56,158 nt of DNA, taken from a virus. The notes beneath the pieces are model-generated. The model made no database searches and had not been told where the DNA came from. It saw nothing but the letters and a program-made list of their open reading frames with translations. A program made the translations under genes and the position numbers. Positions 1 through 56,158 of this stretch are shown here, one piece after another. How positions within the stretch are numbered: position 1 is the stretch's first letter; every line of letters begins with the position of its first letter. The stretch lies in IMG/VR virus record IMGVR_UViG_3300042868_008634, positions 1-56,158 of that record, one strand, 5' to 3'.

Positions 1-286
1 AACATAAGTTTTTGTGTTCTTGATAAATTTTTTGAATGATGCTCCATTTATTTTTTACAATATTTCTAAAACCACTATTTTCATCAAAAGTCCAATTTTG
101 ATATTCAACTACTGGTTGATCAGCATAAAGAAAAGCATTTTTATATTCATTTAGATTTTCATATGCATTACTATCTAAACAAGCAATATAAAAATCATTT
201 ACATCAATTCCTACTCTTTCTGCAGAAATTAACATATTTTTGCAAATGTCTATGCATCCACTATTCAAGAATGTTAAAAATTTCAT
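1..286 (-). CDS. Putative nucleotide-diphospho-sugar transferase (5' part, runs off window)
   Basis: The frame is open from an ATG at 284-286 to the left edge, giving about 95 residues of a protein that continues outside the window. It starts [18 protein letters not shown] and later has FRNIVKNKW. This looks like the start of the nucleotide-diphospho-sugar transferase fold (Nucleotid_trans type), with the first beta strand, the CKNML helix and a conserved KW before the metal-binding motif, which is not in the window. It overlaps the GT25-like gene upstream by ATGA, so the two are probably translationally coupled. Its place after gmd suggests a role in modifying surface sugars. Fold assignment is by pattern only. 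Confidence 0.6.
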   Translation of the reverse strand, partial: MKFLTFLNSGCIDICKNMLISAERVGIDVNDFYIACLDSNAYENLNEYKNAFLYADQPVVEYQNWTFDENSGFRNIVKNKWSIIQKIYQEHKNLC

Positions 287-1080
287 TTATTTAATATTTC
301 ATTCAAAGATAAGTTTTTTCCCACATCTTTCCACCAATTTAAAACTTTATGATAAGATTCAATATGATGACCTTTATGTGTTTCTTTATATAGTCCAGTA
401 TCTTCTCCCCAATATTTTGATTTTCTATCAAAAAACGTAGTAGTAAATTTTATTTCTTCTACGAATAAAGGAAGAACATAAACATTATATTCTAAATTTT
501 GACTATCTACAACACTTTTTGGTGAATAATAAATCAAATGTTCTGCCAAAGGAACCCAATCATTATTATTCGGAAACTCCAAAAGAAATTTATCTTCTTT
601 TATAAAAGTATCAATTAAAACTTTTGCAAACCTTCTTGTGACAATATAAGCACCAACAGAAAAATCATCCCAAGTTCTTCTTCTCAATCTAATATCATCA
701 GAATTTTCACTTGCACACATTAATTGAATACAATCCCAATCTTTTGGTAGATTTTCAATAAATTCTTCCCAAGTAAAATTCCAATATTGAATAGTTTCTA
801 AACTCAGATCATCTTCACAAAAGAAACCATAAGGTTCATTAGTATTATTATACCAATAATTTATCATTCTAAGATGTGAAGTTATTGCTCCCTTTGTTCC
901 ATCATCAAGATAAAATACTTTAGAACCTTCAATTATATCATTTGTATTTTCAAATCTATCTGATAAAAGAAATTGAAATGATTGAATATTATTTTCTAAA
1001 AATTGTCTTTTGATATTTTCTTGACGGTCTTTGCTTTCTTTTAAACTTGCACAATAAATGTTTGGAAAATTACTGTCCAT
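283..1080 (-). CDS. Glycosyltransferase family 25-like protein
   Basis: A 265-residue protein starting [10 protein letters not shown]. The N-terminal segment [16 protein letters not shown], the central [14 protein letters not shown] (an acidic EDD motif) and later WDCIQLM and [11 protein letters not shown] follow the family 25 (LPS biosynthesis) glycosyltransferase pattern, in which the acidic motif binds the metal and sugar nucleotide. I prefer the ATG at 1078-1080: a GAGGA lies 11 bases upstream, while the longer frame needs a TTG. The start overlaps the end of gmd by 11 bases in another frame. The substrate is not predictable. It sits in a sugar cluster with gmd and a second transferase. 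Confidence 0.7.
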
Positions 1081-2071
1081 GAATACACATATCCTCAACT
1101 AATTGCTCAAAAGAAATTTTAGGTTCCCAACCTAATTTTTCCTTTGCTTTTGTAGCATCACCCAATAAAGTCTCTACTTCAGTCGGTCTAAAATATTTAG
1201 AATCAACACGAATGATTGGTTTTCCACTAAACTTTTCAACTCCAACTTCATCCAATCCTTCACCTTTCCATTCAATATGAAGACCAAAATAAGGACCGGC
1301 AGCATTTACAAATTCTTTAACTGAATATTGTTTCCCTGTTGCAATTACATAATCATCAGGGTTATCTTGCTGAAGCATTAACCACATTGCTTCCACAAAA
1401 TCTTTTGCATGTCCCCAATCTCTTTTAGCATTTAAATTACCAAGATATAAACAATCTTGAAGTCCGACAGAAATTTTAGATAATGCTTTTACAATTTTTC
1501 TTGTAACAAATGTCTCACCCCTGCGAGGAGATTCATGATTAAAAAGAATCCCCGTGCAAGCATACATTCCATATGCTTCACGATAATTTTTAGTAATCCA
1601 ATACCCATAAACCTTAGCACATCCATAAGGAGAACGAGGATAGAATGGTGTGGTTTCTTTCTGTGGAATCTCTTGAACCATCCCAAACATCTCTGAGGTG
1701 GATGCTTGATAGATACGAACATTACCTTCCATTCCAAGCAAACGAACTGCTTCAAGAACACGGAGTGTTCCCAATGCATCTGTTTGTCCTGTATACTCAG
1801 GCATCTCAAAAGAAACCTTTACATGACTCTGAGCACCAAGATTGTAAATTTCATCAGGTTGAACCTGCTGAATAACTCTTACTAAGTTAGTAGAGTCGGT
1901 GAGGTCTCCGTAATGTAGTTTAATGCTGTTGTAAATATGATCAATTCTATGAGTATTAATAAGAGAAGACCTCCTAATAATGCCATGAACTTCATATCCT
2001 TTTCCTAAAAGTAATTCAGCAAGATAAGAACCATCCTGCCCAGTAATGCCAGTGATTAATGCTATTTTCAT
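1070..2071 (-). CDS. gmd: GDP-mannose 4,6-dehydratase
   Basis: A 333-residue short-chain dehydrogenase that converts GDP-D-mannose to GDP-4-keto-6-deoxy-D-mannose, the precursor of GDP-fucose and related deoxysugars. Visible are the Rossmann motif [10 protein letters not shown] at residues 8-17, the active-site segment [10 protein letters not shown] at about 121-130, and the catalytic Y149-GCA-K153. Length is slightly short of bacterial Gmd. No GDP-fucose synthase is in the window, so the product may feed a host enzyme or a gene beyond the edge. A sigma-70-like promoter lies in the gene just upstream. gmd occurs in several cyanophages and may supply sugars for host surface or virion glycosylation (inference). 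Confidence 0.93.
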
Positions 2072-2081
2072 GAAAAAAATA

Positions 2082-2204
2082 TTACTTTTTAGGTGATCTA
2101 TGAATTATCATTATACCAATAATCGGAGCAATAGTCAAACCTGCTCCACAAAGTCCTAACCATATTGGACTTGCAGCAAGTGCTTCTATGATATGAAAAA
2201 TCAT
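2082..2204 (-). CDS. Small membrane protein (40 aa)
   Basis: This 40-codon frame reads [18 protein letters not shown] and onward, with one hydrophobic stretch of about 25 residues and a basic end HRSPKK. It predicts a single-pass membrane peptide. The start overlaps the previous gene's stop as ATGA, and it ends 10 bases before gmd. It is followed in the same operon by no other small gene. Function is unknown. The continuous coupling of four tiny genes from 2664 down to 2082 is the main support that it is real. Confidence 0.6.
2110..2138 (-). promoter_or_regulatory. Sigma-70-like early promoter for gmd
   Basis: On the minus strand TTGACT (2133-2138), a 17-base spacer, and a perfect TATAAT (2110-2115). 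It lies inside the coding region of the 40-residue protein, 38 bases before the gmd start. The match could be a by-product of coding for a hydrophobic segment. Confidence 0.5.
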
Positions 2205-2290
2205 TGTGGATATGCGTGATTGAGTGCCCAAACAATGAATAGTCCGATTATACCAAAAATAATCATTGCTGAAAATATTGTGCTACTCAT
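2201..2290 (-). CDS. Tiny single-pass membrane peptide (29 aa)
   Basis: A 29-residue frame, MSSTIFSAMIIFGIIGLF and so on, almost entirely one transmembrane helix. An AAGGA lies 5 bases before the ATG at 2288-2290. An in-frame ATG five codons earlier (2305) would overlap that ribosome binding site and is less likely. Its stop overlaps the next start (ATGA). The size recalls small photosystem subunits, but I see no motif tying it to any of them. Function unknown. Confidence 0.55.
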   Translation of the reverse strand: MSSTIFSAMIIFGIIGLFIVWALNHAYPQ

Positions 2291-2314
2291 ATTTTCCTTT
2301 TCCATATAAAAAGA

Positions 2315-2518
2315 TTAGTTTAGAGTAATTTTAAGAAATGGAAGTAATGGTGGAATAACACCAATCAACCTTAAAAGTCCCTCAGCAAATAGAGCAAGAA
2401 CCACCCAACCGACGCACATACTAATGATAGAAGCATTACGGTTGTGTCTTCGTATAGAAGCATCGATCATCTCCTGAACTTCTGTGCGTGTAATAAACTC
2501 TTCTTGCTCATACATCAT
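2315..2518 (-). CDS. Small membrane protein (67 aa)
   Basis: The protein has a charged N-terminal half (EEFITRTEVQEMIDASIRRH), then a hydrophobic segment from about residue 31 to 63 with a proline-rich break (VIPPLLPF). This predicts a membrane anchor with a short cytoplasmic helix. The tandem ATGATG start overlaps the stop of the gene before it, so translation is probably coupled. It resembles small conserved cyanophage proteins of unknown role that I recognise by general pattern only. Confidence 0.65.
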   Translation of the reverse strand: MMYEQEEFITRTEVQEMIDASIRRHNRNASIISMCVGWVVLALFAEGLLRLIGVIPPLLPFLKITLN

Positions 2519-2664
2519 TTTTCATCACCAAGAAACTTTGCCAGAGGATCTCTTCTGGTCTTTACAATTTCAACTGCCCTCTTGTAGAACATATTGTCAG
2601 TATTGCCAGAAGATTCAAAAGTTTCCTTAATCTTCACCCAATTATCATAGGTGTGCTGATCCAT
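2515..2664 (-). CDS. Conserved small cyanophage protein (49 aa)
   Basis: A 49-residue soluble, charged protein starting MDQHTYDNWVKIKETFESSG, with AVEIVKTRRDPLAKFLGDE at the end. It is the first gene of a run of four overlapping small genes. A sigma-70-like promoter starts 28 bases upstream. It looks like a helical small protein found in many cyanophages. Function unknown. Confidence 0.7.
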   Translation of the reverse strand: MDQHTYDNWVKIKETFESSGNTDNMFYKRAVEIVKTRRDPLAKFLGDEK

Positions 2665-2691
2665 AGGGTTTTAAGTTGAATATTATTAGTT

Positions 2692-2719
2692 ATAATAATC
2701 AGCACATTATGGTTGTCAA
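2692..2719 (-). promoter_or_regulatory. Sigma-70-like early promoter for small-gene operon
   Basis: TTGACA (2714-2719), 16-base spacer, TATTAT (2692-2697) on the minus strand, 28 bases before the 49-residue gene. An AT-only hairpin followed by seven T (2754-2769) lies just upstream and may end the transcript of the zinc-ribbon gene. Confidence 0.55.
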
Positions 2720-2778
2720 GTTTGTGTTGATTACCAAACAGACATTAAAAAAATGTAAAGTATTTTACAAAACTTATA

Positions 2779-3036
2779 TCAACGAACTTCAAAATCCAAT
2801 CGTCCTACTTTCCTTTGACGACGTGCTTCTTGCCAAGCAATGTCTTCATTTGTCAATACATTATTTTTTTCTTTGGTGTGAAAAAAATTCAGCATTACTA
2901 TATTAGATAAATCTAATGCTGTAATGACTCCACCACGAATAGTTGCCATATTTGGACAACCACAAGTTATAGTTTTTATTGGATGCCCTTCCAATTCTTT
3001 TCCACAAGAACGACATCTAATTTTTATATTTTCCAT
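2779..3036 (-). CDS. Small zinc-ribbon protein (85 aa)
   Basis: An 85-residue protein with CRSC at residues 8-11 and CGC at about 25-27, a spacing that could bind one zinc ion, followed by a helical, charged C-terminal half (NEDIAWQEARRQRKVGR). Nucleic-acid binding is a possible role but only an inference. A perfect T4-type late promoter lies 38 bases upstream, so it is probably expressed late. Similar zinc-ribbon proteins are common in T4-like cyanophages. Confidence 0.65.
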   Translation of the reverse strand: MENIKIRCRSCGKELEGHPIKTITCGCPNMATIRGGVITALDLSNIVMLNFFHTKEKNNVLTNEDIAWQEARRQRKVGRLDFEVR

Positions 3037-3073
3037 ATTCCAATCCTATAAATAAATTTCAAAATATTTTACT

Positions 3074-3081
3074 TATTTATA
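3074..3081 (-). promoter_or_regulatory. T4-type late promoter TATAAATA
   Basis: Exact TATAAATA on the minus strand, 38 bases before the zinc-ribbon gene and just after the porin terminator. Confidence 0.65.
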
Positions 3082-3093
3082 CTAGTTAAAAAA

Positions 3094-3116
3094 AACCACC
3101 CCAGAAAGGGGTGGTT
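3094..3116 (-). terminator. Intrinsic terminator of the porin gene
   Basis: Nine-base stem AACCACCCC / GGGGTGGTT with a 5-base loop, followed on the minus strand by a run of T. It lies 22 bases after the porin stop codon. Confidence 0.85.
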
Positions 3117-3138
3117 CCAATCATCTTATGAGTACTTA

Positions 3139-4641
3139 TCAAAACCTAAAAGTCGTCTGAATCACACCACCATAGTTATCTGAAGCATTCTTGAGTCCTT
3201 GATTGTTGGAAACATAAAACACAGCAGGAGTGATGCTAATGTTATCGCTGACTTTGTAACGATAGAAAGCTTCCCACATCAGAGCCTTCTGACTATCAGT
3301 AAGTGAAGCAGCATTACCAGGAGCACCGATGGCAAAACCAGCAGCATTTCCCTTAGCAAACACATCACTCCACTGAAGACCAGCAAACCAGGTCTGGGAG
3401 TTGGTAGCACCAGTAGGAGTTGTCTTACCAAGAGAATTCAGGCTAACATCATTCCAACCATAAGCACCTGAGATTGAAGGTACAATACCAGACTTCTTAG
3501 GTTGCCAGTAAGCATTGATAGCATAGCTGTTGGAAGATTGACCAGAAGCAAGAGCACCAGAACCACCGTTAATAGCATTGAAGGTACGAACACGAGTGCC
3601 TTCGGTTCCATAACGATAACCAAATGCAATACCATACTGAGGAGCACGATAACCAATCTGAGCAAGAGTGTTCAGAGCACCAGATTCATCAAATTCACCT
3701 TTGCTAGAATCAGAACCGTTCTGGGCAACATAGTTTACACCAGCAACAAAACCACCCTTACCTTTCTTGGTAGGTTGTGCCCACTGAGCACCGAAACCAG
3801 AACCAGTTGCCTTGTTGTAGACACCTGGAGCACCAGCAACAGCAAAGAAGTCCAGAATGTCAGACTTATAAGCAGTAGGAATCCAAGACATCTCAGTGTT
3901 ACGAACCAGAGCACCAGCAGTCAGAGTCACACCTTTAGCAAGTGCAGGGAACTGATAGTACAGACGGTCAAGTTGTACTTGGTTAGAAGTACTTTCTGCC
4001 TTATCCAGTTTGAACAGAGACGAGGAAGAACTAAAGGGTTGACTGGAGAAATTACCAGAACGCAGACGAGTCTTCAGCAAATCCTTACCCGTGAAGGAAG
4101 TATCGAAGTTCAGACGAACATCATAGTTGAATGCTGTGTTGCCAACGTTAGAATTATTAGCAAGACGAGCACCTTCTACACCACCAAGAACGAAGGTTGC
4201 TTCACCACGCAGTTTAGATGTAGTGGAGAACTGAGTTGCTTGAAGTTGACCAACTTGTGCTTCCAGTTTATCAACACGACCACGAATAACTAGAAGTTCT
4301 TCAGAAAACTCTTTTGAAAGACGTTGGAGTTCATCAGTTACTTCGGTTACACGGTCAAGGCAAGCATTCAGAAGTGCTGCTGCCTCATAACGAGTCATTG
4401 CCTTACCACCACCATAAGTTCCGTTAGGATAACCAGCAACACAACCATAACGTTCTACGAGATTGCTGAGTGCCTGATATGCCCAATCGGAAGGTTGAAC
4501 ATCAGAGAATTGAGTGACGCTTGTTGCCTGCTCAGAGGAGTATTGATTGACTGCTGCAATATTAAGGTCTGCGGCATTCGCAACAGCAGGAGCAATCATA
4601 CCAAGAGCAACAGGTGCAAGCATCAGTTGTTTGATTTTCAT
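3139..4641 (-). CDS. Cyanobacterial-type outer-membrane porin (SLH + OprB-like barrel)
   Basis: A 500-residue protein with the layout of cyanobacterial Som porins. A signal peptide ends near AVANA-A at residue 23. An S-layer-homology domain follows at about 45-100 (FSDVQPSDWAYQALSNLVER, later MTRYEAAALLNACLDRV). A short coiled coil covers about 105-135. An OprB-like beta barrel runs from about 140 to the end, closing with TTFRF, whose final Phe is typical of outer-membrane proteins. In cyanobacteria these porins pass small solutes through the outer membrane. It is transcribed alone, with its own promoters and terminator. A full-length host-type porin is unusual cargo for a phage. It may keep nutrients entering during infection, and phosphate is suggested by the repeats at 4711-4729. 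Transfer from a host is likely (inference). Confidence 0.9.
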   Translation of the reverse strand: MKIKQLMLAPVALGMIAPAVANAADLNIAAVNQYSSEQATSVTQFSDVQPSDWAYQALSNLVERYGCVAGYPNGTYGGGKAMTRYEAAALLNACLDRVTEVTDELQRLSKEFSEELLVIRGRVDKLEAQVGQLQATQFSTTSKLRGEATFVLGGVEGARLANNSNVGNTAFNYDVRLNFDTSFTGKDLLKTRLRSGNFSSQPFSSSSSLFKLDKAESTSNQVQLDRLYYQFPALAKGVTLTAGALVRNTEMSWIPTAYKSDILDFFAVAGAPGVYNKATGSGFGAQWAQPTKKGKGGFVAGVNYVAQNGSDSSKGEFDESGALNTLAQIGYRAPQYGIAFGYRYGTEGTRVRTFNAINGGSGALASGQSSNSYAINAYWQPKKSGIVPSISGAYGWNDVSLNSLGKTTPTGATNSQTWFAGLQWSDVFAKGNAAGFAIGAPGNAASLTDSQKALMWEAFYRYKVSDNISITPAVFYVSNNQGLKNASDNYGGVIQTTFRF

Positions 4642-4673
4642 AAAAATGTTTTTTGTGTACTAAACGACATTGT

Positions 4674-4699
4674 GAAGATTTACAACAAAGCAAATCTTC
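4674..4699 (-). promoter_or_regulatory. Hairpin in porin mRNA leader
   Basis: Perfect 8-base inverted repeat GAAGATTT / AAATCTTC with a 10-base loop, ending 33 bases before the porin start. No good Shine-Dalgarno sequence is visible. The hairpin may stabilise the leader or control translation. Confidence 0.4.
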
Positions 4700-4701
4700 G
4701 T

Positions 4702-4709
4702 TATTTATG
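4702..4709 (-). promoter_or_regulatory. Late promoter CATAAATA before the porin
   Basis: Minus-strand CATAAATA matches the NATAAATA late motif seen across this window, 61 bases before the porin start and just downstream of the Pho-box-like repeat. Confidence 0.4.
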
Positions 4710-4710
4710 C

Positions 4711-4729
4711 GTCTTAAGCAAATCTTAAG
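4711..4729 (-). promoter_or_regulatory. Pho-box-like tandem repeat
   Basis: Two 8-mers, CTTAAGAT and CTTAAGAC, are separated by TTG on the minus strand (11-base period). This matches the layout of cyanobacterial PhoB boxes, tandem CTTAA-type octamers with a 3-base gap. CTTAAG is itself palindromic, so direction is ambiguous. The site lies between a sigma-70-like promoter and the late motif, just downstream of the predicted early start point. Confidence 0.4.
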
Positions 4730-4738
4730 ATGACCAAC

Positions 4739-4767
4739 ATCATAAATCAACTTTGGTATTATGTCAA
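4739..4767 (-). promoter_or_regulatory. Sigma-70-like promoter for the porin
   Basis: TTGACA (4762-4767), 17-base spacer, TATGAT (4739-4744) on the minus strand. The predicted start at about 4732 gives a leader of roughly 90 bases. Confidence 0.55.
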
Positions 4768-4784
4768 TTAAAATTTGTTTAAGA

Positions 4785-4809
4785 GGGGGAGATTTACATT
4801 GACTCCCCC
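4785..4809 (-). terminator. GC-rich hairpin after the lysozyme gene
   Basis: Stem GGGGGAG / CTCCCCC with an 11-base loop, 18 bases after the lysozyme stop. On the minus strand it is followed by TCTTAAACAAATTTT, so the T run is imperfect. A probable terminator or barrier separating lysozyme from porin. Confidence 0.5.
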
Positions 4810-4826
4810 CATATTATTCTATTGTG

Positions 4827-5474
4827 TCAAACTTCTACCGTGATCAGTCGGTTAGCATATTCATGAGCATAAGATGTGCGAGCACCATGAATGCCCCAAC
4901 CAATCCAACTATACGCATAGTCCATGTAACGATTGATAGATTTTCCAGGAGTTTTCATCCTGTCAGCAATTCGTTTCCATTGAACCTCAGTCGTTAGATA
5001 ACCAAGTTGCGTTTGAAAAGATGATGGATTTCCACCAAATCTCTTAGCAAAATCACCCAATCCATAATAACGATCGGCAGATGTCCATTGGATCAAACCA
5101 TAACCACGACCGCAGTGATGGTACTGAGTCCTACTACCACCTTCACAAATATTAGGCACGAACATAGATTCTTGCTTAATATTGCCCAGGATAGTAGCAA
5201 GGGCGTTTCTGTCTTTAATTCCTTGCTCTTGGAAATAATCCACAGCAAGTTTTTCATGTTCTGAACACCCTTTACAAATTAACCTTTTCTCTTTTGGTTT
5301 TTCGGGAGCAACCTCTCGGATTGCTGTCTTCTTTTCATCTACAAGATTCAATTTGGTTAGTTCTTCCAATGGCGGAGGAGGACCTTGCATCTTGTATTTG
5401 ACGAATGGCAGTGATGCCGTGCTGGTTGTAACCGTTGCCAAAAGGGGCAAGGCTACTGTAAAGATTGATTGCAT
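4827..5474 (-). CDS. Phage tail lysozyme-like cell-wall hydrolase
   Basis: A 215-residue protein with an N-terminal hydrophobic segment (residues 1-21, signal-like), a linker with PPPPLEELTKLN, and from about residue 70 a domain matching the phage tail lysozyme family (Phage_lysozyme2): LATILGNIKQESMF with a candidate catalytic glutamate, then GYGLIQWTSADR, and YAYSWIGWGIHG. The family cleaves peptidoglycan. The paired cysteines (CKGC, later C at NICEGG and YHHCGRG) would suit an exported protein. A signal-like N-terminus suggests release to the periplasm for lysis rather than a tail position; this is inference. A structured leader precedes it. Confidence 0.75.
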   Translation of the reverse strand: MQSIFTVALPLLATVTTSTASLPFVKYKMQGPPPPLEELTKLNLVDEKKTAIREVAPEKPKEKRLICKGCSEHEKLAVDYFQEQGIKDRNALATILGNIKQESMFVPNICEGGSRTQYHHCGRGYGLIQWTSADRYYGLGDFAKRFGGNPSSFQTQLGYLTTEVQWKRIADRMKTPGKSINRYMDYAYSWIGWGIHGARTSYAHEYANRLITVEV

Positions 5475-5496
5475 TTAAAATAATTGAACTCTACAT

Positions 5497-5545
5497 CCGT
5501 ATAGAAGGGGGGTATACCAACCCTCTCGGGAGGCACCTTCCACGG
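5497..5545 (-). ncRNA. Structured leader RNA of unknown class before lysozyme
   Basis: Outer stem CCGT plus GAAGG pairs with CCTTC plus ACGG across an internal loop (5497-5508 with 5536-5545). Inside are two hairpins: CCTC-(4)-GAGG (5522-5533) and the self-complementary GGTATACC (5511-5518). This makes a three-way junction ending 22 bases before the lysozyme ATG. It does not fit a tRNA, and no T run follows, so it is not a simple terminator. Class unknown; the fold works on either strand. Confidence 0.4.
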
Positions 5546-5638
5546 CTCTAATTGTCACGATCAAAAACTCATAATATTAAAACCTACTCATAATAGGAAT
5601 CCTTAAGGATTTTTTCATTATATCAGATTATTTAGATT

Positions 5639-5836
5639 TTATTCAAAATCTACAAAATAACCACTGATATATTCCAAAGATAATACTTCAAGATTTTCTT
5701 TTTGAATTACCCAATCACGAATTTCACTATAAACACTTTCGGCATCTTTAATTCTTTTTTCATCACATAAAGAATGCATACGGTCAATATGATTATTAAT
5801 CACATCATTGCACATTTTCTTGACGTGAAGTTTCAT
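5639..5836 (-). CDS. Conserved hypothetical protein (65 aa)
   Basis: A 65-residue, mostly helical protein starting MKLHVKKMCNDVINNHIDRM and ending SGYFVDFE. I chose the ATG at 5834-5836 because AGGAAGGA lies just upstream; the longer frame would run far into the endonuclease-like gene. It overlaps that gene by 32 bases. A perfect consensus sigma-70 promoter in the upstream coding region could drive it alone. Function unknown. Confidence 0.6.
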   Translation of the reverse strand: MKLHVKKMCNDVINNHIDRMHSLCDEKRIKDAESVYSEIRDWVIQKENLEVLSLEYISGYFVDFE

Positions 5837-6254
5837 TGAAGTAATCCTTCCTAAAGTATCTTGAAAGTATATTCGAATTATAATACTTAGGAGTTCCATT
5901 GTCAAGAGACTCAGTTAAGACATTGTTTAAGAACAATTGCCTTGTTTCTTCGTAGTTAGTTTTACCAACAGTTTTATGAAGTGATAAAATAGTTCTTTGA
6001 AACTTATCTTTTCCTATCTTTTTTATATCTTCTTTTAACTCAGGACAAGAACCATAATATTTTTTCCAATCTGATTCTTGTTTGACTTTTCTTTTCTTTC
6101 CTTTTGGTGTTCTAAAAGACCAAAAGTATTTCCTTCCCAAATATTTCCTTTGAGTTTCTTCGCAATTTATCAAATAAACAAATCCAAAATTCTCTTGAAT
6201 ATCTTCTGTCTCAAAAACTTTTCCTTGGTATAACCAAGGGTTTTCATAACTCAT
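5805..6254 (-). CDS. GIY-YIG-like (Seg-type) endonuclease
   Basis: A 149-residue protein. FGFVYLINCEETQRKYLGRK at about residues 24-43 has the spacing of a GIY-YIG core (here VYL ... YLG), with a following arginine or lysine-rich helix (TPKGKKRKVKQESDWKKYYG) and QRTILS later. Such proteins are common in T4-like cyanophages and are annotated as Seg-like nucleases; the first motif is degenerate, so activity is uncertain. AGGGA lies 8 bases before the ATG. Both an early promoter (6318-6346) and a late promoter (6279-6286) precede it. The coding sequence itself contains the promoter for the next gene. Confidence 0.6.
   Translation of the reverse strand: MSYENPWLYQGKVFETEDIQENFGFVYLINCEETQRKYLGRKYFWSFRTPKGKKRKVKQESDWKKYYGSCPELKEDIKKIGKDKFQRTILSLHKTVGKTNYEETRQLFLNNVLTESLDNGTPKYYNSNILSRYFRKDYFNETSRQENVQ
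5877..5905 (-). promoter_or_regulatory. Perfect sigma-70 consensus promoter inside the endonuclease gene
   Basis: TTGACA (5900-5905), 17-base spacer, TATAAT (5877-5882) on the minus strand, 41 bases before the 65-residue gene. All 12 consensus bases match. Confidence 0.65.
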
Positions 6255-6278
6255 CTGGGTCCCTAATAATATTCAAGT

Positions 6279-6286
6279 TATTTATA
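6279..6286 (-). promoter_or_regulatory. T4-type late promoter TATAAATA
   Basis: Exact match 25 bases before the GIY-YIG-like gene. It is partly enclosed by a 7-base inverted repeat (AAGTTAT 6275-6281 / ATAACTT 6290-6296). Confidence 0.6.
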
Positions 6287-6317
6287 GATATAACTTATCT
6301 TCAACCCTAACAGAGTG

Positions 6318-6346
6318 ATTATAGTCATAAAAAAAGCACCTGTCAA
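6318..6346 (-). promoter_or_regulatory. Perfect sigma-70 consensus promoter with -35 in a terminator loop
   Basis: TTGACA (6341-6346), 17-base spacer, TATAAT (6318-6323). The -35 box forms the loop of the terminator hairpin at 6334-6355. Drives the GIY-YIG-like gene starting at 6254. Confidence 0.75.
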
Positions 6347-6355
6347 GAGGTGCTT
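6334..6355 (-). terminator. Terminator of the 542-aa protein gene
   Basis: Stem AAGCACCT / AGGTGCTT with a 6-base loop, followed on the minus strand by seven T. It begins 22 bases after the stop codon. Confidence 0.85.
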
Positions 6356-6377
6356 GGTGTATTATAATAAAAGTGTT

Positions 6378-8006
6378 TTATCCTTCTATAATTTGGTTGA
6401 ACCAACCTTCACTCATATTATTGATAATTACATTTGCGTTTTCAACTGTTGAAGCAAAGTTGTTTTCAAGAAGATATGATGCTACAAATTCGTATGCTTC
6501 ATATGCCTCTCTATTGAGTTGCTTTTTCTCTCTAGGAGTCAGAGCACCTCTTTGTGCTCCTCTTGCTGCCTGCTTTGCTTTTACGGCAGGGTCATCAGAC
6601 TTGTGAGCATATCCACGAAGACCATAATCAGAAGAAGTTGTCTTACGAAAATCACCTCTTTGCTTTCTGGCAAGATTTTGTCTTGCTGTTGGATTTACAC
6701 CTCTTCGACCATAAGTTGGTCTGTTTTCTAATTCAGTTGCTCTATCTGCTGCCTCTCCACCACCTGTTGATTTTGCAATTCTATTACGGATTGCTGTCTC
6801 ATCGTGGCCTCTCTTAGCCATTGCAGTTGCTTCATCAAGTTCAAACTCTTCATTATATGGTTTTCCTTTAACCTTTGCGATTGCAACTTCTTTGGGAACA
6901 CCAGAAGCAATCATTCTTGCGATTCTTACATCAGCAAAGTCATTATCACCATCTTGGTCCTGGTCTACTTTTTTCTTTGCTTCGTAAATTGATGAATAAG
7001 CATCTGCAATATCTTTAATTGTTTTAGCAGAAGGCCATTCGTAAGATGATTTTTGCGTCATTGGTTTTAGTGCTCCTGTTCCTGGAGTTGGAGTTTTAGT
7101 GGGTTTTGTATTATTTATACCAGTTGCTGGTTTTAGTGGGTATTTAGACATATCCCTTGGAGTGAATTTCTGCAAATCTGCTGCTGCACTTTTCACATCA
7201 GGAACAGCAGGAGTAGGACCAGTCGTAGGAAGATTGGTTTTTTGTGCTGCTTGAAGTGCCTTTTCTGGTGATGCACCAGATGCTCTTGCTCCTTGTGCTG
7301 CTCTTAATTCTGCAGATGTTGGTGTTCTTCTTTCAAATGAAGTATTTCCCAACTTACCGATTGCTGGTTTTGGTGCCGACGCAGCAGGAGTTGGTGAAGA
7401 TGGTTTTGGTGTTCCACTTGAAGCAGAACTTCTTGCAGCATTTTGTGCGGCAACACTTGAATAACGAGACTTCTCTGCACCACTAAAAGCACCAGCAGTA
7501 AACTTACCAGTTGCTTTATCTAATTTTCCTTCAACTCCTTTTTGTTTTGCAAGGACGGTTGAAGATGCTGCTGGTCTTGGTGGAGGTGTTGAACCTGACC
7601 CTGCTGGTCTTGGTGGAGGTGTTGAACCTGACCCTGCTGGTCTTGGTGGAGGTGTTGAACCTGAACCTGCTGCTGGTCTTGGGGTAGGTTTATTTCTCCC
7701 TTCTTCTTTATTTAATCTATCTGCCAGAGATAGTGCTTCTGGAGTTTTAGTGTAAATTGTTTTATATTTACCATCTCTCAGCACTACACCCATATCTCTT
7801 CTTTGGTTTGTTGCATCAATCGTTCTTTGTGCTTCTTTTTCTTTTCTCACTCTATCCCGCATTGCTTTCATAGAAGAAGATGAACCAGGAAAAGATTGTG
7901 GCAATCCAAGTGAATCCACAATACCCTCATCAAGTTGCTCCACATCTTGAGAATAATAAACTTCCTCATATAAGTTTGCTAAAGCACCCAAGTCCTGCTT
8001 ATTCAT
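6378..8006 (-). CDS. Putative virion-associated protein (542 aa) with PRPAGSGSTPP repeats
   Basis: I start it at the ATG 8004-8006 (MNKQDLGALANLYEEVYYSQ); the longer frame needs a TTG. The N-terminal helix ends in QLDEG, an LxE-G site like those cut by T4 prohead protease gp21. A long low-complexity, Pro/Ala/Ser-rich and basic middle follows, with three 11-residue repeats of the PRPAGSGSTPP type. Near residue 350 is KKKVDQDQDGDNDFADVRIA, an EF-hand-like acidic loop. The last 38 residues (ASYLLENNFASTVENANVII, NMSEGWFNQIIEG) match a module in two other window proteins. A late promoter precedes it. It is probably packaged or head-associated (inference); no enzyme motif is visible. Confidence 0.6.
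   Translation of the reverse strand: MNKQDLGALANLYEEVYYSQDVEQLDEGIVDSLGLPQSFPGSSSSMKAMRDRVRKEKEAQRTIDATNQRRDMGVVLRDGKYKTIYTKTPEALSLADRLNKEEGRNKPTPRPAAGSGSTPPPRPAGSGSTPPPRPAGSGSTPPPRPAASSTVLAKQKGVEGKLDKATGKFTAGAFSGAEKSRYSSVAAQNAARSSASSGTPKPSSPTPAASAPKPAIGKLGNTSFERRTPTSAELRAAQGARASGASPEKALQAAQKTNLPTTGPTPAVPDVKSAAADLQKFTPRDMSKYPLKPATGINNTKPTKTPTPGTGALKPMTQKSSYEWPSAKTIKDIADAYSSIYEAKKKVDQDQDGDNDFADVRIARMIASGVPKEVAIAKVKGKPYNEEFELDEATAMAKRGHDETAIRNRIAKSTGGGEAADRATELENRPTYGRRGVNPTARQNLARKQRGDFRKTTSSDYGLRGYAHKSDDPAVKAKQAARGAQRGALTPREKKQLNREAYEAYEFVASYLLENNFASTVENANVIINNMSEGWFNQIIEG
7571..7682. repeat. 33-bp tandem repeat, three copies
   Basis: Three near-identical 33-base units inside the 542-aa gene, encoding the PRPAGSGSTPP repeat. 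Nearly identical at the DNA level, so copy number probably changes by slippage or recombination. Confidence 0.8.
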
Positions 8007-8036
8007 TTTTAGCAATAAAAAGTATTTTTATATACT

Positions 8037-8044
8037 TATTTATT
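8037..8044 (-). promoter_or_regulatory. Late promoter AATAAATA
   Basis: Matches NATAAATA 31 bases before the 542-aa gene and overlaps the stop of the gene upstream. A 6-base hairpin (AAGTAT / ATACTT, 8020-8037) sits between it and the start codon. Confidence 0.5.
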
Positions 8045-9428
8045 ATTTGATAAATTGCTTCCAATACTCATAGGAAGTCATTTCTTCGTTCTTAGTTGCT
8101 TGATAAGAACGAACTCTTGATTCACCATTTTTATCTGGTGCAACCATATGAGTTTTTATTTTCTTTGATGTTGGTGCTTCTTTCTTCTCTTTCTCAAATG
8201 CTTTATGAACTTTTGCGGCATCATCATACATATGAATACTCTTAGCACCACTTTGCTTTGCTACTGCATTCGCAACATCAACTTTCTTCTTACCAATATC
8301 ACCACCTTTCATCCCACCAGTATAGTGAATCTTTGACTTATCTACATCAACACCGTACTTTTTCAAATGTCCTTGAAATTCACTTGGTTTATCAAACTTA
8401 GAACGAGCAGTAATAAGATGAACATTTTGTCCTCTTGCCTGTTTTCTCTTAATGTCCTTAATTACTTTCTTATTTGGACTTGAAGTTTCCTTGAACTTCT
8501 TAGCACTTTGAAACTCACTGAAATCATATGAGTGTCCTTTTTCCAACTTATGAGTATTGAACTCTTGGTTGCTTAAACTCTTAACTCTCTTTCCAGATTC
8601 ATCTTTGACGTGAACCTGAACATTTGGTTTGCCCTTCTTTCCGTGCCCAAATAGGGTCTCATCCACATCATATGCGTGAACTGTTCTTTTTGGTCTAGTT
8701 CCTCTTGCCTTCTCTTCAATATACTCTTCAAGAATTGCCGCAGTAAACTCTTCACTGATATGCTCAAACATCACTTCTGCTGCTTCATAACTTTCTGCAA
8801 AATCAGCATCAACTAAAGTTTCAATTACATAATTATAAATGTTTTCTGTTTCTTCTCTTTGTGCTGCATAATAAGCACCAAGTGCTCTCTTAATTCTTTG
8901 CTTCTTACTATCACCTTTGAAGGTTTTGCTCTTTGAATGAACGAAATCACTAATTGTTTTACTGACATCAGCACCTACGTCAATTTTTTCATTTACATAT
9001 TCCTCTTTGTAACCTTTTGCTGCAGAACTCCAATAGTCACCCCAAGATGCTTTATTTGCTTTTGCTTCTTCTGGTGATGATGGTTTAAATGTTCCACTAG
9101 TTTTACGAATAGAACCTTGTGGTTTTCTTACTTTTTTCTTAGTTCTTGCTTTTGCTGCCAAAGATTCAATTTCTTCCTTTGATGGTGGTTTATCCTGAAT
9201 TTTTTTTGTTACTGGATTCCAGTGTGCTTCATTTACTTCAACTTCTTCTTTCTTTACTGACGCAACAAAACCAGGAAGTTGTGGTCCTGCTTTCTTTGCT
9301 CTTGCTGCTCTTCTACGAGCAATTTCAGCATCTGCCTTATTTGCAAATTCTTTTTGTCCCGCAATATCTGGATGTTCTGCTGCAACACCTTCAGTATAAA
9401 AACTTTTATATGAATTTCTTAAAGACAT
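8043..9428 (-). CDS. HAD-like phosphatase domain protein, putative virion cargo (461 aa)
   Basis: The C-terminal half is a HAD-superfamily phosphohydrolase: motif I YDVDETLFG with aspartates at residues 254 and 256, motif II LITARS near 340, a conserved lysine region, and motif III IHMYDDAAK near 408. This is the layout of polynucleotide-kinase-type 3'-phosphatases and related enzymes, but the substrate cannot be read. The N-terminal half is basic and Ala/Lys-rich. Residues 200-240 (VIETLVDADFAESYEAAEVM, ISEEFTAAILEEYIEE) match the C-terminal module of the 542-aa and 202-aa proteins. The N-terminus SYKSFYTEGVAA could be a capsid-targeting and cleavage site. A late promoter and a terminator lie directly upstream. 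Confidence 0.7.
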   Translation of the reverse strand: MSLRNSYKSFYTEGVAAEHPDIAGQKEFANKADAEIARRRAARAKKAGPQLPGFVASVKKEEVEVNEAHWNPVTKKIQDKPPSKEEIESLAAKARTKKKVRKPQGSIRKTSGTFKPSSPEEAKANKASWGDYWSSAAKGYKEEYVNEKIDVGADVSKTISDFVHSKSKTFKGDSKKQRIKRALGAYYAAQREETENIYNYVIETLVDADFAESYEAAEVMFEHISEEFTAAILEEYIEEKARGTRPKRTVHAYDVDETLFGHGKKGKPNVQVHVKDESGKRVKSLSNQEFNTHKLEKGHSYDFSEFQSAKKFKETSSPNKKVIKDIKRKQARGQNVHLITARSKFDKPSEFQGHLKKYGVDVDKSKIHYTGGMKGGDIGKKKVDVANAVAKQSGAKSIHMYDDAAKVHKAFEKEKKEAPTSKKIKTHMVAPDKNGESRVRSYQATKNEEMTSYEYWKQFIK

Positions 9429-9448
9429 CTTTTTAGACTGTTTTTAGT

Positions 9449-9456
9449 TATTTATA
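9449..9456 (-). promoter_or_regulatory. T4-type late promoter TATAAATA
   Basis: Exact match 21 bases before the HAD-domain gene. It overlaps the T run of the terminator at 9461-9485. Confidence 0.7.
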
Positions 9457-9460
9457 AAAA

Positions 9461-9485
9461 AATAGGAGGGGCAATGCCCCTCCTA
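9461..9485 (-). terminator. Strong terminator after the small early genes
   Basis: Stem ATAGGAGGGGC / GCCCCTCCTAT with a 3-base loop, followed by seven T on the minus strand. It ends the riboswitch-led small-gene operon. Confidence 0.9.
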
Positions 9486-9490
9486 TCAAT

Positions 9491-9583
9491 TTACTTTTTA
9501 ATCATCACTATTTTAGCTTGGTGACGACGATTTTCTTTTTGTTTTTGTTCTTTAATAAGTTGAAGGACATTAATTTTTTTCAT
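9491..9583 (-). CDS. Small basic peptide (30 aa)
   Basis: A 30-residue, strongly basic helical peptide starting MKKINVLQLIKEQKQKENRR. GGGGGA lies 9 bases before the ATG, and the start overlaps the stop of the previous gene as ATGA. It ends just before the terminator. Function unknown; the clear coupling and terminator placement support translation. Confidence 0.5.
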   Translation of the reverse strand: MKKINVLQLIKEQKQKENRRHQAKIVMIKK

Positions 9584-9744
9584 TTGATTGTTTCCCCCGA
9601 CTTCTGCATAGAAAGTTTGTTTCCATTTTCATCAACATAAAACATAGTACCACGATAAATTTCTACTCTTGGTTCACATTTAAATGTTTGATTGGGACGG
9701 TTTGTAGTGTCATATTCAACACCACGGTATACAACTTTTGACAT
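9580..9744 (-). CDS. DUF4278-like small protein (54 aa)
   Basis: A 54-residue protein starting MSKVVYRGVEYDTTNRPNQ and containing EIYRGTMFYV. The duplicated YRG pattern resembles the small cyanobacterial DUF4278 proteins, suggesting host origin. AGGAG is well placed 8 bases before the ATG. It is the second gene of the riboswitch-led operon. Function unknown. Confidence 0.6.
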   Translation of the reverse strand: MSKVVYRGVEYDTTNRPNQTFKCEPRVEIYRGTMFYVDENGNKLSMQKSGETIK

Positions 9745-9782
9745 TAGGTTTCTCCTTAGTTTTTAGGTTAAAGAGCGTTCCT

Positions 9783-9935
9783 TCAGTCGGCTTTTGCGTC
9801 TATTTTACACGTCTTTGGTGAGATTTGTTTAATCTCCCAAATTAAATCATTCTTTGCTTGTTTAGGAATGTCTTGTTTATGAACTCTTCCTACAATCAAT
9901 TGTGCTTGTAAGCAAGATAGAATGAGTGCTTCCAT
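9783..9935 (-). CDS. Riboswitch-associated short peptide (50 aa)
   Basis: A 50-residue peptide starting MEALILSCLQAQLIVGRVHK and ending KTCKIDAKAD. It follows the glutamine-type riboswitch at once, as expected for the Downstream-peptide motif, whose name comes from short ORFs of 17-100 residues in marine cyanobacteria and a cyanophage. The start codon lies right after a second copy of AACGTTCATCT, and the stop codon lies inside a second copy of the 3' aptamer element. The N-terminus is hydrophobic enough to be a weak signal. Function unknown. Confidence 0.65.
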   Translation of the reverse strand: MEALILSCLQAQLIVGRVHKQDIPKQAKNDLIWEIKQISPKTCKIDAKAD

Positions 9936-10006
9936 AGATGAACGTTCCGTTCCGAGTCGGCTTACTTCCGTCTACATTCGCAATTCGCAAATAGCAGATG
10001 AACGTT
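9936..10006 (-). ncRNA. Glutamine-type riboswitch (glnA / Downstream-peptide class)
   Basis: On the minus strand: AACGTTC (closing P1 with GAACGTT), then ATCTGC...GTAGAC forming P2 with inner AUU/AAU pairs, then the conserved GACGGAAGTAAG, then a CCG-ACT-CGG hairpin and GGAACG. These elements match the consensus I know for the glutamine-binding glnA/Downstream-peptide RNAs (CGUUCA, GACGGAAGUAGG, CCGAAGGAACG). It sits between a sigma-70 promoter and a short ORF. Ligand binding is inferred from class. Confidence 0.7.
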
Positions 10007-10014
10007 AGGGACTT

Positions 10015-10044
10015 ATTATATTCCCTTGTACGTTATATAGTCAA
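10015..10044 (-). promoter_or_regulatory. Sigma-70-like early promoter for the riboswitch operon
   Basis: TTGACT (10039-10044), 18-base spacer, perfect TATAAT (10015-10020). Transcription would begin at about 10008, at the 5' edge of the riboswitch. Confidence 0.7.
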
Positions 10045-10070
10045 TTTTTTTTGTTATTTTTGTTACAATT

Positions 10071-11201
10071 TTAGAGTTTAAATCCACTAAAAGAATCTTT
10101 TGTAATATCCTGCTTAATGCCACCAACCACATAAGATTCTACTTCCGTTTCCTGTGGAGCAACTTGAAGTCCCTTAGAGGAAATCCAATGTTCAGTCCAA
10201 GGAAGTGGATTATTCTTTGCAGAAATATCATAGAGTGGTTTGAGTCCAATTGCCTTCATTCTACGGTTTGCAATCCATTCAACATAACTCCAAAGAAGTT
10301 TGTCGTTTAGACCAATCATAGAACCATCTTTGAACAGATACTCTGCCCACCTCTTTTCCTCATTTACACAATTCTCAAAGGCACCTCTTACCCATTCCTC
10401 TTCTTCTTTAGCAATTTGTTGCATTTCTGAATCATCCCCTTCACGCCACTTATTGAGGATGTTTTGAGTAATAACAAGGTGCTGATTTTCGTCTCTTGCG
10501 ATGAGAGAGATAATTTTAGCGGATCCTTCCATAAGTTTGAGTTCACCAAACGCAAAACTGCAAGCGAACGAGACATAAAACCTGATACCTTCGAGAATGT
10601 TGACATTGGCAATTGCCCTATAAAGTTTTCTCTTTAATTCAATTCTACTTTCTTTTGCATATCCAGCACCCTCTTGTGCAAAAATCCAATCATTAGATGT
10701 TCCATATTGTTGTGCAGAATTAATAAAATCATCATAAGCTCCTGTGACTGAGGATGCTCTTTCTAAAATTTTATCATTATTCAAGATGGAATCAAATACT
10801 TCAGAGGGGTCTGGATAAACATTCTTAATGATGTAAGTATAAGAACGACTATGAATCATTTCCATAAATTCCCACACAGTCATACAAGCTTCCAATTCAG
10901 GAAGAGAGCAATAAGGAATAAATGCCATTCCAGGACCACGACCCTGAACTGAATCTAAAAGAATTTGATATTTTAAATTAGAAGTAAAGATGTGCTTTTG
11001 TTCTGGACGAAGAGTTTGATAATCAGCACGATCCTTCTGTAAAGAAACTTCTTCTGGTCTCCAGAAATATCCCAACTGTTGTTGAGTTAATTTATCAAAG
11101 ACTGGATACTTATATGAATCGTACCTTTGAACTCCAAGTGGAGATCCAAAAAACATTGGTTGTTTTTTGGAGTCTACGTAAGAAGTATTAAATACTGTCA
11201 T
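10071..11201 (-). CDS. nrdB: Ribonucleotide reductase class Ia, beta subunit (R2)
   Basis: A 376-residue di-iron subunit that makes the tyrosyl radical for dNTP synthesis. Seen in order: PEQKHIFTSNL, SLPELEACMTVWEFMEMIHS (metal ligands) followed by RSYTYI holding the radical-type tyrosine, and ARDENQHLVI with the second-half Glu/His ligands. I start it at the ATG 11199-11201 (MTVFNTSYVDS); the longer frame starts with GTG inside the nrdA tail. It follows the C-terminal half of nrdA by 28 bases, and both act in the same enzyme. The C-terminal tail contains the residues expected to dock onto NrdA. Confidence 0.95.
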   Translation of the reverse strand: MTVFNTSYVDSKKQPMFFGSPLGVQRYDSYKYPVFDKLTQQQLGYFWRPEEVSLQKDRADYQTLRPEQKHIFTSNLKYQILLDSVQGRGPGMAFIPYCSLPELEACMTVWEFMEMIHSRSYTYIIKNVYPDPSEVFDSILNNDKILERASSVTGAYDDFINSAQQYGTSNDWIFAQEGAGYAKESRIELKRKLYRAIANVNILEGIRFYVSFACSFAFGELKLMEGSAKIISLIARDENQHLVITQNILNKWREGDDSEMQQIAKEEEEWVRGAFENCVNEEKRWAEYLFKDGSMIGLNDKLLWSYVEWIANRRMKAIGLKPLYDISAKNNPLPWTEHWISSKGLQVAPQETEVESYVVGGIKQDITKDSFSGFKL

Positions 11202-11229
11202 TCCCTGTATTTCTTTTTTTGAATTAACT

Positions 11230-12327
11230 CTAAATTTTACAACTGTCACAATCTTCTTCTCCTTTTAAACTTAAAATTTCCTCAATTAAATCATTAACAC
11301 CTTTAGATGATTCTTTAATTTCATCAGTCTTATTATCATATGTATTTTGATAATAAGATGTTTTCCAACCATACTTATATGTATTAAGAAGGTCTTGTGC
11401 CATCACTGACACAGGAACTTCATTATTTTCATAATTCTCTGGATTATAGGACCAGTTTCCAGAAATTGCTTGATCAAAGAATTTCTGCATAACTGCAACA
11501 ATATTAATATACCCAATATTGTTAGGCATATCCCACAAAAGCGTATAGTTATTTTTAAGAGTTCCATACTGGGGAACAATTTGTTTAAGTGGTCCCTTTT
11601 TACTTTTTTTAACTGACAAGAATCCCCTGGGTGGTTCAATTCCATTTGTTGCATTTGACACAACGGAACTGCTCTCCGATGGCATTTGTGCGGACAATGT
11701 TGAATGTCGTAAACCATATGCCTGAATGTTGGCACGTAAAGTTTCCCAATCATGTTGATATGGAATGGAGGAAAGTTCGTCTACATCTTTCTTGTAGGTG
11801 TCAATTGGAAGAATTCCCTGTGAATATTTAGTTTTGTTAAAATATTTACATGCCCCTTTCTCTTTAGCAATTTGGTTAGATGACTTCAAAAGAAAATATT
11901 GGAATGATTCAGAAAGACCATGAACAGCATCCCATGCCTCCTGTGAGTCATACTTATACCCAAGTTTAGCAAGATAGTGTGCAAGACCAATAAAACCTAT
12001 TCCAAGAGACCTACGTGCCTTGGTTGAGATCTCTGCTGCTTCAACTGGATAGTTTTGATAATCAATCAGTTCCTCCAGTCCTCTAACTGAAAGATCACAA
12101 AGTTCTTCAAACTCTTCATCAGATTTTACTTTACCTACATTAATTGCAGAAAGAATACACAAAGCAATTTCACCTTCAGGATCATCAATGTGTTGCAGAG
12201 GAGCAGTAGGAAGTGTAATTTCCTGACAATTATGGACCAGAATATCATTTGCGAAGAAGTTATGTGTTCCTTCTACAGTAATATCATAGACTGGGATTTC
12301 TTCTTCAAGATATTCAATCTTTAGCAT
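11230..12327 (-). CDS. nrdA: Split-intein C-part fused to C-terminal half of NrdA
   Basis: A 365-residue fusion. Residues 1-33 (MLKIEYLEEEIPVYDITVEG ... NFFANDILVHN) are an intein C-part with block F and the terminal His-Asn. The C-extein follows at Cys34: CQEITLPTAPLQHID, then GEIALCILSAINVG with the redox cysteine, ATNGIEPPRGF, and the C-terminal thiol pair CDSCKI. Aligned from memory with E. coli NrdA, Cys34 is the radical cysteine C439. AGGAG lies 8 bases before its ATG, inside the endonuclease gene, so it is translated on its own. Protein trans-splicing with the upstream half would give a NrdA of about 766 residues, the normal length. Confidence 0.92.
   Translation of the reverse strand: MLKIEYLEEEIPVYDITVEGTHNFFANDILVHNCQEITLPTAPLQHIDDPEGEIALCILSAINVGKVKSDEEFEELCDLSVRGLEELIDYQNYPVEAAEISTKARRSLGIGFIGLAHYLAKLGYKYDSQEAWDAVHGLSESFQYFLLKSSNQIAKEKGACKYFNKTKYSQGILPIDTYKKDVDELSSIPYQHDWETLRANIQAYGLRHSTLSAQMPSESSSVVSNATNGIEPPRGFLSVKKSKKGPLKQIVPQYGTLKNNYTLLWDMPNNIGYINIVAVMQKFFDQAISGNWSYNPENYENNEVPVSVMAQDLLNTYKYGWKTSYYQNTYDNKTDEIKESSKGVNDLIEEILSLKGEEDCDSCKI
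12229..12327 (-). other. IntC of split NrdA intein
   Basis: 33 codons encoding intein blocks F and G, ending VHN just before TGT for the +1 cysteine (12226-12228). Confidence 0.9.
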
Positions 12328-12992
12328 TTTTTTCTCCTGTTTTGTTCTAAAAGTTGTTTAGCAAGTGTTCTTTGAGTTTCGTCTCTATAATAAGGATTAT
12401 ACACCAATCCAGTTTGTTCTTCAATAGATTTATAAAAGTTTTTATGTTTCCCACCAAATCTATTTTTAGAAAAATGTTTTGGAAACTTAATATTCAATTC
12501 ATTAATAGCAAACTCAACTATTCTTTGTCTTCCACCAATAAATCCATATTTTTTAGCAAACTTTACACCTACTTCTATAAGTTCCTCATCAGTGTATCCA
12601 GAATAGTTTGGATTATTATAACCAGTAGTTCTTATGGAAATACCATTTCTCCACTCTTCCTGAACCTCCTGTGAGCATCTTGGAAGCATCCATCCACCAG
12701 TTCCTCCTGAAGTGGCATTATAACCTTTAGTATCACTTTCAAAGAGTTTAATGAAGTGAGTTTCCTTTTCATTAATAAAGTTTTCATCTTCAGTTTGGTA
12801 AGTTTCAATCACAGATAAGTCCCAACAATTTTCCCCATATTTTCTAATAGAAGAATGAAATCTAAATTTAGAACCATTTCTTGCTGATGATAAATGACGA
12901 TTCCAACGATGTTCTAATGAGTATTCAGTTTTTCCTATGTAAGATTTTCCGTTATTTTTATTGGTAATTTTATAAACAATATATGTTTTCAT
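12321..12992 (-). CDS. GIY-YIG homing endonuclease between nrdA halves
   Basis: A 223-residue protein with a clear GIY-YIG domain: TYIVYKITNKNNGKSYIGKT at residues 3-22, then RWNRHLSSARNG, and an acidic FINEKETHFIKLFES segment holding the expected catalytic glutamate, then GYNATSGGTGG. The C-terminal part (RRIVEFAINEL, HFSKNRFGGKHKNF) is a likely DNA-binding region. It lies exactly where a canonical intein would carry its endonuclease domain, but as a separate gene with its own late promoter. It overlaps the IntC start by 7 bases. It probably cuts intein-free nrdA alleles to spread the element (inference). Confidence 0.88.
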   Translation of the reverse strand: MKTYIVYKITNKNNGKSYIGKTEYSLEHRWNRHLSSARNGSKFRFHSSIRKYGENCWDLSVIETYQTEDENFINEKETHFIKLFESDTKGYNATSGGTGGWMLPRCSQEVQEEWRNGISIRTTGYNNPNYSGYTDEELIEVGVKFAKKYGFIGGRQRIVEFAINELNIKFPKHFSKNRFGGKHKNFYKSIEEQTGLVYNPYYRDETQRTLAKQLLEQNRRKKC

Positions 12993-12993
12993 T

Positions 12994-13047
12994 ATAGGAA
13001 GTGTAATCTCATAACTATTTATAAGATATGGAAATTACACTTCCTAT
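12994..13047 (-). promoter_or_regulatory. Perfect 14-bp inverted repeat enclosing a late promoter
   Basis: ATAGGAAGTGTAAT (12994-13007) and ATTACACTTCCTAT (13034-13047) are exact inverse copies. The loop holds TATAAATA at 13016-13023, and the endonuclease ATG begins one base past the repeat. Read-through RNA can fold and hide the start; RNA made from the internal late promoter lacks one arm. This layout is known for T4 intron endonucleases such as I-TevI. Confidence 0.8.
13016..13023 (-). promoter_or_regulatory. T4-type late promoter TATAAATA in hairpin loop
   Basis: Exact match 23 bases before the GIY-YIG gene. Confidence 0.7.
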
Positions 13048-13051
13048 CATA

Positions 13052-13465
13052 TTAGTTGATTACCAATTCATCAGTTTCGGTTAGGTCTTTTGCCATCACA
13101 TACCCACGATTTTTTGTGAATACTTTATGTTCTGGTGTAACTACGATACTCTTACCACTTTCTTCATCAGTAATTTTCATTACCTTTGCTTTTGGTGATG
13201 TTTCGGCAAATGCTGTAATAGGTGCCCATTCTTGTTGATTAGTTTCTGTATTATAAGAAAGAACTTCTATTTGAGGAACATCCTCACAAGGATCATTATC
13301 ACTTACTTTATAAGACATAACTCCAATTTCTCTGGAACTAATATATTCATCCAGATCTCCAATCTCAATTTCTTCTTCATAAACTTTCCAATCATAAATC
13401 TCTCCAATATCATCATATATTGCTTTTGGGTATTTGATTTTAATCTTTGTATCACCAGCAACACA
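13052..13465 (-). other. IntN of split NrdA intein
   Basis: 137 codons plus stop. TGT for Cys1 is at 13463-13465, directly after AGT AAT CTT (SNL) of the extein. It closely resembles NrdA split inteins reported from marine metagenomes (fractured genes), by my recollection of their sequence pattern. Confidence 0.9.
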
Positions 13466-14767
13466 AAGATTACTCATCTCAACCTTATCCATGAAGGAAG
13501 AGTGAGAATTACAATGATCGATATTCATAATGTAAATACGACCAGTTTCTGCACGTTCCTTCAGGAGGTCCAGAAAGAGTTCTTGAGCACCGATAGTTTT
13601 TCTTGGAATAGACTCATCTCGTTCATAACGAACATATAACTCGTCAAATCTATCAGTGCCAAAAGCATCATACAAACCAGGAACAGAGTGCGGAGAGAAG
13701 AGTGAGATCTCTTCGTTGCGGATGAATCGTTCATAGAACAGTTTGCTAATTTGGATACTGTAGTCTAACTTGCGAACACGATTATCTTCGGTTCCTTTGT
13801 TATTTTTTAATACAAGAATATCCTCTATTTCTTGATGCCAGATAGGAAAGTGGACTGTAGCAGAACCACCTCTGATGCCGTTTTGTGTACAGCATCGCAC
13901 AGTTGCTTCAAACTTTTTAAGGAAGGGGACCACACCTGTGTGTTGTACCTCTCCACCTCTAATTTTACTGTTGATGCCACGGATTCGACCTGCGTTGATG
14001 CCGATTCCCGCCCTTTGTGCAACATATCTGCCGATAGCCATATCAGAACTAAAGATGCTATCGAGGGTGTCATCAACATCAACAAGCACACAGCTAGCAA
14101 ATTGTCGAAGTGGAGTTCGCACTCCCGCCATGATAGGTGTGGGAATGTTGATTTTATGTTTGGAGATTGCGTTGTAGTATCTTTTGACATATTCCAATCT
14201 AATTTCTTTTGGGTACTCTGCAAAAATAGTCAAAGCAATCATAATGTACATAAATTGAGGAGTTTCATAAACTTTTCCAGAACTCCTATCTTGCACCAAA
14301 TATTTATCAATCACTTGCCTGAGACCTGCATAAGTAAAAAGCATATCTCTTTCGTGATCAATAAAATGATTTACTTTATCAATTTCTTCTTTAGAATACT
14401 TTGTTAGTATTTGACTATCATAGATGTCTTTACTTGTACAAGTGATAATGTGATCATATAGATCAGAAGTACAACTAATACCACCATATAAACTTTTTCT
14501 TAGAGAAAACAAAAGCAATCTTGCTGCAACATATTGATAATTTGGATGTTCCAAATCAATCAAATCAGATGCACTACGAATAAGAATCTCTTGAATTTCT
14601 GCAGTTGTAATTCCATCATAGAACTGAATTCCAGATTGCATTTCAACTTGAGATGCAGAAACCCCTGCAAGATTTTTACAAGATTCTTCTACCATTAAAT
14701 GCATTTTATCAAGATCAAGTGACTCAATAGAACCATTTCTTTTTTTAACTTTTAATCCGTTGCTCAT
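13052..14767 (-). CDS. nrdA: N-terminal half of NrdA fused to split-intein N-part
   Basis: A 571-residue fusion. Residues 1-434 are the class Ia reductase alpha subunit: an ATP-cone-like start (VKKRNGSIESLDLDKMHLM), ASCVLVDVDDTLDSI with the first redox cysteine, GIGINAGRIRG, RGGSATVHFPIWH, and ending SFMDKVEMSNL. Cys435 begins the intein N-part of 137 residues: CVAGDTKIKI (block A), VLSYNTETNQQEWAPI, VVTPEHKVFTKNRGYVMA (block B), then DELVIN and a stop. The ATG at 14765-14767 overlaps the primase stop (ATGA); the longer frame uses TTG. The protein is inactive as an enzyme until joined to its other half. Confidence 0.93.
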   Translation of the reverse strand: MSNGLKVKKRNGSIESLDLDKMHLMVEESCKNLAGVSASQVEMQSGIQFYDGITTAEIQEILIRSASDLIDLEHPNYQYVAARLLLFSLRKSLYGGISCTSDLYDHIITCTSKDIYDSQILTKYSKEEIDKVNHFIDHERDMLFTYAGLRQVIDKYLVQDRSSGKVYETPQFMYIMIALTIFAEYPKEIRLEYVKRYYNAISKHKINIPTPIMAGVRTPLRQFASCVLVDVDDTLDSIFSSDMAIGRYVAQRAGIGINAGRIRGINSKIRGGEVQHTGVVPFLKKFEATVRCCTQNGIRGGSATVHFPIWHQEIEDILVLKNNKGTEDNRVRKLDYSIQISKLFYERFIRNEEISLFSPHSVPGLYDAFGTDRFDELYVRYERDESIPRKTIGAQELFLDLLKERAETGRIYIMNIDHCNSHSSFMDKVEMSNLCVAGDTKIKIKYPKAIYDDIGEIYDWKVYEEEIEIGDLDEYISSREIGVMSYKVSDNDPCEDVPQIEVLSYNTETNQQEWAPITAFAETSPKAKVMKITDEESGKSIVVTPEHKVFTKNRGYVMAKDLTETDELVIN

Positions 14768-15768
14768 ACTCGTTTCCAACTAATAAGTTTTGCTTTTGCT
14801 TCTAAACCAGAATATCTGTTTGATTTTAACATACTATTAACGTCAAGTCCAGAGAGAACCATATCATTAATATCCTTTTCATTGACATTTGATGGCCATA
14901 TCACAATAGATAATTTGAGGTCTATTGCTTTTTCCATTCTTTCCACAATTTGTTTATTTCTCTTTTCATTATCATAAACAATTACAAAATCAACATTAAA
15001 ATTACTTATTAAAAACATCTTATCAATATCAGCACCAACCATAGCAATAGCATTATCAATAAACATACTATCAATTGGACCCTCTGTGATATAAACAGTT
15101 TTGTTCCAATCTACATTATCAAGACCATAAATCTTTGGTTGATTTTCATCTAAAATAATTGTAATGTATTTAATTTTAGAATTTTTATTTAAACTACGAC
15201 CTTGAAACCCTATGATTTCCCTATTGTTTATGAGAGGAATGATGATTCTTGGTTCATCTTGATCTATAGATTCAAAAGTATATTTTTGCTCATTTGTCCA
15301 TTTCTTAAAATTCTCACAATAATATAATTGATTTAAGAATTTATCTGGAATTTTTCTATCCTGTAAATAGACTTTTGCTGGATGCTCAGTATTTAGTTCT
15401 GCTATAGTTGGTAGATTTATCTTATGTTTTTTTTCAAAAACAGTTTTTTCAAATTGAAAATTTGGATTTGGAGTGTTGGAATTTTTGCCCGTAATACCAC
15501 TCTTATACCTTTCCATCACATACTGATCGTATAAGACAACATCAAAATCTTTTAAAAAATTTGTGAATGTTCTTGAAATCCCACAATTATGACACTTATA
15601 ATTATGGTCATTTTTTAATTTATAAATGTATCCTCTTGCTTTACTTTTGTGTCGTTGAGAATCTCCGCAATAAGGACATCTAAAATTATAAAGACCAGTT
15701 TTTACTTGTTTAAATTTTTGCAATCTGGAAGAAACAAGTCCAACATATTTGGAATCAATTAAACTCAT
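14764..15768 (-). CDS. gp61: DNA primase
   Basis: A 334-residue DnaG-type primase that makes RNA primers with the gp41 helicase. The N-terminal zinc ribbon is CPYCGDSQRHK ... YKCHNCG at about residues 31-61. The Toprim domain shows VYITEGPIDSMFI and VDFVIVYDNEKRN. The gene is coupled to nrdA by ATGA overlap, joining primer and dNTP synthesis in one transcript. A sigma-70-like promoter lies 30 bases upstream in the preceding gene. Confidence 0.92.
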   Translation of the reverse strand: MSLIDSKYVGLVSSRLQKFKQVKTGLYNFRCPYCGDSQRHKSKARGYIYKLKNDHNYKCHNCGISRTFTNFLKDFDVVLYDQYVMERYKSGITGKNSNTPNPNFQFEKTVFEKKHKINLPTIAELNTEHPAKVYLQDRKIPDKFLNQLYYCENFKKWTNEQKYTFESIDQDEPRIIIPLINNREIIGFQGRSLNKNSKIKYITIILDENQPKIYGLDNVDWNKTVYITEGPIDSMFIDNAIAMVGADIDKMFLISNFNVDFVIVYDNEKRNKQIVERMEKAIDLKLSIVIWPSNVNEKDINDMVLSGLDVNSMLKSNRYSGLEAKAKLISWKRV

Positions 15769-15781
15769 TACAAAAAGAATA

Positions 15782-16204
15782 TTACTTCATTCTCTCTATT
15801 CTACTTGGTTCTTGTTGTGGTGTCAAGAAGGAAAGAACTGGTGGAGCAAATTTGATAATGATTGCAACAACTGCCAAACCACCCAGTATTTGCCATCTAA
15901 ATTTTGAAATTCCTTCTACCTTTTCTTCTACTTTTTCTATTCTTTCCCCAAGTTCTCTACTAATTGCTTCGTGTTGTTGTTTTGAAGATTCTTTAATATC
16001 CTCAATCATTTTAACAATAATATTGTCTGTTCTATTGCACTGCTCAATCTTTTCATTATGGACAGCTAACATTTGACTAATATTTTGACTTGTCTCACCA
16101 ATCTTTTGAATTGCGGTATCAATTCGTTCCATCATCTGTTCATAAACATTAATACGCTCTTCGAGTAAAGCTATTTTTGTTTCTGTTGATGATGGGTTAA
16201 ACAT
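15782..16204 (-). CDS. Coiled-coil membrane-anchored protein (140 aa)
   Basis: Residues about 8-105 form a long coiled coil (KIALLEERINVYEQMMERI ... ELGERIEKVEEKVEGI). A hydrophobic stretch at about 108-130 (WQILGGLAVVAIIIKFAPPV) is a transmembrane anchor, followed by a short charged tail. This N-in coiled coil plus C-terminal anchor recurs in phage proteins of unknown role. A spanin or holin role is possible but nothing specific supports it. Its 3' end carries the promoter for the primase gene. Confidence 0.65.
   Translation of the reverse strand: MFNPSSTETKIALLEERINVYEQMMERIDTAIQKIGETSQNISQMLAVHNEKIEQCNRTDNIIVKMIEDIKESSKQQHEAISRELGERIEKVEEKVEGISKFRWQILGGLAVVAIIIKFAPPVLSFLTPQQEPSRIERMK
15798..15826 (-). 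promoter_or_regulatory. Sigma-70-like early promoter for primase-nrdA
   Basis: TTGACA (15821-15826), 17-base spacer, TAGAAT (15798-15803), inside the end of the coiled-coil gene; start point about 20 bases before the primase ATG. Confidence 0.6.
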
Positions 16205-16212
16205 TGTCCTAA

Positions 16213-16434
16213 TTATTGTAGAGGTTTTCTTCTTTGCATTTTCGCAAGATCTTTAAAGAATGGATTCCAATATCTTTTTCTGCCCTTTCTTAAATCAACA
16301 GGAGGTTGGTCTGGGGGAAGTCCCGCAATATTAACAGGTCCATTTGGGTTATTTGTAGAATTAGCAATCACAGGAGATGCTCCTTCCTCTTTAAGATTAC
16401 GAACAATATTAATTAATCTATCTACTTTATCCAT
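16213..16434 (-). CDS. Conserved hypothetical protein (73 aa)
   Basis: A small basic protein with an N-terminal helix (MDKVDRLINIVRNLKEEGA), a Pro/Asn-rich linker (NPNGPVNIAGLPPDQPPVDL) and a basic tail (RKGRKRYWNPFFKDL ... RRKPLQ). It overlaps the previous gene by one base. Similar proteins occur beside structural genes in cyanophages. Function unknown; virion association is a guess. Confidence 0.6.
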   Translation of the reverse strand: MDKVDRLINIVRNLKEEGASPVIANSTNNPNGPVNIAGLPPDQPPVDLRKGRKRYWNPFFKDLAKMQRRKPLQ

Positions 16435-16805
16435 TAGACCACATTTAATTGCTTTAGGAAATCTATATCTATTGGTATATTATGAACTTCAGTTTTTGGA
16501 TATTCCGGAAGTCTTCCCAAGTAAATAATAAATGTTTTAATGATGCTCCAAAATTGACTATCAATTTTATAAAATAATAATGGTGTTGTAGCATCACCAA
16601 AAACATTATAAAGAATTATAAAATGATTAATTAATAAATGAATATTCAATGACCCAGATGATTTATATTTTTTCAACAATCTATTAATCCAATTAAATCT
16701 TTTCAAATCCTCATAAAAATCATCTTGGGTCAGTGATTGTGGATTATCATAATGTTTAATAGCAAACATTAAATAATTGTCTTCATTCAACTCATCAAAT
16801 CTCAT
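16434..16805 (-). CDS. Conserved phage protein of unknown function (123 aa)
   Basis: A compact helical protein starting MRFDELNEDNYLMFAIKHYD, with RFNWINRLLKKY and HLLINHFIILYNVFGDATTP. This pattern (AIKHYDNP, RLLKRY, LNHFI-LYNVFG) is a widely conserved phage family of unknown role usually found near head or tail genes. It follows the Ig-like decoration gene by 7 bases and overlaps the next gene by one base. Confidence 0.65.
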   Translation of the reverse strand: MRFDELNEDNYLMFAIKHYDNPQSLTQDDFYEDLKRFNWINRLLKKYKSSGSLNIHLLINHFIILYNVFGDATTPLLFYKIDSQFWSIIKTFIIYLGRLPEYPKTEVHNIPIDIDFLKQLNVV

Positions 16806-16812
16806 ATATCAA

Positions 16813-17700
16813 TTACGCATAAGTAAGTCTTGCTGTATCAGATGTCTTCGCAGCACCAGCAGCAGTAGTAATGTTAACTCTATAGTAGTAACCATTAGGT
16901 CTGTTGGCAGTTGTAGTTGTTGCCGCAATACCAAGAGTTGCTGTAGTTGGGTTGGTGTAAATAAGACCACCAAGCAATCCAGTAGTAACATTGGTAAATG
17001 CTGCTCCAACAGCAGTTGAGAACTGCCACTGATAAGAAAGTGCTGCAGAATCATTTGCTGCTGCAGTAACTGCGAATGTAGTTGCAACAGTTGTAGCAAT
17101 TCCAACACTATTTGATGGTTGAGCACTAATCGTAATGTAATTGTCTGCATATACTGCATCATCATCAGCATCACCAGTTGCTGTGTATGTTCCTAATGCA
17201 GAAGTGCTAATTCCAGACATCGCAACGAGAACTTCACTCTTAACTCTAAGATTTCCGTGAGTATCAATGTATGTATGAACTCCTACCCAACCTGCGTGTG
17301 CAGCAGCATACTGTGACCCACTTTGAGTAGCAGCAGTTTGCTCAAACTCATCAACACCATATACTCTATTAGTTGATGCAGAATTGCCAGTTCCAGTTAT
17401 AGTAGCAAAGTTTGTATCTTCTAATGTATAAACTGGTTTTTGAGATATTGAATATGCAATTCCAGCAATAGCAGCACCACTTAAATACTGAGTTGTTGCA
17501 ATTGAAATTTGAGTCTCCGAAGTAATTCCAGAAATTACCGCATTTCCAAAAGTTCCTCCGGCACCAATGGTAATTACTGCACCAGTAGTGACACCCACTG
17601 CTCTAAATGATGTTCCAGTACCAGTAATTGTTTTATTTGTATAATTGACAGTAACTGTTCCTGGTGAAAATACACCGTCTGCCTTACCCCAAAGTGCCAT
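16813..17700 (-). CDS. Head decoration or virion protein with Ig-like domain
   Basis: A 295-residue Gly/Ala/Thr-rich beta protein. The start MALWGKADGVFSPGTVTV is typical of a cyanophage virion family. The last 100 residues form an Ig-like domain: ITISAQPSNSVG, LSYQWQFSTAVG with the core Trp, and YYYRVNITTAAG. Ig-like domains on phage capsids (as in T4 Hoc) are thought to bind weakly to surfaces. A late promoter and a terminator lie upstream. Confidence 0.72.
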   Translation of the reverse strand: MALWGKADGVFSPGTVTVNYTNKTITGTGTSFRAVGVTTGAVITIGAGGTFGNAVISGITSETQISIATTQYLSGAAIAGIAYSISQKPVYTLEDTNFATITGTGNSASTNRVYGVDEFEQTAATQSGSQYAAAHAGWVGVHTYIDTHGNLRVKSEVLVAMSGISTSALGTYTATGDADDDAVYADNYITISAQPSNSVGIATTVATTFAVTAAANDSAALSYQWQFSTAVGAAFTNVTTGLLGGLIYTNPTTATLGIAATTTTANRPNGYYYRVNITTAAGAAKTSDTARLTYA

Positions 17701-17731
17701 GTCTTTTTTTCCGTAAGTTTCTTTATAATGA

Positions 17732-17739
17732 TATTTATA
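17732..17739 (-). promoter_or_regulatory. T4-type late promoter TATAAATA
   Basis: Exact match 32 bases before the Ig-like protein gene, directly after a terminator. Confidence 0.7.
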
Positions 17740-17742
17740 AAA

Positions 17743-17771
17743 AAAGAAGACCTTTATTTTTTGTCTTCTTT
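17743..17771 (-). terminator. Terminator of the small-gene pair
   Basis: Stem AAAGAAGAC / GTCTTCTTT, 11-base loop, then T run on the minus strand leading into the late promoter. The hairpin includes the last codons of the 54-aa gene. Confidence 0.7.
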
Positions 17772-17918
17772 GCGTAAAATTATTTTTAAAAAGTTAGTAG
17801 TTAAATCTAGTAATCCATTTTCTTCAAATTTTTTTGTTTTTGCTAACCACTCAGATGCAGTCAACAATAAACCTAAAATAATAGTTACTCCCCAATTTGT
17901 TATAAAACAAGTTATCAT
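17754..17918 (-). CDS. Small membrane protein (54 aa)
   Basis: A 54-residue protein with a hydrophobic helix at about residues 5-22 (FITNWGVTIILGLLLTASEW), then a charged amphipathic tail ending LRKEDKK. It overlaps the previous gene by ATGA. The single helix and basic tail are compatible with a holin-like or membrane-tethered peptide, but there is no diagnostic motif. Confidence 0.55.
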   Translation of the reverse strand: MITCFITNWGVTIILGLLLTASEWLAKTKKFEENGLLDLTTNFLKIILRKEDKK

Positions 17919-18088
17919 TTTTGTGGAGTAAAGAGTTTTTCTTTAACTAACACAACAACCATATCATCAATTGTGTTATCGGTTGTTTTTACATATTTCT
18001 CAAGAAGTTCAATTACAAGTTTCTTAACTTCTGGATGTGTAGCAATTTGAAGAATGAGTGGTTTTACCAATGCAACTACTACTCCCAT
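17915..18088 (-). CDS. Small conserved protein (57 aa)
   Basis: A 57-residue protein starting MGVVVALVKPLILQIATHPE, followed by helices (VKKLVIELLEKYVK, DDMVVVLVKEKLF). It is amphipathic rather than clearly transmembrane. A late promoter GATAAATA lies 26 bases upstream. It is coupled to the next small gene by ATGA. Function unknown. Confidence 0.6.
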   Translation of the reverse strand: MGVVVALVKPLILQIATHPEVKKLVIELLEKYVKTTDNTIDDMVVVLVKEKLFTPQK

Positions 18089-18113
18089 AATCCCCTCTTA
18101 TTAGGTTCAATTT

Positions 18114-18121
18114 TATTTATC
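18114..18121 (-). promoter_or_regulatory. Late promoter GATAAATA
   Basis: Fits NATAAATA, 26 bases before the 57-aa gene. Confidence 0.55.
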
Positions 18122-18137
18122 TCAAACTAGTCATCAA

Positions 18138-19550
18138 TCACCACTTAACTTTATTTGCCCAATAAGCAGCAGACATTTTTCCTTTAGAAATATTCTTTGC
18201 GTGTCCTGTTTGGAATCTATGACGACGACTTGCATATGCCTCAGACTCACCTTCTTTTTTTGGAGAACCTTTTACACCAAGTTGCCCAAAACGAATAATT
18301 TTTTCTGTTCCACCTTCACAAGCCTTTACAATATGTGACTTTCCAGTTTCACCAGACCCGTGTGCTTGTGATTTTGGTTTGTTGCACTTCATTGCATCTT
18401 TATCAACAGATTCAGAAAGACCTTCATCACTTTGGAGATATTCGGAAGCAGTATCAATATAATCTGCTGCTCTAGTAATTTTTGATTGAACCCAAGCAGG
18501 CATTTGCATATCTGCTTTTTTTATCTTTTTGCGAAGTGCTTTGATTGCTCTTTCCATTTGGTCCAATTCAACATTTGCCATATAACCTTCATCATCTTTT
18601 TTCTTACCACTGGCAATTTCCTTATGGTCCTCAGAAATATTTGGATTAATCTCAATAAATTTTGAGTTAGTGCCCTTCATCACATCAATCTTATCTTTTT
18701 TGTTTTTTGTCTTTGCAGTTTTTTCATTCTTTAATTCATCAACTTCAAACAAGAATTCTTCTCTCCAATTTGAATATTCTTCATTTCTTTGGGCAATAAG
18801 TCCTGCTTTGATTTTTGGATTTTGTCTTGCCCTCTGCCCCAAAGTCATTGCTTTTGGACCTCTTGACCCCTCAGGAACACCACCAGATGATGGAAGTCTC
18901 TTGGTAGCAGGAACAAGTCTCTTAGTTGCAGGAACAAGTCTCTTAGTTGCAGGAACAGGTCTTTTTTGTTCTGGACTTGATGAAGATTGTTGAGTTGATA
19001 ATGAAACTGGAGGTCTTTTTGGTCTTCCTGGTTTTTTTCTTTCTCTTGCTTTTTCTGGTTGATTTGAGGTGACTTTAGTTTCCTTTGCTTTTTTATATTC
19101 TCCTTTTGCTTTTAAATAACCAGGAGTATGAATTGCTGCTTTTGCCAATCCACCTGCAAGAGAACCTAAATTGCCAAGTGCTTTCATTGTGGCAGTTGCC
19201 CCACCTTCTTTGGAACCAATCGTATCAGTTTTTACACCACCAATTGCTGACTTGATTCTTTCTTTTGATTTTTCAAGATTTTTTTCTTTTATTCTCATTA
19301 ATTTTTGCTTTTTCTTTTCTTCTTCCTGTCCTCTTTGCTTTTCAATTTCTTGTTCTCTTGTTGCTTGACGACGCTCAAGATAATCCAAATATCTAGAATC
19401 TTTTTTATCTTCCTTTTTTCCAGTTTTCCCTTTATCCAAAAGAGCAGAACCCTTCAATGCAGTCTTAGCAATTTTAAGTCTTCTTTGCCTTTCTGCTTTT
19501 TCTTTATTTTTATCTTTTGCTTCAGAAATAATCTCTGCCCAATCTTTCAT
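18138..19550 (-). CDS. Putative capsid-associated protein (470 aa), repeat-rich
   Basis: The N-terminus MKDWAEIISEAKDK resembles T4 capsid-targeting sequences (such as MKTYQEFIAEA of internal protein III), with an IxE-A cleavage-type site. Residues 15-100 are a highly charged coiled coil. The middle is basic and Pro/Ser-rich with four VPATKRL-type repeats. Near residue 270 is NWREEFLFEVDELKNEK, then DHKEIASGKKKDDEGYM. The C-terminal 80 residues (KSHIVKACEGGTEKIIRFGQ, ISKGKMSAAYWANKVKW) are a conserved module I have seen in phage and large-virus proteins of unknown function. A late promoter lies upstream. Role inferred as packaged protein. Confidence 0.6.
   Translation of the reverse strand: MKDWAEIISEAKDKNKEKAERQRRLKIAKTALKGSALLDKGKTGKKEDKKDSRYLDYLERRQATREQEIEKQRGQEEEKKKQKLMRIKEKNLEKSKERIKSAIGGVKTDTIGSKEGGATATMKALGNLGSLAGGLAKAAIHTPGYLKAKGEYKKAKETKVTSNQPEKARERKKPGRPKRPPVSLSTQQSSSSPEQKRPVPATKRLVPATKRLVPATKRLPSSGGVPEGSRGPKAMTLGQRARQNPKIKAGLIAQRNEEYSNWREEFLFEVDELKNEKTAKTKNKKDKIDVMKGTNSKFIEINPNISEDHKEIASGKKKDDEGYMANVELDQMERAIKALRKKIKKADMQMPAWVQSKITRAADYIDTASEYLQSDEGLSESVDKDAMKCNKPKSQAHGSGETGKSHIVKACEGGTEKIIRFGQLGVKGSPKKEGESEAYASRRHRFQTGHAKNISKGKMSAAYWANKVKW
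18893..18961. repeat. 21-bp tandem repeat, about three copies
   Basis: Repeats encoding VPATKRL within the 470-aa gene; the last copies are nearly identical at the DNA level. Confidence 0.7.
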
Positions 19551-20746
19551 CTTTTTGTAGATAATTTTTTCCTATTGATATTTATCGTTTTCTTTGGCAT
19601 AGTTTCTTTAACTTCAACATCAGTAAAAGAAACCACAGGTTCTTTAGGTGTCATTTCCTGTGTGTGCTTTCTGTAATTACAAGTTCCAACTTCATAAACT
19701 TCACGAACATCTTTCAACCAATTTTTAAACATCTTTCCATCTTCAGTTACACAAATCAAGTAATTAGAACCTCTGCGGAATATTTTTCCAATAAGACCAC
19801 TACTCAAACTTTCCACAAATGTACCAACTTCAAAAAGTCCATTGTTCTTATAATTCCACCTCAATCCATCATAATCAAGTTCAGGAACAATTCTCCAAAC
19901 TTCTGTGTCTTCAGTTACATTCATAGATTTTGAAACCATATTAAATATTTTTTCTTTGTCTGCCTGACTTATTCCAGAAGGAATTCCCTGAACAAATCCA
20001 GCATAATCTCCTACTGCTGCAGATGTTCTCATTTTTGCAGAAGAACCAGGGTCTTCAATTTCACCATCAGGGTCTTTAATTCCAGCAGATATAACTTGAA
20101 TATTATTAAACTGATAGTCTTGACCCTCTCCCTTATGAACTAAACTTTGAAATTCTCCCAATCTGTCTTGCCCAACCACAATAGTAACATCAGTATATCC
20201 ATCATTATAAATTGAGACTAAAGAATCAAAAACAGTTCTAGTTTCTTCACTATCAACAATATATTCAGAATATTTTTTAAACATCATTCTCATAAGAGAA
20301 ATTTTTGTTTTTGGACTTAATGGATTTGATTGACCATCTTGGATTCTACTTGGATATATTCTATACTCATATCCCATTCTTTTTGCATTATTAAATCCTG
20401 CTTTTAATAATTGTTCGTGATTTTTGGATGGGGGGTTAAATCTCCCTAAAACTACTACAATTCCATTTGCAGTTTGTTCTGCTGGTAGTTTTTCTGTTGT
20501 AGATGGTTGTGGTGCTGCTTGAGTTGCACTACTTTGTTTTTTTGTTTCTTCTCCGGGTATTCCGTCTTGAGATGTAGTATCACCTTGACCAAAAAACTTT
20601 AATTTTCCGTTTACTGTTTTCGCAACAAAATTTCCTTGCTTATCATACCAATCACCGTGTCCGTTTCCAACAAGACCACGATTTTTTGCTTCGGTAGATG
20701 CAAGGGTTTCTACTGCTTCTCTTACAAATTGAGTAAAACTCTTCAT
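19547..20746 (-). CDS. NMN-adenylyltransferase-like protein with capsid-targeting-like N-terminus
   Basis: Residues 1-11 (MKSFTQFVREA) closely match T4 internal-protein targeting peptides. After a Gln/Thr/Pro-rich linker, a nucleotidyltransferase domain begins at about 95: VVVLGRFNPPSKNHEQLL (GRFxPP with the conserved His), LSPKTKISLMRMMF, VVGQDRLGEF, and SSAKMRTSAAVGDYAGF, the ISSTxxR-like site. The C-terminal beta module (GKIFRRGSNYLICVTEDGKM, FKNWLKDVREV) recurs in marine phage proteins. NMNATs join NMN and ATP to give NAD. Late promoter upstream. Injection of an NAD-synthesis or nucleotidyl-transfer enzyme with the DNA is a hypothesis. Confidence 0.72.
   Translation of the reverse strand: MKSFTQFVREAVETLASTEAKNRGLVGNGHGDWYDKQGNFVAKTVNGKLKFFGQGDTTSQDGIPGEETKKQSSATQAAPQPSTTEKLPAEQTANGIVVVLGRFNPPSKNHEQLLKAGFNNAKRMGYEYRIYPSRIQDGQSNPLSPKTKISLMRMMFKKYSEYIVDSEETRTVFDSLVSIYNDGYTDVTIVVGQDRLGEFQSLVHKGEGQDYQFNNIQVISAGIKDPDGEIEDPGSSAKMRTSAAVGDYAGFVQGIPSGISQADKEKIFNMVSKSMNVTEDTEVWRIVPELDYDGLRWNYKNNGLFEVGTFVESLSSGLIGKIFRRGSNYLICVTEDGKMFKNWLKDVREVYEVGTCNYRKHTQEMTPKEPVVSFTDVEVKETMPKKTININRKKLSTKR
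19579..19586 (-). promoter_or_regulatory. Late promoter GATAAATA
   Basis: Fits NATAAATA, 29 bases before the 470-aa gene, within the end of the NMNAT-like gene. Confidence 0.5.
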
Positions 20747-20764
20747 TATTACTTGTTTTTTAAA

Positions 20765-20772
20765 TATTTATA
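20765..20772 (-). promoter_or_regulatory. T4-type late promoter TATAAATA
   Basis: Exact match 19 bases before the NMNAT-like gene. Confidence 0.65.
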
Positions 20773-20773
20773 A

Positions 20774-21916
20774 TTACAATCTTCCTAACGAAATATTAGC
20801 AAGTGATGGTTCATAATAACCCTTTGATGCTCCTTTAGTGGCAAATTGTATTCTAAAACCAGGATAATTTGGCATCAAGGCAGAAGAATTGCTAGAACTA
20901 GGAACAATTGTCAAATAAACATTATCTCTCATTCTTATTATGTCATTTGAAGTCTCTTTATATATTATTGAAGAATTTAGTTCCAACTTATAATCTTGAC
21001 CACCTCCAACTTTTCTAATATCCCTGAAATCTCCAACATTAAATGATTGTATTAAAATATAATCAACTTTATTCATACCTTCACCAAAACAATATTTTTT
21101 AATTTCTCCAATTGTTGCTTTTAATCTAATGCCAATTAATGGTTTTCCAGTAGAAATATCAGTCAAAACCCCCCTTCCGGAAGAATTTGACACTGAAATC
21201 AAATTAGATTTTATCAGATAATCCAAAATATCATTTGCTGCAGAATATTGACTCGCACTTCCCCAAAAAGAAAAATTTTCCTTTTTTAAAGAAATTTTAA
21301 TTTTTTTATTATTTTTAGTTTTAATTGAAACATCCTCTTTCCCTAAAAGTTGTCCAACCCTCTCAATTGATTTTATTCCATTTATTGTATATTTTTGCTG
21401 ATTATTTTCATATAAAACTAAATTCAAATTCGGGTCAAATAAATTTGGCAAAGCAATCGTATTTTTTGCCTCATTAATTTTTTTTACCTGATCATTAATT
21501 TTTGAAACAAAATATTCTTCATTCAAAATACCTGGCCTTAATAATTCTGGAACTTTTGGTTTTATTGATTTTTGACTTTTAAAAAATATTTCAAATTTAG
21601 AGGTTGCTCTTTGTAAAGTTAATATAAAATCTACACCCAAAACATTGGATTGTCTTCCAGTAACAAAAATACTTTTTCCATTTAATAAAACGTCAGTAGA
21701 AAATAATTTAGTTATATCATCATATATTCTTTCCAAATTAGAAGAATACTGAGACTTCACAGTTAATAAAATTTTACTATCACTTGTTCTCTTTAAATCA
21801 TAAAATCTAGACCTTACATGAGGATAATTTTGATTTTGAACCGCACTAGATTTTAAAATATTAATTACTGTTGTGGCATTTAGTAATTTGTATCCACTAC
21901 TATTAATAATTGCCAT
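20774..21916 (-). CDS. Conserved hypothetical protein (380 aa)
   Basis: A 380-residue Lys/Asn/Ser-rich protein with mixed alpha and beta character: MAIINSSGYKLLNATTVINI at the start, DLLIKSNLISVSNSSGRG in the middle, and NYPGFRIQFATKG near the end. I recognise no enzyme motif. The order of strands with YILIQSFNVGDFRDI and the final GFRIQF could fit a nuclease-like or DNA-binding fold, but catalytic residues cannot be assigned. The late-type promoter in a hairpin just before the start suggests late expression and perhaps a virion role. Confidence 0.6.
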   Translation of the reverse strand: MAIINSSGYKLLNATTVINILKSSAVQNQNYPHVRSRFYDLKRTSDSKILLTVKSQYSSNLERIYDDITKLFSTDVLLNGKSIFVTGRQSNVLGVDFILTLQRATSKFEIFFKSQKSIKPKVPELLRPGILNEEYFVSKINDQVKKINEAKNTIALPNLFDPNLNLVLYENNQQKYTINGIKSIERVGQLLGKEDVSIKTKNNKKIKISLKKENFSFWGSASQYSAANDILDYLIKSNLISVSNSSGRGVLTDISTGKPLIGIRLKATIGEIKKYCFGEGMNKVDYILIQSFNVGDFRDIRKVGGGQDYKLELNSSIIYKETSNDIIRMRDNVYLTIVPSSSNSSALMPNYPGFRIQFATKGASKGYYEPSLANISLGRL

Positions 21917-21920
21917 TAAA

Positions 21921-21957
21921 AAATCCCTAGTTTCTTTTATTTAGAAATTAGGGATTT
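21921..21957 (-). promoter_or_regulatory. Hairpin with late promoter in its loop
   Basis: Inverted repeat AAATCCCTA (21921-21929) / TAGGGATTT (21949-21957), then T run on the minus strand just before the ATG at 21916. The loop holds TCTAAATA (21938-21945), a late motif. It can act as a terminator for the early genes upstream and a late start for the 380-aa gene. Confidence 0.6.
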
Positions 21958-21967
21958 ATAATATAGT

Positions 21968-22153
21968 TCAGGTTTCTAATACTTGGGTGATTGCATCGTC
22001 AAAATCTGCAATAACTTCACGAATTTCAAAAATACGTGGAGGGACATTGTTTATGTCTGTCGTGTATCCTTTTTGTGCTTCATATAAAATTTGACGAACT
22101 GCAGCAGCAGCACGAACATTCATTTTAACTGTTACTTGTTTTTCTTTAGTCAT
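21968..22153 (-). CDS. Conserved small protein (61 aa)
   Basis: A 61-residue helical protein starting MTKEKQVTVKMNVRAAAAVR, with RIFEIREVIADFDDAITQVL. It overlaps mazG by ATGA and ends before the hairpin at 21921. Co-transcription with mazG and gp41 suggests early expression. Function unknown. Confidence 0.6.
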   Translation of the reverse strand: MTKEKQVTVKMNVRAAAAVRQILYEAQKGYTTDINNVPPRIFEIREVIADFDDAITQVLET

Positions 22154-22566
22154 CGGTCGTCAGCAGCACGGTTTTCAGAGAAATAAACATCAAAAGCACC
22201 TTCAGGATAACGCTTGAGAAGTTTTTGAACGTTACGAGCAACTACGTCATCAATACTGACACCAAGTGACATACAAGCTTGAGCAACATACCACATAATG
22301 TCTCCAAGTTCAATAATCAGATGTTCTCGGTTATCTTCATTGAAAGGTTTTCCTTGGAAAATCATTTTTTTAATGATTTCAAGAAACTCCCCACCCTCGG
22401 CATTAATACCAACACCAGCAGTCAGGAGTCGTTCAATATTTGCACCCTTTTCATCCAGTGCAACAAGCCTATCAGACAAAGAAAGAAAGTCTTTAGATGC
22501 ATCAGAAGTTACAGCATCCACAAACTCAGCATACTTATCAAAATCTACGTGTTTAGCAGTTTCCAT
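22150..22566 (-). CDS. mazG: MazG-like nucleotide pyrophosphohydrolase
   Basis: A 138-residue all-alpha NTP-pyrophosphatase. The metal-binding pattern ExxE...ExxD is visible as EGGEFLEI (Glu57, Glu60) and ELGDIMWY (Glu86, Asp89). mazG is a near-universal cyanophage accessory gene; it was first thought to alter ppGpp, and later work favours dNTP hydrolysis such as dGTP and dCTP. Its start overlaps the gp41 stop by one base. Here it is transcribed with helicase and recombinase genes, which fits a role in nucleotide supply. Confidence 0.92.
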   Translation of the reverse strand: METAKHVDFDKYAEFVDAVTSDASKDFLSLSDRLVALDEKGANIERLLTAGVGINAEGGEFLEIIKKMIFQGKPFNEDNREHLIIELGDIMWYVAQACMSLGVSIDDVVARNVQKLLKRYPEGAFDVYFSENRAADDR

Positions 22567-23942
22567 TAAAATTTAAATCCTTCAAACGACTTTTTAGGTT
22601 TCTTTTCTTCATAATTATACTCTTCCTCTTGTCCAGAGTCAAGTATATCCTTTTGAGCACTTTGTTCCACATCATAAAGACGCATTTTTGCTCTATCAAT
22701 TCCAACTACAAATCTTTTATTCATTGTTGGGTCATTATATCTATTCTTCAATTGTTTTACCATAATCTGCCCAAGTTGTTCCAACTCTTCTGTGCTAATA
22801 AGGGCAAACATAAGGTCAGCAGTAGCAGGAAGACCAAAGGATTCACTAGTATCAGTAAGATCAGGATCGGAGCTAGAAAATCCACTACGAGTAGTTTGGG
22901 TAGCGGAAACAATTGGAACATTTGCCTCAACTGCAAGACCACGAAGTTCTTCCGCAATTGCTTTAACATAAGAGTAAGAATTGACTGAAAAATTACTCTT
23001 ATATCTTGAGGACCCACAAATATTAAGGTAGTCAATGAAAATAATATCAGGCTTAAATGATTTCTTAAGAGAGAGTTCATTAAGAAGTGCTCTAAAATGA
23101 CCTGCGTGTGCCGAAGCAGTTGGATACTCTTTGATAATCAGAGTTCCTTGTGTTTTCTTCGCAATATTATTTACTTTCGTATCAAACATTACTTTTGGCA
23201 ATGTTTCAATATCTTTGATATTAACATTTAAGAGATTTGCGTCAATTCGTTCAGCAATTTTCTCCTCTGCCATTTCAAGCGTAATGTACAATACGTTCCG
23301 TCCTTGGAGCAACACGGAGCTAGCCACATGGCACATGAATAGAGATTTCCCGACACCTGTACCAGCAAGTGCGATATTAAGAGTTTTGTTAGGGATGCCC
23401 CCTTTGGTAATTTTGTTAAAATATTCCAAATCAAATGGAATTTTGTCTTCTTTCCTGTGATAAGAGTCATATCGTTCTTGGTAATCTTTTAGGTAATCGT
23501 GTCCAATGTGGCTATCAAATCCAATAGCAAGTGCTTCTTGTAAAATTGTTGGAATGGAATCTCTAGATTTCTTTTCATCTTGCCCGTCAGCAATTTTAAT
23601 ACTTTCCATAAGAGCAAGATAAATTGCTCGGTCTTTACACCACTTTTCAGTAGTATCTACCAACCATTGTTTATCTGCTGGAGCATCATCAAGTTTAGAA
23701 ATATAATCACAAATAATTTTGTAAGTATCTTCTGTAATATCAGTTCTTTTTTCTGTTTCAATCAAAAGAACTTCTTTTGTTGCTAGTTGTTCGTAAGCAA
23801 CAATAAATTTACAAATCTCCTCAAAAACTACTTTCTCGTGAAGATTCTCAAAGTATTCATTTTTTATAAAAGGTAATACCTTTCTACAATAATCATTATT
23901 AAATAAGAGATTTCTAAGAATCGTAGTTTCAACTTTTTCCAT
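22566..23942 (-). CDS. gp41: Replicative DNA helicase
   Basis: A 458-residue DnaB-family hexameric helicase. Walker A is AGTGVGKSLF near residue 196, Walker B is DIIFIDYLNICG, and VPIVSATQTTRSGFSS near residue 350 carries the motif H4 region. That TQTTRSG region is where gp41 split inteins insert in some marine phages; here it is continuous, so no intein is present. The C-terminus is acidic then basic (EEEYNYEEKKPKKSF). It works with primase gp61 at the fork. Confidence 0.95.
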   Translation of the reverse strand: MEKVETTILRNLLFNNDYCRKVLPFIKNEYFENLHEKVVFEEICKFIVAYEQLATKEVLLIETEKRTDITEDTYKIICDYISKLDDAPADKQWLVDTTEKWCKDRAIYLALMESIKIADGQDEKKSRDSIPTILQEALAIGFDSHIGHDYLKDYQERYDSYHRKEDKIPFDLEYFNKITKGGIPNKTLNIALAGTGVGKSLFMCHVASSVLLQGRNVLYITLEMAEEKIAERIDANLLNVNIKDIETLPKVMFDTKVNNIAKKTQGTLIIKEYPTASAHAGHFRALLNELSLKKSFKPDIIFIDYLNICGSSRYKSNFSVNSYSYVKAIAEELRGLAVEANVPIVSATQTTRSGFSSSDPDLTDTSESFGLPATADLMFALISTEELEQLGQIMVKQLKNRYNDPTMNKRFVVGIDRAKMRLYDVEQSAQKDILDSGQEEEYNYEEKKPKKSFEGFKF

Positions 23943-23953
23943 TTCTCCTCTAA

Positions 23954-24508
23954 CTATGGATTTTTTTTATGATGAGGCACATCAAATACAAAAGTAATTC
24001 TAACTTCATCACCAATATTTTCAGCACTATGGGGAAGTTTATTATTGAACCAAAAGAAAGTTCCAGGTTCAACAATCATAGTTTCATCACCTACACTATA
24101 CCTGTATTTTCCCTGAATGGAAAGGTGATATCTATCTTTCGTAAGATAATAAGTTCCTTCATCAATATGAGAACCTACTATTTCACCAATAGGCAAAGAA
24201 AGAAAAGCACAACGACGTATTTTCTTAAAATATGTCTTTAAGAATTTAAGAATTTCTGTGTGTTTTTCGTATGCTGGTGTTTGAATGCAAATTTCAGTAT
24301 CACCAACATACTGACCTTCCTTTTCTATTCCTCCCATTATTAATTGAAGAACGTCTACTGTAACAGTATATTTTGTTGGGTCAAGTTGTTTTATTTTTTT
24401 ATCTTTAATATTTTTTTGTGAACCCCAATCTTCTGGATATTGTTTTATTTGTTCTAAAATTTTAGATACATCAATTCCAGTTTTTATGACCCGAATGTTT
24501 CTCATCAC
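23954..24508 (-). CDS. Aspartyl/asparaginyl beta-hydroxylase-like 2OG-Fe(II) oxygenase
   Basis: A 184-residue cupin-fold dioxygenase. The iron ligands fit HIDEG (His and Asp near residue 114-116) and LPHSAEN (distal His), with [16 protein letters not shown] and [14 protein letters not shown] as in the Asp/Asn hydroxylase family; the arginine in [10 protein letters not shown] would bind 2-oxoglutarate. The substrate is unknown. Such oxygenases are frequent in cyanophages. The start overlaps the uvsX stop by 4 bases (ATGA). Confidence 0.8.
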
Positions 24509-25509
24509 CCATAAGAAAATTCTTTTTTTGCTGCTTCATCTAATGCCTGCATTATTTCTGGCGTGAAGTACTTCTCTGGATTTTCATTAATAGTTTTTCC
24601 AAATTGAGTTGTACCATCTCCAATATCATAACGAGTTCCCACCTTCTTAAAGATTTCATACTTTTCAGCAAGATCAAGAAGACCATAATACTTATCAAGA
24701 CCACGTTCATCATAATACAAACGCACCTCCACTTCTTTATTTTCTTTACTCAAACGAGACTTTTGTGTCTTACATTTGATGATATTACCAACAACTTCTG
24801 TTCCATCCTTTTCTTTTTTCTTAGAAAGATAGATAATAGAAGATGCTGCATATTTAAGACCAGAACCACCACTCATTTCTTTTGTAGGAACATATGATCC
24901 TACAACGTCATATGTATGATTGGTAACAATCATAGGAATCTTTGCTTGTCCTAATTTAAGAGTAAGCATTCTAAATGCACCCTTTACAAGTTGAGATTTA
25001 GTCATATCCCTAACTTGTTTATCATTTAGTGCATCTTCAATTTCTTTCTCAGTAGAAAGCATTCCCAAAGAATCAAGAACAAACATACAAGGTTTACGTT
25101 CACCTTCTTTTTTCTTTAGATATAAATCTACTGCCTTAAGTGCTTTACTTCTAAACTCTTCAATAGTAACAACATTAACTACAACAATTCTATTGATATC
25201 AAGACCACGACTTTGGAGTAATGATTTACTTACAGCAGCCTCAGTATCAAAGTAGAGACAATAACCATCGGGATTATTATTAAGAAAATTCTTAACCACA
25301 GCGAGAGAGAAGAAAGTCTTTCCAGTAGAAGACTCTCCAGCAATAGCAGTAATCTTATTCCCAGATACACCACCAAATATGCTACCTGAAACCAGTGCAT
25401 TAAAGATGTAAGAACCCGTGTCAACATAAGTCTCAGTCTCATCAATATCAGAAGCAAGTTGTGTATACTCTCCTCCGATTTCTTTTACGATGTCTTTTAA
25501 AAAGTCCAT
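24505..25509 (-). CDS. uvsX: UvsX recombinase (RecA-like)
   Basis: A 334-residue strand-exchange protein. Walker A is [16 protein letters not shown] near residue 57, Walker B is [12 protein letters not shown], and [12 protein letters not shown] with [15 protein letters not shown] forms the DNA-binding loop region. It loads with UvsY and works with the UvsW helicase, both encoded further right in the window. It follows a 38-codon gene by 2 bases and is coupled downstream to the 2OG oxygenase. Confidence 0.95.
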
Positions 25510-25511
25510 AA

Positions 25512-25628
25512 TTATTTTTTCCTATTAAAATTAAATGTCCATAATTTATTATACAACTGCTTTTCATCAGTTCTTTTAAGTAATTCTAAAATTTTTTTAA
25601 ATTCACGTTCAGTAATCGGCAAATCCAT
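25512..25628 (-). CDS. Small conserved protein between gp43 and uvsX (38 aa)
   Basis: A 38-residue basic helical protein, [20 protein letters not shown] then a Lys/Asn-rich end. Its ATG overlaps the polymerase stop codon by one base (TAATG), and it ends 2 bases before uvsX. This position and the LLKRTD pattern are conserved in cyanophages as far as I recall. Function unknown. Confidence 0.6.
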
Positions 25629-28120
25629 TAAGCAAAAAATGATTCTAAAGTTAAAGTTTTTTCTATTCTCCAACCAATTGCGTCAAGAATAACTCTCATC
25701 GGTTCCAAAAATGCTTTATTAAATTGTAACTCATAATCAATATATTTGTCCAATCCCAATTCTCTGGGAAATTCTTGAACATAAGATATTACATTCTCAC
25801 GAATTGGATTAGGAAGTTTAAGATAACAAAATTTTATTTTTTCACCATTTTGGATTGTTGCATATTTTTTATCTAGTTTTTTCTCCTTAATTATATGGTT
25901 GTAAAGAAGAGCACCTCTAACGTGAATTGGTGTTCCTTTTCCATAGATGGTATTAACTGCTTTATGTTTTACGACATCGTTTACAGTTCTTGGAAAAGAA
26001 ATCTCTTCCACCGAAAGACTATTAAATTTTTTTCTTGATTGATCAATATAATCAATCAAATCGTCTTCAGTCTTTGTCATAATAAGTTTAAGACCATCCT
26101 TAATCATTTGACGACAAGGTGCTGGTGTTGATGATTTGACTGCCTCAAGTCCCATAATCTTAAGTTTTGGTTGCTCATATCTAACTCCTTCAGAATCCCA
26201 AACATTAAGAATATATCTTTTCTTTGCAGTCCAGATTCCACGATCAGCAATATTCTCTCGTTTCATTTGCATTTTTTGGTCGTAAGCATTTACATACTCT
26301 GCCAATTCTTGGTAAGAACTTTCAATATAAGGTTCAAGTTCCATTTTGCAGATCTTATCAAGGAACCCAACAACTTTTTCACGAGTCGTCTCTCTTCCCT
26401 TGTATACATTTTCAACCAAAGGACCCATATTAAGATAAATGGAGTCGGTATCAGAAGCAATAACATAATCAATGTCTTTGGATTTTAATATCCTATTTAG
26501 ATATTGATTCATTTTACTTTCAATCCAACGAATTGATACTTGTCCAGACAAAGTGATTGCCTCAGCATTTGCTAGTTTATAATAACGGAAATACTGATTA
26601 CCGATAGCACCATAAGCAGAGTTCAAAGAAATCTTCTTTGCCATCTGAATGTTGTTGCAACGAGCAATTTCTTTTTCCAATTCTTTAGTAGGAGTTTTTT
26701 CGTACTGCTGTTTAGCAGTAAGCATTTTCTTTTTAAAAACTACTCTGTCATTATACATTTTCTCCATTAATTCAGGTAGAAACCCCCGAATATCTTTTCG
26801 GTATTGTGCCCCATTTGCACAAACACAAAAATCACCATTAATACTTATTTGCTTTCCAAGTATTCTCTCAACTGAAGCTGATGAGTGTCTGGTCTCAACG
26901 AGTGTTTCTGGAGAAATATTGTATTGCATAATAAGATGGGGATAAAGGCTATTAAGGTCAAAACTGACCACCCAATTATAAATCCCAGGAATCGGTTCTT
27001 TGACATATGCTCCAGCAAATTTATCATCTTTTGATGATTTATCTTTTGGGGGAATAACAATGTTACGTTTCTTAAGATAGTTGTAAATAATAGCATCCCA
27101 AGTTCTTACTTGATAAAACACATCATTATAATTAACTTTGGCATCATATGCCATAGTCAAACACAATTCAATAAGTTTCATCTTATCTTCTAACTGGTCA
27201 ACAAGCTCAACGTCTTTAATGTTATAATCAACAAACTTTTGCCAATCTTTTGTATAAAATTCTCGGAAAGTATCAAATTCTGAGTGGTCAAGTTTCTTTT
27301 GCCCCAATTCAACAAAAGCAATATGGTCAAGACGATATGATTCTTGATTTGTATAAGTAAATTTCTTATACAAATCAAGATAATCAATGATTGAAACTCC
27401 AGCAACTTCGTAGGAAATTTGCTCTCTTCCCTGAATTACCAATTCTTTTCTACGAATATTTCCCCAAGGAGAAAGACGACGTGCTTCTTTTTCCCCAAGA
27501 ATTCTTTCAATACGTCCCGCAATATAGGGAATATCATATAATTCACAATTCCATCCAGTAACTGCATCTGGAGTATTTTGTTCCCAAAATGCAAGAAAAT
27601 GATTAATCAAATCAATCTCATCAGTGCAGTGAACATAAGATACATCTTTACGTGTATTGTTATACGATCTTCCATTCGCAAAACAAATAATTTTTTTTGT
27701 CGAATAATTCTGAATAGATATTGTTAGTATTTCTTCTGCACAATCAAAAACATTCGGGAATCCACCTTCTGCAGCAACCTCAATATCAATCGTTACTAAC
27801 CTAATTTTAGTAATATCAAACTTAATTTCTTCTTCTGGATACTTATCGGAAATATATTGTGCTTTATAGTTATCATTTCCATAAACAGTAAACCCATCAA
27901 CCTTTGAATATTTTTCAAGAAATTCCCTACAGTCAGAAATTTTCCCAGGTTGAATAGGTTCTACTGCATATCCATCAAGTGTTCTATACTTTGATTTTTT
28001 CTTTGAAGAAACAAAAAGAGTCGGTTGATACTCTTCCTCTATTTGAAAATACTCCCCATTATCATAACCACGAACCAACATTTTATTAAATTTTTCATAG
28101 ACGTTGGTATAAAATCTCAT
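25628..28120 (-). CDS. gp43: DNA polymerase, family B
   Basis: An 830-residue replicative polymerase. The exonuclease domain shows TIDIEVAAEGG (Exo I), GWNCELYDIPYI (Exo II) and DYNIKDVELVDQL (Exo III). The polymerase domain shows SFDLNSLYPHLIMQY (motif A), KISLNSAYGAIGNQ (motif B) and IASDTDSIYLNMG (motif C). It is complete and without intein or intron. Its start overlaps the previous gene by 4 bases. It acts with clamp gp45 and loader gp44/62. Confidence 0.97.
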   Translation of the reverse strand: MRFYTNVYEKFNKMLVRGYDNGEYFQIEEEYQPTLFVSSKKKSKYRTLDGYAVEPIQPGKISDCREFLEKYSKVDGFTVYGNDNYKAQYISDKYPEEEIKFDITKIRLVTIDIEVAAEGGFPNVFDCAEEILTISIQNYSTKKIICFANGRSYNNTRKDVSYVHCTDEIDLINHFLAFWEQNTPDAVTGWNCELYDIPYIAGRIERILGEKEARRLSPWGNIRRKELVIQGREQISYEVAGVSIIDYLDLYKKFTYTNQESYRLDHIAFVELGQKKLDHSEFDTFREFYTKDWQKFVDYNIKDVELVDQLEDKMKLIELCLTMAYDAKVNYNDVFYQVRTWDAIIYNYLKKRNIVIPPKDKSSKDDKFAGAYVKEPIPGIYNWVVSFDLNSLYPHLIMQYNISPETLVETRHSSASVERILGKQISINGDFCVCANGAQYRKDIRGFLPELMEKMYNDRVVFKKKMLTAKQQYEKTPTKELEKEIARCNNIQMAKKISLNSAYGAIGNQYFRYYKLANAEAITLSGQVSIRWIESKMNQYLNRILKSKDIDYVIASDTDSIYLNMGPLVENVYKGRETTREKVVGFLDKICKMELEPYIESSYQELAEYVNAYDQKMQMKRENIADRGIWTAKKRYILNVWDSEGVRYEQPKLKIMGLEAVKSSTPAPCRQMIKDGLKLIMTKTEDDLIDYIDQSRKKFNSLSVEEISFPRTVNDVVKHKAVNTIYGKGTPIHVRGALLYNHIIKEKKLDKKYATIQNGEKIKFCYLKLPNPIRENVISYVQEFPRELGLDKYIDYELQFNKAFLEPMRVILDAIGWRIEKTLTLESFFA

Positions 28121-28389
28121 TTTGTAAGTTCAGTATAATCGTCAAGTAATTTTCCATTTGGTTCAACAAGAGTCAAAATCTTATCTGAACTCATCATGAT
28201 TTCTGTATCATTTGTAAATGTCTTTAACCAAGGAGAAAGATTCCCATCTTCAGAAATTAAATATGGTTTTTTTAATTTGCAGTTTGGTTCACCAAAATCA
28301 ACAAGAACTTCTTCAATCTCAGTTATTAAATTCAACTGATTCTGGAGTATCAAGACTTGAATCACTCGACTCTTTGTTTCCTCTTCCAT
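28117..28389 (-). CDS. Small Sm-fold-like protein (90 aa)
   Basis: A 90-residue protein with VLILQNQLNLITEIEEVLVD, KKPYLISEDG, LSPWLK and KILTLVEPNG. The order of strands (entry strand, P-Y turn, PW, IL-TLVEP) parallels the next two related proteins and suggests a shared Sm-like beta barrel. GAGGT lies 8 bases before the ATG. It overlaps the end of the previous gene by 71 bases in another frame, an unusually long overlap. Function unknown. Confidence 0.55.
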   Translation of the reverse strand: MEEETKSRVIQVLILQNQLNLITEIEEVLVDFGEPNCKLKKPYLISEDGNLSPWLKTFTNDTEIMMSSDKILTLVEPNGKLLDDYTELTK

Positions 28390-28690
28390 AAACTTTTACC
28401 TCATAAGATTTTTTTAATGTTGCTGCTGGTTCTACAATAGAAACAACCCAGTCTGGATTTACTACAATATCTTCCTGTTCTGTAAGTGGAATCCAAGGAT
28501 AAACAGACAGACTATATTGCCTATTTTCTGTTGTCACTTCATCATTTGTTAATATTTCTGGTTCAATCAATTTAACTACAAATGGATTTGAAAAGACATA
28601 AGAAACTACCTTTTCCTCTTCAGAAACCAACTCTTTAATATCTGCAATTACATCTTCTCCGGATTTCAATATTGCAAGTTTTATAGTCAT
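28319..28690 (-). CDS. Sm-fold-like protein (123 aa)
   Basis: A 123-residue protein: MTIKLAILKSGEDVIADIKE, then SNPFVVKL, VYPWIPLTEQEDIVV and WVVSIVEPAATLKKSYEVKV. The pattern SGEDVIAD ... NP ... PW ... I-VEP resembles a short Sm-like barrel and matches the 130-aa protein at 38255. A consensus sigma-70 promoter starts 21 bases upstream, so it probably begins the early polymerase transcript. Function unknown; RNA binding is only a suggestion of the fold. Confidence 0.6.
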   Translation of the reverse strand: MTIKLAILKSGEDVIADIKELVSEEEKVVSYVFSNPFVVKLIEPEILTNDEVTTENRQYSLSVYPWIPLTEQEDIVVNPDWVVSIVEPAATLKKSYEVKVYGRGNKESSDSSLDTPESVEFNN

Positions 28691-28710
28691 TTGTTCATAC
28701 CTTTTTTAAA

Positions 28711-28739
28711 ATTTTAGCAATAAAAAGGGGAGGTGTCAA
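28711..28739 (-). promoter_or_regulatory. Sigma-70-like promoter with -35 in terminator stem
   Basis: TTGACA (28734-28739), 17-base spacer, TAAAAT (28711-28716). The -35 lies in the 3' arm of the hsp20 terminator. Drives the Sm-like genes and gp43. Confidence 0.65.
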
Positions 28740-28762
28740 CTGGATTTTGCCAGTTACCTCCC
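28728..28762 (-). terminator. Terminator of the hsp20 gene
   Basis: Stem GGGAGGT-AACTGG / CCAGTT-GAC-ACCTCCC with a 6-base loop and 3-base bulge, then CTTTTTATT on the minus strand. Confidence 0.85.
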
Positions 28763-28793
28763 GTGGCATAGCGACGACGATATTCAATTATAT

Positions 28794-29234
28794 TTAGAGA
28801 TAATCTTTTCTCTTATGATGTTCAGGAACAATTCTACCAAGAGTAACAGTCAGAAGCCCATCCTCAAAATCAACTGATCTAACTTCCGTATCGTCAGAGA
28901 GTGTCCAAGAACGTGTAAATGATCGTTGAGCCAGACCTTTGTGGACATACCTGGTGTCAGTTTCCTTATCTTCTTTTTGACCTTCAATAAAGAGTTTTCC
29001 ATCTTGCGTATAGACAAAAACTTCTTTTTTTCTAAATCCAGCAAGTGCCAATTCAAGTCTCGATTCTACGTTGCTGACTTGAACTAAATTATAAGGAGGA
29101 TAGTTTGCTGTAGTTTCGTGAAGACTGAAGATGCGATCAAAGTATTCGTCCATTCCAATACTATTGCGAGTGATTCTTTCCATCAAAGCAGGAAGATCGG
29201 ACGCAGTAAACCGTGATGTTGGAAGGTTAGTCAT
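28794..29234 (-). CDS. Small heat shock protein, Hsp20 family
   Basis: A 146-residue chaperone with an alpha-crystallin domain from about residue 47 to 135: YNLVQVSNVESRLELALAGF, VFVYTQDGKLFIEGQKED, RSFTRSWTLSDDTEV and FEDGLLTVTLGRIVPE. It holds unfolded proteins soluble. hsp20 is a typical cyanophage gene found near the replication genes. GGAG lies 9 bases before the ATG. It is monocistronic, ending in a strong terminator. A weak late-like TATAAATT lies 61 bases upstream. Confidence 0.92.
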   Translation of the reverse strand: MTNLPTSRFTASDLPALMERITRNSIGMDEYFDRIFSLHETTANYPPYNLVQVSNVESRLELALAGFRKKEVFVYTQDGKLFIEGQKEDKETDTRYVHKGLAQRSFTRSWTLSDDTEVRSVDFEDGLLTVTLGRIVPEHHKRKDYL

Positions 29235-29312
29235 TATTGTAGCTCCTTTAAAAGCGAGGTTTGATTGTGTGATCCCTATAAGGCGATCATTAATAATTTA
29301 TATTAGTTTGTA

Positions 29313-29726
29313 TTATTTTTCAAGTGTGGTTTTTACTACACTATTCTTAACAGGTCTTCCAAATGTTCCGGGAGAAAACTTCATACCTTTATTCCAAGCA
29401 GGTTTGCCCCTCATAGACATACTAGTTTTTTCTCTCGATGCTTTACTTCTTTTTGATCCAGAAGTACCTTCTCCACCATCTGTCTTATTAACCAATACAC
29501 CACCACTATCTTTTTTCCCCCAAAATCTTATGAGTTCCACTTCCAAAGATAATGCTTCTTGTTCCGTTAAATTTTCTTTTATTCTTACTATTCTATCTTT
29601 ATCAGGAGGTCGTTGAGCCAAACCCAACTTTCTTTTATTTGTATCTCTAAATCCAGAACCTTTCCCAATATAATAAGGAGAATATCTATCTTCACGCAAA
29701 TAAGCGTAAACGTAATACTTTTCCAT
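29313..29726 (-). CDS. GIY-YIG homing endonuclease with NUMOD3 motif
   Basis: A 137-residue protein. The N-terminal GIY-YIG core is KYYVYAYLREDRYSPYYIGK at residues 3-22, with GFRDTNKRK and the acidic LSLEVELIRFWG segment holding the catalytic glutamate. The C-terminus has a NUMOD3-type DNA-binding motif (REKTSMSMRGKPAWNKGMKF). It sits free-standing between hsp20 and the 202-aa protein gene, near the polymerase gene, a usual target zone. A late promoter within a 14-bp inverted repeat precedes it. Confidence 0.85.
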   Translation of the reverse strand: MEKYYVYAYLREDRYSPYYIGKGSGFRDTNKRKLGLAQRPPDKDRIVRIKENLTEQEALSLEVELIRFWGKKDSGGVLVNKTDGGEGTSGSKRSKASREKTSMSMRGKPAWNKGMKFSPGTFGRPVKNSVVKTTLEK

Positions 29727-29748
29727 CTGCTTTGTTTGTGGTTATAGT

Positions 29749-29756
29749 TATTTATA
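29749..29756 (-). promoter_or_regulatory. T4-type late promoter TATAAATA
   Basis: Exact match 23 bases before the GIY-YIG gene, inside the inverted repeat. Confidence 0.65.
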
Positions 29757-29764
29757 CAAGAAAA

Positions 29765-29780
29765 GGGGCATTTCTGCCCC
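29765..29780 (-). terminator. Terminator of the 202-aa protein gene
   Basis: Stem GGGGCA / TGCCCC, 4-base loop, then TTTTCTT on the minus strand. Confidence 0.65.
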
Positions 29781-29823
29781 AAATCTCTTTGCTTGAATAA
29801 CCACAAACAAGCACTATTATTTA

Positions 29824-30432
29824 TCAACCAATAATACTATTTCTCCACTCCTCACTCATATTCACCATAATTGCTTCTGCTGCTTCTGGTGTTTCAGCAT
29901 ATCCTTCATCAAGTAAATGTGAAAGAATGATGTCGTAAAGGTCGTATTGGTCAGCGAGTCCAATTCCAGCAATACCATATCTTCCACCACTACCTGGTGT
30001 ATATCTACCAGTTCCTGATGGTGTTCCAGACCCACCTAAAGAGGAACTTGCTCCTGGTTTTGAACCAGTTGGTTTAGGTTTTTCAATACGATAAGCATTT
30101 GGTTTTGAACCAGTTGGTTTAGGTTTTTCAATACGATAAGCACCCGTAGTTCCAAAACCCCTACTTTGCCCCTGTCCTTGAGGACCATATGCAGCAGATT
30201 TTTTTACCTGACCCTCAACTGTTTTTGCGGCAAGGGATGCAGATGCTCTTGTTACTGTTGGAGTATTTTTTAATTTATCAATAGATTTTTGAGTATCTCT
30301 TTGAGCATCATCCAATCTTTGATTAGAAACTGCATTTCTTGCTCTGTCTGCAACAGAACCTTCATTAAGTTCTTGCGAAGAATAAACTTCCAAATATGCT
30401 TCTTGAAGATTGCGAAGTTCTTGTGCGTCCAT
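29824..30432 (-). CDS. Putative virion-associated protein (202 aa) with AYRIEKPKPTGSKP repeats
   Basis: The true start is the ATG at 30430-30432 (MDAQELRNLQEAYLEVYSSQ): the longer frame would place the late promoter inside coding sequence. An LxE-G site (QELNEGSVA) follows the N-terminal helix, as in the 542-aa protein. Two copies of a 15-residue repeat, AYRIEKPKPTGSKP, lie near residues 98-127, then a Gly/Ser-rich stretch. The last 38 residues (YDIILSHLLDEGYAETPEAA, MVNMSEEWRNSIIG) are the shared C-terminal module. Probably a late head-associated protein. It lies oddly among early genes. Confidence 0.62.
   Translation of the reverse strand: MDAQELRNLQEAYLEVYSSQELNEGSVADRARNAVSNQRLDDAQRDTQKSIDKLKNTPTVTRASASLAAKTVEGQVKKSAAYGPQGQGQSRGFGTTGAYRIEKPKPTGSKPNAYRIEKPKPTGSKPGASSSLGGSGTPSGTGRYTPGSGGRYGIAGIGLADQYDLYDIILSHLLDEGYAETPEAAEAIMVNMSEEWRNSIIG
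30056..30142. repeat. 42-bp direct repeat, two copies
   Basis: Two identical 42-base units separated by 3 bases inside the 202-aa gene, period 45 bases. Confidence 0.85.
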
Positions 30433-30451
30433 TTTATGAATACTTTTTAAG

Positions 30452-30459
30452 TATTTAGA
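30452..30459 (-). promoter_or_regulatory. Late-type promoter TCTAAATA
   Basis: One mismatch to TATAAATA, 20 bases before the 202-aa gene. A 7-base hairpin (AATACTT / AAGTATT, 30439-30455) overlaps it. Confidence 0.5.
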
Positions 30460-30479
30460 ATAACACTTCACATAAAAAA

Positions 30480-30499
30480 GACGGGCAAGAAACCCGTCC
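30480..30499 (-). terminator. Bidirectional terminator after regA
   Basis: Stem GACGGG / CCCGTC with a 7-base loop flanked by A and T runs on both sides. It closes the clamp loader-regA transcript. Confidence 0.85.
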
Positions 30500-30504
30500 T
30501 TTTT

Positions 30505-30945
30505 TTATTCGGCATCCTCTACCTTTTTCTTTTTAGCACCAATATTGTATTTAGTTTCCAAAATCCAGTCCCCTTTGTCCTTATATGAAATAACCTTAAT
30601 TTGATTTAAAGGAGCGATATCTACAATTTTTTCAACTTTTACAACTGTTATAAGACCCCAATCCGACAACAATTGAATAATTCTGTTTCTTCTTTGAATA
30701 TCATTCAAAGTCAGATTAGCATATTTACCATCTAAGGCAAAAAGTTCCTTAAAATGAACAATATAATAACGACCTTGTTTATGGAGAATATGACAAGATT
30801 GGTATATTTTCTTTTCTTTCCGTGATGCAACTCCAATACGAGTCAAGGTTTCACGAACTTTAAGAAAATCATCGGGTTCATTCAGAACCACCTCAATCAT
30901 ATGATCAGGTGACCAATTCACAACAGGTTCAACAATAGTACTCAT
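30505..30945 (-). CDS. regA: Translational repressor RegA
   Basis: A 146-residue RNA-binding protein that blocks translation of early phage mRNAs at their start regions. Recognised by HMIEVVLNEPDDFLKVRETL, YQSCHILHKQGRYYIVHFKE, and DIQRRNRIIQLLSDWGL, plus its fixed place after gp62. The C-terminal tail is Lys-rich. It overlaps gp62 by 4 bases. In T4 RegA represses itself and the clamp loader mRNAs. Confidence 0.92.
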   Translation of the reverse strand: MSTIVEPVVNWSPDHMIEVVLNEPDDFLKVRETLTRIGVASRKEKKIYQSCHILHKQGRYYIVHFKELFALDGKYANLTLNDIQRRNRIIQLLSDWGLITVVKVEKIVDIAPLNQIKVISYKDKGDWILETKYNIGAKKKKVEDAE

Positions 30946-31328
30946 TTCATTCCTCCAGTTTCAAATTTTGATTTTATAAAATTAATTTGCTCTTGTGTTA
31001 AAATTCTCAAGACTTGTTTTGCCTTTTCATCACTATATCCATAATAAAGTTTAATACAATTAATATCTTTAATTGTGTCTTTACGAATCCAAGGAGAAAA
31101 TCTTTTTCTCTTCCTTAAACTATTTATATAAAAATCATACTGCATCTTTTTGGGAAGAGAATGAAACATATTCATTTCATTTGAGAACATTACTGTATCA
31201 ATATGACCAGAAAAACACCGATTAATGATATAGGGTGGATATTCTTTTTCTGAATCTGGATTTTCATCCATTAAATTAATTTTTGTTTGATTTATTGAGT
31301 TTAACCAATCCTTAAGTTCAATTTTCAT
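30942..31328 (-). CDS. gp62: Clamp loader small subunit
   Basis: A 128-residue protein, shorter than T4 gp62 but typical for cyanophages: LKDWLNSINQTKINLMDE, YPPYIINRCFSGHID, MFHSLPKKMQYDFYINSLRK. It forms the loader with gp44, which places clamp gp45 on DNA. It overlaps regA and the 68-aa gene by a few bases each. Confidence 0.88.
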   Translation of the reverse strand: MKIELKDWLNSINQTKINLMDENPDSEKEYPPYIINRCFSGHIDTVMFSNEMNMFHSLPKKMQYDFYINSLRKRKRFSPWIRKDTIKDINCIKLYYGYSDEKAKQVLRILTQEQINFIKSKFETGGMK

Positions 31329-31524
31329 AATCAGGTTTGTGATACTTCAAGTATTCCCAAAAGGTTAATTTCATTTCTTTTTGCGTCATGCCACAATGGT
31401 TTGCGGCAGCAGGAAGAGTCATCTTTGCCCGAAACAAACCTTCATTTGCTTCTTGAACATTCTGTGGTGTTGTTTTTGCTGGAATCTCATGAAAAGATGT
31501 CTTATTAATTTTATAAAAACTCAT
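31318..31524 (-). CDS. Small conserved protein between gp44 and gp62 (68 aa)
   Basis: A 68-residue protein, MSFYKINKTSFHEIPAKTTP at the start, then an amphipathic part (AAANHCGMTQKEMKLTFWEY) that could form a helix-turn-helix. It overlaps gp44 by 4 bases and gp62 by 11. The position inside the clamp loader operon is conserved in cyanophages as I recall. Function unknown. Confidence 0.62.
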   Translation of the reverse strand: MSFYKINKTSFHEIPAKTTPQNVQEANEGLFRAKMTLPAAANHCGMTQKEMKLTFWEYLKYHKPDYEN

Positions 31525-32465
31525 TTAAATTCACACTCACACATAATTTCAGTTAATGCTGCTAGGAGGTTAATTTCTTGATCAGCCACGAACGCACATT
31601 GGTATTGATACTTAGCAATAATAAGAACGGCAGCTGGAATAGATTGGGGAAGCAGAACACTGCAAAGAGAGTCATAAACCCTGCGAAGAATGATAGAAGA
31701 ATCGTTATCCAAGTTGGAGACCACCCACTTTCGGACTTCTGAGAAATTTTTTTCTTTAAGATGTTTAACAAGTTCATTTACAGTAACGTCCGAAAAAGAT
31801 ACAAGAATGCCAGAGTCTATTTTTCCTCCAGTAGAATACCTCTGACATTCATTAAGAATTCTCCTCCAATCAGGGAAATGAGAATTTATCAGTTGGGCAA
31901 GTACTTTCGGATCATATTTGATGCTCTCTTCATCCAAGATGTTTTGAAGACGCTTGAAGAAGGATCCTGCCAACTGGGCCTTTTCTCTTCCTTTGATGCT
32001 GAACTCGACCACAGCACATCGGGAATGGAGGGGTTCAATGATTTTGTTCTTGTAGTTACAGGTGAAGATGAATCGGCAGTTGCTATAAAATGCCTCAATA
32101 TTCGCCCGTAGTAAGAGTTGTACGTCGTTGCCTGTGTTATCAGCCTCATCGATGATGATGACTTTGTGTTTACCAGTTCCTTGAAGTGAGACGGTCGAAG
32201 CAAAGTTCTTTGCTTGGTTTCGTACAGTATCCAGGAAACGTCCTTCGTCAGATCCGTTAATGACATAAAAATCTACTCCTAACTCATTACATAGTGCCTT
32301 TGCTACTGTAGTCTTACCAACACCAGGAGGACCAGCAAGAAGCAAATTTGGAATTTCACCCTTATTTAGAAAATCAATAAAGGTCTTCTTAATATTATCT
32401 GGTAAAATACAATCTTCAATTGTCTTTGGTCGCCATTTTTCCACCCACAAAAAATCTTCACGCAT
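31521..32465 (-). CDS. gp44: Clamp loader ATPase subunit
   Basis: A 314-residue AAA+ ATPase that opens and loads the sliding clamp. Walker A is LLAGPPGVGKTTVAKAL near residue 45, Walker B is VIIIDEADNTG, and the SRC motif lies in LHSRCAVVEF. The C-terminal collar helices follow. It overlaps the next upstream gene by 8 bases. Confidence 0.95.
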   Translation of the reverse strand: MREDFLWVEKWRPKTIEDCILPDNIKKTFIDFLNKGEIPNLLLAGPPGVGKTTVAKALCNELGVDFYVINGSDEGRFLDTVRNQAKNFASTVSLQGTGKHKVIIIDEADNTGNDVQLLLRANIEAFYSNCRFIFTCNYKNKIIEPLHSRCAVVEFSIKGREKAQLAGSFFKRLQNILDEESIKYDPKVLAQLINSHFPDWRRILNECQRYSTGGKIDSGILVSFSDVTVNELVKHLKEKNFSEVRKWVVSNLDNDSSIILRRVYDSLCSVLLPQSIPAAVLIIAKYQYQCAFVADQEINLLAALTEIMCECEFK

Positions 32466-32997
32466 AATTATAAATCCAATTTGGCATTCTATCAGGAATT
32501 TTTAGGTAATTGTCCTTTACCCAAGGTTTAGACGCAACATACTTTTGATATGCTGTTGGGGTATCAATACTTTCATCAAATTTGTATTCGTCGGGCATTG
32601 CCCTTGTGAATTCTACCACATTTTTATAGATAGAAATTTCCTTTCCACTTTTAGTAGCAAAAATATTCTCTGCTACTTCAAGTCCTTTCATACAAGCGTG
32701 GTCTTTACCATAACGATGCCGATACTCATTACAAAGGGCAAATCCGTGCCGAATCAACCAAGCAAGGTTTTCGTGGGATTTTGCTGCCCATTGAGTACAA
32801 GGATGATTACGGAACGCACCCTTCTCTGTACTGTACGGCAGACCGTCTTTTTTGGGAATGTATCCCCAATTATAGTACCACTTGGAGAAGATGACAGAGA
32901 CCATCTGACAGGTCTCCAGGGGCATTTTAACTACGTGTTTATCAGGAAGTGCCGCAGCAGAAATTACAGGACATTCATCGACGACAAAAATATTCAT
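32458..32997 (-). CDS. Conserved phage protein of unknown function (179 aa)
   Basis: A 179-residue protein with an ordered set of conserved patches: MNIFVVDECPVISAAALPDK, HVVKMPLETCQMVSVIF, NHPCTQWAAKSHENLAWL and ALCNEYRHRYGKDHAC. This family is widespread in phages and often lies by replication genes; the many conserved His, Cys and Lys residues suggest an enzyme, perhaps acting on nucleotides or DNA, but I cannot name it. It lies between clamp and clamp loader genes. Confidence 0.65.
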   Translation of the reverse strand: MNIFVVDECPVISAAALPDKHVVKMPLETCQMVSVIFSKWYYNWGYIPKKDGLPYSTEKGAFRNHPCTQWAAKSHENLAWLIRHGFALCNEYRHRYGKDHACMKGLEVAENIFATKSGKEISIYKNVVEFTRAMPDEYKFDESIDTPTAYQKYVASKPWVKDNYLKIPDRMPNWIYNYA

Positions 32998-33013
32998 AAT
33001 ATAAAATTAAAAA

Positions 33014-33679
33014 TCAAGAAAAATTGGAGTCAGGTTCCAAAGCAATATAATAAGTCAAATTATAACGTTCGTTTGTGAATTTAGACAGAAGTTTTTCTGA
33101 CACAACTACATCATAAGAACCAGGAATAATCTTAATGTTTTCTACCTTGAAGTTAAAAGTGAATTCTTTATCAGTCTCACCAACTACAATAGAGTACTCG
33201 TTGGAAGTATCATTCTTCTTATCACGAACAACCAAACGGATTACACCTGATTCACCAACAGCAGAAAGATCTGGGAGTTGATAAACTGATGATGCTTTGA
33301 TTAGTTTATCAAGTTGCGAATGTTCTAGTTGAAAACAAACATCTTCAGAAGGAAGTGAAATTTCTTTTTCTGGTGGTGAGACAATTACTTCAGGGTCAGC
33401 AAAGAAATATTTTACTCGACGTTTTCCTTCACGAATAATAACGTGCGAATCATTCCCAAAGTCAAGATCAGGGTCTTGGTGTAGTCCCAATCCATTTAGA
33501 AATTGGTTAAGGTCATAAATCGCAAAGTTTTTTGGGAATTCTTCCTTAATTTCTGCTTCCGCAAGAATGTTCTTCATCACAGAAATACTACGCAATTTAT
33601 TTCCTTTTTTGATAAGGATACTTTGGTTAATGGAAGAAAAATTTTTTAAAATTGCCAAAGTTTGTTCAGATAATTTCAT
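33014..33679 (-). CDS. gp45: Sliding clamp, processivity factor
   Basis: A 221-residue trimeric clamp. Start MKLSEQTLAILKNFSSINQS, then FPKNFAIYDLNQFLNGL, FQLEHSQLDKLIKASSVYQL and the C-terminal YDVVVSEKLLSKF. It holds gp43 on DNA and, with gp55, activates late promoters in T4. The HNH gene sits 3 bases upstream, so the clamp may be translated from read-through RNA. Confidence 0.93.
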   Translation of the reverse strand: MKLSEQTLAILKNFSSINQSILIKKGNKLRSISVMKNILAEAEIKEEFPKNFAIYDLNQFLNGLGLHQDPDLDFGNDSHVIIREGKRRVKYFFADPEVIVSPPEKEISLPSEDVCFQLEHSQLDKLIKASSVYQLPDLSAVGESGVIRLVVRDKKNDTSNEYSIVVGETDKEFTFNFKVENIKIIPGSYDVVVSEKLLSKFTNERYNLTYYIALEPDSNFS

Positions 33680-33682
33680 TTT

Positions 33683-34123
33683 TTAATATTGTAAATAGGT
33701 AAGTTTAGTTTGTTCTTCCAATGATAAGGAGCAAAAAAGTTCCCAAGCAGCGGAAAGTTGAGCATTTGATTTTTTTCTATGGCAATCGTTACATAGTGGT
33801 TGTAAATCTGTAATTTCTTTTTTTATACATTCCCAACTCATGGAGGATGGTCTTTTATTCCAAATTATATTACCACTAGTATTCCCAGTTCTAAGTTTTG
33901 TTTGTTTTTCTTTTTCGGAAGAAGTTCTTGGCATAATATGATCAAATTCAATATTTTTGGTTGATCCGCAGGACACACATACTCTCCCAACGTTTTCAAG
34001 CAAATATTCCTTTTTTTTGTAGTAGTGATCTCTTTGTAGTTGCCTTTGCCTTTCTCTATTTTGAGATTTCCATTCTTGTTGATATTCTTTTTTAGTTTTG
34101 TCTTTATATTCGTTTTTGGGCAT
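33683..34123 (-). CDS. HNH homing endonuclease
   Basis: A 146-residue protein. A very basic N-terminal helix (KKEYQQEWKSQNRERQRQLQ) is followed by a zinc-bound HNH domain: VCVSCGSTKNIEFDHIMPR and LQPLCNDCHRKKSNAQ, with paired CxxC motifs and the central His. It is free-standing between the clamp gene and the DUF3310-like gene, a typical position for a phage homing endonuclease. The ATG itself lies at the end of a perfect 13-bp inverted repeat. Confidence 0.87.
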   Translation of the reverse strand: MPKNEYKDKTKKEYQQEWKSQNRERQRQLQRDHYYKKKEYLLENVGRVCVSCGSTKNIEFDHIMPRTSSEKEKQTKLRTGNTSGNIIWNKRPSSMSWECIKKEITDLQPLCNDCHRKKSNAQLSAAWELFCSLSLEEQTKLTYLQY

Positions 34124-34163
34124 AAATATTTTTCATCTAATAGTATTTAGAAAAATATTTATG
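34121..34163 (-). promoter_or_regulatory. 13-bp inverted repeat with late motifs, covering HNH start codon
   Basis: CATAAATATTTTT (34121-34133) and AAAAATATTTATG (34151-34163) are exact inverse copies. The first codon of the HNH gene is the last three bases of the downstream arm. TCTAAATA lies in the loop side (34144-34151) and CATAAATA in the upstream arm (34156-34163). Confidence 0.72.
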
Positions 34164-34206
34164 TTAGTGGTCTTTTCAGAAAGTTTCATAGTTTGAGATT
34201 TAAATT

Positions 34207-34629
34207 TCACTTGTTTTCAACGAGATTGAGATGATTAATCAAAAGAATAGTATAATGCAAAACTTTAAACAAGTCTGCTCTTGGTGTTCCTTTGGTATCA
34301 TAACGGTCAATATACTTGGTCACATTACCAGCACAAAATCCTTCACGACGATTGTGTTTGATTTTGTCTAGTGTTTGTTCCGTTCCACCACCAGTTCTAT
34401 CAACATAGTGCTGACTATAAGTACTGGCAATGTACTGTTCAAGTTGTTTCAGGATTTTATCTTCATTATATTTCCAGAAACCATTAGCATTTGTATTTTC
34501 AGGCATATTCACAGAAGTTTTGTTGATGTCAATTAAACCATTTTTTTCATTAAGTTTTATTGTAAACTCATTTAAATTTCTCTCGTCCTCAGGTCCAAAC
34601 ATAGTAAAGAAAGCAATAGTAACCTTCAT
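34207..34629 (-). CDS. DUF3310-like protein (140 aa)
   Basis: The C-terminal half matches the DUF3310 pattern: QTLDKIKHNRREGFCAGNVT, KYIDRYDTKGTPRADLFKVL, HYTILL. The N-terminal half (MKVTIAFFTMFGPEDERNL) is a separate beta-rich part. DUF3310 proteins are common in phages near nucleotide genes; their role is unknown. I use the ATG at 34627-34629. A promoter-like TTGACT-N17-TATGAT ends only 4 bases before it, so the true start may be the internal ATG at 34602. Confidence 0.68.
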   Translation of the reverse strand: MKVTIAFFTMFGPEDERNLNEFTIKLNEKNGLIDINKTSVNMPENTNANGFWKYNEDKILKQLEQYIASTYSQHYVDRTGGGTEQTLDKIKHNRREGFCAGNVTKYIDRYDTKGTPRADLFKVLHYTILLINHLNLVENK

Positions 34630-34632
34630 CAA

Positions 34633-34661
34633 TCATACCAAAGAACCAAAAGTCAGTCAAC
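34633..34661 (-). promoter_or_regulatory. Sigma-70-like promoter at the DUF3310 start
   Basis: TTGACT (34656-34661), 17-base spacer, TATGAT (34633-34638). Predicted transcription start is at or past the annotated ATG. Confidence 0.4.
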
Positions 34662-36368
34662 CATTTTACTGAATCCTTTAACTTTCTCAAATTTAACTAC
34701 TTTGTCAAATTTATCTACTAATTCATCTGTCTTATGTGATATGACAAATACATTAGTATTACTAATTATAAATTTAATAATTCTAGTAAAGTAATCAGTT
34801 CCTGCAAAATCCAAAGAACTATCAAAGACTTCATCTAAGATAAGAAGATTAGTGTTTACAGAATTTTTAAGTCTTGCAATTTCTCTCCAAGTAAACAAAA
34901 TTGCAAGATTAATTCTCATCTTTTCTCCTTCACTGAAGGAATCATAACTAAAGTCCTCATAAATTGGGGATTTGATTATTTCTTTAAATTCTTCATCAAA
35001 AGTAAAATTGATGTAAAAGTCCATCAATTGCAAATATTTGTTGATAAGTTGATTCATAGAAGGCAAATATTTTTGTATAATTTTTGCCTTAATTCCACCA
35101 TCTTTCATCAATAAATGCAAAAAATCATAATAAGAAATATTTTCTTTATGTTTAACTTTATTCTTCGTTATTTCAATAAGTTGTTTTTCTAACTTTTTTA
35201 ATTCATCTCTCTCAGAAGTTCTGTTTTTACTTTTGTCGGTAATAGTTTGAATTTCATATTCAAGTTCTCGGATTTGTCTTTGATTGAAACTGATCCGAGT
35301 ATTGTTTTGAGAAATTTCATATGTAAGTTTAGTGATCTCCTTAGAAAGAACAACAAATTGACGCTCTCGTTCTTGCTCAAATTTAATTGTATCTTCAATC
35401 TCACGAAATCCCTTTTGGAGTTCCTTTGCTTTATTTTGAACGTCTGTAATTCTATTTAACCTAAACTCTTCTTCTATATTCTGAGTACAAGTGGGGCAGA
35501 CCGTATTTTCACTAAAGAACTTATGCTCTTTAGTAATGACAGATACTTTCTGTGAGATTTTTCCCTTAAGGTTGTTTAGTTTTTCTAATTTATCGTCAGC
35601 ACCAATGACTTCCTCCTGCTCTTTTTGAAGTTTTTCAATTTTCTCTTCAATAGAAGAATTATCCTTCATATAATTACCAATTTCTTTATCCAAATTGGTA
35701 ATTTTTTCTTTATTGGCAACTATAGTATTATTTCCACGATTTTCAAGTTCTTCAATAAAACCTTTTTGCATATCAATCTTTTCTTCTGTTGTCTTTTCAA
35801 GAAAAGACGAGTCCTTTATTTCTTCATTAATTTTACGAATTTTATCTTTAATTACAGAATTCATAGAGGAAAATATTTTTATGTCCAACAAATCTTCGAC
35901 AATTTCTCTTCTTGTTGAAGCAGAAAGTTGCATAAAAGGAACAAAAGATGCACTTCCCAAAATAACAATTTGAGTAAATGACTTATAATTCAATTTAAGA
36001 ATACTTTCTTCCAATTGTTTTTGTTGGTCTACCGTAGCAGAAGACTGATTTTGTAAGATTCCATCCACCCAAATCTCAAAAACATTTGGTTTAATTCCTC
36101 TTACTACTTTATATTCCTTTGTTCCAATACTAAACTCAATCTCAACTAAACAATCCTTTGTGTTAGTTGAGTTTATGAGTTGAGGTTTCGTAATTTTTCT
36201 AAATGCTTTATTAAATAACACAAAACACAAAGCATCCAACAAGGTACTTTTCCCAGACCCGTTAGACCCCACAATTAATGTTGTTTGATTCTCTGAGAGA
36301 TTAATTTGTGTTGGTTGATTGCCAGATGATAAAAAATTACGATATGAAATTTTCTTGAACAGAATCAT
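34653..36368 (-). CDS. gp46: Recombination endonuclease subunit, SbcC/Rad50-like
   Basis: A 571-residue SMC-like ATPase. Walker A is LIVGSNGSGKSTLLDALCF near residue 33, a long coiled coil contains the zinc hook CPTC near residue 290, and the C-terminal signature SFSEGEKMRINLAI with Walker B LLILDEVFDSSLDFAG completes the head. With gp47 it resects DNA ends for recombination and host DNA breakdown. Confidence 0.95.
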   Translation of the reverse strand: MILFKKISYRNFLSSGNQPTQINLSENQTTLIVGSNGSGKSTLLDALCFVLFNKAFRKITKPQLINSTNTKDCLVEIEFSIGTKEYKVVRGIKPNVFEIWVDGILQNQSSATVDQQKQLEESILKLNYKSFTQIVILGSASFVPFMQLSASTRREIVEDLLDIKIFSSMNSVIKDKIRKINEEIKDSSFLEKTTEEKIDMQKGFIEELENRGNNTIVANKEKITNLDKEIGNYMKDNSSIEEKIEKLQKEQEEVIGADDKLEKLNNLKGKISQKVSVITKEHKFFSENTVCPTCTQNIEEEFRLNRITDVQNKAKELQKGFREIEDTIKFEQERERQFVVLSKEITKLTYEISQNNTRISFNQRQIRELEYEIQTITDKSKNRTSERDELKKLEKQLIEITKNKVKHKENISYYDFLHLLMKDGGIKAKIIQKYLPSMNQLINKYLQLMDFYINFTFDEEFKEIIKSPIYEDFSYDSFSEGEKMRINLAILFTWREIARLKNSVNTNLLILDEVFDSSLDFAGTDYFTRIIKFIISNTNVFVISHKTDELVDKFDKVVKFEKVKGFSKMVD

Positions 36369-36624
36369 AATCTCGTGGGGGTATTACAAAGTCATTAGGG
36401 GTAATTATAGCATAACTATATCCATATACTTCACAGGTTTTTATTGCTACTTCGTCTTCTACTTCAACCACAGACATCTCTGGATAGTCTTCTGCTTCTA
36501 AGAGACCAGCATATCTTTCTGCATCGTCTTCTTCTTCAAATATATACAAAGTTTTATCACCATCTTCATTCATTACTGCATATGCACCTTCATCTTCTTG
36601 TTCTTTAATTGATAGTATGTACAT
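36337..36624 (-). CDS. DUF3110-like small acidic protein (95 aa)
   Basis: A 95-residue acidic protein: YIFEEEDDAERYAGLLEAED followed by PEMSVVEVEDEVAIKTCEVY and GYSYAIITPNDFVIPPRD. This matches the cyanobacterial DUF3110 family (VF-ED-DAERYA-LLEAQDFP), so a host origin is likely. It lies between gp46 and gp47, overlapping gp46 by 32 bases, and is a regular member of this cyanophage operon. Function unknown. Confidence 0.72.
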   Translation of the reverse strand: MYILSIKEQEDEGAYAVMNEDGDKTLYIFEEEDDAERYAGLLEAEDYPEMSVVEVEDEVAIKTCEVYGYSYAIITPNDFVIPPRDYDSVQENFIS

Positions 36625-37664
36625 TACTCTATCTCTAATGCTTCTTTGTAAACATCTCTTAAAAGATTTTTGATGACTGTTTTATTTAAATTAAATTCAG
36701 ACTCTTCAACGTATTTATCCAGAATACTAAGTGTATCTTCCGTACAAAATTCATCAGAATTCACATCATCATCATAAACATCAAAATTCTCAACAATTTT
36801 AAATTCTAATGGATTTACATTTACAATTTGACTTACAAACTTATCAAACTTTAAATGATTTTCTTTTTTCTGTACAAAAAGTTTAATCATCTTGTTTGAT
36901 AGTGAGGAAAAATCAATATCCTCACTATCGTCATCATAATAAACTTTTTCAAACATAGTGTAAGGATTTTCAATTTTTTCTAATGCATAATCATCAGTAT
37001 CAAAAATATGAAATCCCCTTTTATCGTTTACATCACACCAAAACATTTGATATGGATTCCCAAGATAAAAAATCTTGCCATCATTACTGGAAGTATGATA
37101 GTGCCCAGAAAAAACTCTATCAAACTTTTTGAATACATTTTTATTCAGTCCGTTTTCCTGAACGTGTCCAGGATAAACAGAAAATCCAGACAGTTCAAGG
37201 TGACCAAATACAATTTTTGCAGTTGATTCTTCTAATAGTGAGAATGTGTCCTTCTCATTGTCAGTGCAAATCCAGGGCAAAAAAACACATTCAGTGTCAT
37301 CAATAAAAATTTCAGTTGGACTTGATATTTTTACAATGTTTGAGTACTCGTTTAATAAAACATCAATTGCATTTACTTCATTAGTATTTTTATAATATGC
37401 ATCGTGATTTCCAACAATACTGTATACAGTGATTCCAAGTTGTTCAAACTTATCGTATACGTTCCGTTTTGCCCATTGTAATGCCCAATAATCTACTCCT
37501 TTACGATTATCAAAGGCATCTCCAAGATGAACAACCGTTTTAATTTTATTTTTCTTTAAGTTTGGAAAAAATATATCATTATAAAATCTTTCAAAGTATT
37601 CGTGAAATGCCTTATTAGCTTTACGAAAATTATAATGAGTATCAGTTATAAGTCCAATTTTCAT
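36624..37664 (-). CDS. gp47: Recombination nuclease subunit, SbcD/Mre11-like
   Basis: A 346-residue metallophosphoesterase. Metal-binding motifs in order: DTHYNFRK, HLGDAFDNRKG, SIVGNHDAYY, FGHLELSG and GHYHTSS. It forms a nuclease complex with gp46. Its start overlaps the gp55 stop by 4 bases; its stop overlaps the next start by 1 base. Confidence 0.94.
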   Translation of the reverse strand: MKIGLITDTHYNFRKANKAFHEYFERFYNDIFFPNLKKNKIKTVVHLGDAFDNRKGVDYWALQWAKRNVYDKFEQLGITVYSIVGNHDAYYKNTNEVNAIDVLLNEYSNIVKISSPTEIFIDDTECVFLPWICTDNEKDTFSLLEESTAKIVFGHLELSGFSVYPGHVQENGLNKNVFKKFDRVFSGHYHTSSNDGKIFYLGNPYQMFWCDVNDKRGFHIFDTDDYALEKIENPYTMFEKVYYDDDSEDIDFSSLSNKMIKLFVQKKENHLKFDKFVSQIVNVNPLEFKIVENFDVYDDDVNSDEFCTEDTLSILDKYVEESEFNLNKTVIKNLLRDVYKEALEIE

Positions 37665-38158
37665 TGATATGATTTCATTTGAATATTTTCTTTAATTGTA
37701 TTATAGTCAGAAGAATTTGGTGAGTCATCATCCACATAAAAAAGTTGCTCGTATCCACTTCTTTCTATAATTTTTTCCTTTATTTCCATTTGCTTTTTCT
37801 CTTTTTGAATACGACGCAAAAAAGCATAATATACAATTTGAGTAAAATAAGCAAATGGATTTGTTCTGTTTATATCAAAGTTATTAATATATTGAACACA
37901 ATTTTCAACACCATCACTAATCATATCCTCACGAAAGATATAATTTACAAAATTTGGACGATATGATAAGTGTGTAGCAATCTTAAGGAAACAATCACCA
38001 AGATAATTTGAAATTGGTGGAACAGGAGATCCAGATTCCTTTGCATTTTTAACTTTGTTTTTATAAACAATTAAAGCATCATAAAAATCTTTATTATTTA
38101 CGTAATGTGGGTTCTTTTTGATTTTATTCATTTGTAGAGGAGAAAGTAAAACTGCCAT
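37661..38158 (-). CDS. gp55: Late transcription sigma factor
   Basis: A 165-residue protein recognised by SNYLGDCFLKIATHLSYRPN, FREDMISDGVENCVQYINNF and NPFAYFTQIVYYAFLRRIQK, which parallel sigma region 2. gp55 directs host RNA polymerase to the TATAAATA-type late promoters seen through the window, aided by clamp gp45. An in-frame ATG at codon 10 is an alternative start. Confidence 0.9.
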   Translation of the reverse strand: MAVLLSPLQMNKIKKNPHYVNNKDFYDALIVYKNKVKNAKESGSPVPPISNYLGDCFLKIATHLSYRPNFVNYIFREDMISDGVENCVQYINNFDINRTNPFAYFTQIVYYAFLRRIQKEKKQMEIKEKIIERSGYEQLFYVDDDSPNSSDYNTIKENIQMKSYQ

Positions 38159-38170
38159 TAATTACTCATC

Positions 38171-38199
38171 ATTTTAGCACATCAACCAAGACTTGACAA
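38171..38199 (-). promoter_or_regulatory. Sigma-70-like promoter for gp55
   Basis: TTGTCA (38194-38199), 17-base spacer, TAAAAT (38171-38176). The predicted start point is only about 6 bases before the gp55 ATG. Confidence 0.4.
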
Positions 38200-38254
38200 A
38201 TAAATTTAATATGACTAGAATCACTCTGTTGGGTTTGAAGATAAATTATATCTT

Positions 38255-38647
38255 TTAGTTATTGGATTTATATAATTTCTCTAAAGATATTCTGGCATCA
38301 GCAATGCTTGATAAGTATCCCATTTTCTCTGATAACTTTGTTTTATTAGATTTTCTATTTTTATCTTTTACATATTTTGTATGCATTTTAATCAAATCCT
38401 TATCAGACACTTCTGTAACTGTTAGGATTTTATCCATATTTACAATGAATAAATCTTCATCACTCATTTTAATCCAAGGACTTACTTTAATTGTAGTCAT
38501 TCCCAAATGACGAACTACAATTGTTTCCATAGTGACAGGACAATCTAACATCAGAAGTGTTTCATCATCTTCTTCAAAAGGACAGACTTTTGCAAATACT
38601 TCTTCACCAGAAATTAATTTTATAATACCGTAAAATTCCTCTTCCAT
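38255..38647 (-). CDS. Sm-fold-like protein (130 aa)
   Basis: A 130-residue protein: EFYGIIKLISGEEVFAKVCP, LLMLDCPVTMETI, TIKVSPWIKMSDEDLFIV, and DKILTVTEVSDKDLIKMHTK. The pattern SGEEV-AK ... CPV ... PW ... KIL-V-E matches the two Sm-like proteins at 28117 and 28319. The basic C-terminal tail (KYVKDKNRKSNKTK) could bind nucleic acid. It lies between uvsW and gp55, abutting uvsW. Function unknown. Confidence 0.65.
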   Translation of the reverse strand: MEEEFYGIIKLISGEEVFAKVCPFEEDDETLLMLDCPVTMETIVVRHLGMTTIKVSPWIKMSDEDLFIVNMDKILTVTEVSDKDLIKMHTKYVKDKNRKSNKTKLSEKMGYLSSIADARISLEKLYKSNN

Positions 38648-40111
38648 TTATTTTTTAAAATTGATTTGTAAAATTTCATAGTTAAATTTTTCTTCATTGT
38701 ATATTTTAATTCTTTCAATTAAATGATTAAGAGTATAGTTCTTTTTTGATTTATATGTTGCGTCATCAGCAATATCATATAGGGTTGCTTTTGTTTTATT
38801 GTCCCCCTTTCTTAGGACTCTTCCAATTGATTGGAGGTTACGAATTCTAGATTTTGATGGTGAAGCAAAAATTACATTATGTAGATTTTTAATATTAATT
38901 CCTGTACTGAAAGTTCCATAAGATGCAACAATAATTGCATTACTTTCTTTTTCTGTAATTTCTCTTATTTTTTCTCTTGTTTCAGTATCAACTCCACCGT
39001 GAACAAAAAATACTTTTCTGTCCTTTGAAGTAGAATTATTTATAAGTTCATAAAGAATTTGTCCGTGAGATTCAACTCTATTAAAAAGAACAAGACTATT
39101 TCCCTTTAAATCCAATACAAGATTTTTAATAAAATTGTTTCTTTTTTCGTGTCCAATAATATATTGAACTTCTTCTTCATACTCATTAAACTGTTGAGAA
39201 TTGTGCTTTAATAATAAAATTTTAATCTGTAGTTTTGAAAGATGACCTTTTTCAATAAGTTCCTTTGTTTGTGTGACTTTGTATGATGGTCCAAAAAGTC
39301 CTTCAAGCACCCATTTATGGGTCTGTGACCCGTCTAAAGTTCCAGTGAATCCAAATCTATATTTTGCATTATCCATCTTTGTCATAATGCCCACAAGAGA
39401 CTTTGATTTGAATTGATGTGCTTCATCTCCAATTACTACATCAAAATTTTCATAAAAAGACCTTTGGAGATTGTAGATAGATTGCCAAGTTGTAACTACT
39501 ACTGGTTTGTCTGTATTTTTTTCTTTTCCAGAATAAATTTTATGACAAAATTCTTCTGAATCCCAACCATAGTCTGTAAAATCTTTTACCATTTGCTCAA
39601 CTAATGATGTGGTTGGAACAATTAATAAAATATTTTTACTATTATCTACAAAATATCTTACGATTGTATAAATCATTAAAGATTTTCCAGATGCTGTTGG
39701 AGAAATTAAAAGTTTTCTATTGTACCTTAAAGCATCATAAACAGCATCAATTTGATAATCTCTTGGTTTATGTTTTGATATTTTATTCATATAATCGGAA
39801 ACACCACTCAAAGAAACCATTTCGTTTTCTTCAAATGGAAGACCATAAAATTTATTATCTTTAAATTCTATTGTGTATTCATAACGTTTTGCCCAAGAGA
39901 CTAGTTTGTCTAAGAGACCAATATATATTTCACCAGTATGATTACTGTAGAGTCTTATTTTTCCATCCCAATACTTACTTCTATACTGAGGCATAAATTT
40001 TGCACCAGGAACTTCAAAAGTAAAATAGTCAAAAAGTTCCTGATGTATATGGGGTTCAGTTTCTACTTTTAAATATATTTCGTTCTTTTTTTGAATAATA
40101 ATATTAGTCAT
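38648..40111 (-). CDS. uvsW: RNA-DNA and DNA helicase UvsW
   Basis: A 487-residue superfamily 2 helicase. Seen: KPRDYQIDAVYDALRYNRKL, Walker A LISPTASGKSLM, DEAH box VVIGDEAHQFKS, FGFTGTLDGS, and in the second RecA domain VASYGTFSTGINIKNLHNVI and LQSIGRVLRKGDNKTK. UvsW unwinds R-loops and recombination forks and helps switch from origin-dependent replication. The start overlaps uvsY by 8 bases. Confidence 0.95.
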   Translation of the reverse strand: MTNIIIQKKNEIYLKVETEPHIHQELFDYFTFEVPGAKFMPQYRSKYWDGKIRLYSNHTGEIYIGLLDKLVSWAKRYEYTIEFKDNKFYGLPFEENEMVSLSGVSDYMNKISKHKPRDYQIDAVYDALRYNRKLLISPTASGKSLMIYTIVRYFVDNSKNILLIVPTTSLVEQMVKDFTDYGWDSEEFCHKIYSGKEKNTDKPVVVTTWQSIYNLQRSFYENFDVVIGDEAHQFKSKSLVGIMTKMDNAKYRFGFTGTLDGSQTHKWVLEGLFGPSYKVTQTKELIEKGHLSKLQIKILLLKHNSQQFNEYEEEVQYIIGHEKRNNFIKNLVLDLKGNSLVLFNRVESHGQILYELINNSTSKDRKVFFVHGGVDTETREKIREITEKESNAIIVASYGTFSTGINIKNLHNVIFASPSKSRIRNLQSIGRVLRKGDNKTKATLYDIADDATYKSKKNYTLNHLIERIKIYNEEKFNYEILQINFKK

Positions 40112-40532
40112 ATCCCGCAGTAAATCTCATATATTCAATGGCATTTTTAATCTGATAAGTTCTATTTAATATTGTTTTTAAAATTCCATCCAAATAACTT
40201 ATCATTATCTGATAGTATTCAATTTTTGATATTACTTTAATTAAATCAGAATCGGCATCCATATACTTATCTAGGTCTGGTTTTAAAACCTTATGGTCAA
40301 ATGGATTGGTTTTATATACTTCTGGTTCTGCTTTTCCTGAATAATATAACCATTTTTCTTTTTTTAAAATTTTATATTTATTCTCCTCCATTTTTTTAAG
40401 AAGAATAATGTTATTGTATATTTTATAATATTTTGAATGTAAAGATGGAATTTTAAGTGATTCTTGATGTAGATTGTCTGGGTCTATCTTTGAATCTTCT
40501 TCCCATAATATTTGAATTTCATCAAGGTTCAT
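40104..40532 (-). CDS. uvsY: Recombination mediator UvsY
   Basis: A 142-residue protein starting MNLDEIQILWEEDSKIDPDN, with KIPSLHSKYYKIYNNIILLK, KEKWLYYSGKAEPEVY and ILNRTYQIKNAIEYMRFTAG. It loads UvsX onto single-stranded DNA. I use the ATG at 40530-40532, 4 bases after the gp3 stop; the longer frame starts with TTG. Confidence 0.92.
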   Translation of the reverse strand: MNLDEIQILWEEDSKIDPDNLHQESLKIPSLHSKYYKIYNNIILLKKMEENKYKILKKEKWLYYSGKAEPEVYKTNPFDHKVLKPDLDKYMDADSDLIKVISKIEYYQIMISYLDGILKTILNRTYQIKNAIEYMRFTAGYD

Positions 40533-40536
40533 AAGA

Positions 40537-41079
40537 TTAATAAACAACTATGTCATATAATGTATATTTGAATGTGACATTTGCAGTCACAAAATTAATA
40601 TCTTGTACTTTAGCATTGAAATCTAAAGTAGATAAAGAAACTGGAAACAATCCTCTGAAATTTACTTGTGCTATAGGATTGTAGTTACTATTATAGAGTA
40701 TTAAACTGCCATCCGATTGTCCAAAGTTTGCATCTTGGATACCTGGATTTAATTCGTCTGAATTTAATAACTCTTGATATTCGGATACACTTTGAGGATA
40801 TCCAAGACCTCTCATCCAATTGTGAACTTGTAAATAATTTTGTAAATTTTCATCTACAAAAAACTCAAAAGAAAAATCATCATAAGAAAGTTTATCACCA
40901 GGAATTGGAATATCTTTCAGATAGTTTGATTGAACTGCAACTCCTAAATTTATACCTGGTATTTGTGATGAATTAGAAAAAAAATCAACCTTAGGATATT
41001 CAGATAAAATAAATTTAAATCCTACAGGGGACAAGTAATTTCTATTACTAATTTGTTTTGACCAAGGACTCGGACTCAT
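40537..41079 (-). CDS. gp3: Tail completion and sheath stabilizer protein
   Basis: A 180-residue protein assigned mainly by position between gp23 and uvsY, where cyanophages keep gp3, and by the start SPSPWSKQISNRNYLSPVGF, FILSEYPKVDFFSN, and the tube-like beta segments FNAKVQDINFVTANVTFKYT. In T4 gp3 caps the tail tube end. A late promoter lies only 10 bases before the ATG, so the leader would be very short. Confidence 0.78.
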   Translation of the reverse strand: MSPSPWSKQISNRNYLSPVGFKFILSEYPKVDFFSNSSQIPGINLGVAVQSNYLKDIPIPGDKLSYDDFSFEFFVDENLQNYLQVHNWMRGLGYPQSVSEYQELLNSDELNPGIQDANFGQSDGSLILYNSNYNPIAQVNFRGLFPVSLSTLDFNAKVQDINFVTANVTFKYTLYDIVVY

Positions 41080-41088
41080 TTTTATTTT

Positions 41089-41096
41089 TATTTATA
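41089..41096 (-). promoter_or_regulatory. T4-type late promoter TATAAATA
   Basis: Exact match before gp3, directly following the gp23 terminator. Confidence 0.65.
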
Positions 41097-41102
41097 GACA
41101 TA

Positions 41103-41127
41103 AAAAAAGAGGGTCTTTTGGACCCTC
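41103..41127 (-). terminator. Terminator of the major capsid gene
   Basis: Stem GAGGGTC / GACCCTC with a 5-base loop, followed by seven T on the minus strand, 20 bases after the gp23 stop. Confidence 0.88.
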
Positions 41128-41146
41128 CAGTATTTGTGAACCGAAA

Positions 41147-42589
41147 TCACATAAGGTTCTTAACTTGAACTCTTCTGTAGTAACGGTTTGAGTTGGTCTG
41201 AATACGACCAAGATTGGTCTCAGGAGCTGATGCAGACTTACCTTCAGCAAATGGATTAGCAACAAGACCATAACGAGTCTTGAATCCGATTTTTGGCTGG
41301 AAGGTGTTCTCACCAACTGCACGAACCATTTGAAGAGGAACGTATGGGCAGTAGAAGAGTCCTGCGTCATAAGGTGAAGAACCCTTATAACCAACAACGT
41401 AATACTGACCACCAGTTGCTCCAGTTGCTGGGTTACCAGCACCACCTGAATATGGGTCAATGTAAACTCTGTACTTACCGTTCAGAACACCAGCAAAAGT
41501 ATTGCCAGTATCATCAACGTTCAGGTTAGCATTGAGTGCAGGTGTATAATCAAGAAGACCTGCCATTGAGAGTGCAGAAGCAACGTCAGAAGAGCACATA
41601 ATAATGTTACCCTTTCCTCTACGAGTACGCTGTGCAATTGCGTTTGCGTCTCTTTCGATTTGGAAAATCAGACCCTTGAACTTTTCAACTGACCAACGAC
41701 CATTGGAGTCAATGTCAAGGTCAAAAGTACCAGCATTAGCAACGTTGAACTGAGCACCAGATTCAGCAGTCTTATAGATGGTACGAATAACTTCACGGTT
41801 GATTTCAGCAAGAATCTCTGTTGAGAGAATGTTTGCTAATTCAGCCTCAGCATTCAGACCGTGAATTGCCTTCAGGTCTTGTGCAAGCTCAAGTGAATAC
41901 TCGGCTTTCAGTGCTCTGGATTTTGCAGTAACGGTGACTTTCTCAATTGAGAATGCCATCTCATTGAATGAAGCACCGGAGTCGGAACCAAGAATCTCTG
42001 CATCAGCAGTGGACATACCACCACCAACGTTGTAATCTTGCTGAGAACCACCAGCACTAAGAAGACCAGGATTGCTACCAGATTGTGCAGCAGTAGTACC
42101 AAAACCTACGTTTGCTTCAACAGTAGGATTAACAGCATACTGAGATTGATTACCCTTTCTACCAGAGAACTGAGTATCAACTTCATCAAAGAATGCCTCG
42201 GCACCTGATTGGTTGGTGTAACGTGAACGCATTGCGAAGATAAGTCCTGTAGGACCATTCATTGGTTGAACACCTGCGAGGTCATATGCGACCAGGTTAG
42301 GCATTGAACGACGGATCAGGGAGATCAGAACAGGATCAAAACCTGCTACTGGACCACCTGCAACAGCACCACCAGAGAAACCAGCAGTGTTACTGGTTGA
42401 ACCAGTTGTGCTAGTTGGTGCTCCGGTTTCGTAAAGAAATGATCTTTCTTCACGAAGGAATTTTTCTTGATTCTCCAGGAGAACCGCAGTTACCATTCTG
42501 CGATGTGAGTCTTTGATTGGGTCCAGACCTTGATAGTCAAGGAGTGGTGACCACTTCTCCTGCAGATGCTCCGCATTGAACATTTGCAT
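41147..42589 (-). CDS. gp23: Major capsid protein
   Basis: A 480-residue HK97-fold protein. MQMFNAEHLQEKWSPLLDYQ begins an N-terminal delta domain that gp21 removes; FLYE-TGAPTS near residue 55 is the probable cut site, by analogy with T4. Then RRSMPNLVAYDLAGVQPMNG and PTGLIFAMRSRY, the most conserved T4-like segment, and FIQ-type C-terminal part ending RYYRRVQVKNLM. GAGGT is well placed before the ATG. It builds the head hexamers. The terminator after it makes it the end of the head transcript. Confidence 0.96.
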   Translation of the reverse strand: MQMFNAEHLQEKWSPLLDYQGLDPIKDSHRRMVTAVLLENQEKFLREERSFLYETGAPTSTTGSTSNTAGFSGGAVAGGPVAGFDPVLISLIRRSMPNLVAYDLAGVQPMNGPTGLIFAMRSRYTNQSGAEAFFDEVDTQFSGRKGNQSQYAVNPTVEANVGFGTTAAQSGSNPGLLSAGGSQQDYNVGGGMSTADAEILGSDSGASFNEMAFSIEKVTVTAKSRALKAEYSLELAQDLKAIHGLNAEAELANILSTEILAEINREVIRTIYKTAESGAQFNVANAGTFDLDIDSNGRWSVEKFKGLIFQIERDANAIAQRTRRGKGNIIMCSSDVASALSMAGLLDYTPALNANLNVDDTGNTFAGVLNGKYRVYIDPYSGGAGNPATGATGGQYYVVGYKGSSPYDAGLFYCPYVPLQMVRAVGENTFQPKIGFKTRYGLVANPFAEGKSASAPETNLGRIQTNSNRYYRRVQVKNLM

Positions 42590-42639
42590 TTTTTTTACCT
42601 CTTTAAAAAGTTTTAGTTTGATTGTTTATGATATAAAAA

Positions 42640-43866
42640 TCACTTTTTAGAAACTCTTCCAAGTGCATCAAGATAATGGGCCATTGACCCTGAAACTTCT
42701 TGATGATACTCCATACCTTCTGTGATATAATCTGAGTTGTCTAGTTGAGCACCAGTATGTCTTGGGAAATATGATTCCCTTAGAGTTACCAGCTTCTCAC
42801 GATAGTCTGATTCACTATCAAACTCAACATTTTCGGCAAGAGAAGCAAGTTTGTCTTTCTGTGAAAGAGCAAGACCCTCAGTAACTTCGGCAAAGATTAC
42901 ATCGGTAACTGATTCGGCTAATCTCTTATTTAGAGCAACATTTCTTTCAATTTGCTCGTTGAGTTTTGTCTCCATTTCATCAAGTTTATCTACCATACTT
43001 TCAATGACATCATATTTCTCTTCAGGGATTGTTACATAATGTTCTTCAAAAAGTTGCTTCATACCTGAGAGGAAACTCTCAGTCATTTCAGACTTAATGC
43101 CTTGCTCAATTGCAAGAGCATTTTCCTGAACCCATTCATCAGCAACATACTCAAGATAAGAATCAAGTCTTTCAGTGAGTTCTTCCTTAATTGCATCAAT
43201 TTCTTCAATAAGTTGCTGTTCGTAATGTAAAACAACTGCTTCTTCAATCTGTTTTGTTCTAGCATTTAATGCTGCTTCAAAAACAGTTTTTGCTTTTACT
43301 TTAAAATCTTCGGAAAGTTCTTCTCCAGAAAGAAGAGCAGAAACATCTTCCTCAATTTCTTCTTCAATTTGGGCAAATGCCTCTTTCATTTTCTTTTTCT
43401 TTCCGTCCTCGTCTTCTTCATCTTCCTCTTCACCTTCTTCTTCACCCTCTTCTTCTTCACCCTCTTCTTCGTCTTCTTCGGACTTATGCTTAGCTTCTGC
43501 TACTACTTCCTCTTCACCTTCCTCATATTCTCCTTCTACGAGTTCTTCATCTTCATCTTCTTCTGAAGACTCCTTTACAGGAGAAGCCATTTTTTTCATT
43601 CCTTCTGCTGCTTTTGCACCCTTATTTACAACATCCTTAACTTGCTTAAGAGTTGTTGAAGGGTCTTTTAATTTTGCAGAGTCATCATCTGAACGATAAT
43701 TTTCTGGAGTAGGACCACCAAGGTCTTCCCAACTGCCTGTTTGACCATCAGGAATTCCTGTGGTTAACTTTTGCATTGGTTCTGCTGCCTTTGCACCGGC
43801 ATTTACAGCAGTTTTAGATTGTTTTGTGTCTGATTCCATTTCTTGTAAGTTTCTACCACGGGACAT
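42640..43866 (-). CDS. gp22: Prohead core scaffolding protein
   Basis: A 408-residue protein with a very acidic Glu/Asp-rich tract at about residues 100-165 and a long coiled coil beyond (LYEQQLIEEIDAIKEELTERL, DEMETKLNEQIERNVALNKR). The C-terminus (SESDYREKLVTLRESYFPR) is conserved in T4-like scaffolds. It forms the inner core of the prohead and is degraded by gp21 during maturation. It is flanked by gp21 and gp23 as in T4. Confidence 0.92.
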   Translation of the reverse strand: MSRGRNLQEMESDTKQSKTAVNAGAKAAEPMQKLTTGIPDGQTGSWEDLGGPTPENYRSDDDSAKLKDPSTTLKQVKDVVNKGAKAAEGMKKMASPVKESSEEDEDEELVEGEYEEGEEEVVAEAKHKSEEDEEEGEEEEGEEEGEEEDEEDEDGKKKKMKEAFAQIEEEIEEDVSALLSGEELSEDFKVKAKTVFEAALNARTKQIEEAVVLHYEQQLIEEIDAIKEELTERLDSYLEYVADEWVQENALAIEQGIKSEMTESFLSGMKQLFEEHYVTIPEEKYDVIESMVDKLDEMETKLNEQIERNVALNKRLAESVTDVIFAEVTEGLALSQKDKLASLAENVEFDSESDYREKLVTLRESYFPRHTGAQLDNSDYITEGMEYHQEVSGSMAHYLDALGRVSKK

Positions 43867-43905
43867 TTGAACTCTCCGATTTAACTAGTTTCTTAAATCT
43901 ATATT

Positions 43906-43913
43906 TATTTATA
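43906..43913 (-). promoter_or_regulatory. T4-type late promoter TATAAATA
   Basis: Exact match 40 bases before gp22, with an overlapping AATAAATA at 43902-43909. Confidence 0.65.
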
Positions 43914-43936
43914 ATTTATAATTTTAATGTATAAAA

Positions 43937-44587
43937 TCAAAGCATATCCAAAAACTTTTCAAAATGCTGTAATTTTCTCTGTTCAGTTAATTTTCTTTGT
44001 TTTACATCCTTTTCAATAATATTTTTAATTGATTCCGCAATCCAAGTTTTTTTATTGGAATCATATATCCATTCTCTCCCTTCCATAATTCCATTCACAA
44101 AAGCATCAGGAGCAGAAGGGTCTGCAACAATATCAGCAGCAGTTGCAAGCATAAAATCTTCACCAACTAAAGAATAACCTTCATTAGTTGGAATCAATGA
44201 ACCAACACCACGAGAAGAAACACCAAGACAAACTCCTTCACCTAAAAGAGAAGAAGCAATTTTGCCCATTGGAGTTTCAAGAATTTTTGCTTTTCCCATA
44301 AAATTATCATCTTTTCTTTCAAGCATAGTAATTTTATGGGATACTCTATCAAGATTTAAAGTTGGTCCATCTGGATGTCCCAATTCACCAAGAGCACGAC
44401 CTTTAGCAATAAAATTTTCATTATATCTTTTGACTTCTCTTTCAAGAGTTCTCATTTCATATAATCTTTTATTTCTATTTGGTCTATTTGCCTGAAGAAA
44501 AACACCTTCAATAAAAAGGGATTTAACTCCATTTTTTTCTTCGGTAATTACTTTTACCTTTTCTATTTCTTCTGTGATAAGTTTCAT
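43937..44587 (-). CDS. gp21: Prohead core protein protease
   Basis: A 216-residue serine protease of the phage prohead family. Start MKLITEEIEKVKVITEEKNG at the ATG 44585-44587, 4 bases after the previous stop; the longer frame overlaps that gene heavily. Seen: LFIEGVFLQANRPNRNKRLY, ALGELGHPDGPTLNLDRVSH with the catalytic His, and GVCLGVSSRGVGSL with the catalytic Ser. It cuts scaffold, capsid and internal proteins at LxE or IxE sites. Confidence 0.92.
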   Translation of the reverse strand: MKLITEEIEKVKVITEEKNGVKSLFIEGVFLQANRPNRNKRLYEMRTLEREVKRYNENFIAKGRALGELGHPDGPTLNLDRVSHKITMLERKDDNFMGKAKILETPMGKIASSLLGEGVCLGVSSRGVGSLIPTNEGYSLVGEDFMLATAADIVADPSAPDAFVNGIMEGREWIYDSNKKTWIAESIKNIIEKDVKQRKLTEQRKLQHFEKFLDML

Positions 44588-44591
44588 TGGA

Positions 44592-45146
44592 TTAACCACC
44601 TGCGATTTGAATTTCTGTGATGTGAAGTTTTCCACTTGCACCATAAGCAGCAACTTTTGTTACTCTTCTCAAAACACCAGTGGAAGTAGTAATTGGAGCA
44701 CCTTGACTTGAAGTATTCCAAGTAAGAGTAATTACTCTATTAAATCCACCTGTTCCAGCATCATTCGTTGCATCAACTGATGCAACAGTTGCTGCTGTTG
44801 TGTTAATTCCTGCGGGAACAATACCAGTAAGTTCAACAATATCACCAGCAGAAAAATCAGAGAAAGTACCTTCTGGTAAAGTCACAACAGTGGTAGTTCC
44901 AGTAGTTACACCAACAATAGTTTGAGTGACTGCGGTATCTTTTAAAACAAGTTCAGTTCCAGCCTTCACAAAAATACTAGCATTCGTAGAAGTACTAATT
45001 GTTGGGGTTGGAGCAACCTCAACGTAAGCATCTTGTTCTGGAACAATTCTCAAAAAACCAGACCTCAAAGCAATTGGATTACTGGTCACTGCTGCACCAG
45101 TCATCGTCAATGGCGTAATTTTTTGTACAATCTTATATACGGACAT
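44592..45146 (-). CDS. Putative virion structural protein (184 aa)
   Basis: A 184-residue Thr/Val/Ala-rich beta protein: MSVYKIVQKITPLTMTGAAV, IFVKAGTELVLKDTAVTQTI, FSAGDIVELTGIVPAGI. The strand-rich, low-charge make-up and a late promoter (45170) mark it as a virion protein, perhaps an outer decoration. Along with the next two genes it forms an insert between the gp67-like gene and gp21, where T4 carries only gp68. No specific function recognised. Confidence 0.65.
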   Translation of the reverse strand: MSVYKIVQKITPLTMTGAAVTSNPIALRSGFLRIVPEQDAYVEVAPTPTISTSTNASIFVKAGTELVLKDTAVTQTIVGVTTGTTTVVTLPEGTFSDFSAGDIVELTGIVPAGINTTAATVASVDATNDAGTGGFNRVITLTWNTSSQGAPITTSTGVLRRVTKVAAYGASGKLHITEIQIAGG

Positions 45147-45169
45147 TGTAATAATTGGACTATATTAGT

Positions 45170-45177
45170 TATTTATC
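45170..45177 (-). promoter_or_regulatory. Late promoter GATAAATA
   Basis: Fits NATAAATA, 24 bases before the 184-aa virion gene. Confidence 0.55.
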
Positions 45178-45188
45178 AATATCTAGTA

Positions 45189-46943
45189 TTACCTACTAAT
45201 TTCTTCCCAGTCCATAGACCCGTGAATATCTGCACCATTAGCATCAGAAGCACATACAATAGAAAGTTCATAAGGTGTTCCTGTTAATGCATCCCTTTCC
45301 AACTGAAACTTAAATAATGCCTCTTTAAGAATATCTACTGATGATGAACCTTGATTGGAACCATACGTATATCCAGATGCTAGTATTCTTCCGCCAGTAT
45401 AAGTTCCCCCACCAATCTTATATTCAACAGCACTATCAACACCAGCATCAGTCCAAGTTGCACCACTAGATGTTCCAGATGCTCTTACTTGCCAGTTATA
45501 AGTTGCATTATTTGTAATGCCTAGAATAGAAAGTGCAGTCATAATTATAATTGCATCTAATCTATTTGGTGTTGCTTTAAGACGAATTGATACAACTGTA
45601 TAATAAGTTCCTGCTGTTGTTAAATCAACTGGTGTTTGGACTGGTGTTCCTACTGCCTGTTGCAATCCACGAAGTTCATAACCACCCTCTGAAATTACAC
45701 TAGAACAAACTTGTTTCAGTGTGCTTGAACTTGTTGTAATTCCAGTATTTGCAATCTCATATCTCAAAGGTAATGATGCCGTTGTAATATAAGTTGAAGT
45801 GATTAAGTTTGCGTGATGGAATGAATGACAGTGAATAAACTTCCCATCAACTACAAAACCCAACCTAACTGTTCCAACTCCCAACCATTCAATATCCATC
45901 CACAAAATTTGTGCTTTGGAAATATCTAATGTAACACCAGATGGATTGAGATGCCCTGCACCAAGCATCGTATCAACATTCCAATCCGACTGTGCAACTC
46001 TTGTTGTTGTTCCAGTAGATAAACTTCTTTCCGCAAAATATAAAGTGCTTCCATCAAGTTCCAGATACATTCCATTATCTGCACCAAAGTATCCTACTCT
46101 TTGACGAAGATTTGCTTTTGCTGGGTTCATTACAAAAGTATTCATCACTTGTAATGATTTTCCTGGTTGATAAGAGAATACTTTTGTGGTTTCCCTAATC
46201 ACAGAACATCCAGCAGTAGTTCCTATACTAATATTGACTAAACCTTGTGCTGTTACAAATCCAACTGTTGAACCAGTTCCTACAACTAAACCACTCCAAA
46301 GATTATTGTCCTTGTATCTGTGGGAACTATCAAAAAGTGTAAGTGGAGTTGAAGTTCTTAATCTTCCAAATGCATCAGTTGCTATTGGTGGAAATGTAAC
46401 AGATGCTGATGATGTTGTAGAAATTGATACTGTTCCCGTAACTGGTAGGGGATTAGTAGAACTTACAGGAGCACTATTGAGGTTGAGTGATACTTGCCCT
46501 GTGGTTCCAATACCTACTGTTCCTTGAACTGTAACAGTAGAACCAATACCTGATACTGCGACTGTTGTGACTGGATTGGTTATGTAGAATGAAGTATTAG
46601 AAATAGAAACTGTATTTCCTATTGATACAGTATTCAGTAATGAAGAAATACCAACTGGAAGATATGAAAGATTTAGATTTACTGTTCCAACACCAACAGG
46701 CATATAAGGAACACCCATATCCTGTAAAATACCACTTGAACCAACTTCTGTAATATGAGTATGGACAGGATTTTCGGGAGTGCTTGTGACTGATACAGTT
46801 GTTCCTACATTTACATCACCAGTGATTGTAATATTAGAAGAACCTAATGAAACTGGAAATGGGTTAGCATAAGTAACTAATGATGTTCCAGCACCTGTAA
46901 GAACTACGGATTGTGCTGGTTGGGGAAGAGGATTATAAGACAT
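45189..46943 (-). CDS. Putative virion fiber or decoration protein (584 aa)
   Basis: The N-terminal 190 residues are a repetitive beta stretch with recurring NPFPVS and NPLPVTGTVSI-type motifs and GTTVSV/GNTVSI steps, as in beta-helical fiber stems. From about 190 (FPPIATDAFGRLRTSTPLTL) to 470 lies a globular part (TTKVFSYQPGKSLQVMNTFV, LRQRVGYFGADNGMYLEL). The C-terminal part begins YYTVVSIRLKATPNRLDAII. It is adjacent to two other virion genes and shares their lack of charge. Likely exposed on the head or collar; host binding is a guess. Confidence 0.65.
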   Translation of the reverse strand: MSYNPLPQPAQSVVLTGAGTSLVTYANPFPVSLGSSNITITGDVNVGTTVSVTSTPENPVHTHITEVGSSGILQDMGVPYMPVGVGTVNLNLSYLPVGISSLLNTVSIGNTVSISNTSFYITNPVTTVAVSGIGSTVTVQGTVGIGTTGQVSLNLNSAPVSSTNPLPVTGTVSISTTSSASVTFPPIATDAFGRLRTSTPLTLFDSSHRYKDNNLWSGLVVGTGSTVGFVTAQGLVNISIGTTAGCSVIRETTKVFSYQPGKSLQVMNTFVMNPAKANLRQRVGYFGADNGMYLELDGSTLYFAERSLSTGTTTRVAQSDWNVDTMLGAGHLNPSGVTLDISKAQILWMDIEWLGVGTVRLGFVVDGKFIHCHSFHHANLITSTYITTASLPLRYEIANTGITTSSSTLKQVCSSVISEGGYELRGLQQAVGTPVQTPVDLTTAGTYYTVVSIRLKATPNRLDAIIIMTALSILGITNNATYNWQVRASGTSSGATWTDAGVDSAVEYKIGGGTYTGGRILASGYTYGSNQGSSSVDILKEALFKFQLERDALTGTPYELSIVCASDANGADIHGSMDWEEISR

Positions 46944-46944
46944 A

Positions 46945-47940
46945 TTAGATTAAGAACCAATTAGAACCATTGTAAAAATAAGTAAAACTTTGATGATTGA
47001 TAGTCATAATAACCGAACTATCATTCTCTACACTTGTTCCAGCACCTGCCTGGACTGTTATATTGTATGTAGCAATCTTATTACCCTCGTCTTTTACAAT
47101 TAACTTCTTACCATAAGAAGGAATTTGTGGTAATACAATTGTTACTGGAACATTTGCACTTACTCCAATATAATCATCTACATTCGATGCCTGATAGTAA
47201 GTGGTAATACCAGAGATATTTACAATTGTTGTGCCACCAACATCATTTGGATCAACAAACTCTGCTTGATTTGTTGTGGAATTCCATTGTAAAAATTTAT
47301 TATTATAAGCACCAGAATTAGTTGCGATGCCTACAATATCATCCAAGTATCTTAATCTGGTTTCGCCACCTCCACCAACTGTTGATAGTTGTTGTTGAAT
47401 ACGAGAAAGAAACAGTTTGTAATGTTTCTGTAAATCGTCAAGTGTTGCGAACTTTTGGTCTAATGGAGTTAATGGGTCTTGTTGAACTTTAACATCACTT
47501 GGTTCAGCAAGAAGACCTAATGATTTTTCAATCAGGTCTTCTTTGGGTTTTTCAAGTTCTTCTTTATATTCTTCCAAAACTTCAAGAACTTCATCCAAAG
47601 ATTCTTCAATTACATCTTCAATTACTTGTTCTTGTTGTTTTGGTGTCTCAGAATATAACCAATCCTCAAATGCCTTTACAGTCTTTTGTTCTTGTATTTT
47701 TTTCTTTTTTATTTCTTTTTTACTTTCTTCAAGTTTTGACAAAAAAAGAGTTTCAAAGGAGTCCCCAACTAAAGACTCCTTTTTTTCTTTTTCTATTTTT
47801 TTGCCAATACTAATGGTTTGAAAAAAATCATTTACAGAGTCTCCTACAGTCTCTTGCAATTCTTTTTTTCTTTTTTGTTTTCCCGAACTAATAGTATTAA
47901 AAAAATCAGATAAATCTTTTGAATTATCTTCAAAATTCAC
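46945..47940 (-). CDS. Putative virion protein with N-terminal helical repeats (331 aa)
   Basis: It starts with GTG at 47938-47940; GAGGAG is 9 bases upstream and no better ATG exists. Residues 1-75 hold three imperfect repeats of the type DFFNTISSGKQKRKKELQET, each with an FF or LF motif and a basic stretch. An acidic helix follows (LDEVLEVLEEYKEELEKPKE). From about 190 (RLRYLDDIVGIATNSGAYNN, KFLQWN) to the end is a beta domain resembling tail-fiber or baseplate spike proteins. The gene is part of the three-gene insert before gp21. Confidence 0.62.
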   Translation of the reverse strand: MNFEDNSKDLSDFFNTISSGKQKRKKELQETVGDSVNDFFQTISIGKKIEKEKKESLVGDSFETLFLSKLEESKKEIKKKKIQEQKTVKAFEDWLYSETPKQQEQVIEDVIEESLDEVLEVLEEYKEELEKPKEDLIEKSLGLLAEPSDVKVQQDPLTPLDQKFATLDDLQKHYKLFLSRIQQQLSTVGGGGETRLRYLDDIVGIATNSGAYNNKFLQWNSTTNQAEFVDPNDVGGTTIVNISGITTYYQASNVDDYIGVSANVPVTIVLPQIPSYGKKLIVKDEGNKIATYNITVQAGAGTSVENDSSVIMTINHQSFTYFYNGSNWFLI

Positions 47941-47943
47941 TTA

Positions 47944-48102
47944 TTATTGCTCCTCATCTTCTAAATTAAACATTGTTGCGGTGACTTCTGGTCTTACCGA
48001 ATTGATTTTTTCTGAAGCTTTTGAGAAAAGAATTTCTTTAATCTTATCAGAAACATCTGATGGTGATGATTCACCAGCAATCATATCTACTAATTCTTCC
48101 AT
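47944..48102 (-). CDS. gp67: Prohead core protein, gp67-like (52 aa)
   Basis: A 52-residue acidic helical peptide: MEELVDMIAGESSPSDVSDK then IKEILFSKASEKINSV and an acidic end NLEDEEQ. It lies immediately after gp20, exactly where T4 has gene 67, and has the size and charge of that small core protein, which is packed in the prohead and cut by gp21. Assigned by position and composition, not by a motif. Confidence 0.6.
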   Translation of the reverse strand: MEELVDMIAGESSPSDVSDKIKEILFSKASEKINSVRPEVTATMFNLEDEEQ

Positions 48103-48125
48103 AACTATGCAAAATTAACTATTTT

Positions 48126-48133
48126 TATTTATA
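48126..48133 (-). promoter_or_regulatory. T4-type late promoter TATAAATA
   Basis: Exact match 24 bases before the gp67-like gene; overlaps the end of gp20. Confidence 0.65.
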
Positions 48134-49799
48134 TCTCTCCCTGACTACCCAATTCAACTCCTGTTTGGGCATCAGTGAGTCCACCTTCTTGTGGTATATT
48201 TCCAAAATTATTTGAAGATGGTTGTCCATTAGGCATACCCATCATAGGATTCATTGCTAAAGATGGGTCAGGAATAATTCCATCTTTAATTTCTTTTTTA
48301 ATTTGCTTGTCAATTTCTAAAATTTCACTATCAGTTTGACCAAGTATCTTTGACCTTACATATTGTGATGAAAAATAACGACCAACATATGGTTCCATTG
48401 CTGCAACAACACCCAACTTATCGTTCATTAATTCATTTTTCTTCAAATCTGAAAAATGATTATCATAAACATAGTCAAATTGAATGTGGTCACTTAAGGT
48501 TTTCCAATCTTCTGGTGTTACAATATTCTTAAGAATTAACTGAGTTTTCAACATATCAATAAAGATTTGAGAAAATCTTTTTCTCAGTCTTCCGACAAAT
48601 CTTGTGAATTTTAATTCATCTCTAAGAATTTCTGATGAACGTCCAAGATTAAATCCTCCACCGGCATCAAGACGAGTTGGGGGAACACCTAAAGAATCAT
48701 AAAGTTTTTTCTGGAAATATTCAATATCAGCAAGTTCTCCAAGATTCTGACCACCAGGAAGAGTTGTGATTTCAGTTCCTCTGCCACCTTCTCTTCTTGG
48801 AAGCCAAAAATCTTCAAGCATTGCCATATATTTTCGGTCATCTTTAATTTCACCAGTATCTGCATTGTATACTAACTTGTTACGATAACGATTCATCACA
48901 TCACGAAGATATTGCTCTGCCTTGATTTTTGGTAGATTGCCAACATCAATATAAAAAATTCTTCTTTCTGGAGCACGAGATAGTCTATAAATTACAAGAC
49001 TATCTTCAATCATTCTTAATTGATTGAGTGATTTGATTGCTTTATGTAAAAATGATAATACAGTCTGCTTGTTACGATCAACCAAACCAGAAGTTATGTA
49101 AGTAATAGCATCTTTTGCGATTTTTACACTATTAACATCTGATGACTTATATGTTGCATTTTGAGAAGACCCAACATTTGGATCGTAAATATAGTACTCT
49201 TCAAGATCTTGTGTTGAAAAATCAATTTTATTTTTTCCATTTACAAATTGCCTATAATCAACACCAAAAGCATCATTATTCCCTTTTTTTAATTTCCTTA
49301 CATATTTAATTTTAAGGGCATCAACATATCTAATTTCTTTTATGCCTTCATTTGGTTTTTTTAAATCAATCACTTTATGATAATAAATTCTTCCATCAAC
49401 ATACCAATTTCTAAAGATTTCGTGGCACTTTTTATCAAAGTCCATAATCTCTTTAATATACTTAAATTCTTCTCTGATAATATCTTTTAATTTATCAGAT
49501 GCTGGAAGATTTGAAAGTTCTATTTCTACAGGAGAATCATTAAGGTCGGAAACTATTGCTTCATTCACAATATCTTCAATTGCACTATCACATTCTGGAT
49601 GCAAAGACATCTCACGATATCTTCTAATCAAATCTGCTTCAGTCTTATAAACACCTTCAATATCTACATATTGTCCATAAAAACCACTAGAAATATAAAA
49701 ATCGGATTTATCTTCCTCATTACGAGGAATGGGAGACATAATCCCTTTAGAATTATTGTCTCCCGTATCCTTTATTTTAAATCCAAATAATTTAGCCAT
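48129..49799 (-). CDS. gp20: Portal vertex protein
   Basis: A 556-residue dodecameric portal. Seen: GVYKTEADLIRRYREMSLHP, CDSAIEDIVNEAIV, RNWYVDGRIYYHKVIDLKKP, RAPERRIFYIDVGNLPKIKA, and PTRLDAGGGFNLGRSSEILR, all typical of T4-like portals. It starts head assembly and is the DNA entry site for gp17. The C-terminus is Gly/Gln/Pro-rich. Confidence 0.96.
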   Translation of the reverse strand: MAKLFGFKIKDTGDNNSKGIMSPIPRNEEDKSDFYISSGFYGQYVDIEGVYKTEADLIRRYREMSLHPECDSAIEDIVNEAIVSDLNDSPVEIELSNLPASDKLKDIIREEFKYIKEIMDFDKKCHEIFRNWYVDGRIYYHKVIDLKKPNEGIKEIRYVDALKIKYVRKLKKGNNDAFGVDYRQFVNGKNKIDFSTQDLEEYYIYDPNVGSSQNATYKSSDVNSVKIAKDAITYITSGLVDRNKQTVLSFLHKAIKSLNQLRMIEDSLVIYRLSRAPERRIFYIDVGNLPKIKAEQYLRDVMNRYRNKLVYNADTGEIKDDRKYMAMLEDFWLPRREGGRGTEITTLPGGQNLGELADIEYFQKKLYDSLGVPPTRLDAGGGFNLGRSSEILRDELKFTRFVGRLRKRFSQIFIDMLKTQLILKNIVTPEDWKTLSDHIQFDYVYDNHFSDLKKNELMNDKLGVVAAMEPYVGRYFSSQYVRSKILGQTDSEILEIDKQIKKEIKDGIIPDPSLAMNPMMGMPNGQPSSNNFGNIPQEGGLTDAQTGVELGSQGEI

Positions 49800-49823
49800 A
49801 GTAATAATTGAGTCTATATCTAT

Positions 49824-49831
49824 TATTTAGA
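49824..49831 (-). promoter_or_regulatory. Late-type promoter TCTAAATA
   Basis: One mismatch to TATAAATA, 25 bases before gp20. Confidence 0.5.
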
Positions 49832-49835
49832 TAGT

Positions 49836-50510
49836 TCAGAAAATTCCAGTGCTTACTGAAGTGGAGTTAAATTCTTCTTGATTTCCAGATCCAAGAATAC
49901 TATCTTGAGTTTCTCCGTCAAGGGCATCCCACCACTGAACCTGTAAATCTACAGTAAACTCTTGAATTACATCTGTTGAATCATAAGACAAATCAATTGC
50001 ACTAATTGAAGTTGGAAATGTCCCATAAAATTCATATGACTTTAAATGCGGAATTTTCGTATTACTACTCATATCTTTTCCAACTATTGCTCTTCCAAGT
50101 TGATGTACTTTCATATTTGTTTGATATTCAACTGGACTAATTTGTCCAGAATTATCTTCGTGTTTGTTGATAAAATTCATCCATCTTTCAAATGCATTTC
50201 TGATTACAAAATCAGTGTCATTTATTACTGTAATAGTCCAAGGATCAAATGTTCTGTCACCAGCAATTTTTAAATTTCTTCCTCTGAATGGAATATCAAT
50301 TACACTCAAAGTTGAAGCAGGTAAATTTGCTGCCTTTACAAGAAATCTAGTTTTTTCTTGTAATGCATTTGCGTCAATATTACTAGGAAGGGCAGCACTT
50401 GGAAAATTAATTACACATTCAAAAAGATTAGGTCTTGCTCCACCTCCAGTTAGTCTGCTCTTAAAATCATTTAAAGTTCTTACTGATGGGAAAATTGTTT
50501 CTTTTGCCAT
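49836..50510 (-). CDS. gp19: Tail tube protein
   Basis: A 224-residue tube monomer: FKSRLTGGGARPNLFECVIN, KTRFLVKAANLPASTLSVID, and IPFRGRNLKIAGDRTFDPW, the standard T4-like pattern, with the late WTITVINDTDFVIRNAFERW. It polymerises inside the sheath. AGAGGT lies 9 bases before the ATG. It follows gp18 by 19 bases and likely shares its transcript. Confidence 0.94.
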   Translation of the reverse strand: MAKETIFPSVRTLNDFKSRLTGGGARPNLFECVINFPSAALPSNIDANALQEKTRFLVKAANLPASTLSVIDIPFRGRNLKIAGDRTFDPWTITVINDTDFVIRNAFERWMNFINKHEDNSGQISPVEYQTNMKVHQLGRAIVGKDMSSNTKIPHLKSYEFYGTFPTSISAIDLSYDSTDVIQEFTVDLQVQWWDALDGETQDSILGSGNQEEFNSTSVSTGIF

Positions 50511-50529
50511 TGATTTTTACCTCTTTTAA

Positions 50530-52926
50530 TTAAACAGTACCGATAACTTCTTCAAAACTAACTCCAGTGCGAGTAGCAACAAAAGTCAGTCCAATGAAGT
50601 TAATACTTCTTGCTGGTTTGACATAAATGTCAGCTTTAAACTGATTGGAGTCAATAATGTCTGGAGTATTGTTAGTTTCATCGCAAATTACAACATAATC
50701 AGAAACACCTCTTTTTGCTTTTACGTCACGAAGATATGGTTCAACAATATTAACAAAGTTTGATCTAGTAATCAAATCATTGAATTCAAAGAGTTGTGCT
50801 CTTGCTGCTCTTTCAATTGCCCTTTCAATGGTTAAGAATAGACGACGAACGTTAATTCTATCAAACGCAGAAGCATAAGATAAAGCAGTTTTATCTCCAA
50901 AAAGAATAATTCCAGCACCTTGGGAGAATATAATTGGATTGATTCTTGTTGTGTATAGTCTATCTCTTTGTTCTTGTGATGGATTATATGCAAGTTTAGT
51001 TGCATTATTAATTGTTCCTCTGCTTGATCCTGCAGGTGAATACCAAGGGAAAGAATTATTAGAAGTTCTTGCCATCAATCCAGCAATATCAGCATTACAA
51101 GGGATGTATCTAAATGTGCCGTTGAATCTATCATAAGTGTATTTGTAACCACTATCAAATACAGCATAAGAAGATGATGACAATGGACCAAAAAATTCAA
51201 TTATATTATTAGTTTGAGTTTCTGAGTTTGAAATATTAACCACTCCACTTCTATGTGGAGAAATAACTGCAATACAATCTTTACGTAAATCTGCAATTGC
51301 AATTAACTCATTTGCCTTTGCTTGTGAATCATAAATTGTTGTTCCACCTGAAGGACCACTAATTAAATAATCAATAGAGTATTCTGCTGGATTTGTAAAT
51401 TTTCTATAAGCAGTAATTACATTTGATAAACTTGCAGAATAACCACCAACATTATTAGTTACACCGGAATAATCTGCTCCACCAGATAATTCGTAAGTTT
51501 TTGCTCCAACACAATTGAATGTATTTCCTTGTGCCTCTAATCCCCAAGTAGTGTCAGTTGCTGCAGAATATCCAGATAAAGTAGAGAATTTAGTTTTAAC
51601 ACCAGTTGATGCAATGCCTGCAAAAATATATTGAGATTGTTCTCTAATGATATCTTTATAATAAATTGCTTGATTTGGAGAAATTTTACCATCAGATGCT
51701 TTAGAAACTCTTTGGTATTTTTCTAAAATATTTCCAACTGAACTAGTGACTGCTCCAGTATCATCTACAACAACAATATTGATTTCGTCATTTTTTGCAC
51801 TTCGTTCTGCTGCATATTGAGATGTTCCTGGTCTTGGTGCAATATTTTTCCAATAAACAGTTGAATTTGTCAATCCAAGAGTTTGTTGATCATACCAATC
51901 TGAAGGGGCAGATATAGTTGTGGTTGCATTAAATACACCAATTGTTGTTGTTCCACTGGAAGCTGGAGAATTACTTGCTAAAAGTAAAGTATCTTGTTGC
52001 AAACCATTAACATTAGTGGTTCCAAAACCAACAATTGCAGTAAGTGGAACTTGCACTCCATTATCTGCAACTGTTCTTACAACTTGTCCAACTGAATAAC
52101 CAGCACTTGCAAATGGTGTTGAACCAGTAACACTAGGACCAGGAAGAACAATGGATGAAGCAGTTGCAACTACAGCAGAAATATTAGTAACTGTTGATGA
52201 ATTGACTCTAACGAGAGTTCCTCCACTATTAATTCCTATGGAATCTGAAGACTTAAATTCGTATGTACCACCTTGTTGATAAGAAACTTCACTATCAACT
52301 CCACCAACATTTTTGCTGAGAATTTTTACGTCTATTGAACCAACATTAACTTGTGTGATAATTCCTTTTAAAACTCCAGTTTCCGATGAGGTAGTTCCTA
52401 TACCAGCAAATCCTCTTGTGTATGATGTACTAACTCCATAACCAACAGCAAGACCAGTAGTAGCAATTGAAATCCTTTGGTCTGCAAGACTATCAACAAT
52501 ACAAACTTTTAATTTGTTTGCCCAAGAACCTGGATTTCTTGATGCCCAATACCAATCAGTGTCCGAAGTATGCTCAGTATCATAATCTTCTAATGATTCA
52601 ATTTTTAAATTTGCTGATGTTGATGAAACCCCAGCATTTGCTGTTTTTAAATTGTCACCATCACATCTTACAACTCTTAGAATTCCACCATAAGAAAGAA
52701 AAGATGATGCACTCAACCAATATTCATATTGAGAATCTGAAGAAATCGGTTTTCCAAAAACATTAAGTAAATCATTTTCAGTTTCAATTAAAATAGGTTG
52801 ATTGACAGGACCTTTTTGGAAAGGTCCGGCAATAGCACCCACCTGATTTGACCCAGCTGTAATTCCACCAACAGTTAAGTCAACTTCTCTAATTTTGACG
52901 CCAGGTGATACTAAATTTAACGCCAT
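50530..52926 (-). CDS. gp18: Tail sheath protein
   Basis: A 798-residue contractile sheath. MALNLVSPGVKIREVDLTVG and AIAGPFQKGPVNQPILIETE start the core domain; the variable middle (about 100-450) is Gly/Ser/Thr-rich; the conserved C-terminal half includes NPIIFSQGAGIILFGDKTAL, FDRINVRRLFLTIERAIERA and FNDLITRSNFVNIVEPYLRD. Good Shine-Dalgarno AGGGGA. Late promoter 39 bases upstream. Confidence 0.96.
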   Translation of the reverse strand: MALNLVSPGVKIREVDLTVGGITAGSNQVGAIAGPFQKGPVNQPILIETENDLLNVFGKPISSDSQYEYWLSASSFLSYGGILRVVRCDGDNLKTANAGVSSTSANLKIESLEDYDTEHTSDTDWYWASRNPGSWANKLKVCIVDSLADQRISIATTGLAVGYGVSTSYTRGFAGIGTTSSETGVLKGIITQVNVGSIDVKILSKNVGGVDSEVSYQQGGTYEFKSSDSIGINSGGTLVRVNSSTVTNISAVVATASSIVLPGPSVTGSTPFASAGYSVGQVVRTVADNGVQVPLTAIVGFGTTNVNGLQQDTLLLASNSPASSGTTTIGVFNATTTISAPSDWYDQQTLGLTNSTVYWKNIAPRPGTSQYAAERSAKNDEINIVVVDDTGAVTSSVGNILEKYQRVSKASDGKISPNQAIYYKDIIREQSQYIFAGIASTGVKTKFSTLSGYSAATDTTWGLEAQGNTFNCVGAKTYELSGGADYSGVTNNVGGYSASLSNVITAYRKFTNPAEYSIDYLISGPSGGTTIYDSQAKANELIAIADLRKDCIAVISPHRSGVVNISNSETQTNNIIEFFGPLSSSSYAVFDSGYKYTYDRFNGTFRYIPCNADIAGLMARTSNNSFPWYSPAGSSRGTINNATKLAYNPSQEQRDRLYTTRINPIIFSQGAGIILFGDKTALSYASAFDRINVRRLFLTIERAIERAARAQLFEFNDLITRSNFVNIVEPYLRDVKAKRGVSDYVVICDETNNTPDIIDSNQFKADIYVKPARSINFIGLTFVATRTGVSFEEVIGTV

Positions 52927-52964
52927 TTGTTTCCCCTCGTTAAGAAGTTCATTTTGCCTAGAAG

Positions 52965-52972
52965 TATTTATA
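52965..52972 (-). promoter_or_regulatory. T4-type late promoter TATAAATA
   Basis: Exact match 39 bases before gp18. Confidence 0.7.
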
Positions 52973-53010
52973 AATTAGATACGTTACAATGGGGAAACCA
53001 CCCGTGAACA

Positions 53011-53241
53011 TTACCAATCTGGATATTCCCAATTTGGTATATTTCTAATTTTTTTCCTACTTTGTATAATTCTTTTTACTGTACAATTTTTACATTCATA
53101 TGAATATGCTGACGGTATGTCCCCCCTTCCTTTGCGAGTTAAATAAAAACCATCAATTAAATCTTTTATTTCTTTACATACTCTGCATTTTCTCTCTGTT
53201 AAAAATAAGTGCTCTAATTCAAATTGGTCACTTATATTCAT
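53011..53241 (-). CDS. Zinc-finger protein, HNH or endonuclease VII-like fragment (76 aa)
   Basis: A 76-residue protein with two zinc knuckles, CRVCKE (about 19-22) and CKNC (about 49-52), separated by FYLTRKGRGDIPSAYSYE. This is the N-terminal zinc-binding half of small recombination-endonuclease-VII or HNH proteins, but no HNH catalytic core follows. It may be a degenerate homing endonuclease or a stand-alone zinc protein. It lies between gp17 and gp18, abutting the gp17 stop, and splits the usual gp17-gp18 pair. Confidence 0.6.
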   Translation of the reverse strand: MNISDQFELEHLFLTERKCRVCKEIKDLIDGFYLTRKGRGDIPSAYSYECKNCTVKRIIQSRKKIRNIPNWEYPDW

Positions 53242-54891
53242 TTATCTGTATTCCCACATATATGATCTATCTCCATATTCGTCCAAATGCCATCTATCTC
53301 CATCTTCATCAACAAAAGAAGTTTCTTCACTTAATCCATCTGATAAAAATCCAAATGGTGCCATATCTTGTTCTATTTGATCCCTTTGATCTTCGTAAAT
53401 TCTTTTACGAACATCGTTGTCAGTCATCTCTTTAAAATAGTCCTGAACGACCAACCAAGCAAAAATTACAAGACACATCGCAAGGTCATCATTGCAACCT
53501 TCTTCTGCCTCAAAAGATTGACTTTTTTGAATAAAAGTTGTCAATTCACTAATAATATCATAATCTTTTATTAATAATTTATCATCTTCAATGATTGTTT
53601 TTAAGTTTGAACATCCAACTTTTTTGACGGTTTTGGACATTTTAATTCCCAATTGAGTTTTCTTTCCGGAAAATCCTTGACCAACCAATTGACCTGCACG
53701 ACCTCTCATAGAGCACATCAAAATATTGTCATATTCTAAATCAAAATGCAAAATACTTGATACCTGTTCCCCGATATCATTTACTTCAGTGAGGACAAAT
53801 GCTTTATTATAAGCTTTTGCGACTTCGTGAATGATATTTGGAAAAAGCATAGGTTTAATTTCATTATTTCTATATTTTGCGACTACCTTATATGGGAATT
53901 GACTAATATCAAATACAATAAATGCAGAATAGTCATTACTCATTCCACGAGAAACATCTACAGTCATTAAATAAGTATTTTTTTCTTGTGGTTCTTCATA
54001 AACATCCAATCCTTTATTTCTGGTTAATGGATCATCATAAACCATCATTCTAAGTTTTGATGGAGTAATCAAAGTATCAACAGACCCCAAAAATTCGCAC
54101 TCAAACTCTTGTGTGAATTGTCTTTCGGAAGTATTCGCAATTGTTTGCCGTTTCCACTCTGCATCTCTTCCAGGCACCGCAGACCAATGGACTTCTAGTG
54201 GAACATAACCATTCTTTCCTCTTTCTGCATCGTGCCAAAGTTTATAAAACATATTCATCCCATTTGGAGTTGAGATGATAATAACCTTTGTACTCTGTCC
54301 CGAAGAAATAGTAGGATACACAGAAGAGAAGAACTGCTCTGCAATATGATTTGGAATGAATGCAAATTCGTCCAAGAAAATAATATTAAAAGAGTTTCCT
54401 CGGACAGCAGAAGATGAGGTAGATGCTGCTACAATTTTGGAACCATTTTCAAGTTCCAACGAACCTTTATTCCAAGAACCAACACCCTGCTGCAACCACT
54501 TTGGTAAATTTTCATAAGATAATTGCAATCTACCTAAAAGTTCTCTTGCAGTTTCTGCTTTGTTTGCTAGAATTGCGATTCTTATGTTGTCATTGAAGAG
54601 AGCATAATGCAACAAATATGAAACAACAGTCGTAGATTTACCTGTTTGCCTTGGTAATTTTGCAATATTAAATCTATTCTCATGAAAGTTTGTAATCAAT
54701 TCTTCTTGAAAATCATACATATCAAACGGAACTAATCCGTGATCAAGAGAGACAATTCTTACATAATTTTTTGCAAAATGAATTGGGTCACTTTTGCATT
54801 TTAAGTATTCTTGAATTTGTTCTGTCGTAAATTCAATTTGAACATTTTCTGCTTTTAGATTGGGATTTCCCTTATAATGTTTTTCCATCAA
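53242..54891 (-). CDS. gp17: Terminase large subunit
   Basis: A 549-residue DNA-packaging motor. The ATPase shows KLPRQTGKSTTVVSYLLHYA (Walker A near residue 87), SFNIIFLDEFAFIP (Walker B) and IISTPNGMN (coupling motif). The nuclease shows TVDVSRGMSNDYSAFIVFD, VLTEVNDIGEQVS and EEGCNDDLAMCL with acidic metal ligands. It docks on portal gp20. No intein or intron. It overlaps the previous gene by 20 bases. Confidence 0.97.
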   Translation of the reverse strand: MMEKHYKGNPNLKAENVQIEFTTEQIQEYLKCKSDPIHFAKNYVRIVSLDHGLVPFDMYDFQEELITNFHENRFNIAKLPRQTGKSTTVVSYLLHYALFNDNIRIAILANKAETARELLGRLQLSYENLPKWLQQGVGSWNKGSLELENGSKIVAASTSSSAVRGNSFNIIFLDEFAFIPNHIAEQFFSSVYPTISSGQSTKVIIISTPNGMNMFYKLWHDAERGKNGYVPLEVHWSAVPGRDAEWKRQTIANTSERQFTQEFECEFLGSVDTLITPSKLRMMVYDDPLTRNKGLDVYEEPQEKNTYLMTVDVSRGMSNDYSAFIVFDISQFPYKVVAKYRNNEIKPMLFPNIIHEVAKAYNKAFVLTEVNDIGEQVSSILHFDLEYDNILMCSMRGRAGQLVGQGFSGKKTQLGIKMSKTVKKVGCSNLKTIIEDDKLLIKDYDIISELTTFIQKSQSFEAEEGCNDDLAMCLVIFAWLVVQDYFKEMTDNDVRKRIYEDQRDQIEQDMAPFGFLSDGLSEETSFVDEDGDRWHLDEYGDRSYMWEYR

Positions 54892-55060
54892 TTATACCAA
54901 TTTGTGTCATAACTTCTTGTTGCTTCAAATATAATTTAACAAATGATTTTGCTATATCTTTTACTTGTTCTATATTTTCGCAAGTATCTAATTCTCTTGA
55001 AATCCTTTCATATTCAAAATTTTTAGATAAACAATCAAGAATAATTTTATCTGGATCCAT
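54872..55060 (-). CDS. Small helical protein before gp17 (62 aa)
   Basis: A 62-residue two-helix protein: MDPDKIILDCLSKNFEYERI, then ENIEQVKDIAKSFVKLYLKQ and QEVMTQIGI. It occupies the place of terminase small subunit gp16 directly before gp17 and overlaps it by 20 bases, but is much shorter than T4 gp16. The helix pattern also recalls NblA, the phycobilisome-degradation adaptor, in a loose way. I do not assign a function. Confidence 0.6.
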   Translation of the reverse strand: MDPDKIILDCLSKNFEYERISRELDTCENIEQVKDIAKSFVKLYLKQQEVMTQIGIIDGKTL

Positions 55061-56158
55061 CTAATTCTCCTGTAAATAATAAAGGTTTTGTCGGGTCTTT
55101 TGGTGCAGGGTTGAAAGTTAAAACAATAGCACCTGGGTATATTTTTCTCAGTTCATAAGTCACCTGTGGTTTTGATGGTCTAGTGAATTGGGGGAAAAAC
55201 ATTTGAGATGAAAGAGATCTTCCTCTCCAATTAAAAATTATAGTATAAGTTGAACCTCTTGATTGTATTCTAGTATATATTTCTCGGATATTTTTTATTT
55301 TATTGTCAGAGTAATTATATTTTACTTCCTCATTTGCTGGATGGGGTCTATTTGGGTCATATTTTTTATTATAAATTTGAATCGTGGGAAATGTCGGTTC
55401 AACTGCAGAAGAATATAACAACCAATACTTTGGACCATATTTGCACTCTTTCATATATTCCATCTTTTGGCAGTTGGGACAATATCTCTTTTCCCCTTGA
55501 TATATTGGTCCATCCCAATCATATGCAAGAGCATCAGTACTTTCTGTTTTTGTTCCCCAACTATCTGCACCAACCTTACGGCACTTAACCAAAGCACCAG
55601 AAGCATAAGCAGAAGGCCAAACCCTATATCTAGATTTTACTTTATGGTAGCAAGCATCTTTTTTCTCAATAATAGTTTCTTCTGTTGCAACATTAGTTGG
55701 TTTTGCAGAACCAGATTTTTGTGGTTGATTTGGATCTTTTTTATTTTTTCTTCTAAATGCTTTATCCTCTTCTTCATCTGATAAGTTTGCTGCCATCTTG
55801 GAACTTCCGCATTTTGGAGTAGAAGTTTGTCCAGGTTGACGAGCACAAGGAGCACCAGCAAATGGTCCACCAATCTGACGCCACCCCGGAACTTTTCTTC
55901 CAGTTTTGGGGTCTATTGCGTCGGATTTCCTAAACCAATCCCCAAGAGTTTCATCTCCAGATGCAGTTTCTTCTTTAATTTTTTCTGCTTTCTTCAATCT
56001 TGTATAATAATCGGGCAGTTCTTCTAAGTGTTGAAGGGCAATCATTTTTGCCATTCTTTTGCTTCCAGTATGTTCACTTTCTACTTTAATACCCATCTCT
56101 AATTGGGAACTTAAAGTTTTCATTGAGATTTTATGCTTTTTCGCAATCTCTTCTAAGG
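55047..56158 (-). CDS. DUF5872-like virion-associated protein (3' part, runs off window)
   Basis: The frame stays open to the right edge with no stop, so the ATG at 56121-56123 is probably internal; upstream residues read LEEIAKKHKIS. The visible part has EHTGSKRMAKMIALQHLEEL (DUF5661-like), then WFRKSDAIDPKTGRKVPGWR, PCARQPGQTSTPKCGSSKM and ACYHKVKSRYRVWPSAYASG, the cysteine and lysine pattern of DUF5872, found in phages and large DNA viruses. The end is a separate module with RYCPNCQKMEY (zinc knuckle) and IFNWRGRSLSSQMFFP. It overlaps the next gene by 14 bases. Probably virion-associated; activity unknown. Confidence 0.65.
   Translation of the reverse strand, partial: LEEIAKKHKISMKTLSSQLEMGIKVESEHTGSKRMAKMIALQHLEELPDYYTRLKKAEKIKEETASGDETLGDWFRKSDAIDPKTGRKVPGWRQIGGPFAGAPCARQPGQTSTPKCGSSKMAANLSDEEEDKAFRRKNKKDPNQPQKSGSAKPTNVATEETIIEKKDACYHKVKSRYRVWPSAYASGALVKCRKVGADSWGTKTESTDALAYDWDGPIYQGEKRYCPNCQKMEYMKECKYGPKYWLLYSSAVEPTFPTIQIYNKKYDPNRPHPANEEVKYNYSDNKIKNIREIYTRIQSRGSTYTIIFNWRGRSLSSQMFFPQFTRPSKPQVTYELRKIYPGAIVLTFNPAPKDPTKPLLFTGELDGSR

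What the first reader, a model, noticed from the sequence alone, without database searches (positions are those of the whole stretch)
11230..14767. nrdA broken into two genes by a split intein, with a GIY-YIG endonuclease gene in between
The N-half ends SNL then CVAGDTKIKI and carries intein blocks A and B before a stop. A 223-codon GIY-YIG gene follows. The second gene begins with a 33-residue intein C-part ending in His-Asn, then CQEITLP of NrdA. The spliced product would be about 766 residues, normal for class Ia NrdA. Fractured genes with split inteins are known from marine metagenomes, where the partner endonuclease was of a Vsr-like family, as I recall. A free-standing GIY-YIG enzyme in the endonuclease slot is a different, possibly little-described, arrangement.
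Basis: partly seen in the sequence, partly recalled or inferred. Interest (0 to 1): 0.92.

Follow-up and report, generated by a model that had tools for sequence, protein, structure and literature searches.

The report
Split-intein nrdA with embedded homing endonuclease
A virus, probably of cyanobacteria, has its essential DNA-building-block gene cut in two by a mobile piece of DNA that carries a cutting enzyme and a pair of protein "glue" halves expected to rejoin the gene's product, and the piece seems to carry copies of its own landing site as an on/off switch.

Summary
The intein lies directly before the residue aligned to E. coli NrdA C439. A fractured RNR gene with a GIY-YIG partner is already in print (AceL NrdHF, 2020), so that part is not new.

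Relatives show more. The arrangement was found in 96 IMG/VR contigs. Median synonymous divergence (intein and GIY 0.4-0.7, exteins 1.3-2.3) and sharp identity tracts indicate that the cassette moves between diverged nrdA genes. Intein-free, contiguous, split+GIY, split with broken GIY (one contig) and split without endonuclease (one contig) alleles occur at one site. The GIY gene has a leader hairpin with a T4-type late promoter in its loop, and its 3' end supplies the ribosome-binding site for the second half. Both hairpin arms copy the 16-bp nrdA sequence beside the intein site (16/16 in one intein-free isolate, mean 13.6/16 over 66 sites). This resembles I-TevI's operator, which mimics its homing site, and predicts the endonuclease's target. 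Trans-splicing, cleavage and repression were not tested.

The parts
13466..14767 (-). NrdA N-extein (434 aa from ATG 14767), ends SNL
   Evidence: ORF; Pfam ATP-cone, Ribonuc_red_lgN, Ribonuc_red_lgC 1-213
13052..13465 (-). IntN (137 aa, CVAGDT...TPEHK...DELVIN) plus stop codon
   Evidence: NrdJ-1 split intein 8ubs E 9e-16
12993..13051 (-). Leader of the GIY-YIG gene: hairpin (main stem 17 pairs), -24.8 kcal/mol, z -7.3; the part from TATAAATA on, -2.1
13031..13046 (+). 5' arm of the leader; read on the + strand it is GAAATTACACTTCCTA, a copy of the nrdA site
13016..13023 (-). T4-type late promoter word TATAAATA in the hairpin loop
   Evidence: (87 of 91 loci)
12995..13010 (-). 3' arm of the leader GAGATTACACTTCCTA, a copy of the nrdA site, ends 2 nt before the GIY-YIG ATG
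12321..12992 (-). GIY-YIG homing endonuclease gene (223 aa); Y7, Y18, G20, R29, E77, N92 invariant in 39 of 39 aligned
12334..12338 (-). AGGAG, likely ribosome-binding site for nrdA-C, inside the last codons of the GIY-YIG gene
   Evidence: GGAG in 91 of 91 loci (KP13-7 and TG1 left out)
12229..12327 (-). IntC (33 aa, MLKIEYL...DILVHN); its ATG overlaps the GIY-YIG reading frame (ATGCTAA)
11230..12228 (-). NrdA C-extein (332 aa) plus stop; begins with the Cys aligned to E. coli NrdA C439
12207..12222 (-). Predicted endonuclease target sequence remaining in the C-extein: +7..+22 after the intein site, GAAATTACACTTCCTA
10071..11249 (-). nrdB (context)
14764..15768 (-). DNA primase (gp61-like; context)
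   Evidence: annotation of relatives

Best explanation
A mobile homing cassette made of a split intein and a free-standing GIY-YIG endonuclease sits in the catalytic-site codons of a T4-like cyanophage-type nrdA. SHOWN by sequence: anatomy, intact active-site residues, purifying selection on the endonuclease, a cassette much younger than its flanks in synonymous divergence, leader hairpin with late-promoter word, a GGAG before the IntC start inside the endonuclease gene, and leader arms that copy the nrdA site. INFERRED: early in infection the read-through mRNA makes both NrdA halves, which trans-splice (Cys1, His-Asn, Cys+1) to a 766-aa NrdA, while the hairpin keeps the endonuclease off. Late transcription then starts inside the loop, the hairpin cannot form, and the endonuclease is made. 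It binds the 16-bp site GARATTACACTTCCTA in intein-free nrdA and cuts near it; repair copies in the cassette. It also binds the two inverted copies beside its late promoter and so limits itself, as I-TevI does. The ribosome-binding site in its 3' end keeps the broken nrdA expressed.
For: Anatomy. Intein fold: model of the contiguous L012 relative, pLDDT 89; top hit NrdJ-1, then other inteins. GIY: I-TevI catalytic domain by sequence and fold; phage homing-endonuclease families; median dN/dS 0.058 for residues 1-100. Transfer: median dS N-extein 2.30, IntN 0.66-0.68, GIY 0.43-0.46, IntC 0.48, C-extein 1.31-1.53 (45 distinct of 79 full loci; 44 and 41 for two segments); by row medians both exteins exceed GIY in 45 of 45. 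L056/L061 share a 96-100% cassette between exteins whose bins run 52-98%; in L133/L138 identity starts at the leader and ends at IntC; L057/window crosses over inside GIY. Empty sites: 63 of 63 loci L162-L224 and 3 of 3 isolates read have abutting extein halves. Leader: -24.8 kcal/mol, 0 of 200 shuffles as good; 96.2% of cells paired; TATAAATA in 87 of 91 loci, 15 in the window against 5.7 expected, 14 on the coding strand. Target copy: 16/16 in isolate L144; mean 13.6/16 at 66 intein-free sites against mean 4.4, maximum 11.6 for 20000 shuffles; a matrix built only from those sites ranks the two arms and the window's nrdA site first in 56 kb.
Against: No protein, binding or cleavage data. The arm copies could act only as RNA. 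In this window the 3' arm holds no Shine-Dalgarno word, unlike the published I-TevI case, so repression would have to act on the start-codon region. Covariation is weak: 3 pairs with changes on both sides, and slid controls also reach 3. In isolate S-T4 the site scores 12/16 and two other places 13. The word survives in the carrier's C-extein (12207-12222), so self-cleavage must be avoided in some way not tested. Some tracts could come from ordinary recombination in mixed infection. The C-terminal half of the GIY model has no solved relative (pTM 0.43).
Confidence: 0.82

Rival explanations
1. The intein is ordinary but the endonuclease is a passenger that no longer homes; the identity tracts are plain homologous recombination among co-infecting phages.
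For: T4-like phages recombine often (recalled); L159 has a broken GIY frame and L058 has no endonuclease gene.
Against: Active-site residues invariant in 39 of 39; GIY 1-100 dN/dS 0.058; cassette dS below both exteins in 45 of 45 rows, an island hard to get without a site-specific drive.
Confidence: 0.1
2. The hairpin arms copy nrdA because the leader acts as antisense RNA on nrdA mRNA, not because the endonuclease binds them.
For: The 5' arm is complementary to the nrdA mRNA at these codons in the window.
Against: The 3' arm matches intein-free sites better (13.6/16) than the carriers' own (12.1/16; 38 distinct pairs); L015's own site matches only 6/16 and KP13-7's own codons differ from its arms; leaders of the two HNH-type partners score low.
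Confidence: 0.12
3. The two NrdA halves do not splice but assemble as separate chains, as reported for the Aeh1 NrdA.
For: Aeh1 split nrdA is functional without an intron or intein at the break (PMC2988022 section 17; PMC3653736 passages); some relatives have a second break without intein.
Against: The class 1 splicing residues are present and IntC has dN/dS 0.022; the unspliced N-half carries 137 extra residues exactly at the catalytic cysteine.
Confidence: 0.05
4. Misassembly or chimeric contig.
For: The window is an IMG/VR virus record of 56158 bases.
Against: Same junctions in many contigs of different samples and comparable layouts in two cultured phages, KP13-7 and TG1.
Confidence: 0.01

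Closest known systems
Fractured genes with split inteins (Dassa et al. 2009; paper not held; content recalled; cited in PMC3653736 for 7 nrdA and 2 nrdJ)
   Same: Conserved DNA-metabolism gene broken by a split intein with a free-standing endonuclease gene between; phage-like context; recalled: 'gene control elements brought in with the endonuclease gene'.
   Different: Recalled: about half of those loci have Vsr-like enzymes; here GIY-YIG. A target-copy leader, the contiguous/split/endonuclease-less allele series and transfer tracts were not seen in the passages read; whether Dassa 2009 has any of them could not be checked.
AceL NrdHF split intein (PMC7891396, passages seen)
   Same: Fractured RNR gene with a GIY-YIG endonuclease in the gap.
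   Different: Class Ib beta gene and class 3 intein (Ala1) there; class Ia alpha gene and class 1 intein (Cys1) here.
I-TevI / T4 td intron regulation (PMC2988022 sections 10 and 12 read)
   Same: GIY-YIG enzyme; late promoter placed so that late transcripts lack the hairpin; promoter region resembles the homing site (15/20 in I-TevI).
   Different: Here in a split intein, no group I intron found; two inverted copies of the predicted target form the hairpin arms; no Shine-Dalgarno in the 3' arm.
Aeh1 mobE-split nrdA (PMC2988022 section 17; PMC3653736 passages)
   Same: T4-like nrdA cut in two by a homing endonuclease gene.
   Different: HNH-family mobE, no intein-mediated rejoining described; halves assemble.
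Yersinia phage TG1 and Klebsiella phage KP13-7 nrdA loci
   Same: Intein halves matching the window's at the nrdA break, with an endonuclease gene in the gap.
   Different: TG1's partner is annotated HNH (no Pfam hit); KP13-7 has a 34-35% identical GIY-YIG and further breaks in nrdA.
NrdA-2 split intein (PMC7090010, passages seen)
   Same: NrdA split intein identified by metagenomics, used as a ligation tool.
   Different: Resemblance to the window's intein is recalled only; not compared here.

Membership tests
Fractured gene with split intein | Host gene in two ORFs, each carrying one intein half at the break | tested here: met
Fractured gene with split intein | Free-standing endonuclease ORF between the halves | tested here: met
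Fractured gene with split intein | Protein trans-splicing of the halves | not testable with these tools
   needs co-expression
Class 1 split intein | Cys1, TxxH (TPEH), C-terminal His-Asn, +1 nucleophile (Cys) | tested here: met
   translations; the list of defining residues is recalled
Class 1 split intein | HINT (intein) fold | tested here: met
   contiguous relative L012 modelled and matched to solved inteins; the window's own halves were not modelled
GIY-YIG homing endonuclease | Catalytic Tyr/Arg/Glu/Asn of the GIY-YIG domain | tested here: met
   matching to I-TevI R27, E75, N90 partly recalled
GIY-YIG homing endonuclease | Site-specific cleavage of the empty allele | not testable with these tools
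   predicted site +7..+22
GIY-YIG homing endonuclease | Genomic trace of mobility | tested here: met
I-TevI-type late control | Hairpin before the start codon with late promoter inside | tested here: met
   sequence features only
I-TevI-type late control | Shine-Dalgarno sequestered in the 3' arm | tested here: not met
   3' arm ATTACACTTCCTAT has none in the window; TG1's arm has AGGAG
I-TevI-type autorepression | Operator resembling the homing site at the late promoter | tested here: inconclusive
   resemblance to the predicted site is clear; the homing site itself is unproven

The most novel reading that the evidence does not exclude
The GIY-YIG protein reads one 16-bp word, GARATTACACTTCCTA, the DNA of the RNR catalytic site. 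The word is its homing target in intein-free nrdA and, as an inverted pair around its late promoter, its own off-switch. The cassette is thus a self-limiting homing element that uses a split intein to stay harmless, carries the ribosome-binding site that keeps the broken host gene alive, and on losing the nuclease (L058) leaves a plain split intein. Endonuclease targets of such cassettes could then be read from their leaders.
Probability: 0.55. Interest if true: 0.76.

Novelty: new variant of a known kind. Interest (0 to 1): 0.62.

Why it matters
How split inteins arise, and whether fractured genes are live homing elements, are questions usually argued from single loci. Here one nrdA site shows intein-free, contiguous, split with nuclease, split with broken nuclease and split without nuclease, with transfer tracts, so the steps can be compared directly. 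The leader offers a concrete, cheap test (one gel shift, one cleavage assay) of the predicted target and of self-repression. The family also adds tens of natural split inteins, with contiguous relatives, to a widely used protein-ligation toolbox.

Tried and rejected
Looked for RNA families in the window and in L010, L033, L059, L058, L001 as a sign of group I introns: none at the gathering threshold. Sigma-70 and terminator scans of 10000-16500 gave no clear excess over shuffles (26 against 29.3, sd 6.0; 5 against 3.2, sd 2.0). Tried to polarise contiguous against split on an intein tree of 64 rows: 7 changes by parsimony, at least 3 forced by starred branches, 25 of 57 inner branches open, long branches for L143, L147, L160, L161 and others; direction left open. 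Searched IMG/VR for more nuclease-less split alleles with a leader-remnant pattern: 9 matches, only the already known contig shows the nrdA intein, so L058 stands alone. Papers: Dassa 2009 not held; nine text searches. That a target-copy leader of a fractured gene is not in print rests only on these searches and the passages read, not on Dassa 2009 itself. Counts of alleles come from searches seeded with the window's own intein and GIY protein, each cut at 80 loci, so they are not frequencies.
Full report
OBSERVATION. The N-half runs from ATG 14767 to a stop at 13052 and carries 434 NrdA residues and a 137-residue IntN; the 223-aa GIY-YIG gene is 12321-12992; the third gene, 11230-12327, starts with a 33-residue IntC and continues with 332 NrdA residues. 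Pfam divides both the RNR barrel domain and the intein splicing domain between the two halves (the intein matches are under Pfam's gathering score). An alignment of the intact nrdA of Synechococcus phage DSL-LC03 with E. coli NrdA in the PDB places the intein directly before the residue I count as E. coli C439 (chain 8vhp position 458 minus an offset of 19, derived from the 2r1r row); that C439 is the thiyl-radical cysteine is recalled. So the RNR catalytic cysteine would also be the intein's +1 nucleophile.

HOST AND CONTEXT. The window is a 56-kb virus record whose nrdA region is closest to T4-like cyanophages (376 of 580 matching records are named Synechococcus phages; best DSL-LC03 and S-T4). 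Neighbours are a gp61-like primase and nrdB. The three isolates read (DSL-LC03, S-BM3, S-T4) have an uninterrupted nrdA.

RELATIVES. Searches of IMG/VR with IntN and with the GIY protein each kept the best 80 loci (of 111 and 101 confirmed). After removing 29 second copies of the same contigs, 113 IMG/VR contigs remain, plus five isolate loci. One search classed these 118: split + GIY 84 (83 contigs and KP13-7), split + GIY with one side cut by the contig end 13, contiguous intein 14, contig ends too early 2 (L036, L052), split without GIY hit 2 (L058, and TG1 = L147), no intein 3 isolates. So 96 IMG/VR contigs have the window's arrangement, 13 of them incomplete. These are seeded samples, not frequencies. 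Among cultured phages, Yersinia phage TG1, whose partner is annotated HNH (no Pfam hit), and Klebsiella phage KP13-7, with a GIY-YIG relative, have the layout; the IntN search of phage records matched 16 records, and the other 13 or so were not examined.

ALLELE SERIES. Nine of the ten loci read run in one frame from IntN through a linker to IntC (L058 does not); by the coordinates the linker is about 7-11 residues. Contiguous inteins reach 94% identity to the window's IntN (L033). A model of L012's contiguous intein has pLDDT 89 and matches NrdJ-1 and many other inteins; the linker falls between strands 134-136 and 144-160, with a short strand 139-141 in it; that this is the usual endonuclease position is recalled. 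L058 keeps an open N-half and C-half, and between them only a leader remnant (TATAGGAAGTGTAATTTCT) joined to AAGGAGAGAACAAAATG, that is, ribosome-binding site and IntC start. I read this as loss of the endonuclease gene from a split allele. It is one contig. An intein tree needs 7 changes between contiguous and split states, at least 3 on well-supported branches; the direction is open.

MOBILITY. On 45 distinct loci of 79 complete ones, median dS is 2.30 in the last 100 N-extein codons (436 of 990 pairs saturated), 0.66-0.68 in IntN, 0.43-0.46 in GIY, 0.48 in IntC and 1.31-1.53 in the C-extein (44 loci for the second GIY segment, 41 for the second C-extein segment). By row medians both exteins exceed GIY in 45 of 45, and the last 60 codons of IntN exceed GIY in 43 of 45; pair by pair the N-extein exceeds GIY in 969 of 990. 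Pair profiles, eight pairs chosen for near-identical GIY or a known crossover: L056/L061 are 96-100% identical over the cassette while extein bins run 52-98%; L133/L138 and L032/L072 become near-identical at the leader and stay so to IntC while IntN differs, so nuclease plus IntC can also move onto another IntN; L057 and the window cross over inside GIY and are then identical through the 700 C-extein bases compared. The GIY catalytic half is under strong purifying selection (median dN/dS 0.058). In 9 of the 38 profiled loci where it could be measured, the C-terminal half of GIY is much more diverged (65-76%) than the N half (83-94%), as after domain exchange.

CONTROL ELEMENTS. A 59-nt leader separates the IntN stop from the GIY start. 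It folds at -24.8 kcal/mol (z -7.3, 0 of 200 shuffles as good); the part from TATAAATA on folds at -2.1. On 40 distinct leaders, 96.2% of cells pair against 40-48% when slid; three pairs show changes on both sides (1 of 500 shuffles as high), but slid versions show up to three as well, so covariation is weak evidence. TATAAATA, the T4 late-promoter word (recalled), lies in the loop in 87 of 91 loci; the exceptions are L070, L073 with its copy, and KP13-7. In the window it occurs 15 times against 5.7 expected (0 of 100 shuffles reach 15), 14 times on the coding strand, and 10 of those 14 lie 10-40 nt before an ATG ORF of 80 aa or more. PMC2988022 (section 12 read) describes such a layout for I-TevI, and similar ones for I-TevII, I-TevIII, segB and Aeh1 mobE. 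One feature differs: there is no Shine-Dalgarno word in the window's 3' arm. At the other end, GGAG lies within 16 nt before the IntC ATG in 91 of 91 loci (KP13-7 and TG1 left out; KP13-7 lacks it at that place), inside the GIY gene's last codons.

THE LEADER COPIES THE SITE. The 3' arm (GAGATTACACTTCCTA) and the reverse complement of the 5' arm (GAAATTACACTTCCTA) equal or nearly equal the nrdA codons E-I-T-L-P-T at +7..+22 after the intein site. In intein-free DSL-LC03 the 3' arm matches 16 of 16 there, the next best place in the gene 11; in S-BM3 it matches 13, and in S-T4 12, with two other places at 13. Over 66 intein-free sites the mean is 13.6 of 16; 20000 shuffles give mean 4.4, maximum 11.6; the site is strictly the best within 1 kb in 58 of 66 for the 3' arm and 55 of 66 for the 5' arm; reversed and complement controls 0 of 66. 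A matrix made only from these 66 sites ranks the two arms and the window's own nrdA site first in the 56-kb window (26.9, 25.9, 25.9; next 16.9), finds the word in KP13-7's leader (0 of 1000 shuffles as good) and weakly in L160 and L159 (1 of 1000 each), and little or nothing in the two HNH-partner leaders (31 and 500 of 1000). PMC2988022 section 10 reports that I-TevI's late promoter overlaps a 15/20 copy of its homing site, which it binds to repress itself. The simplest reading is that the GIY protein binds this word in both places. That carriers match their own C-extein less well (12.1 of 16, 38 distinct pairs), and that L015 matches only 6 of 16, speaks against an antisense role on the carrier's own mRNA.

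WHAT IS KNOWN. A GIY-YIG partner of a fractured RNR gene is in print (PMC7891396, passages). PMC3653736 (passages) reviews split phage RNR genes and cites Dassa 2009 for 7 nrdA and 2 nrdJ in ocean metagenomes. Dassa 2009 could not be read. Nothing in the passages read reports a target-copy leader, contiguous and split alleles at one site, or transfer tracts for such cassettes; the limits of that search are given under Tried and rejected.

VERDICT. The locus is a well-supported member of the fractured-gene kind with a GIY-YIG partner. The added evidence makes it a likely mobile cassette with I-TevI-like control and a readable target; I know of no report of that combination, and it is directly testable. 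Splicing, cutting, binding and timing remain inferences.

Noticed in passing
L010 6529-8532, L020 3249-5252, L033 6526-8568, L059 6487-8690: nrdA with a contiguous mini-intein and a second break about 15-20 codons downstream without any intein; in L010, L020 and L033 an endonuclease-like gene fills it, and the exposed tails look charge-complementary (Lys-rich after the N part, Glu/Asp-rich before the C part), like a second way to reassemble. L010's gene has distant matches to phage homing endonucleases.
   Followed up: partly
window 3139-4641 (-): A 500-aa protein with S-layer-homology and OprB porin domains, an outer-membrane type protein, encoded in the phage.
   Followed up: no
window 5805-6254 (-): Second GIY-YIG gene, SegE type (Pfam PF19835, E 2e-52), with TATAAATA 25 nt before its start.
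   Followed up: no
L053 3517-4206, L067 4687-5367, L077 2756-3445, L117 5398-6081, L062 8262-8981: Other endonuclease-like genes in the nrdA-nrdB gap of relatives (L053: GIY-YIG with NUMOD domains; L062: HNH below the Pfam cut-off; the others by likeness to L053), reminiscent of mobE in T4.
   Followed up: no
L143 2653-8183 (Klebsiella phage KP13-7): nrdA appears to lie in several pieces with more than one insert; only the split-intein break was studied.
   Followed up: partly
L015, L017, L019, L035, L038, L066, L070, L073, L077: GIY-YIG genes with a similar catalytic half but a much diverged C-terminal half; the leader arms stay nearly the same.
   Followed up: partly
window 13235-13465 (first 77 codons of IntN): The first part of IntN is hypervariable among relatives (median dN 0.65, dS 0.66) while the last 60 codons are conserved (dN 0.10); cause unknown.
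   Followed up: no

Follow-up and report, generated by a model that had tools for sequence, protein, structure and literature searches.

A T4-type internal-protein leader on two adjacent genes of a T4-like cyanophage marks candidate cargo of the phage head

Two adjacent genes of a T4-like cyanophage, coding for a 399-aa NMNAT-like protein and a 470-aa lysine-rich protein, both start with a ten-residue leader resembling that of the T4 internal proteins. We consider it quite probable that both products are prohead cargo of the T4 type, targeted by the leader, cut after Glu10 and entering the cell with the DNA. Packaging of the 399-aa protein is well supported; targeting by the leader, cutting at the E/A bond (a slash marks the cut), injection and an enzymatic role are what we infer by analogy with T4. 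Given the T4-type leader and the presence of orthologues of this NAD-type enzyme in related virions, the virus probably injects an NAD-type enzyme with its DNA.

The window, i.e. the whole 56-kb (56,158 nt) stretch of DNA that was analysed, is an incomplete contig of a T4-like cyanophage in which gp23, the gp22 scaffold and the gp21 protease were recognised by Pfam (Table 1); among annotated phages, it is closest to those of Synechococcus and Prochlorococcus. The protease and scaffold of a T4-type head, which leader-targeted cargo would need, are encoded in the same window; the leaders presumably bind to the scaffold. The true start of the protease is probably the internal MKLITEEIEK. The window gp23 has a candidate maturation site, SFLYE/TGAP, as compared with SFLTE/AEIGG of T4. 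The ends of leaders of the 399-aa type (FVRE/A, FLTE/A, FIIE/A) resemble gp23 maturation sites (FLTE/A in T4; candidates LLTE/A in S-CREM2, ILTE/A in S-SZBM1 and FLYE/T in the window). A second N-terminal motif, LQEAYLEVY or LYEEVY, is repeated in the window (29824-30471 and 6378-8015); a virion protein, S-SCSM1_89, has the similar LSEAYAAVY.

Table 1. Features of the window discussed in the text
Feature	Coordinates	Strand	Remark
T4-type late promoter core TATAAATA	20765..20772	-	perfect; 26 nt before the ATG of the 399-aa gene
399-aa nucleotidyltransferase, cyanophage-core 'cytidylyltransferase/NMNAT' family	19547..20746	-	phrog_395, E 1.3e-75
Leader MKSFTQFVRE, residues 1-10 of the 399-aa protein	20717..20746	-	predicted prohead-protease cut after E10
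GHGDWYDKQG...AKTVNGKLKFF module, residues 21-52	20591..20686	-	common to other cyanophage virion enzymes
Linker, residues 53-91	20474..20590	-	pLDDT < 50, low confidence
Nucleotidyltransferase core, residues 94-275	19922..20467	-	Foldseek top matches 9rpm, 8aih (NMNAT/NadD)
470-aa lysine-rich modular protein, second leader-bearing gene	18138..19550	-	17% K, pI 9.9
Leader MKDWAEIISE, residues 1-10 of the 470-aa protein	19521..19550	-	predicted cut after E10
AT-hook-like KKPGRPKRPP, residues 172-181	19008..19037	-	GRP-type motif repeated in variants of the 470-aa protein
phrog_32745-like segment, residues 302-376	18423..18647	-	
C-terminal phrog_7595 domain, residues 383-470	18141..18404	-	stand-alone ORF in other phages
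gp23 major capsid protein	41147..42589	-	Gp23, E 6.6e-150
gp22-type prohead scaffold	42640..43866	-	T4_CASP PF25623, E 3.4e-77
gp21-type prohead protease	43937..44653	-	Peptidase_S77, E 1.3e-34

Mutagenesis of T4 IPIII has shown residues 1-10 to be sufficient for packaging, residues 4 and 7 being important for targeting and residues 8 and 10 for processing (PMC9026906). From these positions we derived the pattern ^M..[FYW]..[FILVMY][FILVM].E. Among 105 ORFs of the window (ATG-initiated, at least 60 aa) it matched two, the adjacent 399-aa and 470-aa genes, whose leaders carry suitable residues at both the targeting and the processing positions. Residue shuffling gave a match rate of 6.7e-4 per ORF, i.e. 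0.07 matches expected (Poisson P for two or more, 0.0023); two adjacent leaders are more than chance would give. The likeness of MKSFTQFVREA and MKDWAEIISEA to the T4 leader, proposed in a first-pass annotation, was confirmed for both N-termini, their coordinates and the key positions.

The start M[KR]xFxxFxxEA is found in each of the 73 complete relatives that the 399-aa protein has in viral contigs. Retrieval of these 73 was biased towards proteins with the adjoining GHGDWYDKQ motif; for this reason, two homologues that keep the leader but lack the GHGDWYDKQ module, S-CREM2 gp154 (MKNFSSFLTEA) and S-SZBM1_140 (MRFRQFIIEA), weigh heavily. In an alignment of 31 divergent NMNAT-like homologues, these two among them, M1, F4, F7, E10 and A11 are invariant and positions 3, 5, 6 and 9 vary; judged from this alignment, the invariant residues are those functional in T4.

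A leader matrix trained on 19 distinct cyanophage leaders only, with T4 absent from the training set, was applied to all possible starts in six frames of the T4 genome. Internal proteins ipII, ipIII and ipI ranked second, third and fifth; the fourth place was taken by a start within a longer frame. The best match, above ipII and ipIII, was gp61.1 (NC_000866, 18966-19130; locus L221), an uncharacterised protein of 54 aa that starts with MKTFKEFIKED; to judge by its N-terminus, it is possibly an unrecognised internal protein.

According to the respective papers, orthologues of the 399-aa protein are present in purified virions of S-SCSM1 (ORF91; PMC9602691), S-SM1 (T4-GC190; PMC3037559), S-CREM2 (gp154, 3 peptides; PMC10665884) and S-SZBM1 (S-SZBM1_140, 2 peptides; PMC9146016). 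With four virion proteomes in agreement, and with the residues used in T4 for targeting (4 and 7) and cutting (10) invariant, the earlier suggestion that the NMNAT-like protein is packaged in the capsid is strongly supported.

We rebuilt three published virion proteomes (S-SCSM1, S-CREM2 and S-SZBM1) from annotated records and published lists. Leader scores were bimodal: 9 of 719 proteins scored at least 10, the next one 5.7. Six of these nine had been detected in virions, vs 124 of the other 710 (p = 0.0016; length-stratified p = 0.04). When the NMNAT orthologues were left out, three of six leader proteins were detected (p = 0.07; length-stratified, 0.24), so the independent support is moderate. 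Taken by itself, S-CREM2 had each of its four leader proteins in the virion (p = 0.003), and gp6, gp14 and gp154, three of the four virion proteins that its authors list as regulatory or nuclease, bear the leader (p = 9e-6, post hoc). Three small leader proteins, S-SZBM1_191, S-SZBM1_192 and S-SCSM1_30, were not detected in the published virion proteomes. Loose regular expressions for the leader, tried as well, gave no enrichment among virion proteins because they caught unrelated starts too; the trained matrix separated the leaders cleanly. S-SCSM1_30 (L171:9215-9535) and S-SZBM1_191 are conserved proteins of ∼105 aa (phrog_1742), possibly core proteins consumed during maturation.

Proteins with no relation to each other, of kinase-like, SAM lyase, DUF5661 and basic types, have the same leader. 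Among virion proteins of S-CREM2 it is borne by the kinase-like gp14 and by gp6 (L006:3837-5081), which has an S-AdoMet lyase domain (PF23780, E 2.3e-19) and is, on the strength of this domain match, a candidate for an injected anti-restriction enzyme. The Cas9-like virion protein gp12 has LRFASFMAEA from residue 17, plus the GHG module; its counterpart in S-CRM01 is arranged in a similar way, and the kinase of that phage starts with MISFDQFLSEK. A profile of residues 21-52 of the 399-aa protein finds S-CREM2 gp14 and gp12, both virion proteins. The module GHGxWYDKxG...VAKTxxGxLxFF is common to the NMNAT-like protein, a kinase-like protein and a Cas9-like protein, all of them virion-associated.

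A window ORF at 55047-56158 runs off the contig. In the closest large relative of the window (G001), the related gene codes for a 399-aa DUF5661 protein that starts with MKTFSRFLIEA; the complete window gene would therefore probably be the third with a leader. The same relative has three leader-bearing genes within 3 kb (G001:C1:216333-219332, locus L185). One of them codes for a 440-aa protein that begins with MKTYQEFISEA, one residue off MKTYQEFIAEA of T4.

The 399-aa protein has homologues in 518 phage records; searches of Pfam and NCBIfam gave no match for the window protein itself. In an AlphaFold2 model the core has pLDDT ∼90, the leader forms a short helix of low confidence, and the segment of residues 53-91 is probably disordered; mean conservation is 1.9 bits in this linker vs 3.3 in the leader. 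The top 16 Foldseek matches are all NMNAT/NadD enzymes (best E 3.7e-6, to 9rpm), as expected for a nucleotidyltransferase fold, with identity of only 10-16%. The (T/H)xGH signature is absent from the window clade, where PSKNH replaces it; other family members have PTxGH or PHxGH. Catalysis is therefore uncertain, with the second His of the active-site motif invariant and Arg240 of the second motif kept. The proposal of an NAD-related or nucleotidyl-transfer enzyme is borne out as to the NMNAT-like fold, from which the chemistry is deduced, and weakened by the loss of (T/H)xGH; NAD chemistry is plausible on the basis of the model. A NAPRT/NAMPT partner (PF04095) was absent from the window and from three related large contigs (possibly incomplete), while the positive controls were recovered. 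A search for a SAM lyase in relatives of the window matched neither such a gene nor its controls, so it carries no weight.

As to transcription, late promoters had been assigned to both genes. This is true for the 399-aa gene, which has a perfect TATAAATA, whereas for the 470-aa gene there is just a degenerate GATAAATA, situated inside the preceding gene. The window contains 15 TATAAATA sites vs 5.67 expected, a number reached by no shuffle; ATAAATA as such is not enriched. ATAAATA lies at most 60 bases upstream of the 399-aa gene in 28 of 33 relatives (perfect TATAAATA in 13 of 33); in this upstream comparison one clade (L069-L084) had no late promoter ahead of the gene. The end of the 399-aa gene and the start of the 470-aa gene overlap by four bases (19547-19550), and the latter is therefore probably co-transcribed and translationally coupled with the former.

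The 470-aa protein had been put forward as a second packaged enzyme. The enzyme part is not borne out: no enzyme signature was found in this protein, which is probably a basic, DNA-associated core or internal protein, with DNA binding suggested by the AT-hook-like motif. Packaging in the head is likely, though with indirect support: twelve different N-termini of this gene slot retain the leader, and the virion evidence is only positional or at the level of domains. S-CREM2 gp137 and S-SCSM1_29, both virion proteins, match the C-terminal part of the slot profile. S-SCSM1_92 and S-SZBM1_139 occupy the same slot, lack the leader and were detected in virions; we rejected them as orthologues since the 470-aa profile finds neither, and their detection gives positional support only. 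A site-like GLSE/SVDK precedes the phrog_7595 domain, for which the AlphaFold2 model is of low confidence (pLDDT 67). In many podo- and siphoviruses this domain forms a small ORF of its own. The slot also has an alternative C-terminal domain (SFCARMxGM...WNC), which in S-SZBM1_192 is joined directly to a leader.

Could these be ordinary late cytoplasmic proteins, with an N-terminus that is simply the conserved start of a family and a detection in virions due to carry-over? Carry-over of abundant soluble proteins is named as possible by the authors of two proteome papers (PMC9602691, PMC10665884), and detection in S-SZBM1 and S-CREM2 is based on the few peptides given above. The NMNAT of S-CBWM1, a non-T4 cyanomyovirus, has no leader, as expected without a T4-type head, yet was reported in virions; either there are further ways into the particle, or carry-over does occur. 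We regard carry-over as a very unlikely explanation here, as it does not account for a leader of identical type on kinase-like, SAM lyase, DUF5661 and basic proteins, for detection of the NMNAT-like protein in four phages or for the fact that the leader model picks out the internal proteins of T4.

A second possibility is that the leader does target the scaffold core and the proteins serve head assembly or DNA packaging instead of being injected. The core proteins of T4 are degraded to peptides in the head. Such a fate would agree with the small leader proteins missing from mature virions, and the basic 470-aa protein with its AT-hook-like motif would suit an assembly role. Enzyme domains (NMNAT-like, kinase, SAM lyase), however, make little sense as scaffold, and T4 IPI, with a leader of the same kind, is an injected anti-restriction protein (PMC3012670); we hold a pure assembly role to be unlikely. 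About equally doubtful is the view that the 470-aa protein has its leader-like start by chance and that the NMNAT-like protein is the sole cargo. The matrix score of this leader is much lower (10.5 vs 25.4 for the 399-aa leader), and some members of the slot have quite different starts, which makes the second leader less universal; on the other side, W4, I8 and E10 are kept in the twelve distinct N-termini while the sequence directly after the leader changes completely.

The reading we favour, prohead cargo delivered with the DNA, would proceed as follows. The cargo genes would be transcribed late; the aromatic residue 4 and hydrophobic residue 7 would bind the scaffold core during prohead assembly; a cut after Glu10 by the gp21-type protease would free the protein within the head; and cargo and DNA would enter the cell together. 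Early in infection the 399-aa protein would most likely serve NAD or a related dinucleotide, for example against an NAD-depleting defence, while the 470-aa protein would probably act as a basic, DNA-associated core or internal protein.

More broadly, we lean towards the view that T4-like cyanophages possess a general system of protein delivery, in which a single ten-residue leader loads exchangeable cargo into the head (an NMNAT-like enzyme, a protein kinase, a SAM lyase, a Cas9-like nuclease and basic DNA-binding proteins) that would act before phage gene expression and would probably be directed against defence. The presence of NMNAT-like proteins in virions is already known; new, as far as open-access papers go, are a signal, legible in the sequence, by which cyanophage virion cargo can be explained and predicted, and an N-terminal package shared by unrelated enzymes. 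In the open-access literature we found no report explaining virion NMNAT-like proteins by a targeting leader. Enzymes in cyanophage virion proteomes have been a puzzle, with contamination suspected, for more than 10 years, and the leader offers a testable reason for their presence. Being readable from sequence, it allows further cargo to be predicted from the genome of any T4-like cyanophage, with anti-defence candidates like a virion SAM lyase among it. As cyanophages are very abundant, proteins delivered at entry could matter for the takeover of marine and freshwater cyanobacteria.

Compared with known systems, the leaders are like those of T4 IPI, IPII and IPIII in having ten N-terminal residues with an aromatic residue 4, F7, a hydrophobic residue 8, Glu10 and then Ala11; late expression and a T4-type head with a gp21 protease are likewise common to both. 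T4 IPI is injected and inhibits a restriction enzyme; the leader is all that the T4 internal proteins have in common (PMC3012670). Unlike the small T4 inhibitors, the window cargo, known here from sequence, would consist of a 399-aa protein with an enzyme fold and a 470-aa basic protein. The 399-aa protein is orthologous to T4-GC190 and S-SCSM1 ORF91 and has the same neighbourhood beside mazG and gp41; those proteins are reported in virions with no targeting mechanism given in the accessible parts of the publications, and the window clade differs in its altered HxGH motif. The core shares its fold with NadD/NMNAT enzymes and departs from them in its 10-16% identity, its degenerate active-site motif and its extra N- and C-terminal modules.
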